A stretch of 33,013 nt of DNA from positions 1-33,013 of the forward strand of contig JADFOP010000023.1 of assembly GCA_022562795.1 (NCBI GenBank). Direction: 5' to 3'. The notes under the pieces are model-generated. The model had not been told where the DNA came from, searched no databases, and worked only from the letters and a program-made list of their open reading frames with translations. This DNA is from Nitrospinota bacterium (GTDB lineage: Bacteria; JADFOP01). Shown here in pieces: positions 1 to 33,013 of this stretch. Made by a program: the position numbers and the translations under genes. Position 1 is the stretch's first letter. Every line of letters starts with the position of its first letter.

Positions 1-285
1 AATGAAAGTCATCATGGAATCACTTTGGGCTGGCTTGGACAGGGACAGCTTCGTCATCAGCTGATGCTGTTGACGGGACCACAGCGAGAGCACGACGCTT
101 TTCTGTATTCTGTCAGCGGCCCGAGTTTTCCGTTGGCGGTGATGCATCGCCAGCTTCAAGCCGACGCCTGGCCGCTGGTGCTTCACGGCACCGAGTACGT
201 TGGTTCGACTGATAGCGGTGTACACATTTTCCGACCGGTCGAGTATCTGTTGTCACAACAGCCAGCCAAACAGACGACGAAGTGA
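1..285 (+). CDS. C-terminal end of an unrecognised protein (partial)
   Basis: An open frame runs from the first base of the window to a TGA at 283-285, so the gene probably begins before the window. A TTG at 25 is the first possible start inside it. About 95 residues are visible. The sequence is mixed and soluble-looking, with no membrane segment and no motif I recognise. No function is proposed. It lies on the plus strand, facing the 3' ends of the minus-strand genes that follow. It could also be a chance open frame. Confidence 0.3.
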   Translation, partial: NESHHGITLGWLGQGQLRHQLMLLTGPQREHDAFLYSVSGPSFPLAVMHRQLQADAWPLVLHGTEYVGSTDSGVHIFRPVEYLLSQQPAKQTTK

Positions 286-502
286 ACAATGCGAGCGTCG
301 TTGGCATGACGTAGTCCGCGTTGTCCAGCTGGTAAAATGGTACGTCCACTTTTACCACCCGCCGTCATAGCAGTGCTTGTTTAACACTGAGATCAAGGCA
401 GTTTTCCTTTTAAAATCATTGAGTTATGGGAGGAATTGTCCCATATTTGTCCCATAACGCCCACAATATGGGAAACGCAACACTGTCAGCTATTGATTTT
501 AC
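286..502. other. Gene-free stretch with palindromes
   Basis: No convincing gene is seen here. The right part holds an inverted repeat with arms CCCATATT and AATATGGG (442-449 and 467-474, arms 17 bases apart). A smaller one has arms ATGGGA and TCCCAT (426-431 and 439-444). GTCCCATA also occurs twice in tandem. The cluster ends about 28 bases before the tRNA-like fragment at 503. Dense palindromes beside a tRNA end are often seen at the edges of integrated elements, but no recombinase gene is visible. Confidence 0.4.
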
Positions 503-530
503 TGGTCGAGACGGCCGGATTCGAACCCGC
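503..530 (-). repeat. tRNA 3'-end-like fragment, possible attachment-site remnant
   Basis: Read on the minus strand, these 28 bases carry a T-arm with TTCGAAT loop, an acceptor 3' strand and CCA. They match the 3' end of the intact tRNA-Pro at 2292-2368 at 25 of 28 positions, in the same orientation. The upstream half of a tRNA is missing: the adjoining bases belong to the methyltransferase C-terminus. An intact tRNA followed downstream by a copy of its 3' end is the usual geometry of a tRNA-targeted integration. T-arms of all tRNAs resemble each other, so the match is suggestive only. Confidence 0.4.
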
Positions 531-548
531 GCCCACCGAAGCCGTGGC

Positions 549-1301
549 CTAGGCCGGCTTGATGGCCCGGAACGTCGCACCGATGGTCTCGTCGGAAGTC
601 TGGTAGCCGGTGAGGTCGACCTGCTCCGCCTCGGCGAACCCCGCCTTTTCGAGCAATGCCAGGAACTCCGTTCCCGGTAGGGCCCCGGCCACTCATTGGC
701 TCCACAGATCGGGGTCTTGAAGGGCCTCCGGCGGCAGGGGTTTCAAAAGAAGCATGTCCGCCACCATGAATCGCCCCCCGGGCTTGAGAACGCGGTGGAT
801 TTCTAAGAGCAGCGGCCTCTTTTCCGGCAGGAGGTTGATAACACCGTTGGAGATTACGACGTCGCATAGTTCATCGGCGAGCGGCAGGTTCTCGGCCAGC
901 CCTCGGAAGACCAAGACCTGCTTGGCCCCCTGAGCCTCGACGTTCTGGCGGGCCTTCTCGACCATCTCCGGGACCATGTCGAATCCAACGACGCTTCCCG
1001 TAGGGCCCACGAGTCGGGCCGCGATCAAGGCGTCGAGCCCGCTTCCGCACCCAACGTCAAGGACCGTCTCTCCAGGCTTGATGGGCCCGAGGCTGAAAGG
1101 GTTTCCAACCCCCGCGAAGGCCTCGGTGACCTCCGTCGGAAAGGAGTCGACCAGCTCTTCAGGATAACCCACAGCCTTTGCGCTCTCAGGCCCGATCGGA
1201 AATGGGGAGACCTGGGCTACCGCTACGCCGCTGAATCGGTACCAGATCTTGTTCCTGATCTCTTCGATGACCTCTTGGGGGAAGGACTCTCCAGGGCTCA
1301 C
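549..1301 (-). CDS. ArsM-like SAM methyltransferase, probable selenoprotein (in-frame TGA read as Sec)
   Basis: Class I SAM-dependent methyltransferase of the ArsM/UbiE-like group. The frame shows the SAM-binding motif VLDVGCGSGLDALIAA, the acidic GFDM strand, an SNGVINL motif and RVLKPGGRFMVADM. It then reads DPDLWSQ, a TGA at 693-695, and continues in the same frame as VAGALPGTEFLALLEKAGF to a TAG at 549-551, ending GATFRAIKPA. In family members as I know them this stretch reads like DLW..C(I/V)AGAL, so the TGA falls on the conserved, arsenic-binding Cys. I infer selenocysteine at codon 203 of about 250. The GTG at 1301 is chosen because GGAGAGGG lies just upstream; a TTG at 1358 also opens the frame but has no such site. 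Stopping at TGA would lose the C-terminal part of the fold. Substrate (arsenite or another soft metal or thiol acceptor) is inferred. Confidence 0.75.
659..677 (-). promoter_or_regulatory. Candidate bacterial SECIS hairpin
   Basis: On the minus strand, 15 bases after the TGA, CCGGGAAC pairs with GUUCCUGG (eight pairs, one of them G-U) around a GGA loop. The apical loop begins 23 bases after the TGA, inside the spacing I know for bacterial SECIS elements. The loop starts with G, as these elements usually do. The hairpin lies inside the coding sequence, as expected for SelB-dependent decoding in bacteria. Confidence 0.65.
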
Positions 1302-1504
1302 GATACCCTCTCCACGTTGGATTTCCTGGGAATTTGGGAATCTATTGACAAACGACAAACGCGCTCATAACGAGCGGATACCGTCCGGTTGGAATTCTAC
1401 ATTTGTGGGAGCTAAAAGAAAAGTAAGATTTTTTATGAGCAGGAGAGGGTGATTTGCTCTCTCAACCTAAGGGCGAGGACGTCGTCGGGAAGGAGAAGTT
1501 AAGC

Positions 1505-2200
1505 CTAGCCAGTACATGGGTAAATGGGAGGAAGGTCCTTCATGCCTGGAGGGGGCTTCGTAAAATACTTTGAATTTAATTTTTGGATGCGGGCCTGGTC
1601 TAACCTGAATTTTTTAATTTTAGGATTGTAGGGATAGCCGGTCTCGGTGAACCCCATTATGCAGCGGTTCGAACCATTTGGATTCTCCCACTCGATCTTT
1701 ACGGCGAAATACATCTTTCCTCCTTCATCGAGGTAGTCTAGCTTTCCCTCGATGGGATTGGACTTTAAAATCGCCTCAAAGGTGGCCCCTGGTTTAATAA
1801 CGGACGTAGTAGGGGCCTTTCGAAATTTCTTTCCCAGTAGGTTTGCGAAATATTCAAACGGATCGGGTAACACCGTTTTCGATTCATCCCATCGAGTGCC
1901 GTTATAATGTTGAAAATTGATTTTAAGATTGGATGCCGTGTAATCGCTGACGTTGATTACCTTTATTAATGATGTGACCGCTACAGGACCTTCGAGGAGC
2001 CGGGCGTTGCCTGATTTAACAATTTCCAGGGTGGCAACTCGCTGGATTGCAGTCGCGCCAGGCGCGGCAGGCGCGCGAGACGCGGTAGGCGAGGGAGTCG
2101 CGCCAGGCGAGGGAGGCGAGGAAATCAAATCTTTACCTACTACCAGGACAACAACGCCAACCAAGACCACTAAGAAAACTGCTATGAGGAATTTTTTCAC
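1505..2200 (-). CDS. Membrane-anchored hypothetical protein
   Basis: 231 residues from a GTG start. Residues 1-22 form one hydrophobic segment after MKK, so the protein is either anchored by its N-terminus or secreted. Residues about 28-52 are a Pro/Ala/Ser/Thr-rich linker whose DNA is a run of short G+C-rich repeats (GGCGAGGGAG-like, 2040-2125). The rest is a soluble domain, probably beta-rich, with two Cys near its C-terminal part. I do not recognise the family. The DNA is A+T-richer than the operon to its right. Together with its position between tRNA-Pro and the tRNA-like fragment, this suggests it was acquired by transfer. Confidence 0.7.
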   Translation of the reverse strand: MKKFLIAVFLVVLVGVVVLVVGKDLISSPPSPGATPSPTASRAPAAPGATAIQRVATLEIVKSGNARLLEGPVAVTSLIKVINVSDYTASNLKINFQHYNGTRWDESKTVLPDPFEYFANLLGKKFRKAPTTSVIKPGATFEAILKSNPIEGKLDYLDEGGKMYFAVKIEWENPNGSNRCIMGFTETGYPYNPKIKKFRLDQARIQKLNSKYFTKPPPGMKDLPPIYPCTG

Positions 2201-2291
2201 AGGCTATATCCTAGTCGGATTCAGAAATTGAGTCAAGTTTTTACTAAACCACAAGCTAGCAATACCAATCGCTGTTTCAAAAGAGGATTCA

Positions 2292-2368
2292 TGGTCGGGG
2301 CGGCCGGATTCGAACCGGCGACCCCCGGCTCCCAAAGCCGGTGCGCTACCAGGCTGCGCTACGCCCCG
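2292..2368 (-). tRNA. tRNA-Pro(TGG)
   Basis: A full 77-base cloverleaf with encoded CCA. The acceptor CGGGGCG pairs with CGCCCCG. The anticodon stem CCGGC/GCCGG closes the loop TTTGGGA, giving anticodon TGG (plus-strand 332-334 of the 2000s). The T-arm GCCGG TTCGAAT CCGGC is perfect. It lies 73 bases after rdgB on the same strand and may be cotranscribed with that operon. Confidence 0.97.
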
Positions 2369-2441
2369 ACCGCTTATCTAATACCACGAGGGGGCCCGCC
2401 CCGGCAAGAATGGCGAGGGCTACGCCCGCTGGGAGAAAATA

Positions 2442-3047
2442 TTACGACTCCCCTTCAAGGAGCGCCTCTAAGACCTTCCGGGCGCCCGCCAGGGCCCGGC
2501 CCCGGTGGCTTATGGCGTTCTTGATGTCTTCCGGCAGCTCTCCAAAGGTGAGAACCGAGGCTGGGACGAAGAAGAGCGGGTCATATCCGAATCCCTTATC
2601 GCCCCGCTCCTCGCGCGTCACAAAGCCCTCGCAGACCCCCTCGGCCACCTCGACCCGGCCCTCAGCCGTGGCGACGGCCATAGCGCACCTGAACCGCGCC
2701 GTTCTCTCTTCGTCGGGGACATCCGCCATGAGGCTCAAGAGCTTGGCGTTGTTTGAGGCGTCGGTGGCGTCGGGCCCGGCGAAGCGGGCCGACTCCACCC
2801 CGGGGGCGCCGCCGAGCGCGTCCACCTCAAGCCCCGAGTCGTCGGCAAGAGTGACGCATCCCGTCTCGCGGGCCACGTGAATGGCTTTCTTGATGGCGTT
2901 GGCCTCGAAGGTCGCCCCGTCCTCCTCGACGGGCTCAATCTCTGGATAGTCGGCGAGGGAGACGACGTCGACGGGAAGGTCGGCCAGGATGGCGCGGATC
3001 TCCTTGAGCTTGCCGGTGTTGCCCGTGGCTACGACGAGCCGCTTCAC
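2442..3047 (-). CDS. rdgB: RdgB/HAM1-type non-canonical purine NTP pyrophosphatase
   Basis: Hydrolyses dITP, ITP and XTP to the monophosphates, keeping deaminated purines out of nucleic acids; a cytoplasmic dimer in the known family. The 201 residues match family length. Visible motifs are the N-terminal [11 protein letters not shown] substrate loop, [42 protein letters not shown] and the C-terminal SHRGRAL. The start is a GTG overlapping the rph stop (GTGA), so it is translationally coupled as the last protein gene of the five-gene operon. tRNA-Pro follows. Confidence 0.96.
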
Positions 3048-3796
3048 GGAAGCTCTAACCCCTTCAAGGCCTCGCGCTGAGCCTTAACGAGCCTCCGGAT
3101 GCCCCGGGCGGCGAGGTCGATGAGGCGCTCCAGGTCGGAGCGGCTGAAGGGCGAGCCCTCGGCGGTGCCCTGTACCTCCACGAGGGCGCCCGAGCCGGTC
3201 ATCACGACGTTCATGTCGACGTCCGCCCCCACGTCTTCCTCGTAAGAGAGGTCAAGCATCGTTCGGCCGTCGACCATCCCCACGCTCACCGCCGCCACCA
3301 TGTCTCTGAGGGGGAGCGCTTTCAAAGCTCCGGCCTCCTTCAGCTTTTGGACGGCGAGGGCGAGGGCTACGAAGGCGCCCGTGATGGCGGCCGTCCGCGT
3401 GCCGCCGTCTGCTTGGATGACGTCGCAGTCGCACCATATCGTCCGGTCGCCGAGGGCCTTCAGATCGACTACGGCCCTGAGCGCCCGGCCGATGAGGCGC
3501 TGGATCTCCTGCGTCCGGCCCCCAAGCCGCCCACGGACCACCTCTCTGACGATTCTCTCGGGCGTGCTGCGGGGCAGCATGGCGTACTCGGCCGTGACCC
3601 ACCCTCCGGCCACCTTTTGGCTCCGCATCCATGGGGGAATCTTATCCTCGACCGTCGCCGAACAGATGATACGGGTTGCCCCGAGCTCGATGAGGACGCT
3701 CCCCTCGGCGTGCTCCAGGTAGCCGGTGGTGATGGTGAGGGGCCGCGTCTGATTGGCCCTTCGGCCGTCCGTGCGGCCCGAGCGTCGTTTCGTCAT
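3044..3796 (-). CDS. rph: Ribonuclease PH
   Basis: Phosphate-dependent 3'-5' exoribonuclease that trims tRNA precursors in the cytoplasm, normally a hexameric ring. The 250 residues are the usual length. Family signatures are RSDGR-like RRSGRTDGR at the start, [32 protein letters not shown], the phosphate-site stretch [32 protein letters not shown] and VQGTAEG.PFSR. Its ATG overlaps the murI stop (ATGA) and its TGA overlaps the rdgB start. The rph-rdgB pair is a common neighbourhood, and the tRNA gene downstream fits its processing role. Confidence 0.96.
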
Positions 3797-4650
3797 TCAG
3801 GCTCACTCCGGGCCCCGGGAAGGGGCGACGTTAAGGCGGAGAGATCGAGCAGGTTCACCCTCTCGACGGGCTCTCCGAGAAAGCGGGCCGCCAGCGCCGT
3901 GGCGTCCGGGGGGAGGTCTGTGGCCAAAAGCTGGCTCGTTGGGGTCGTCCCTTCCGGGGCATTCATGCCGTGGAGGTCCAGGTCGTCCGCCACGGCCTTG
4001 GCCGTCGCCTCCGCCGAGTCGATGAGCGCCACGCCGTCGCCGACGGCCCCTCCGATGGTCGCCCTGAGGATGGGGTAATGGGTGCAGCCGAGCACCAGGA
4101 CGTCCACCCCCGCGGCCACCAGCGGGGCGAGGTATTCCCGGGCGATCGCCTCGGGCACGGCTCCTTCGGTCCAGCCCTCTTCGGCCAGCGGGACGAAGAG
4201 GGGGCAAGCCCGGCTGAATACCATCGCGGAGGAGTCCAACGACCTGATGGCCTCCTTATAGGCGCCGCTCCCTATCGTGGCGCGGGTTCCTATGACCCCG
4301 ATTTTGCCGTTCCGGGTCGCAGCGACAGCGGCTTCGGCCCCGGGCGTGATGACCCCTTTTACGGGCAGCGAGATCTGCTCCTTGAGGGCGTCCATGGCCA
4401 CCGCCGAGGCGCTGTTGCAGGCGGCTACGAGGTACTTGATCCCCTGGGCCTCAAGGTAGGAGGCCACCTCCAGGGCGTTTCGGATGATGGCTTCCGGGCT
4501 TTTGGTCCCGTAAGGCACCCGGGCGGTATCGCCCACGTAGAGGGTCGACTCATTGGGGGCGGCCTGCCGGATGGCCCTCAACACCGTCAGGCCCCCGACC
4601 CCGCTGTCGAAGACCCCGAGAGGGGCGGTCCGGTCCCATTGACGGCTCAT
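3793..4650 (-). CDS. murI: Glutamate racemase
   Basis: Interconverts L- and D-glutamate to supply D-Glu for peptidoglycan; cofactor-independent, cytoplasmic. The two catalytic Cys are visible: C78 in AACNSASA and C189 in LGCTHYP. The N-terminal [14 protein letters not shown] and [14 protein letters not shown] are family signatures. 285 residues is normal length. It overlaps the upstream GerMN gene and the downstream rph by four bases each, in one operon with a cell-wall amidase. Confidence 0.96.
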
Positions 4651-5255
4651 CGTCGGACCACGAGCTCCCGGTCGCGGCCGAGCAGCCCGCTTGCTCGGAC
4701 GTGCCCGGCCAGGGTCTCGCGCTGCTCCCCGTCGGTGAAGAGCCGCACGTGGGCGATCTCCGGGAAGTTGTACATGAGCGTGTTGACGATGGAGGCGATG
4801 GTCAGCCGCTCGGCGAGCACCCCGCCGGGGTGGCGAGAGGTGACCTCGCCTGAGAGGTCAACGTAGGCCGTGCCAGCCTCGTCGATGTATAGCTCCCTGA
4901 GCCGTGTGCCCTTGGGGACGACGGCCACCAGACTGCTGCGCGGCCCCTTGAGGAGCTCCAGCAGGGCCTGCTTGGCCTTTACGTCAAGTTGAGATGAAGC
5001 GTATATGGTGCGGGCCTCAGCTTCCAGCCGCTGGCGGCGGGGGGAGCCAAAGAAGACCTTGATGAGCAGCGGTTTATCCTTGTCCACCACGATGCTCGGG
5101 GTTTTGGGCGCCACGGGCTTGGCGATTCGGCGGCGCTCCTTCCAAACTACGAGGCCGAGGGCGAGGGCCAGGAAAAGGAGCCCCACGATCCACCAGCGGG
5201 GCAGTGGAGGTCCAGCCCCCAGGCCCCGTTTGGCGATGGCGTCCCGCCAGCTCAC
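4647..5255 (-). CDS. GerMN-domain membrane-anchored protein
   Basis: 202 residues. Residues about 22-39 are one transmembrane segment after a short basic N-terminus, so most of the protein faces the periplasm. From about residue 60 the protein reads as a GerMN domain: LLIKVFFGS, ALLELLKGP, VPKGTRLRELYID, GTAYVDLSGE, ERLTIASIVNTLMYNFPEIAHVRLFTDG. GerMN domains occur in spore germination protein GerM and in many non-sporulating bacteria next to amidases and murI, where a wall-linked role is inferred. Its start and stop both lie in four-base overlaps with neighbours. Confidence 0.88.
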   Translation of the reverse strand: MSWRDAIAKRGLGAGPPLPRWWIVGLLFLALALGLVVWKERRRIAKPVAPKTPSIVVDKDKPLLIKVFFGSPRRQRLEAEARTIYASSQLDVKAKQALLELLKGPRSSLVAVVPKGTRLRELYIDEAGTAYVDLSGEVTSRHPGGVLAERLTIASIVNTLMYNFPEIAHVRLFTDGEQRETLAGHVRASGLLGRDRELVVRR

Positions 5256-6061
5256 CGGGAAGTCTCCAGCGCCGCCCGCACACCCTTGAAGAGGGTTTGG
5301 ACGAGGGCCTTACGCGTGGATGCTTGTCGAAGGGAAGCCTCTTCGGCCGGGTGGGTTAGGGTGGCTATCTCGACGAGGCAGGAGGGCATCGCCGAGCCCT
5401 GGAGCAGCGGCAGGTCGGCCTCGTGGAGCTCGCCGGCCTCGACCACGCCCCCCTTCGCGAATGCGGCCAGTATGGCCCCGCAGGCCCTACGGCTGGCCGC
5501 GCGGTGGGGCGAGTGGACCGCCTCCCAGCGTACGGGAGTGGCCCGGGATTTCTTGAGGCGACTGCGGGTCGGTCGGAAGGGCTCGGGGGGGCTGCCGTTG
5601 AGGGCCAGGTAGCCCGTCCTGCCAGGCCGCGAGGCCAGATAGACCGATGCTCCCTTTGCCCCCGGGTGGAATGAAGCTCCCACATGAAGGCTCACAAAAA
5701 GGTCAGCCCCCAGGCCGTTGGCCAGAGCCGTCCGCTCGGCCAGCGACGGGTTGCTCCCGCTCGAGCGTGTCAGCACCACCCTAGCAACGCGCTCAGCCTC
5801 AAGGAGCAACTTGAGCCCAGAGGCCTCGTCCCAGACCACCTCGGCCTCATTGAGCCCGCTCGGGCCCACGACGCCAGAATCCGGCCCGCCGTGGCCTGGA
5901 TCTAGGACCACCAACGGGAGCTTCTTTAGAGCCTGCGCATGCTCCCGAGCCATGGGGGGTCTGGTCACCCCCTTATCCTCTTCGGCGCCCGAAGCCGCCG
6001 TTACAAAAAGCAAGGCGACAGCGGCTAGGGCGCCCGCGGCGTATCGCCGGTCCATAACCAC
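5252..6061 (-). CDS. N-acetylmuramoyl-L-alanine amidase (Amidase_3)
   Basis: Zinc amidase that cleaves stem peptides from muramic acid in the periplasm. A signal peptide covers residues about 1-25 (ending ASGAEE). Zinc and catalytic positions are visible in LDPGHGGPDSG, GLNEAEV, VSLHVGASF and CLVEIATLTHPAEE. No SH3, LysM or AMIN binding domain is seen, so this is a minimal single-domain form of 269 residues. The GTG at 6061 sits about eight bases after a GGGGGG run; an ATG at 6055 is the alternative. It is the first gene of the amidase-GerMN-murI-rph-rdgB operon. Confidence 0.92.
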   Translation of the reverse strand: MVMDRRYAAGALAAVALLFVTAASGAEEDKGVTRPPMAREHAQALKKLPLVVLDPGHGGPDSGVVGPSGLNEAEVVWDEASGLKLLLEAERVARVVLTRSSGSNPSLAERTALANGLGADLFVSLHVGASFHPGAKGASVYLASRPGRTGYLALNGSPPEPFRPTRSRLKKSRATPVRWEAVHSPHRAASRRACGAILAAFAKGGVVEAGELHEADLPLLQGSAMPSCLVEIATLTHPAEEASLRQASTRKALVQTLFKGVRAALETSR

Positions 6062-6335
6062 GGACGCTACCCCCCGGGCGGCCTCTGTTCCTCAGAAATC
6101 TCGGCGCAATTCATTGAACAGGAAGGAGAACCGCCTCCTCCGCCCTTCTACCACATCGTCCCCGTGGTGTAAAGCTCCGGGGGCGGTATGGGAATTGGGT
6201 TGACCTGATATACAACCATGGCTGCTAACACCCGGAATGGTACAAATTTGGGCTGCATCATGGTAATGTAAGAGTACATATGCGGTGGGGGAGGAGCCGA
6301 CAGATTATTGTTCGGACATATGAAGAGCTTTTGAA
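6062..6335. other. Intergenic region between divergent amidase operon and kinase operon
   Basis: Must hold the promoters for the leftward amidase operon and for whatever is transcribed rightward. A TTGACC occurs at 6200, but I see no well-placed -10 for it. No RNA gene or long frame is recognised. Confidence 0.4.
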
Positions 6336-6434
6336 ATGGACATTGCAGACTGGTTTTCGAGGGGCTACCGGTTCTGGGGACTAATGCTATTCGTGGTGGT
6401 GTTCTTTTGGTGGGCGTTTGCGTATCGAAGATAA
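6336..6434 (+). CDS. Possible 32-residue single-pass membrane protein
   Basis: A short frame with ATG start and TAA stop. It encodes MDIADWFSRGYRFWG and then a strongly hydrophobic stretch LMLFVVVFFWWAFAYRR with a basic end, i.e. one membrane helix oriented positive-inside. The layout recalls CcoQ/FixQ subunits of cbb3 oxidases, but no oxidase gene is nearby and the ribosome site (GAAGAG) is weak. It stands alone in an otherwise empty 510-base gap. Confidence 0.35.
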   Translation: MDIADWFSRGYRFWGLMLFVVVFFWWAFAYRR

Positions 6435-6580
6435 CAGCCTAAGCCAATAAATTAGCCCACCGCTTCTGTGGGTGCGTCGTTGCAATCCCCCCATTCTTAT
6501 GCTATCTAAAACATTTAATGTCTTGATATTGCTGCGCCAAGGCGGGGCAGGGTTATAAGCGCCATGGGGGATTGGTAATC

Positions 6581-9187
6581 ATGCGACTCAGCGTCCGGGT
6601 CAAGTTGTCGGCCCTGATGATTGTCATGGTCGGGGCGGCCATCCTGATCACAGGCTATCTAACCTACCAGCACGAGAAAGTCGAGGCAGTCGAGATGCTC
6701 GGCGAACGGCTTCTTGCCATCGCCCGGACGGCCGCGCCGCTCATCGACGGCGATAAACACCAGTGGATATCCGAGCCGGAGGATGCCAACGGGCCCTTCT
6801 TCGAGGAGATCCGCCAACAGTTGATGGATATCAAAGAGCAAAACAGTCTGGCCACGGCCCTCTATACCCTGAGGAGCCATACGACCGGCCACCCCTCGCA
6901 TAAGCAGGCCGGCCTCTTCCCCCTCTCGCTTCTTGGCGCGTACAAGACCACCTTTGTCGTTATGACCAACGACCAGACATTCGTCAAACAGGACTACATC
7001 CTATTAGAGGAGATGAAGCCCGCTTTAGAACATGGCATCGCCACAAGGACGGGAATTTACGAGAACCTCATAGGCCAATGGATCAGCGCTTTCGCCCCGA
7101 TCAAAAGGAGCGACGGGACGATTGACGGCATCCTGGGGGTGGACTACCGGGTGGATGTCTTCCTGGAGGAGCTGGTCAAACGGCGGGCGGTCATCTTGCG
7201 CTACTCCATCATCGGGGCGCTGGTGGCCGTGGTAGCCGCTCTAATCTTCGCCCAGTTTATCTTCGTGGGGCCCATCAATACACTTGCCAGGGGAGCGAGG
7301 GCCCTGAAGGCAGGACGCTATGACGAGCCGATCCTGGGGCCAGACGACCAGCTGCCCCTCTACTGGCGCATTAAGCGGCGGGTGCCCGATGAGGTGGAGC
7401 ACCTGGCCGAGACGCTGGATGAGATGCGGAAGGCCCTGAAGGAGAAGATCGGTGAGCTGGAGAGCGTAAATCAAGACCTAGGGGCCCGAACCAGCGAGCT
7501 CTCCGAGACGACCAACTTCTTGAACAACATCCTCGAGGCCTCCACCGAATACGCCATCATAGCCTTCGACCTGGATGGGACCATGCTCACCTTCAACGAG
7601 GGGGCGCGCCGCACATACGGCCACGAGCCCGAGGCCATGGTCTACAAGCAGGGCCTGGCGGCCCTCCACCCCCCAAAGGCTCGAGAGGCTGGTAAGCCTG
7701 AGGCGATCCTGGCCAGCGCCCTTGGCGAGGGACGCTTCGAGGGTGAGCTTGAGCGTATCGACTCCTCGGGCCGCTCCTTTCCCGCCCACGTAGCCCTTAC
7801 ACTGAGGCGCGACGGAGAGGGCCGGCCCTTGGGCTTCGTTGAGGTCTCCCGGGATATCACCGTAAGGGTTAAAATGGAACGCCAGCTTCAGGACTACGCC
7901 GATAATCTAGAACAGATGGTCAAGGAACGGACCGAGGAGCTCGGAATCGCGCAGGACAAGTACAAAGCCCTTTTCGAGACGGTTCCAGACGGCATCTTCC
8001 AGTTCACCGCCGACGGGACCATGGCCTCCATCAACCCCGCCGGGGCCGAGATTCTCGGCTACGCGTCGCAAGCGGAGGTCGAGGGGCGCCTCTCCACACG
8101 GGATATCTACCACGACCCGGACGAGCAAGCCAGGCTCGACGCCGCCTTCGCCCAGAGCGACCAGCCGGTTGTGAAAGACTACCTGCTCCAGCTTAAACGG
8201 CGCGACGGCACTCCTTTCTGGGCCGAATTCTCCTCGAGGTTGGTCATGGGTGAGGATGGCGAGCCGGCCGCCATGGAAGGGGTGATGCGTGATGTCGACG
8301 AGCGGATCACCCTCCAGCAGCAGATTCAAGAAAACGCGGACCGTCTCGAGCGCTTGGCCCACGAGCTCGAGGTCAAGAACCGTGAGCTCCTCATCCAGAA
8401 CGAGCGCGTCTTGGAGGCCAACCGGCTCAAGAGCCAGTTTCTCACCAACATGAGCCACGAGCTTCGCACACCGATGAACGCCATCATCGGCTTCACAGAG
8501 CTCGTCCGTGAGGACGCCCGGGTCGTGCTAACCACGCGCCAGGAGGAGAACCTCCGCAAAGTCTCTAGGAACTCGAACCAATTGCTCAATCTCATCAACG
8601 ACATCCTCGATCTCAGCAAGATCGAGGCGGGCCACATGGACGTGGTGCCAGAGAGGGTGGAGCTGGCCGATGTGGTTGATGCCGCCTGGACGACGGTCCA
8701 GCCTCTGCTCAAGGGCAAGGAGCTTAATGTGGAGACGATGCTCGATTCGTCAATTCCTCCACTCCTGACCGACAGGAACAAGCTCCGCCAGGTGCTGGTC
8801 AACCTACTGTCCAACGCCATCAAGTTTACGCCGAGCGGAGAGGTTCGACTAACGGCCCGCTCCTACGACGGGCGCCTGGAGCTCAGAGTGACCGACACGG
8901 GCGTCGGCATCGCCAAAGAGGACCAGGAGATTATCTTCGACGAGTTTCGCCAGCTCGACGGAACCTCGACCCGAGAGGTGGGAGGCACGGGTCTCGGGCT
9001 CTCAATTTCGAAGAAGCTGGTTGACCTCCTGGGCGGCGCCATCGCGTTGGAGAGCGAACCGGGCCGGGGAAGCACATTCATCGTGAATCTGCCGCTCACG
9101 GTTCTGCCCCGAATGGCGGAGGCCCTGGAAGCAGCCGCCGTCAAGGTCGGCCAGGAGGCTAGCCGTGAAGACCATCCTCCTGATTGA
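6581..9187 (+). CDS. Membrane sensor histidine kinase with Cache-like, HAMP and two PAS domains
   Basis: 868 residues from the ATG at 6581, preferred to the TTG at 6572 because GGGGG lies 10 bases upstream. Order: TM1 (about 8-28), periplasmic sensor region (about 29-200), TM2 (about 204-228), HAMP (about 230-290), coiled coil, PAS1 (about 315-425, FDLDGTMLTFNEGARRTYG), PAS2 (about 460-580, TADGTMASINPAGAEILGY), coiled coil, HisKA with phospho-accepting H626 in MSHELRTPMN, then HATPase_c with N box NLLSNAIKF, DTGVGI and GGTGLGLSIS. It has no receiver of its own. Its 3' end overlaps the following response regulator by 23 bases, so the phosphate most likely goes to one or both regulators downstream. 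The signal is unknown. Confidence 0.95.
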   Translation: MRLSVRVKLSALMIVMVGAAILITGYLTYQHEKVEAVEMLGERLLAIARTAAPLIDGDKHQWISEPEDANGPFFEEIRQQLMDIKEQNSLATALYTLRSHTTGHPSHKQAGLFPLSLLGAYKTTFVVMTNDQTFVKQDYILLEEMKPALEHGIATRTGIYENLIGQWISAFAPIKRSDGTIDGILGVDYRVDVFLEELVKRRAVILRYSIIGALVAVVAALIFAQFIFVGPINTLARGARALKAGRYDEPILGPDDQLPLYWRIKRRVPDEVEHLAETLDEMRKALKEKIGELESVNQDLGARTSELSETTNFLNNILEASTEYAIIAFDLDGTMLTFNEGARRTYGHEPEAMVYKQGLAALHPPKAREAGKPEAILASALGEGRFEGELERIDSSGRSFPAHVALTLRRDGEGRPLGFVEVSRDITVRVKMERQLQDYADNLEQMVKERTEELGIAQDKYKALFETVPDGIFQFTADGTMASINPAGAEILGYASQAEVEGRLSTRDIYHDPDEQARLDAAFAQSDQPVVKDYLLQLKRRDGTPFWAEFSSRLVMGEDGEPAAMEGVMRDVDERITLQQQIQENADRLERLAHELEVKNRELLIQNERVLEANRLKSQFLTNMSHELRTPMNAIIGFTELVREDARVVLTTRQEENLRKVSRNSNQLLNLINDILDLSKIEAGHMDVVPERVELADVVDAAWTTVQPLLKGKELNVETMLDSSIPPLLTDRNKLRQVLVNLLSNAIKFTPSGEVRLTARSYDGRLELRVTDTGVGIAKEDQEIIFDEFRQLDGTSTREVGGTGLGLSISKKLVDLLGGAIALESEPGRGSTFIVNLPLTVLPRMAEALEAAAVKVGQEASREDHPPD

Positions 9188-9545
9188 GGATGTGGAGGAC
9201 AACCGCGACCTGGTTGTGCAGATTCTGGAGAGTGAGTATACTGTCGTGGAGGCCCGAGACGGGCAGGAGGGGCTGGAGAAGGCCCGGGCCGAGCAGCCCC
9301 ACCTCATTCTCCTGGACTTGGCCCTGCCAAAGATGGACGGCTGGGAGGCGGCCCGGCGCCTCAAGGCCGACCCTGCCCTCAAGGCCATCCCCATCATCGC
9401 CCTGACGGCTTTCGCCATGGAGGGCGACGAAGCCCGCGCACTGGAGGCGGGCTGCAACGCATACGTGGCAAAGCCCATCCTGCCAAAAGACCTGCGCGCC
9501 CACGTTCGAAGGGTGCTGGAGGAGTTTGAGGCCCAGGGGGCCTGA
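9165..9545 (+). CDS. Single-domain CheY-like response regulator
   Basis: 126 residues, only a receiver domain. Acidic pocket residues follow MKTILLIEDVEDN, the phospho-acceptor is D51 in LILLDLALPKMDG, and the conserved switch residues are T81 (ALTAFA) and K103 (YVAKPI). There is no output domain, so it acts by protein contact or as a phosphate relay/sink. It starts with GTG inside the end of the kinase gene and is followed within seven bases by a second regulator, making a three-gene signalling operon. Confidence 0.95.
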   Translation: MKTILLIEDVEDNRDLVVQILESEYTVVEARDGQEGLEKARAEQPHLILLDLALPKMDGWEAARRLKADPALKAIPIIALTAFAMEGDEARALEAGCNAYVAKPILPKDLRAHVRRVLEEFEAQGA

Positions 9546-9551
9546 GCATCT

Positions 9552-11315
9552 ATGGACGAGGCCCGTACCATCCTCATCGTCGACGACGAGCCCGATAACG
9601 TCGACCTGGTTGACCAGCACCTTCGCCGCATAGGCTACATCACTCAGCTCGCCTACAGCGGTGAAGAGGCCTTGGAGCTCTTCGAGCGCCAGAGGCCCGA
9701 CTGCGTGCTGCTCGACGTCATGATGCCCCGCATGAACGGCTTCGAGGTCTGCCAGCGCATCAAGGCCGCCACAGGGGCATCCGACTACGTGCCTGTCATG
9801 ATGGTCACCGTACTCGACGACATCGACTCCATCGTCGAGGGCCTGGAGCGAAGCGGCGCTGACGACTACCTAACCAAGCCGTTCAAGGCCCGGGAGCTTA
9901 TCGCCCGGGTCTCGACCCTCATCCGCTCCAAGGTCTACTGGGATCGCCTCCAGGCCGCCCACCAGGAGCTCGTCCGAAAAGACCTCTACCTGGAGCGCAT
10001 GCTCGACCCGCTGTGGATTCTAGACGAGGCCGGCCTCACGGTGGAGGTGAACCCTGCCTTTTGCCGCCTGGTCGGCAGGGAGCGTGATGCGGTCCTTGAG
10101 CGGCCCGCCGAGGCGTTTTTCGGCGACGAGGACCGAGGCCGGCTCGAGGCGGCCCTGCGGGCCCTCCGTGGGGGAGATCGACCCGAGCCCATGGAGCTCT
10201 ACGTCATTGACTCGGACGGGCAGCCCCTGCCGGCTCTGGCCTCCCTCAGCCCGATACTGCAGAATCGAAAGATGCTGGGCACGATCGTAGTGCTCAGGGA
10301 TCTTAGGGAGAAGAGGGCCCTGGAGGAGGCTGTGGCCGAGCGGGAGGCCCAGCTTAAAAGCCTCGAGGAGCAGCTCGAGGCATTCCATCTCACCAAGCGC
10401 ATCGTCGGAACCTCCCGGCCCCTGCGCCAATCTCTGGAGATTACCCGCCAGGCGGCAGCCTCTTCGGCGAGCGCCCTGCTGGTCGGCGAAAGCGGCACAG
10501 GCAAGGAGCTTTTCGCCCACGCCTTCCACCGGTGGAGCGAGCGGGCGGAGGGGCCTTTCGTAACGGTGGCGTGCGCCGCCCTGCCGGACGCCCTCCTGGA
10601 GGCAGAGCTCTTCGGCTCCGAAGAGGGGGCGGAGGCGGCGGGCCGCAAGACGGGCCGCATCGAGCAGGCCGACGGCGGCACCCTCTTTCTTGATGAGATC
10701 GGCGAGACGAGCCCCGCCGTCCAGGTCAAGCTCCTGCGGCTCCTCCAGGAGGGAGAGTTCGAGCCTCTCGGGGCCACCGAGGCACGAACGGTCGATGTCC
10801 GCCTCGTCGCCTCAACCACCAAGGAGCTGGCCGCCGAGGTCGAGGCCGGGCGCTTCCGCGAGGACCTCTACTACCGGCTCTCCGTCATAACCATCCCCCT
10901 GGTGCCTCTGCGCGAGCGCAAAGAGGATATCCCGCTTCTCATCGACCACTTCCTGAAGCTCTACAACGAGAAGAACCACAAAGCAGTCCAGGGCCTGGCG
11001 AAAAAGGCCTCCTACGCCCTTGCCGACTACTCATGGCCCGGAAACATTCAGGAGCTGGAGAACACGGTCGAGCGGGCGGTGGTGCTCTGCCGAGGAGACC
11101 TCATCACCGAGGAGGACCTCCCCGAAGAGGTTCGCCTGGAGGGCGAGGAGAAGAAAAAGCTCGTCATCCCAATGGGAGCGACGCTCGAAGAGATCGAGAA
11201 ACGGGTCATCGTCGAGACCCTCAAGCATTACCGGGGCAACAAACAGGCGGCCGCCAGGGCTCTCGGCATCGCCGCGCGGACCATCTACCGCAAGCTCGGC
11301 CAGGACAAAGACTGA
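9552..11315 (+). CDS. Receiver-PAS-AAA+-Fis regulator (NtrC-like) lacking the GAFTGA motif
   Basis: 587 residues. Receiver 1-120 with D55 and K109; PAS about 148-255; coiled coil about 256-282; AAA+ about 285-520 with Walker A GESGTGKE (312-319), Walker [11 protein letters not shown] (375-384) and arginine-finger stretch FREDLYYRL (435-443); Fis-type helix-turn-helix about 548-584. In the AAA+ domain, the place where NtrC-like activators have GAFTGA reads [16 protein letters not shown]: two residues shorter and without the F-T pair that contacts sigma-54. It therefore probably keeps ATPase activity but does not remodel sigma-54 holoenzyme in the usual way. Phosphorylation by the adjacent kinase is inferred from the operon. 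Confidence 0.93.
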
Positions 11316-11338
11316 ATCTAGTGACCCTCCTCCGGCGG

Positions 11339-11368
11339 GCCTGAGGCGGACTTGCGACACTCTGTCCC
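11339..11368 (+). repeat. Dispersed repeat copy (GCCTGAGGCGGACTTG type)
   Basis: Starts 24 bases after the regulator stop. The first 16 bases are identical to 14200-14215, and the following bases (CTCTGTCC-like) are similar to the copy there. A third copy of the core is at 14336-14352. Within the rest of this 241-base gap I see nothing else convincing. Confidence 0.5.
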
Positions 11369-11556
11369 AGGATTCACCCCTTCCCAGGCGTACAGCCACA
11401 GTCGGGGCGGCGTTAATCCCGGCTCACCTCCTCTTCAACTTTTTTGGAAGTTCGGAGTTCCAGGGAAATCTTAATCCGGGCCACCTAAGAGGAATTTGCG
11501 CCTTCATCGTCTATACGTAGCATATTCACAGAGCAAAAGGATTGCTCATAGGGAGC

Positions 11557-13815
11557 CTAGCCTCCTTGCCGAAGCTGGTGAGCAAGGGCCCGGATTTGCT
11601 CAATCCGGGGGTGGTTGGGTTCGAGGCGGATGACTTCCTCCAGGTGGTGAAGTGCCTTCTTTGGAGCCCCGAGGTGTTTGAGATAGAGTTGGGCGAGGTT
11701 GTAGTGGGCCCGAGCGTGGCGAGCGTCGGCGGCTATGGCCCGGCGGAATGCGTCTTCGGCCTTAGCATAGTTTCCCTCGGATTCCAGCAATATTCCCAGA
11801 TTGTTGAGAGCCTTAGTGTAGGTCTGCTCCAGCCGGATTGCCTCTCGGTAGGCCGCCTTGGCTTGCTCCTTAAGGCCCTGGCGCTCATATGTTTGACCCA
11901 GATTGAAGTGTGCCCGGGCGTAGCTCGGGTCGGCGGCTATGGCCCGGCGGAATGCTCCTTCGGCCCTAGCATAGTTGCCTTCTGAGACCCACAAGAGTCC
12001 GAGGTTGTTGAGCGCCATGGGGGAGTTCGGCTCCAGCCGGATTGCCTCTCGGTAGGCCGCCTTGGCTTGCTCTCTAAGGTTCTGGCGCTGGTATAGGAGC
12101 CCCAGGTTGTAGTGGGGAGAAGCGTAGGTTGGGTCTGAAGCTATGGCTTGATGGAAAGCGTTCCCCGCATCGGTATAATTGCCCTCCGAGTCCCACAAAA
12201 GTCCGAGGTTGTTGAGCGCCAAGGGGAAATTCGGCCTAAACCGGATTGCCTCTCGGTAGGCCGCCTTGGCTTGCTCTCTAAGGTTCTGGCGCTGGTATAG
12301 GAGCCCCAGGTTGAAGTGAGCCCAGGCGGACCAGTGTGGTCGCAAGTTGGGTAGTGCTCGGCGAAGAAACTCGACAGCCTGCTCGTCCTTTTCCTGGTCG
12401 ACGTAGATTTTCCCCAGCGCGAAGTAGGCCTTGCCCTCCACGGGCCAACGACGGATAGTGGCTTTGAGCTGTTCTTCGGCCTCAACGTATCGGCCCTTCT
12501 GCCCCAGCGCAACGCCCAGATTGAGATGAGCTTTGTGGCTGTCGGGCTCAAGACGCGCCGTTTCGCTCCACAATGTGATGTCGTCACGCCACATGGTGTT
12601 TTGCGTCAAGGTGATGGATGCCCAGGCGACGAGTACCGAGGTACCGAGTGTGGCGACGGCTCGTCCACCCGGAACACCCCACCGTTCTTTCGCGGCCCGG
12701 CCCCCCTCGACCACACACCAACCCACGATGGCGCAGAAACCGACTGAGGGCAGATAGAGGAAGCGATCCGCCATGGGAGTGCGAATAGGGACCAGATTAG
12801 TGACCGGGATGAGTGTCAAACCGAGCCACGCGAGCCCCAGCGTAAGAGTTGGATGGCGACGGCGTGCGAACCACGCCAAGGCCGCCAGGGCTGCCAGAAG
12901 CGACCACGAAACGATACTGGCGGCATCAAGGCCCGTCGACGGGGTGATGACATAATCGGGTCGGATGTTGAAAGGCAACAGTAGGTGACCTAGGTAGGCG
13001 ATGAAAATCCGGCCTGTGGTCAGCAGGGCTGCCAAGGGCGAGCCGCCCAGGTAGGTATCCCCCTGGTGGACGTTGGTAAACAGCCCGAAACGAAGCCAGC
13101 TATAGAAAGCAGCAGCAATAGTGTAGCCAATATAAGGCAGAACACCTCGGCGGTTTAGTAATGCCTTCGGCCTGTCCTTGCGAACGTCGAGGAAGAAAGC
13201 TACCAGCGGTACGGTCGCGCCCATCTCCTTGCCCGTGCACGACAGAAAGTAGCTCACCGCCGCAAGGCCCGCCCAGACCAGAGGCCAGTTGTTAGGTCGG
13301 TCTCGAAGGCGAAGATGGCACAATAGGGCGGCGATGAAGAAGGGTGTCGCTAATAGGTCCACCTGCATAGCCGATACTTGGACAAGCTCTATGTGAATGG
13401 GGTGGACGGCGAAGGCCAGGGCCCCAACGAGGGCAACCACTTCATCGGAGGTCAGCTGTCGGAGGACCACAAGGACGAGCATGGCGTTGAGAGCGTGGAG
13501 AAAAATGTTGTAGAGGTGATGGCCAGGTGCGTTGAGGCCAAAGAGGGTGTAGGCCAGAAGCCAGGAGAGATTCTCCAGCGGTCGGTATGAGAAAATATGG
13601 AAGGTTCGATTGTATGTGGAGGTGGGGTTGACAAGCTCCCACATATTGGACCAGGAGCGGATGGTGGTGTTTTGAACGATGGAGACCCAGTCGTCGTAGA
13701 TGAACTCGTTCTGGAGGCTGTTGGCAAAGACACCAAATGCCACGGCGGCCACGAGCAATAATGGTCCCAAGCGCCGGAGCAGGGAGGGTGCAGGACTTAT
13801 GGTGGGTGATGTCAT
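11557..13815 (-). CDS. TMTC-like polytopic membrane protein with C-terminal TPR repeats
   Basis: 752 residues. The N-terminal half (about 15-410) has roughly ten hydrophobic segments. It includes the FIYDDW loop with paired acidic residues and the VHPIHIELV motif typical of TMTC/GT-C type proteins, whose animal members are O-mannosyltransferases. The C-terminal third is a run of TPR units (LNNLGLLWDSEGNY..A, AHFNLGQTYERQG..) from about 425 to 740. The TPR DNA repeats with a period of 204 bases (two TPRs, 68 codons); near-identical segments begin at 11833, 12037 and 12241. A glycosyltransferase role at the membrane is inferred; in bacteria substrates are unknown. A paralogue lies at 29912-31915. 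Confidence 0.88.
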   Translation of the reverse strand: MTSPTISPAPSLLRRLGPLLLVAAVAFGVFANSLQNEFIYDDWVSIVQNTTIRSWSNMWELVNPTSTYNRTFHIFSYRPLENLSWLLAYTLFGLNAPGHHLYNIFLHALNAMLVLVVLRQLTSDEVVALVGALAFAVHPIHIELVQVSAMQVDLLATPFFIAALLCHLRLRDRPNNWPLVWAGLAAVSYFLSCTGKEMGATVPLVAFFLDVRKDRPKALLNRRGVLPYIGYTIAAAFYSWLRFGLFTNVHQGDTYLGGSPLAALLTTGRIFIAYLGHLLLPFNIRPDYVITPSTGLDAASIVSWSLLAALAALAWFARRRHPTLTLGLAWLGLTLIPVTNLVPIRTPMADRFLYLPSVGFCAIVGWCVVEGGRAAKERWGVPGGRAVATLGTSVLVAWASITLTQNTMWRDDITLWSETARLEPDSHKAHLNLGVALGQKGRYVEAEEQLKATIRRWPVEGKAYFALGKIYVDQEKDEQAVEFLRRALPNLRPHWSAWAHFNLGLLYQRQNLREQAKAAYREAIRFRPNFPLALNNLGLLWDSEGNYTDAGNAFHQAIASDPTYASPHYNLGLLYQRQNLREQAKAAYREAIRLEPNSPMALNNLGLLWVSEGNYARAEGAFRRAIAADPSYARAHFNLGQTYERQGLKEQAKAAYREAIRLEQTYTKALNNLGILLESEGNYAKAEDAFRRAIAADARHARAHYNLAQLYLKHLGAPKKALHHLEEVIRLEPNHPRIEQIRALAHQLRQGG

Positions 13816-14250
13816 TAGGGCCTGTCAGTGTCGGGCAGTATGGTCTCCTTTTAAGCCCGAATCACTTTCAAAGCGGTCTCCGAAGCGGCATCAATTGTCC
13901 TCATGGAGCGCAACCACCTCATTACAATGGATCAACGAGAAATGCCGAGCCATTTATTGAAGGTCACCTCGGCCTAGAGCTCTGCATCCTTGCCCCCCTC
14001 AGTTGGCTTCGCGACTTTCGACGGTACTGCGAGCTTGGACTGGAGAAGTGGTGTGTGTGAAACATTACATAATTCAAGTAGACTGTGCAAGCGCCATTCC
14101 CAGGCCCGCCTCCGGCGTCTCTTCACCCCCATGGGGATAGGGCTGGCTCCGTCTTACGCGGACCATAAAGACTGTCCCTACATCTCCGGGTAGTCGGTCC
14201 GCCTGAGGCGGACTTGTCGCTCCCTGTCCGAGGGCTTAAAGGGCAGGTCT
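13816..14250. other. Intergenic region before the first complete repeat pair
   Basis: No gene is supported. 14157-14181 is a decayed half-copy of the palindromic repeat described at 14254-14311. GTCCGCCTGAGGCGGAC at 14197-14213 is a perfect palindrome recurring at 14336-14352 (one base longer end). A block reading CTGTCCCTACATCTCCGGGT occurs at 14172 and again at 14302, so part of this region is a tandem duplication of repeat material. Confidence 0.5.
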
Positions 14251-14253
14251 TGT

Positions 14254-14311
14254 GTAGGGACAGGGCTTGTCCCTGTCCGAAACGACGGACAGCCACAAGG
14301 GCTGTCCCTAC
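14254..14311. repeat. Paired REP-like palindromes (BIME-like), copy 1
   Basis: 58 bases made of two hairpins. The first is GGACAGGG-CTTGT-CCCTGTCC, the second GGACAGCC-ACAAG-GGCTGTCC, separated by a short AAACGA-type spacer. The unit begins GTAGGGACAG and ends CTGTCCCTAC, so the whole can also fold as one long hairpin. The arms of the two hairpins differ by paired changes that keep base pairing. The same unit recurs at 16490-16547 and 17122-17180, around the RAYT gene. Confidence 0.85.
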
Positions 14312-14335
14312 ATCTCCGGGTAGTCGGGGTCAGGG

Positions 14336-14352
14336 GTCCGCCTGAGGCGGAA
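14336..14352. repeat. Short palindrome GTCCGCCTGAGGCGGA
   Basis: Second copy of the palindrome seen at 14197-14213 (arms TCCGCC and GGCGGA around TGA). Both copies follow the CTCCGGGTAGTCGG block, so the two elements travel together. Confidence 0.6.
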
Positions 14353-14488
14353 CTACCCTTTTATGGTTACCTGTCCGAAAATTGACTTTCTACCTTAAAA
14401 ATCCGAAAAAATTTTCCCTCCTATCCTTCTTTTTTTCAATAAGTTCCGGGCGGGGCAAAAAAAAATCCTCTCGAAGGCCCTTTTTTCC

Positions 14489-14518
14489 TTGACAAGATTA
14501 CCCAGTATGGATTATATT
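14489..14518 (+). promoter_or_regulatory. Sigma-70-type promoter of the porin gene
   Basis: TTGACA at 14489-14494 and TATATT at 14513-14518 with an 18-base spacer, in A+T-rich DNA. It predicts a transcript start near 14525 and a leader of about 200 bases. The leader contains CCCCC-TAA-GGGGG (14630-14643) and CCGACC-AGAGAC-GGTCGG (14656-14673) hairpins. Confidence 0.7.
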
Positions 14519-14725
14519 TCATGTAACTCTTGGACAATATGACAGGGTTCATAATTCAAATGAAAAACATCATGACAGAAGTTACCAAGTTGGGTCAATC
14601 CAGAAGGAAAGGAGGTGGGAAAAAGGAGGACCCCCTAAGGGGGAAGTTTTCACACCGACCAGAGACGGTCGGAATGGGTCAAGTAAGTAACATTTCAACT
14701 AATGGAATTGGATAGGAGGTAAGTC

Positions 14726-16354
14726 ATGAGGAAGGTATTTATCGCGAGCGTGGGCACGCTCCTGGTACTTTTCCTCGCCACTTCCGGTTACCCGGCACAG
14801 GGTGCGGCAGCGGTGCAGGCTTCAGGAGACATCACGCTCCACTTCGGCATTCAGCAAGAGAACGACTACGAGGTCCGGGACAACTACGACCTCGACAACG
14901 GCCTGACCGACGGCTGTACGAGCCGACTGTTCAGGGGTGAACACGCGACAGACGGGTTCTTCACCCAAGAAACGCGTCTCATCTTCCAGGGCTCCCAGGG
15001 CGACATCTGGAAGGCGCGGATCACCCTGGAAAGCGCAGGAAACGAGGTTCCGTTGGGGGATCAGGAGCAAGTCAACATTCAGATAGAGAGGGCCTGGGCG
15101 GACATCAAAATCTACGACACGCCGGTCCGCGTCAAGCTTGGCGCCCCTCTGTGGGACCAGCTCGATCCTTTCCGGCTGATCTGGTCCGATGACGATATGG
15201 GGATCAAAGTTTACGCCACCCACGGTAACATCTCGTGGGCATTCTGGTGGTTGAAGGAAAATGAGTCGAACAACGCCGGCATCTCCGGCCACGAAGCTGG
15301 CCGCGACGGCGACCAGGACTACTACCTGGCCCGCGTGGACCTCGACTTCGGCTCCTTCCAGGTCAGCCCGATTTTCGGCTACGTCCGGAACCGCACCGCA
15401 GTCAAGGATGCTCGGTGGGGCAGGGGCGTAAACGGCGACTTCTCGAACGATACCACCGTCATGGTGGCTGACGAGAACATTTACTACCCGGGCGTCATCG
15501 CCAAGGGCACCTTTGGGCCTGTCTCCTTCATCGGCGAGTTCGCCGCGGCCCTGGGTGAGATCGGCGACGACTCGTCCGTGGACTCCCAGCGCGAGCAGGA
15601 TGTCTCGGCCTTCATGGCTGCCGTCGACATCGGCGTGAAGCTCGGCGCCTGGACGCCCCACTTCGGTATCATCTGGATGTCGGGTGACGATAACCCGCTC
15701 GACGATGACGCAGAGGCCTGGGCGCCCATAGCGTCCGACAACGAGAACCTCCTCGGCACGCGCGGCATCATTATGGACGACTCGATCGGCGTGCTTGAAA
15801 TCTCCGACGACGCCCTCACGGCGGACGGCGTCAGCCCGACGTCCCGGCAGTTCTTCACCCAGCCGGGCATCATCGCCGTGTTTGCGGGGCTTAAGGGTCG
15901 GCCGACGAAGAAGATCAAGACCGACCTCAACCTCGTCTACTTCCAGTGGGATTCGGAGAAGCAGTTCGAGTACAGGGACGGGATCGTGACTACGGTAAAC
16001 TGCGACGGTAGCGCTGACTGTCCCAACACCACGTTCACCAACGCGGTTGCCGATTCGTCCGGGCTCGTCACTACAATTGACGACGAGGTCGGCTGGGAGC
16101 TCAACGGCCAGGTCACTTACACCTACAACAAGCACGTGACGCTGACCATGGCGGCGGCCGTCTTCTGGCCGGGTGACGGTGCTGAGCAAGTGGCCCAGTG
16201 CATCAACGCCATTGACAGTCAAGGGAGCGTCAACAGCACCCCTGCTCATATCGGGTCCCCTATCACTGGTTGTAGCCCTAAAGGGGAAATCACCAACGAG
16301 CGTGGCGACGACGAGGCCTTTAACATCGAGGTGGAGCTGCTGGTGCAGTTCTAA
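14726..16354 (+). CDS. Outer-membrane beta-barrel porin-like protein
   Basis: 542 residues with a signal peptide (about 1-30: basic MRK, hydrophobic core, then YPAQGAAA). The mature part alternates polar and hydrophobic residues in short strands (for example VRVKLGAPLW, ITLESAG, YYLARVDLDFGSFQVSPIFGYV), is rich in Asp and aromatic residues, and ends in Phe (ELLVQF), the usual C-terminal signal for BAM-dependent insertion. A strong site GGAGGT lies six bases before the ATG. It has its own promoter and terminator, and codon choice in the body looks like that of a well-expressed gene. Substrate cannot be told; I do not assign a named porin family. Confidence 0.8.
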   Translation: MRKVFIASVGTLLVLFLATSGYPAQGAAAVQASGDITLHFGIQQENDYEVRDNYDLDNGLTDGCTSRLFRGEHATDGFFTQETRLIFQGSQGDIWKARITLESAGNEVPLGDQEQVNIQIERAWADIKIYDTPVRVKLGAPLWDQLDPFRLIWSDDDMGIKVYATHGNISWAFWWLKENESNNAGISGHEAGRDGDQDYYLARVDLDFGSFQVSPIFGYVRNRTAVKDARWGRGVNGDFSNDTTVMVADENIYYPGVIAKGTFGPVSFIGEFAAALGEIGDDSSVDSQREQDVSAFMAAVDIGVKLGAWTPHFGIIWMSGDDNPLDDDAEAWAPIASDNENLLGTRGIIMDDSIGVLEISDDALTADGVSPTSRQFFTQPGIIAVFAGLKGRPTKKIKTDLNLVYFQWDSEKQFEYRDGIVTTVNCDGSADCPNTTFTNAVADSSGLVTTIDDEVGWELNGQVTYTYNKHVTLTMAAAVFWPGDGAEQVAQCINAIDSQGSVNSTPAHIGSPITGCSPKGEITNERGDDEAFNIEVELLVQF

Positions 16355-16377
16355 CCATCTGCCTCCTTCACTCTTTC

Positions 16378-16414
16378 CCGAGGCCCCCTGCTCTTCACGG
16401 GCAGGGGGCCTCGG
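16378..16414 (+). terminator. Hairpin terminator after the porin gene
   Basis: CCGAGGCCCCCTGC pairs perfectly with GCAGGGGGCCTCGG (14 pairs) around a nine-base loop, 24 bases after the porin stop. No long T run follows, so it may act as an RNA 3'-end stabiliser as much as a terminator. Confidence 0.65.
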
Positions 16415-16440
16415 CCTGTTTGGGGAATGGGGCAGCCCCT

Positions 16441-16466
16441 GTAGGGACAGGGCTTGTCCCTGTCCG
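16441..16466. repeat. Single REP-like palindrome
   Basis: First-half hairpin of the repeat pair only (GTAGGGACAGGG-CTTGT-CCCTGTCCG layout), identical in its core to the left half of 14254-14311. It lies 24 bases left of repeat copy 2. Confidence 0.8.
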
Positions 16467-16489
16467 TGCGTATGAAGGGCGAGCCTTGC

Positions 16490-16547
16490 GTAGGGACAGG
16501 GTTTATCCCTGTCCGAAACGACGGACAGCCACAAGGGCTGTCCCTAC
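16490..16547. repeat. Paired REP-like palindromes, copy 2 (at the RAYT 3' end)
   Basis: Same 58-base layout as 14254-14311, with TTTAT instead of CTTGT in the first loop. The RAYT stop codon (16544-16546) falls inside its last bases, so the transposase gene ends within its own repeat. Confidence 0.85.
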
Positions 16548-17026
16548 AGGTTGGGATCTGGGATACCCAGGCTAGACCAGCGGTATTCCTCCCATGTCTC
16601 GACCATCCCTTTGCGCACCTGGTTATGGACAATATACTCTGCTACTCGCTCGATGCTCTCTTCCCGCCGAAGGACGTGATCGTAGAATCTCCCTTGCCAA
16701 AGCTTCCCTGGCAGGCCCGTCCTCCATGCCAGACGGGTGCTGAGCCCTTTGAATCGCCCAACCCAATCCGTAAGGGAAAGACCGTCACCCGGCATCTCCG
16801 CGAGCAAATGGATGTGGTCTGGCATGAGGCAGTAGGCGTGGAGCATGACGCGCTCTCTGCGAGCGTGGTTCACAAGGAGGGTAAGAAGCGCTCGGTTCAG
16901 GGGGGAATCGATGAAGACGTTCCGTTGGTGAAGGGTGCAGATGGTGACAAAGTAGCACCTGGGCTCAGAATAATCGAAACCTTGCAAGCGGGGAGATGTT
17001 CTTTGTGAGGGATGTTCTCGTCGCAT
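16544..17026 (-). CDS. REP-associated tyrosine transposase (RAYT, Y1/HUH family)
   Basis: Single-stranded DNA transposase-like protein that nicks REP hairpins through a tyrosine. 160 residues is normal length. The metal-binding HUH motif is H71-I-H73 in CLMPDHIHLLAEM, and the nucleophile is Y131 in ERVAEYIVHNQVRKGMV. WQGRFYDHVLR and the C-terminal YRWSSLG are family features. Intact and free of stops. It is bracketed by the palindromic repeats at 16441-16547 and 17122-17180, which are its expected substrates. RAYTs are usually single-copy, domesticated genes that spread their REPs rather than themselves. Confidence 0.92.
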   Translation of the reverse strand: MRREHPSQRTSPRLQGFDYSEPRCYFVTICTLHQRNVFIDSPLNRALLTLLVNHARRERVMLHAYCLMPDHIHLLAEMPGDGLSLTDWVGRFKGLSTRLAWRTGLPGKLWQGRFYDHVLRREESIERVAEYIVHNQVRKGMVETWEEYRWSSLGIPDPNL

Positions 17027-17121
17027 ACATTGATGACGAGGGAACGCGGGAAAATATTACAATTATCACCCTGATAATGAGAACGGCGGACTCGGCCTTT
17101 ATTGAGAATGGGGCAGACGAT

Positions 17122-17180
17122 GTAGGGACGGGGTTTATCCCTGTCCGAAAAAAACGGACACCCATTAAGGGTGTCCCTAT
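17122..17180. repeat. Paired REP-like palindromes, copy 3 (upstream of RAYT)
   Basis: 59-base variant: first hairpin with GGGACGGGGTTTATCCC, second with GGACACCC-ATTAA-GGGTGTCC, spacer A-rich. Several arm changes are compensated on the other side, showing that pairing is kept under selection. Confidence 0.8.
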
Positions 17181-17234
17181 AGAAAGCAATGCTAAAAGGT
17201 GTCGGGGTGTGGGGCCACCTCGACTTTGGTAAGG

Positions 17235-17257
17235 CGGACAGCCGTAAAGGCTGTCCG
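17235..17257. repeat. Single REP-like palindrome beside larE
   Basis: CGGACAGCC-GTAAA-GGCTGTCCG, nine perfect pairs, five bases from the larE stop. It corresponds to the second-half hairpin of the pair. On the minus strand it could act as a weak terminator for larE, though no T run follows. Confidence 0.75.
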
Positions 17258-17262
17258 TGAGC

Positions 17263-18099
17263 TCAGGCCTCGTCAGATAGGCGGCTGCGCTTGAGCAAAG
17301 GCTCGTTCATCGAGCCCGAGCGGAAGCCCTCGAGATCGAGGGTCACGTAGCAGTAGCCGAGCTCCTTGAGGCTTTTGGTTACCCGCTCGACGAGGCCGTC
17401 GCGAAAGAGGCGCTCGAAATCAGCCGGGCCTAGCTCCAGCCGGGCGATGTCTCCGTGGTGGCGGACCCGAAAGTGGGTGAACTGGAGCGAGCGCAGCACG
17501 TTTTCGGCGGCGTCCACTTGCTTGAGCTTATCCACGGTGATTTTATCTCCATAGGGAAAGCGCGACGAGAGGCATGCGAAGGACTGCTTCTCCCAGGTGG
17601 GGAGGCCGAGCTCGCGCGATAGGGTGCGGATATCGTCTTTGGTGAGGCCCGCCTCCTGGAGTGGGCTTCGGACCGCGTGCTCGCGGGCGGCCTTCCTGCC
17701 TGGCCGCCAGTCGCCAAGGTCGTCGACGTTGGAGCCGTCGAGCACGGTCTCGTAGCCTAGCTCTTTGGACAGGGCCGAAAGCCGTTCGAATAGCTCTGTT
17801 TTGCAGAAGTAGCACCGCTCCGGGGGGTTGTCTTCGAAGCCGGGCCGCTGTAGCTCGTAGGTCCGAATAACCCGGTGGGCCGCCCCCATGGAGCGGGCCA
17901 ACGCCTTGGCTTCTTCAAGCTCTGCGCTCGGGAGGGTCTCGCTCGAAGCGGTCACCGCCAGCACCTTCTCTCCCAGAGCCATGTGCGCCACCTTGAGAAG
18001 CAAGGTCGAGTCAACGCCGCCGCTGAAGGCGACCATCACCCGCCCCATATTTCCAATTACCGCTTGAAGCCTCTCGTACTTCTCTCTGAGTTCCGCCAT
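17263..18099 (-). CDS. larE: LarE-type ATP-dependent sulfur transferase (PP-loop)
   Basis: LarE proteins adenylate and sulfurate the pyridinium biscarboxylate precursor of the nickel-pincer cofactor of lactate racemase-type enzymes. 278 residues. The PP-loop SGGVDS is at 26-31. Three Cys stand out: C96 and C99 in RCYFCK and C176 in FACLSSRFPYG. A LarE with only the third Cys gives up that sulfur; as I recall, homologues with all three bind an iron-sulfur cluster and turn over. This one fits the second type. No larA, larB or larC lies in the window, so the acceptor enzyme must be elsewhere, or this is a broader sulfur transferase. Confidence 0.9.
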   Translation of the reverse strand: MAELREKYERLQAVIGNMGRVMVAFSGGVDSTLLLKVAHMALGEKVLAVTASSETLPSAELEEAKALARSMGAAHRVIRTYELQRPGFEDNPPERCYFCKTELFERLSALSKELGYETVLDGSNVDDLGDWRPGRKAAREHAVRSPLQEAGLTKDDIRTLSRELGLPTWEKQSFACLSSRFPYGDKITVDKLKQVDAAENVLRSLQFTHFRVRHHGDIARLELGPADFERLFRDGLVERVTKSLKELGYCYVTLDLEGFRSGSMNEPLLKRSRLSDEA

Positions 18100-18203
18100 T
18101 TGGTGGTCCCGGCCTTTTTCTGAGATACAGAGTAGGGAAGGGGCGCTACGAGGCTCCTCTCTCTCTCCATCTTATCCGGCCTCCAGCCCCCTTAAACGCC
18201 TCC

Positions 18204-18233
18204 AATCTAGGCCAGCCCACCCCGCCCTGTCAA
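18204..18233 (-). promoter_or_regulatory. Possible larE promoter overlapping an inverted repeat
   Basis: On the minus strand TTGACA (18228-18233) and TAGATT (18204-18209) are 18 bases apart. The -35 sits in the loop of CCCGCC...GGCGGG (18221-18239). A plus-strand TATACT at 18246-18251 may serve the divergent HAD gene. Confidence 0.4.
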
Positions 18234-18288
18234 GGCGGGTTGTGGTATACTCCTCCTTCATCCGGAACCCCTTGTGGGAGAAGGACCA

Positions 18289-19101
18289 TTGGAGTCTCAC
18301 GGCTGGGGGCTTCTGGCCCTCGATCTCGACGGTACGCTGCTTGACGACAACCTCGCCGTCAACCCCCGCGATAGGGCCGCCCTGGAGCGCGCCCGCGCCG
18401 GCGGGGTTGAGGTCACCCTGCTTACCGGCCGGATGCTTCCCTCGGTCTGGCCTTACCTGTCGGAGCTTCAGATTACCGCACCCGTCGTCCTCTACAACGG
18501 GGCGCTGATCCACGACCCTCGGCTGGGCCAGCAGACCGTCCTGGGGCGGCTGCCGCCTAAGCTGGCCTCCCGGCTCCTCGGCTTGGCCCGCCACCATCCC
18601 GTTGGCGCCCAGCTCTATATCGGCTCGGAGATCCTCATCGCCGAGGAGACCCCTGCCCAGCGCTCCTTCCTGGACCGCGAGCGTTTGACCGCACGGGAGG
18701 TCGATGACCTTTCCGATGCGGTGAGCGGCGAGCCCGTCAAACTCCTCTTCATCGGCGAGCCTTCCGTGCTCGACGACCTGGAGCGCCGGTGGGGGCCCCT
18801 GGTGGCGGGCGAAGCGAGGCTTGTGCGCAGCCAGACGAACTACCTCGAGTGTCTCGCTCCCAACGTCAATAAGGGTGTGGCCCTCAAAGTGGTGGCGCGC
18901 AGCCTCAATACGTCCATGGAGGCGGTAATCGCTGTTGGTGACCAGCCCAACGACGTCGAGATGATTGCCGAGGCGGGCCTGGGTGTGGCTGTGGCCAACG
19001 CTCATGAGGCCTGCAGGGCGGCCGCCGATGTGGTGCTCGAGCGAACAAACAACGAGGCAGCCGTCGAGGAGGTCGTGGAGCGGTTTCTCAAGTTAGGCTA
19101 A
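18289..19101 (+). CDS. Cof-type HAD-superfamily phosphatase
   Basis: Haloacid-dehalogenase hydrolase of the Cof subfamily (cap type C2), which dephosphorylate small sugar or cofactor phosphates in the cytoplasm. Motif I is LDLDGTLLDDN, motif II is LLTGR, motif III Lys is in NKGVALKVV, and motif IV is VGDQPNDVEMIAEAGLGVAVANA. About 270 residues, the usual length. The TTG at 18289 follows GGAGAAGGA closely and is preferred; a GTG at 18274 without a ribosome site would add five residues. It is divergent from larE. Substrate unknown. Confidence 0.9.
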   Translation: MESHGWGLLALDLDGTLLDDNLAVNPRDRAALERARAGGVEVTLLTGRMLPSVWPYLSELQITAPVVLYNGALIHDPRLGQQTVLGRLPPKLASRLLGLARHHPVGAQLYIGSEILIAEETPAQRSFLDRERLTAREVDDLSDAVSGEPVKLLFIGEPSVLDDLERRWGPLVAGEARLVRSQTNYLECLAPNVNKGVALKVVARSLNTSMEAVIAVGDQPNDVEMIAEAGLGVAVANAHEACRAAADVVLERTNNEAAVEEVVERFLKLG

Positions 19102-19129
19102 GAGTTGGCTTTAGGAATGAGGAACAACT

Positions 19130-19396
19130 CTATGCCTCGATGCCTTCCTGGTAGGCCTTGAGGCAGGTCTTAGAGCAGAAGTAGTGCTCCTCGCCCCGGA
19201 CCGTGCTCTTTATGCCCGCTGCAATCGGCAGGTAGACCCCGCACTGAGGGTCTCTAACCAATAGCTCCTCGGTTGGGCCGCGCTGGGGCGCACGGCGTCT
19301 CGGCTTGCTCCCGGGCAGCTGGGGCCTAAATAGGGTCCGGACGATTTGGAGGACGATAAGTCCGATAATGGCGTAGAGCAACGCTCGGGAGATCAT
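19130..19396 (-). CDS. Small membrane protein with YHS/TRASH-like Cys motif
   Basis: 88 residues. One N-terminal membrane segment (about 5-22), a basic Pro/Arg linker, then a metal-binding-like module: DPQCGVYLP, and HYFCSKTCLKAYQ. The spacing (C, then C-x3-C about 28 residues later) is that of PP0621/YHS-type small proteins, which probably bind zinc or iron. The module should face the cytoplasm by the positive-inside rule. Function unknown. It is convergent with the HAD gene, 28 bases apart. Confidence 0.75.
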   Translation of the reverse strand: MISRALLYAIIGLIVLQIVRTLFRPQLPGSKPRRRAPQRGPTEELLVRDPQCGVYLPIAAGIKSTVRGEEHYFCSKTCLKAYQEGIEA

Positions 19397-19561
19397 GGCC
19401 CGCTCACGCTACCATGGAGCCCGCTGAGGTGTCAACGGAGGGCGCTTCTCCCAATCGGTCTGAGGCGCGCTACCTGCCGGGGGGTGAGAAAAGCCCTTGC
19501 ACCCGCAGCGCCGCTGGCCTATACTGCCCACTCTTCAGATGGGACGTGGAGAACGACGAGC

Positions 19562-20002
19562 ATGGAGACGAGCAAGCGACCCCGCGATGGACGCGACCAG
19601 GCCCGCAAACGCCTCGTTATCACCAGTTGCGAAGTAACGCCCATCGATGCTCATGGTTTCGGCCACGGGGTGCGAGGTTTGGCCACCATCACCCTCAACA
19701 ACGCCCTCGTGCTTAGAAGCCTGCGGATCATGAAGGACCGCAACAGCGAGCTAACCGTTGCCTACCCTTCCCAGTTGGGCCGCGACAAGACCACCTACGA
19801 CTTGGTCGAGCCCAAGAGCGAAAGCCTTCGGAAGGAGATATCCATCCGGGTTCTCGACGAGTACGCCAGAGCCGTCGCTCGGACCGAGTCCGCCGAGGCT
19901 CCTGAGTCGGAGCCTGCAGAACCCGAGCCCACCGAAGATTCTCCTGAGACTCAATTGATCGAGCCAGCCTCCGAACCTTCGCCTTCTGAAGCCACACCCT
20001 AG
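19562..20002 (+). CDS. SpoVG-like protein with acidic tail
   Basis: 146 residues. Residues about 18-104 align by eye with SpoVG: ITSCEVTPID, GLATITLNNALVLRSLRIMKD, LTVAYPSQ, and KESLRKEISIRVLDEYARAV-like end. SpoVG-family proteins bind nucleic acid and influence septation or gene regulation in Firmicutes, and occur in several non-sporulating Gram-negative phyla. The last 40 residues are Glu/Pro/Ser-rich and probably disordered, an addition not found in typical SpoVG. The ATG is preceded by GGAG about 11 bases upstream. Confidence 0.8.
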   Translation: METSKRPRDGRDQARKRLVITSCEVTPIDAHGFGHGVRGLATITLNNALVLRSLRIMKDRNSELTVAYPSQLGRDKTTYDLVEPKSESLRKEISIRVLDEYARAVARTESAEAPESEPAEPEPTEDSPETQLIEPASEPSPSEATP

Positions 20003-20122
20003 GAGCCGACCACTTCAATCGGCAATCTCTAACAGACCCACCACAGTTTATTTGCCCGAGCGGTCTCCACCTCCTCCAATATCTATGTTAGAGGAGTATC
20101 CCTTGTAAAATCAATGAGTAGC

Positions 20123-20152
20123 TTGACACTTGAAGAATCACGATGGTAGACT
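20123..20152 (+). promoter_or_regulatory. Possible vegetative promoter of the ECF operon
   Basis: TTGACA at 20123-20128 and TAGACT at 20147-20152, spacer 18. It would give basal transcription from a point upstream of the sigma-E-like promoter. Confidence 0.4.
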
Positions 20153-20186
20153 GCCGCCTCAGCTCGGCCCCGACGGTCGAGTTTTG

Positions 20187-20216
20187 GGAACTTTTGACCC
20201 CGGAAAGCGTGTCTAA
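20187..20216 (+). promoter_or_regulatory. Sigma-E-like promoter, probable autoregulation
   Basis: GGAACTT (20187-20193) and GTCTAA (20211-20216) with 17 bases between. These match the known sigma-E -35 and -10 elements closely, at slightly long spacing, and lie 53 bases before the sigma gene. Autoregulation by the encoded factor is the simple reading. Confidence 0.6.
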
Positions 20217-20269
20217 GCAAGTGATGATGAACGCGCTTCCGAGCTAGAGATAAAGGAAGCGAGGAGACG

Positions 20270-20851
20270 GTGGATCAGGATGTTTTCCTGGTTGAGAGGT
20301 GCCTCGGCGGTGATGAGGAAGCCTGCGAGACGCTGGTGCGTCGATACCAGGACCGGGTTTTCTCCCTCGTCTATAGCATTATAGGCGGAACCGACCAGGT
20401 AGAGGACATCGCCCAAGAGGCCTTCCTCAAGGCCTTTCGGTCCCTGAAGAGCTTCCGTGGGGGGTCGAGCTTCTACACCTGGCTCTACCGCATCACGGTG
20501 AACACGGCCTTGAACGCCCTGCGCTCCAAGGGGCGCAGGCAGGAAGCATCCCTTGAGGACCTGGGAGGACTTGAGTTCCTGGTCGATCCTGACGTCGGGC
20601 CGGCAGAGTCTGCTGCCCGTCGACAGCTCGCCAGTCGGGTGAGGGAAGCGATCGATCGGCTGGACGAGCAGTACCGGACAATCGTCTACCTGCGGGAGCT
20701 TGAGGACTTAAGCTACGAGGAGATTGCCGAGGTGGTAGAGCTTCCAGTGGGCACCGTTAAGAGCCGACTATTTCGGGCCCGACAGCATCTAAAAGAGCTC
20801 CTTGAGGACCTCTTGCCCGCTCCGGCGCGCGAAAGAGGGACGTCCTCGTGA
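20270..20851 (+). CDS. rpoE: ECF RNA polymerase sigma factor (RpoE-like)
   Basis: 193 residues. Region 2 (about 22-90: LVRRYQDRVFSLVYSIIGGTDQVEDIAQEAFLKAF, then FYTWLYRITVNTALNALR) opens the -10. Region 4 (about 125-180: LDEQYRTIVYLRELEDLSYEEIAEVVELPVGTVKSRLFRAR) binds the -35. The GTG start follows GAGGAG. The next three genes are an anti-sigma factor, an RseB-like protein and a DegP-type protease, the standard envelope-stress arrangement. The start of the anti-sigma gene overlaps the stop by four bases. Confidence 0.94.
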   Translation: MDQDVFLVERCLGGDEEACETLVRRYQDRVFSLVYSIIGGTDQVEDIAQEAFLKAFRSLKSFRGGSSFYTWLYRITVNTALNALRSKGRRQEASLEDLGGLEFLVDPDVGPAESAARRQLASRVREAIDRLDEQYRTIVYLRELEDLSYEEIAEVVELPVGTVKSRLFRARQHLKELLEDLLPAPARERGTSS

Positions 20852-21348
20852 CGACGTGTCTGAAAGTACAGGAATGGGTTTCCGCACGCCTTGACGGCGA
20901 GGCGGCGCCCGACGAGGCGGCCACCGTTGAGGATCATTTGAAATCCTGTGGGGTGTGCTTGCGGGAGGCCAACAAGCTATCGGCCCTGAAAGCCTTAGTG
21001 GCCCAAGGGTTCGAATCGGCTCCCGTCCCCCATCCCCCGCCGATGTTCGCTGCTCGAGTGGCGGCCAACATCCGGCCCGTCCGCCGGTGGCCCTTCGCCT
21101 GGCCTGCCCTGGCCGCCGCCGCCGCCGCGAGCTTTGCCTTGGTCTGGTTTCTTGCAAGCGGATCGGTCAACCAGGAGCTATTGAGCATATACGAGCTTAA
21201 GCCGGTTGAGCCCACTGCGGTTTCCGTGGCCTATAGGTCCGAGCCTCCTTCAGTGGAACACTACTTGGAGGTGCACGTCAGGGAGGCGAACAGCGCTCCG
21301 CCCGTGGGCCCGCAGGGAATGGTTGAGTATGTGGGCTTCCGTCGCTAG
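20848..21348 (+). CDS. Membrane anti-sigma factor with zinc-finger-like domain
   Basis: 166 residues. The cytoplasmic N-terminus has the ZAS signature H-x3-C-x2-C in DHLKSCGVC (about 31-39), and a membrane helix follows at about 84-103 (WPALAAAAAASFALVWFLA). The periplasmic tail is short. It should hold the sigma factor inactive until cut in response to envelope damage, the RseA role. The GTG start overlaps the sigma stop. Sequence outside the ZAS motif is not RseA-like, so the symbol is left blank. Confidence 0.85.
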   Translation: MTTCLKVQEWVSARLDGEAAPDEAATVEDHLKSCGVCLREANKLSALKALVAQGFESAPVPHPPPMFAARVAANIRPVRRWPFAWPALAAAAAASFALVWFLASGSVNQELLSIYELKPVEPTAVSVAYRSEPPSVEHYLEVHVREANSAPPVGPQGMVEYVGFRR

Positions 21349-22357
21349 GCGCCTAACGGCGGCTCTGGCCCTCGCAATGGTTGCGGGAGTGGCCTTTGCG
21401 GGCACTGCAGCCGCCGATGAGGTTACAGCGGTTCTTGAGAAGCTCACACGAGCTCAACTCACCCTTTCCTACCAGGGCCAAAAACACGTCTTCAACTTTT
21501 ATTCCTCCACCCCCAAGCTCACAACCTACCGAATAACTCATACCCCATCGGGCGAGCGGCGGGAATATAGCGGCGCCCGAGCACCCGTCATCGTCATCGA
21601 CGACGGCCGCTACCAATGGGTATACCGTCCCAAGAAAGGCTTGGTTACCAGACGGTCGAGCCCCTCCGAGCCACTACGCCGCCGTCTGGCGTTGCGGAAC
21701 CTGGCCCTCCTTATGAAGAACTACCGAATGGAAATTCTTCAGGGTGATGCGAGGATGGGTGGGCGCTCCTGCATGGTGGCGAAGTTTACGCCCCGCTTTG
21801 GCGTGGGCCGCCCGGTCCGTACTCTATGGATTGATCGGGAAAAGGGGCTGCCCCTTAGGACCGAGGTTTACGATTCCCAAGGACTTCGGGTCATGACCTA
21901 TTTCTCCTCCATCACCTACGGCTCCCCTCCCTCCGATGATGCGCTGGCGCTCAAAGTCCCTCCGACGACCCGTTTGGAGACCGAGCCCGATGAAATGGTC
22001 CTCTCACCCAGGGACATCCCCAAGGCCGTGGGCTTTCCCGTTCGCCAGCCCAAGACTCTCCCGCCTGGATTCGCCCTCGTTGGAGCCAGGCTGAAGGGCA
22101 ACGGGCCCAATGCGGAACTTCGGATTCTGTACTCCGACGGCCTATCCACCATCAGCCTGTTCCAACGCCGCCGGGCGCTCCCCAGCCGCACCGGGAGTCC
22201 ACGAGCGACCACCGTGGCGCTTGGGGATACTGAGGGAAAGCTCTACCGCTTTGGCCTCCTCGGCATGGTCGAGTGGGAACGGCCGCCGGTTACATTCACG
22301 ATGGTCGGGGAGGTGAGCGATGAAGAATTGTTGGCGACGGCTAGAACCATCCCCTAG
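21329..22357 (+). CDS. MucB/RseB-like periplasmic regulator
   Basis: 342 residues from the ATG at 21329, inside the end of the anti-sigma gene; the frame opens earlier but the signal peptide (residues about 1-29, ending GTAAADE) fixes this start. The two-domain RseB layout is visible: LolA-like fold (about 30-215, YQGQKHVF, DGRYQWVYRPKKG, TLWIDREKGLPLRTEVYDSQG) and a C-terminal domain (about 235-340). RseB shields the anti-sigma factor from its protease and releases it on lipoprotein or LPS stress. The same job is inferred here. Confidence 0.85.
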   Translation: MWASVARRLTAALALAMVAGVAFAGTAAADEVTAVLEKLTRAQLTLSYQGQKHVFNFYSSTPKLTTYRITHTPSGERREYSGARAPVIVIDDGRYQWVYRPKKGLVTRRSSPSEPLRRRLALRNLALLMKNYRMEILQGDARMGGRSCMVAKFTPRFGVGRPVRTLWIDREKGLPLRTEVYDSQGLRVMTYFSSITYGSPPSDDALALKVPPTTRLETEPDEMVLSPRDIPKAVGFPVRQPKTLPPGFALVGARLKGNGPNAELRILYSDGLSTISLFQRRRALPSRTGSPRATTVALGDTEGKLYRFGLLGMVEWERPPVTFTMVGEVSDEELLATARTIP

Positions 22358-22432
22358 AGCCCTTGGGGGATCTATTGGGTAATGTTTAGGACACAGATAG
22401 GTAGAGAAAACGGCCTTTAGGAGGAGTAAGGA

Positions 22433-23833
22433 GTGATAACGCAACGAGTTTTCCGCCGCCTCTGCCAGGCGGGTGTGGCCACAGCTATGGTATTGGTCTG
22501 GCTCGGTACGGTCCCGGCGGCGGAGTTCGGCTTTGACACTTTCATCAAAGTTGCCGAGGCTAAGAAACCAGCGGTTGTCAACATCTCCACCACTCAAATC
22601 CAGATGCGACAAATCCGCCCGCGAATACCTCGCCTCCCGGGCGGCCAGCATGACCCTTTCGGGGAGTTTTTCGAGCGCTTCTTCGAGGGTATCCCCCAGC
22701 AACGGACCCACCGTAGCTTGGGCTCCGGGATAATTTACGACAAGGATGGCTATATCATTACCAACAATCACGTGGTCGAGCGGGCCACCGAGATCAAGGT
22801 CAAGCTCCAAAACGGCAACGAGTACGACGCCAAAGTCATCGGCACCGACCCGAAGACCGATCTGGCTCTCATTAAGATTGAAGCCGATAAGCCGCTGCCC
22901 ACGCTCGACCTGGGCGACAGCGACGCCCTCCGGGTGGGCGAGTGGGTCATCGCCATCGGCAACCCGTTCGGCTTAGACCATACGGTGACCGTTGGGGTTG
23001 TGAGCGCCAAGGGCCGGGTCATTGGGACCGGACCGTATGACAATTTCATTCAGACCGACGCCTCCATCAACCCGGGCAACTCGGGCGGGCCGCTGCTCAA
23101 CACAGCCGGCGAGGTGGTCGGCATCAATACTGCCATTGTAGCCGCCGGCCAGGGCATCGGGTTTGCCATCCCCAGCAACATCACGCGCCGGGTGATCGAG
23201 GACCTCCGGACGAAAGGCAGTGTGGTGAGGGGCTGGCTCGGCGTGGGGGTCCAGCGCATGAACCCGGAGCTTGCCAAGAGCTTTGGATTGGAAGGAAGCA
23301 TGGGCGCCCTGGTGGCGGAGGTATTCGAAGACAGCCCGGCGCAGAGGGCCGGCATCAAGCGCGGGGATGTCATCATTGAATTTAACGGATCGAAGATCAC
23401 GACGATAGACACCCTGCCCCGTAAGGTGGCGGCAACGAGGCCCGGGACGAAGACTACGGCCACGCTTCTTCGCGACGGCAAGGAAAAAACGGTTTCTGTA
23501 ACCATCGGGACCCTCGAGGAGGAGAAGCTCGCCAAAGCCAGATTGACGGAACAAGGGCTCGGTATGACTGTCCAGGAGATTACCCGCGAGCTGGCGGAGC
23601 ACTTCGGACTGAAGGGAAGCGAGGGCCTCATCGTCTCGGACGTGGAGCAGGGCAGCCCCGCCTGGGAAGGCGGAATCCGGCGCGGGGACGTAATCGTGGA
23701 GGTCAACCACCAGACCGTCAAGAAGGCGGAGGACTACCGCCGGGCGCTGAGCAAGGACGCCGGGATGGACACTGTGCTGCTGCTCGTTCGCCGTGGTGAG
23801 AACACCCTTTACGTGGCTATCAAGCCGGGCTAG
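22433..23833 (+). CDS. DegP/DegQ-type periplasmic serine protease (Do family)
   Basis: 466 residues. Signal peptide about 1-30. The chymotrypsin-like domain has H113 (TNNHVV), D143 (PKTDLALIK) and S217 (NPGNSGGPL). PDZ1 (about 255-345) and PDZ2 (about 365-460) follow. It degrades or holds misfolded periplasmic proteins. Last gene of the sigma-E-like operon, with a strong AGGAGGAG site before the GTG start. 75 bases separate it from the RseB-like gene, so it may have extra internal regulation. DegP and DegQ cannot be told apart here. Confidence 0.95.
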   Translation: MITQRVFRRLCQAGVATAMVLVWLGTVPAAEFGFDTFIKVAEAKKPAVVNISTTQIQMRQIRPRIPRLPGGQHDPFGEFFERFFEGIPQQRTHRSLGSGIIYDKDGYIITNNHVVERATEIKVKLQNGNEYDAKVIGTDPKTDLALIKIEADKPLPTLDLGDSDALRVGEWVIAIGNPFGLDHTVTVGVVSAKGRVIGTGPYDNFIQTDASINPGNSGGPLLNTAGEVVGINTAIVAAGQGIGFAIPSNITRRVIEDLRTKGSVVRGWLGVGVQRMNPELAKSFGLEGSMGALVAEVFEDSPAQRAGIKRGDVIIEFNGSKITTIDTLPRKVAATRPGTKTTATLLRDGKEKTVSVTIGTLEEEKLAKARLTEQGLGMTVQEITRELAEHFGLKGSEGLIVSDVEQGSPAWEGGIRRGDVIVEVNHQTVKKAEDYRRALSKDAGMDTVLLLVRRGENTLYVAIKPG

Positions 23834-24004
23834 GCGTCCGTCGCTCCCCCGATCATTCCTTTCCCCCTGACCCTCACCCTCCCTCCCATAGGCTCAAAGA
23901 ACCCTATAATCCGGCGACCACCACCGGCTACGCACCATCCGCCCACGCCCGTAACGGCTACCAGGTGACCTTCGAGCCGTAAAACATTATCTCTGACAAA
24001 TTCC

Positions 24005-24033
24005 TTGACATATTTTAACCTTAGTACTATATT
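24005..24033 (+). promoter_or_regulatory. Promoter of the Fic gene with overlapping direct repeats
   Basis: TTGACA (24005-24010), 17-base spacer, TATATT (24028-24033). The heptamer TTAGTAC occurs at 24021 and 24032, flanking the -10 as an 11-base-period direct repeat. Such a layout suits a repressor, possibly the Fic protein itself through its C-terminal winged-helix-like end. Confidence 0.65.
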
Positions 24034-24069
24034 AGTACCTGATTACACTGTGATTGCTGTGACAAAATC

Positions 24070-25218
24070 ATGGACAAAACCGTGGACAAAAACAAGGTCA
24101 AAAGGGTCGATACCTTCAAGTCTGGGCGTTTTGCCTTCAGCAGGAACTATTCTTCGGAGGCGATCTTAGAGCTACAGATTCGCGCAAGTATATTGTACCA
24201 AACCATCGCAGACCTTCCTATCCTGCCTGACCTCGCCTCTAAATTGGAGGAGGACGTCATCAGAAGGTCCATTTTTGGCACGGCGGCCATCGAGGGGAAT
24301 CCACTTACCGAAGAGCAGGTTGGAGAAGTCCTCGAACTCTTTCCAGAGGGAGAGCCAACGCTTGAAGAGATAGCTGAGAGAGAAATTTCTAACCTCAGGG
24401 CGGCATACCGGGTCCTCGACGAGGCCGAGACGGAAGACCATCGCATTTCTGAAGGTCTCATACGACGAATTCACAAAATGATTACGCTAGGCATAGAACA
24501 CCCGGAGAATGTCCCAGGAAAATATCGCGGCCACATCGTTAAAATCGGCGACAAAGACCATGGAGGAATATACACCCCCCCAAAGATTTTAGACGACATC
24601 AAAATGCTAATGAAGGAACTTGTTACGTGGATAAATTCCAAAGAAGTTAAGGAATTAGGTCCAATAATACGCGCGGGATTGGCCCATTACCATCTAGCCA
24701 TAATCCATCCTTTCGGAGACGGGAACGGAAGAACAGCGAGGCTCATCGAAGCGCTCATCATGCGAGGGGCCGGTATTTGGTACGCTCCGTTAATGTTGTC
24801 AAATTACTATTATAAGAACATTGATGAATATTTCTGGGCTTTTTCTAAATCAATAAAGAATAAGGAGAAAGATGTCACACCATTCCTTGAATTTGTATTC
24901 AAGGGACTTTGCGAATCTTTGGAGGAAATAAAAGGAAGAATAACACACTTTATTAGACTCTTTACAATGAGAGATTATTTTGCCTCCCTCAGGAATGGGC
25001 GAGGGATTACGCAGAGACAACACGATTTGTTAGGCATACTCCTGGACTACCTTGCCCCATTTACACTTAATGACTTATATTCGAAACCACTGTTCCGACT
25101 ATTGTACCGATCCGTTTCTGAAAGAACAGCGAGGAGAGATCTTCATAAACTTGAATCCATGAATATCCTAACCAAGAAAAGTGGTGAGTATCTATTGAAT
25201 CTCAGGGCGTTGGGTTAA
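24070..25218 (+). CDS. Fic-domain protein (probable AMP transferase) with C-terminal HTH
   Basis: 382 residues. The Fic core motif HPFGDGNGRTAR has H213 and the arginines for AMP transfer. The N-terminal inhibitory motif TAAIEGN carries the blocking E75, so this is the class with the inhibitor upstream in the same chain. The flap PGKYRGHIVKIG and substrate loop are intact. Residues about 315-380 look like a winged helix (SERTARRDLHKLESMNIL). It probably adenylylates a cell protein; target unknown. The DNA is clearly A+T-richer than both neighbours, and codon use differs, so recent transfer is likely. GACAAAA recurs every 12 bases at 24061, 24073 and 24085, across the start codon. Confidence 0.93.
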   Translation: MDKTVDKNKVKRVDTFKSGRFAFSRNYSSEAILELQIRASILYQTIADLPILPDLASKLEEDVIRRSIFGTAAIEGNPLTEEQVGEVLELFPEGEPTLEEIAEREISNLRAAYRVLDEAETEDHRISEGLIRRIHKMITLGIEHPENVPGKYRGHIVKIGDKDHGGIYTPPKILDDIKMLMKELVTWINSKEVKELGPIIRAGLAHYHLAIIHPFGDGNGRTARLIEALIMRGAGIWYAPLMLSNYYYKNIDEYFWAFSKSIKNKEKDVTPFLEFVFKGLCESLEEIKGRITHFIRLFTMRDYFASLRNGRGITQRQHDLLGILLDYLAPFTLNDLYSKPLFRLLYRSVSERTARRDLHKLESMNILTKKSGEYLLNLRALG

Positions 25219-25253
25219 TCTAGGGCGAGCTCGCTAAAATGAATAATGAATAG

Positions 25254-27305
<2,052 letters not shown>

Positions 27306-27398
27306 GTGAGCGCGGCTCGAATGCGACCTACATGGGCAAATTCAATTGTAATCTTTACTTTTCCGCCTGATAGTCAGAATTACGACTTCTGGGATTAT

Positions 27399-28484
27399 CT
27401 AACCTTCAATAGTAATACCGCTAGGTACAAAGTACGTCGGGTCAATCTCCGTCAGGCCAATTTTTTCTTCGTGTTTCCTGACACGATCAAAGAGCCTCAT
27501 GACAGCCGTCTCTACGGCGTGGTAGTCAAGCGCGTCGACGATTACCGTGTCGCGCATATTGCCATCAGGATCGGGCACTTGGCGGGATCTCTTAATACCC
27601 TCATCGATTGCTTTTCGGTTTGGAATACCGAGGTTCTTGAGCGCCATTTGGAGGACGTCGCGAGTATATTGGCGGGGGCCGTAGATGGCGCCTTGGTAAA
27701 GTGCCTCGGCAAAGCGTGACTCCTCGGGAAGGAGGTGCATAGCAGGCATCCCAAAATGCTTGATCACTTCAACCAACGCCTCAAGCGCCTGGGCGGGATA
27801 GTAGTACAGATACAGACGAGCAAGTTCGAGAAAGAAATTGAAGTGGGCGGCTTCGTCTCTGGCAATCGTTTTTGCGGCCTTGACCAGCACCGGGTCAGCA
27901 GAGTTTGTAAATCCAGGTTTGTCGCTCTTGCCCATCGCAATTAGTTCGAGATTCAGGTAATTCAGTTGCGTAGCTCGCTCTTGGATGACGGTATAGAACG
28001 TCAAGTGAAGAGCATCATCCCATGGCAGCTGCCACTCCCCGTTGCGCAAGAAGTCCATGTAATCTTCAATCCACTCAGGCGTTCGGAAGCGCAAGAATAG
28101 CAAGGTGTTCCGCCAGAGGTCGGCGTGCTTTTCTTCCTCTGCACCCCAACGCAGTTGGTATTGCGAGCGACCGTAACTTTTGCGCATCATGTGGGTTGCC
28201 TTGGAGGTGTAGTCTGGCACATACTGTTCGATTGCAAAAAAACCTTCGATAACGGAATTCAGCTCAGGCGAGTGATCAGTGCGTAGAGCGCGCCAGTTGA
28301 ATGATGAGTCCGGGTGCCAGTTACGGGCCTCTTGTGAGCGAACCGTATACCAACGATATAATGCTCTGATACAGCGCTCAATAATTCTATCTTTCTCCTG
28401 CCGACTCAACAGCCCGGCAGGAAAAGGTGGGCGTTGCTCTTCAATTTCTTTGACAATCGTCTCGTCAGGTTTGGCAATTGTCAT
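27399..28484 (-). CDS. Acyl-ACP desaturase (soluble, di-iron)
   Basis: Introduces a cis double bond into acyl-ACP chains with O2 and ferredoxin, in the cytoplasm. 361 residues. Di-iron ligands are visible at E86, E117 with H120 (EEEKHAD), E170, and E211 with H214 (RDEAAHF), the two ExxH pairs of the FAB2/DesA family. The ATG follows a strong AGGAGGAG site, and ATTATA at 28531-28536 gives a minus-strand TATAAT -10 without a clear -35. It is convergent with ligA and divergent from smpB. Presence implies an aerobic or oxygen-exposed organism. Confidence 0.93.
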   Translation of the reverse strand: MTIAKPDETIVKEIEEQRPPFPAGLLSRQEKDRIIERCIRALYRWYTVRSQEARNWHPDSSFNWRALRTDHSPELNSVIEGFFAIEQYVPDYTSKATHMMRKSYGRSQYQLRWGAEEEKHADLWRNTLLFLRFRTPEWIEDYMDFLRNGEWQLPWDDALHLTFYTVIQERATQLNYLNLELIAMGKSDKPGFTNSADPVLVKAAKTIARDEAAHFNFFLELARLYLYYYPAQALEALVEVIKHFGMPAMHLLPEESRFAEALYQGAIYGPRQYTRDVLQMALKNLGIPNRKAIDEGIKRSRQVPDPDGNMRDTVIVDALDYHAVETAVMRLFDRVRKHEEKIGLTEIDPTYFVPSGITIEG

Positions 28485-28719
28485 TATCTCCTCCTGGATT
28501 AGATGAGGGGGGTGTTGACCTATCCAATTTATTATACCACCTTTTGGAGTTTTGTGGGTTTCTTCTTTCTTAGGAGATGGTTTGGGCTAATTGGGGAGCG
28601 GGCAGGCCCCAAACGCTTCCCGGGGACAAAAACGGAGGGTTGCTCGCATTCTTGTAAAGAGGGGCGTCCTGCGAGATGATAGACAGGTAAAGGCCGAACC
28701 CTGTTGTGAGGGATGCACG

Positions 28720-29196
28720 ATGACTCGGGGCAGTAAGGGCGGTATCCAGGTGATAACGGAGAACCGCAAGGCCCGCCGCGACTACCACCTGGAGGAGTCC
28801 TTTGAGGCCGGCTTGGTGCTCGTGGGCACCGAAGTAAAGAGCCTGCGCGAGGGACTGGGCAACCTGAGCGACGCTTACTGCGGCGTTGTGGACGGCGAGC
28901 TCTGGCTCTTGAGCGCTCACATCAGCCCTTACCCTCACGGCACCCACACGAATCACGAGCCCAAGAGGCCCCGGAAGCTCCTTCTCCATAAGCGGGAGAT
29001 TAAGAAGCTCATCGGACGGGTAGTCGAGCGGGGCTTCACTCTGATTCCCACCAGGCTCTACTTTCGAAGGGGGCTCGCCAAGGTGGAGGTGGCCCTGGCC
29101 AAGGGCAAACGGGCCCCGGACAAGCGGGAGGTCCTCAAGCGCCGGGTCCAGGAGCGGGAGATGGAGCGGGCGATAAAGGACCACAGCCATCGTTGA
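28720..29196 (+). CDS. smpB: SsrA-binding protein SmpB
   Basis: Binds tmRNA and fills the decoding centre of stalled ribosomes in trans-translation. 158 residues from the ATG at 28720, which follows GAGGG; the frame is open to 28591 but that part has no family similarity. Motifs: NRKARRDYHLEESFEAGLVLVGTEVKSLREG, NLSDAYC, HISPY, RKLLLHKREIKKL, and a basic C-terminal tail (REVLKRRVQEREMERAIKDH) that enters the mRNA channel. tmRNA lies 119 bases downstream on the same strand. Confidence 0.96.
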   Translation: MTRGSKGGIQVITENRKARRDYHLEESFEAGLVLVGTEVKSLREGLGNLSDAYCGVVDGELWLLSAHISPYPHGTHTNHEPKRPRKLLLHKREIKKLIGRVVERGFTLIPTRLYFRRGLAKVEVALAKGKRAPDKREVLKRRVQEREMERAIKDHSHR

Positions 29197-29234
29197 CAGC
29201 CTTCCGATTGTGTGCGGGATCGACCGCCGGCGCC

Positions 29235-29263
29235 TTGCGTTTTTGTTTAAGCGTTGTTATATT
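29235..29263 (+). promoter_or_regulatory. Promoter of the tmRNA gene
   Basis: TTGCGT (29235-29240) and TATATT (29258-29263) separated by 17 bases. The transcript would start about 45 bases before the mature 5' end, leaving a leader for RNase P to remove. Confidence 0.6.
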
Positions 29264-29315
29264 AAGAGAGTGCCCCATCCGGGCTCTTTGACATTATCCC
29301 GTTGAGATGATTTTT

Positions 29316-29682
29316 GGGGGCGAACAGGGCTCGACGGGGAGGAATGACGTCGAGGCTGCATGTCGAGGCCCGCGACCTCGTAAAATACGCGGAACATGAC
29401 AACTGCCAATCCACAACTGGCAATGGCCGCTTAACCAGCAGTGGCCCGTGCCTTTCCGCATTCGCCTCTGGGGCGGTAAGGGGCGTCAGACTACAGGGGT
29501 GGACGATCCGGCAGGCGCCGATGGGCCGGGAGCCGTCCTTAATTTAAGTCGGCTAGCCTCCCGGGCGGTGTCCCTGTCGGTGGGGCGGCGCGGGCGGCGA
29601 AGCTTCAAATACACCGGATAAGCATGTAGATGTCTCGGGGAAACCTCTTCGGACGGGGGTTCGATTCCCCCCGCCTCCACCA
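29316..29682 (+). ncRNA. ssrA: tmRNA (SsrA), tag ANPQLAMAA
   Basis: 367 bases. The 5' end GGGGGCGAACAGGGCTCGAC pairs with the 3' end CGCCTCC-ACCA as the acceptor. The tRNA-like end has the T-arm GGGGGTTCGATTCCCCC and the conserved AAGCATGTAG upstream. After CTCGTAAAA the tag frame reads GCC AAT CCA CAA CTG GCA ATG GCC GCT TAA (29405-29434), i.e. A-N-P-Q-L-A-M-A-A. The first tag codon is set by analogy with other tmRNAs, since A-N is the usual beginning; one codon more (Thr) is possible. CCA is encoded. SmpB is directly upstream. Confidence 0.96.
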
Positions 29683-29687
29683 TCTTG

Positions 29688-29724
29688 GGGCCTGCAATTT
29701 CTATGGGTTGCAGGTCCTTTTTTT
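29688..29724 (+). terminator. Rho-independent terminator of tmRNA
   Basis: GGGCCTGCAA pairs with TTGCAGGTCC (ten pairs, one G-T) around a ten-base loop and is followed directly by seven T. It lies five bases after the tmRNA CCA. Confidence 0.93.
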
Positions 29725-29911
29725 GCGCCCTTCTATTTTCCGCGATTTTCCGATATTAGGTGTATTTTAGCGCCTCGGCGCAAACCCGCACCGCTTGCTC
29801 TCGAACTTGGCCGTAGCGAGATATTGTGGACCGTAATCGCTATGACGAATTTGGTTTGAAGCGCGCGCCGCGGCCATAGATTTCACATGACTTGTTGAGG
29901 CCGGGAGTTGA

Positions 29912-31915
29912 TTATTGCACTGCCCGAATCTGCTCGGCGCGCTCGAGCAGTCTCTTCGCTTCGTCATCCCTGCCCATCTTTATGTAGAGTTCTGCCAAAT
30001 TGTCTAATATTGCTGCCAATTTTTGATGGTCAGGCCCCAGGGCCTTCTCATGAATCGCCAGCGCCCGCTTAAAGAGCGGCTCGGCCTTGGCGTACTGGCC
30101 TTGGACGTGGTAAAGCAAAGCCAGGCTATTGAGGGTTGTGGCCAACCGGGGATGGTTGGGTCCTAGGACCTTCTCACGGACCGCCAATGCCCTTTTGAAG
30201 AGCGGTTCAGCCTTGGCGTACTGGCCCTGGGCACGATAGAGAACCGCCAGGTTGTTCAAGCTCGTGGCCAGAGAGGGATGATCGGGCTCCAGAGCTTTCT
30301 CTTTAATCGCCAGCGCCCGCTTGTAAAGGGGCTCGGCCTTGGCGTACTGGCCTTGGTCGTTGTAGAGCACCGCCAGGTTGTTCAAGCTCGTGGCCACACT
30401 GGGGTGGTCAGGTCCCCAAGCCGTTTCATTATTCGCAAGCGCCCGTTGGTAAAGGGGCTCGGCCTTGGCGTACTGGCCCTGGGCACGATAAAGTTCCGCC
30501 AGGTTGTTCAAGCGCCTGGCCAGATAGGGATGATCAGGCCCCAGAGCTTTTTCTTTAATCGCCAGCGCCCGCTTGATGAGGGACTCGGCCTCGGCGTAGC
30601 GGCCCTTCCGCGCCAGCAGGCTGCCCAGGTTGTTGTGGGCCCGGAAGCTTAGGGGCGACTGGCGCACCGTCTTGTCCCATAAGATAAAATTGTTAGACCA
30701 GTCCTGGTTGCGCTTAATGGTGTTCGCGGAGAAGAGGACCAACACCGCTAACACTAGCGCCCCGGCCAGAGGAATGGGAGCCCGTGAAGAATCCTCCTTC
30801 AGCGGCTTAACCCCGCGGGTCATCACCCACGCCAGAGCCACGCAGGCCCCCAGCGAGGAGAAGTAGAGAAACCGTTCGGCCCCCAGCTCTCCAATGGGAA
30901 CGATGTTGGAGACTGGAAAGAGGGCTAACCCCGACCAGAGAATCCCCCAGGCTACGGGTGGGGCTGTCCGTCTTACAGCCCAGGCCAGCACAAGGAGCCC
31001 TACTATGAGAGCCAGGGCGAGGAGGGGCAAGGCCCCGTCGGTGAGCCCCCTGGCGTTGGGCACGTCCCAGGAGGCGTTCAGGTTGACCGGGAAGAGGAGC
31101 CTTCCGACGTAGGCGGCGCCCACCTTGAGCATGGTCGGCCCACGGACGCTCAGCGGTGCTCCTACGAATACCTGATATGACTCCGGGAAGCCGAACGTGT
31201 GAAACACGCTCCAGCGGAGCGCGACATAGGCAAGTGCCCCCCCTATGTAGGGGCCGTATCGTGTTGCAAGGCGTCCAGGGCGCCACCATCCCGAGGGACG
31301 GCCAAGGAGAGCGTCAGTCATCAACAGCAGAAGGGGGAGGGTGGCGGCCATCTCCTTGGCTCCCAGAGCCACCAGCCAGGCCGCCACCGCGGCAATTTTC
31401 CAGAGGTAAGCTTTGGATTTCCCACGGTCGGCGCGCAGGTGGGCCCAAAAGGCCAGAAGTCCCCAGAAGGCGGCAAGGATCTCCGAGCGCCCTGAGACCC
31501 ATGCGACCGCCTCGGTGTGAACGGGATGGACCGCAAAGAGGGCGGCTGCTCCAAAAGTCATAAGTGGCTCGTTAGGCCAGAGTCTCCGCAGGAGGACCAA
31601 AACCAATAGAGATGCGGCGGTATGCCACAAAAGATTTTCTAAATGAAAACCGAAGGGATTGGGCCCGTAGAGTCGATGATCGATCAAATAGGTGAGGGTC
31701 GTGATAGGCCGAATGAAATCCTTACGTTTTCCCCTATGGGGCAAAGGCGTGGTGAAAAGCTCGGGCAGTCGATCCGGAGCCCATAGTAGGGTATTGTCAA
31801 CTATGTCTCTATGGTCATCGGAGACGAAGGAGCCGCCGAGGGCATTCAGATAACACCCGCTGGCCAAAAAGGCTATTATGAGGAAGGCCACCCAAGACCG
31901 CGACCAACGCTCCAT
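29912..31915 (-). CDS. TMTC-like polytopic membrane protein with kinesin-light-chain-type TPRs
   Basis: 667 residues. About 400 N-terminal residues hold some ten membrane segments with the same landmarks as the protein at 11557-13815: SFVSDDHRDI (paired Asp), RPITTLTYLID, VHPVHTEAVAWVSGRSEILA. The C-terminus has about six 42-residue TPR units (LNNLAVLYRAQGQYAKAEPLYKRAL, then AIKEKALGPDHPSLATS), the kinesin-light-chain pattern, unlike the 34-residue TPRs of the paralogue. The DNA repeats every 126 bases (30058, 30184 and so on). A membrane glycosyltransferase (GT-C) role is inferred. The next gene left of the edge is a polysaccharide flippase, which suits surface glycan work. Confidence 0.87.
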   Translation of the reverse strand: MERWSRSWVAFLIIAFLASGCYLNALGGSFVSDDHRDIVDNTLLWAPDRLPELFTTPLPHRGKRKDFIRPITTLTYLIDHRLYGPNPFGFHLENLLWHTAASLLVLVLLRRLWPNEPLMTFGAAALFAVHPVHTEAVAWVSGRSEILAAFWGLLAFWAHLRADRGKSKAYLWKIAAVAAWLVALGAKEMAATLPLLLLMTDALLGRPSGWWRPGRLATRYGPYIGGALAYVALRWSVFHTFGFPESYQVFVGAPLSVRGPTMLKVGAAYVGRLLFPVNLNASWDVPNARGLTDGALPLLALALIVGLLVLAWAVRRTAPPVAWGILWSGLALFPVSNIVPIGELGAERFLYFSSLGACVALAWVMTRGVKPLKEDSSRAPIPLAGALVLAVLVLFSANTIKRNQDWSNNFILWDKTVRQSPLSFRAHNNLGSLLARKGRYAEAESLIKRALAIKEKALGPDHPYLARRLNNLAELYRAQGQYAKAEPLYQRALANNETAWGPDHPSVATSLNNLAVLYNDQGQYAKAEPLYKRALAIKEKALEPDHPSLATSLNNLAVLYRAQGQYAKAEPLFKRALAVREKVLGPNHPRLATTLNSLALLYHVQGQYAKAEPLFKRALAIHEKALGPDHQKLAAILDNLAELYIKMGRDDEAKRLLERAEQIRAVQ

Positions 31916-31965
31916 TTACGGCTCCAGCACACTAACCAGAAAGGATGATGGGAGATTTTCCCGGT

Positions 31966-31982
31966 AATAGTAACCTACTATT
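31966..31982. promoter_or_regulatory. Perfect inverted repeat, possible operator
   Basis: AATAGTA-ACC-TACTATT, seven-base arms, ending 51 bases upstream of the TMTC-like start at 31915. Position and symmetry suit a dimeric regulator. The bound protein is unknown. Confidence 0.4.
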
Positions 31983-32351
31983 TCTGTTGGCGGAAGCACA
32001 TAGTTGACCAGAAATTGTCCCTAGAGGTTGAGGGATACCAGGGGCGACCATATCACGAATGAGAAACGGGACAAAAGAAGTTTGGTTGTATTATAATTCA
32101 AATGGGCCTCCTCGCAACAACAGATCATACTGAGAGACTTTCACAGGCAATCTTAACTCTGGCCAACCGACCTAAAAGTTAATATTTCATCTGAAATCGC
32201 CCCTGAAGGCAGAGGAGCGTGAGGGGCAACTACATCCTTTCTCATACCGGTCAACCTTTGTGAGATGATAGAAGCCTCGATCTACTGTCGTGGATTATAG
32301 CCGAGAGAACCTGTGATGGACAACGCCCGATGGTGCGGCCTAGATCCTGAT
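31983..32351. other. Intergenic region with no recognised gene
   Basis: Moderately A+T-rich and without a convincing frame, RNA or strong terminator on either strand. It separates the flippase stop from the TMTC-like promoter, both on the minus strand. Confidence 0.5.
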
Positions 32352-33013
32352 CTATGCGCCGCCAAAGACCCTGGCCCGCAACAGCCGCAGTATAAGCAGA
32401 TCCTCACGCTCGAGACGCTGGAGGAGCAGGAAACCGACGTAGCAGAGGCTAAAGACTCCCGTGGACGAGGCAAGGTTCCATGCGGGCGATGCCACAGGCG
32501 CCAGCCACTGGAGCCCCGCCACTGCCAGGCCTCCAGCAAGGCCGGCAACGAGCGGTTTAGCCCACTTTCGGTCATAAGGAGAGAGTTTCAGCAACCACCA
32601 AACCTGCATGAGGCCCAAAGAGTTGCTTACAGCAATCGCCGACCCGGTCGCTATTGCTGCCCCCAATATGCCAAAGCGGGGGATTAAGAGGAGATTGAGC
32701 AAAAAGTTCAACGCACTCACCGCAAAGGTGTTGGCCAAAACCAGGCGGGTCCAGCCAGCCATGCGAATTATAGCACCACACGAGCCGACACAAGAGTTGA
32801 AGAAAAAGGCCGTGGCCAAGATGATCAGGGCGAGGCTGCCCTGCGTGAACTGAGCGCCAAAGATGACCAGGATGTCCCGGCTAAGAAGAACCACGAGGAC
32901 AAAGAGGGGCAGGGTGAGGGTAAAGACCCAACGGGTATCGATTTTGAAGAGCTGATCGAGGCCCTCCATGTCGTTGCGCTGTAGCAGCTCGGCGATTATC
33001 GGAGCGAACATTG
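32352..33013 (-). CDS. Polysaccharide flippase (MATE/Wzx-type), C-terminal part
   Basis: The gene runs off the right edge: the frame stays open at the last base, and the first Met inside the window is internal. About 220 residues are present with six or so membrane helices. Typical features of the oligosaccharide flippase group are APIIAELLQRND, the long TRWVFTLTLPLFVLVVLLSRDIL helix region, LNFLLNLLLIPRFGILGAAIATGSAIAVSN and the weakly conserved hydrophobic end. These proteins turn lipid-linked sugars across the inner membrane for O-antigen, capsule or exopolysaccharide. MurJ is less likely from the PRFGILGAAIATG motif alone, but cannot be excluded without the N-terminus. Confidence 0.82.
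   Translation of the reverse strand, partial: MFAPIIAELLQRNDMEGLDQLFKIDTRWVFTLTLPLFVLVVLLSRDILVIFGAQFTQGSLALIILATAFFFNSCVGSCGAIIRMAGWTRLVLANTFAVSALNFLLNLLLIPRFGILGAAIATGSAIAVSNSLGLMQVWWLLKLSPYDRKWAKPLVAGLAGGLAVAGLQWLAPVASPAWNLASSTGVFSLCYVGFLLLQRLEREDLLILRLLRARVFGGA

Follow-up and report, generated by a model that had tools for sequence, protein, structure and literature searches.

The window analysed here, a stretch of 33,013 nucleotides from a Nitrospinota bacterium, carries on its minus strand a gene that is best explained as a whole, with a probability of roughly 0.85, as encoding an ArsM-like class I SAM methyltransferase with selenocysteine at position 203 as its lone soft ligand or nucleophile. 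The reading of the UGA at 693-695 as selenocysteine, predicted from the sequence, is held with still somewhat greater confidence. The gene comprises the following features:

549 to 1301, minus strand: probable selenocysteine-containing SAM methyltransferase gene of 250 residues, with a GTG start at 1301 and a TAG stop at 549-551
693 to 695, minus strand: codon 203, an in-frame UGA with a probable selenocysteine reading; its column is that of CmArsM Cys224
659 to 677, minus strand: SECIS-like hairpin of 8 bp with a GGA triloop, the loop lying 24 nt after the UGA
1306 to 1313, minus strand: strong ribosome-binding site GGAGAGGG, 4 nt 5' of the GTG start

With TGA read as selenocysteine, positions 549-1301 form a single frame of 250 residues, and the frame, its coordinates and the placement of the TGA at codon 203 agree in full with a preliminary description of this DNA, to which the GTG start and its ribosome-binding site are additions. 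The 47 sense codons claimed there beyond the TGA were likewise recovered, up to the TAG, and the C-terminal part that they encode aligns with homologues (G221, F222, G241, A246 and K248). The openness of these codons is weak evidence in itself, because a run of this length at such high GC is expected by chance about one time in three (P ~0.35), and the selenocysteine reading of codon 203 is based on homology rather than on the open frame. Truncation by a gene caller had also been anticipated; a mechanical ORF caller indeed ends the gene at the TGA, with a product of 221 residues from a TTG start. The locus is a clear example of ordinary ORF calling truncating a gene.

The class I SAM methyltransferase fold is indicated by matches to Pfam methyltransferase domains (Methyltransf_31, 6e-32), by an AlphaFold2 model built from 25 sequences (mean pLDDT 92.4), and by a structure search in which the first 13 matches were all ArsM or AS3MT, with 4fr0 and 6cx6 at the top (E 1.7e-20).

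The UGA codon in the methyltransferase family

Aligned with solved structures, among which ArsM enzymes are the best matches, residue 203 falls on the cysteine of the motif G-E-C-(L/I)-(A/G)-G-A-L, which is Cys224 in CmArsM, and it is also aligned with the cysteine of the Chlamydomonas ArsM. The column, previously proposed to be a conserved cysteine, proved to be invariant in the alignment, with Cys in all seven Cys homologues. The UGA lies in this Cys-type column with conserved sequence on either side, as is expected of a selenoprotein gene.

A scan of genome contigs with the window protein as the single query gave no matches, and a TGA-specific DNA pattern, D-L-W-x-x-[TGA]-(I/V)-(A/G)-G-(A/G), was used instead across GTDB genomes taken one per species (84,980 species). 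It identified at least 117 stretches. At least 103 of these code for proteins homologous to the window protein, and their TGA occupies the corresponding codon; being seeded with TGA, these counts describe the spread of the selenocysteine form and give no ratio of selenocysteine to cysteine forms. The loci, at least 103 of them independent, belong mostly to Actinobacteriota, Chloroflexi, Acidobacteria and Proteobacteria. Among the matches listed (103 homologues), nearly all frames continue for about 55 codons beyond the TGA (median 56), and most of the encoded proteins share 37-50% identity with the window protein. Of 40 tested genomes that carry listed TGA homologues, 34 contain a selA gene scoring higher than the curated cut-off, and none was detectable in the other six. 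UGA-coded ArsM-like methyltransferases are common across many phyla, yet they fall below the curated family cut-offs. In one Chloroflexota locus, two ArsM-like methyltransferases stand in tandem (L058:4868-5509 and 6200-6835), each carrying a TGA in the position of the conserved cysteine (DLWTGU and EDWFRU).

The hairpin that had been described as starting 15 bases past the TGA, with eight pairs and a three-base loop beginning with G, is present as CCGGGAAC-GGA-GUUCCUGG; on its own it exceeds chance expectation only slightly, as 6% of synonymous recodings of the window gene gave a comparable 8-bp hairpin (p ~0.06). Within the gene, such hairpins come after 6 of the 231 codon positions, and the initial hairpin scan picked a different best hairpin in the window. 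The folding energy of the region is unremarkable, lying within the range of synonymous recoding (z from -0.64 to -0.82); a hairpin of specific shape, in place of plain folding energy, was taken as the informative test. Over the full 48 nt, the GGA hairpin is not the lowest-energy structure (-21.0 for another fold versus -16.6 with the hairpin enforced), and it becomes the favoured structure when folding omits the 9-15 nt directly behind the UGA, which the ribosome would cover.

In the relatives, the corresponding hairpin, GCUCUGCC-GGA-GGCAGAGC, has an 8-bp stem and a GGA triloop situated 18 nt after the UGA. The window hairpin matches it in size and loop, with its loop placed 6 nt (two codons) further than the family position. 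Of the 103 listed relatives, 46 have, at a fixed place, a G-first loop on a stem of 7 bp or more, and 44 of these 46 loops are GGA; synonymous recoding of the same relatives gave 2.6 such hairpins on average and never more than 7. Judged on sequence, a SECIS role of the window hairpin is plausible, the case being strong for the family and modest for the window gene alone. Selenocysteine at the conserved Cys site, as first proposed in the preliminary description, is strongly supported by the Cys column, the TGA codons and hairpins of the family, and the occurrence of selA in the relatives.

Partner cysteines and the question of arsenic

In CmArsM, activity on As(III) depends on Cys72, Cys174 and Cys224, and activity on MAs(III) on the last two of these; the C174A and C224A variants are inactive on both (PMC3877260). 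At these three ligand columns the window protein has Val65, Gly153 and U203, respectively. Among the 91 listed selenocysteine relatives that are long enough, the Cys72 column is occupied by V, T, I, M or S in every case, and the Cys174 column by Gly in 90 and Ser in one. The Cys-type relatives of the window branch likewise have no Cys at the partner columns, while in three true ArsM controls each of the three ligand positions is Cys. Two further cysteines, Cys158 and Cys210 in window numbering, are common elsewhere in the family and not universal, and five of the selenocysteine methyltransferases (L059, L072, L075, L139 and L145) contain, in the aligned stretch, no Cys at all apart from the selenocysteine.

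These residues bear on the possibility that the window gene encodes a genuine arsenite methyltransferase, with selenocysteine taking the place of the Cys224 ligand. Its closest solved relatives, by sequence as well as by fold, are ArsM and AS3MT, and the nearest NCBIfam models carry the arsenite methyltransferase name. However, the Cys72 and Cys174 columns hold Val65 and Gly153, and the ArsM model NF008823 gives the window protein 204.4 bits against a cut-off of 263, while the true ArsM control L033 reaches 365.7; three other selenocysteine members of the family also fall below that cut-off. The genomic context of the relatives points the same way: the 25 Pfam families that occur most often in their operon neighbours include none for arsenic resistance. 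The 114 neighbours include rhodanese (15), ArsR-type HTH (13), MFS (5), OsmC (4) and DsrE (4) proteins; the window locus itself has no neighbours of these kinds. A true arsenite methyltransferase therefore appears unlikely, although it is rated above the other alternatives. The window protein is probably not an ordinary arsenite METHYLTRANSFERASE, and arsenic binding or ArsM-type arsenite chemistry by it is unlikely as far as its sequence indicates, because ArsM needs two or three cysteines and the partners are replaced here by Val65 and Gly153. The earlier suggestion that selenocysteine in place of a metalloid-binding Cys might serve arsenic chemistry is not supported, since the partner cysteines are absent both here and family-wide.

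Selenocysteine machinery and integrity of the locus

The source assembly (2.15 Mb in 84 contigs, 97.1% complete) contains a tRNA-Sec (77.6 bits versus a gathering score of 47; also called by ARAGORN) and a SelD with its own in-frame TGA (HGGGUACKLG, with the UxxK motif); SelD of another genome of the same class (G002) likewise has an in-frame TGA. The N-terminal part of SelD with the TGA runs off its contig (L025:1-693, G000 C27), and the C-terminal part lies on another contig (L026:9926-11041, G000 C45) in an in-frame fusion with a PAS sensor protein, an arrangement suggestive of a chimera made in assembly. Neither selA, searched with two models, nor selB was found in the assembly, the best selB matches being 401-aa frames below the cut-off that are probably EF-Tu. 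Decoding would require both of these genes. Of the sel genes that the preliminary description had linked to its proposal, selC (the tRNA-Sec) and selD are thus present, whereas the assembly lacks selA and selB, so that the refuting condition named there, a genome without selA, selB and selC, applies in part, though a genome of the same genus (G001) has both, selA being followed by selB with a 4-nt overlap and adjoining scpA (L154:5940-9271). An assembly gap beside scpA was considered as the cause and rejected, because scpA is present in the genome of the window and synteny with G001 ends just upstream of it, where other genes occupy the spot. The selA-selB genes have either been lost or belong to a portion of the genome that the assembly does not cover, more probably the latter.

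The surroundings of the gene include three further features:

503 to 528, minus strand: imperfect duplicate (23/26) of the 3'-terminal part of the tRNA-Pro, shortly beyond the 3' terminus of the selenocysteine gene
1505 to 2200, minus strand: upstream ORF of 231 aa with no Pfam match, at most a candidate member of the system
2292 to 2368, minus strand: tRNA-Pro(TGG), the probable integration site of a small stretch of lower GC that carries the selenocysteine gene

The repeated segment is the 3' end of the tRNA with its CCA (2292-2317, minus strand), and the GC content between the two copies is about 0.45-0.60 in parts, as compared with about 0.67 beyond. The arrangement looks like a small island that was integrated at the tRNA-Pro and carries the selenocysteine gene; BLAST of window positions 1-560 against plasmids and phages gave no matches. 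The Rfam tmRNA model gave a sub-threshold match over the tRNA fragment (503-593, minus strand; 16 bits versus a cut-off of 47), and the real tmRNA of the window lies at 29316-29682.

It may be asked whether the TGA is instead a plain nonsense mutation of TGC or TGT in a cysteine gene, which would make the locus a recent pseudogene. The missing selA and selB would fit this, as would the 47 open codons, which are not rare at the GC content of the window, and the position of the protein in a 71-row tree, where it forms a long branch (2.51) beside Cys forms (97/89) and not beside selenocysteine forms, a placement that is uncertain for long rows such as this one according to a warning of the tree program. 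A random nonsense mutation, however, would have had to strike the exact codon at which at least 103 relatives carry TGA. The methyltransferase motifs and the C-terminal residues are intact, with GC3 of 0.75 before and 0.87 after the TGA; a hairpin of the family type follows the codon, and the genome has kept both a tRNA-Sec and a UGA-containing SelD. A pseudogene is accordingly considered improbable, more so than a true arsenite methyltransferase. Reading of the TGA as Trp, or general readthrough under an altered code, can be dismissed almost entirely, as nothing specific speaks for it, the column is Cys and not Trp in the Cys homologues, the genome has a tRNA-Sec, and many genes of the family across phyla themselves terminate with TGA.

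Putative chemistry and relation to known selenoproteins

For a selenocysteine methyltransferase of this type, the UGA at 693-695 would be decoded by SelB and Sec-tRNA with the aid of the downstream GGA-loop hairpin. Sec203 would then lie adjacent to the methyl group of SAM, as Cys224 does in ArsM, if the alignment with that residue is followed. As the sole soft nucleophile or ligand, it may bind a substrate of the sulfane-sulfur, selenium or thiol-bound metalloid type during methylation of the atom concerned. Such lone-selenolate chemistry on a soft substrate is proposed tentatively, with considerably less certainty than the selenocysteine reading itself. The rhodanese, DsrE and OsmC neighbours suggest sulfane sulfur, or selenium handled alike, as the substrate, a suggestion drawn from the neighbourhoods of the relatives and not from the window locus; a metalloid bound to one thiol, such as DMAs(III), whose methylation needs one ligand, is another possible candidate. 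For the family at large, it is conceivable, at somewhat less than even odds, that these widespread single-domain selenocysteine methyltransferases have left arsenic chemistry and use a lone selenolate, with no Cys needed anywhere in the protein, on a sulfane-sulfur, selenium or other soft substrate linked to partners of the rhodanese, DsrE and OsmC types. That selenocysteine is retained although both partner cysteines are gone implies that one selenium atom may suffice for whatever the substrate is, which is testable, and the label of arsenite methyltransferase is for the same reason probably wrong for the selenocysteine family.

Selenocysteine in ArsM-like methyltransferases is already known from NCBIfam models and from a review (PMC13188914), and arsM was named a selenoprotein in the 2008 GOS paper. 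Arsenite methyltransferase (NF008823, motif UxxG) is given as an experimentally verified selenoprotein family, citing Fomenko 2007, with WP_011987699.1 as a listed example of the ArsM type, and the double selenoproteins NF041536, NF041537 and NF047649 are listed as well (PMC13188914). A statement that the stand-alone selenocysteine members lack the partner cysteines was not found in the literature searched. In Natrononativus (L031), a gene of the AhpD type (carboxymuconolactone decarboxylase, 1043-1459) directly precedes a Cys-form methyltransferase (1471-2241), a pair that resembles the fused ArsM_AhpD selenoprotein.

With the ArsM-type selenoproteins of NF008823 the window protein shares the ArsM-like SAM methyltransferase domain and the probable selenocysteine in UxxG, here U-V-A-G, but it differs in its score below the model cut-off and in having neither partner arsenic-ligand cysteine. 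Its best NCBIfam matches are NF041537 (ArsM_AhpD_UU), NF041536 (ArsM_DUF2284_UU) and NF047649 (MTase_UXPK_star), at 277, 246 and 269 bits, respectively; it matches them along the methyltransferase part, with selenocysteine at the UxxG site, but does not reach their cut-offs of 510, 575 and 460, and it consists of one domain of 250 residues containing one selenocysteine, without the fused second selenocysteine domain. CmArsM and human AS3MT (4fr0, 6cx6 and 8xt7) have the same fold, with TM-scores of 0.74-0.76 to 4fr0 and 6cx6 and U203 in the Cys224 column, whereas the window protein carries Val65 and Gly153 in place of Cys72 and Cys174 and is without the longer C-terminal part of CmArsM.
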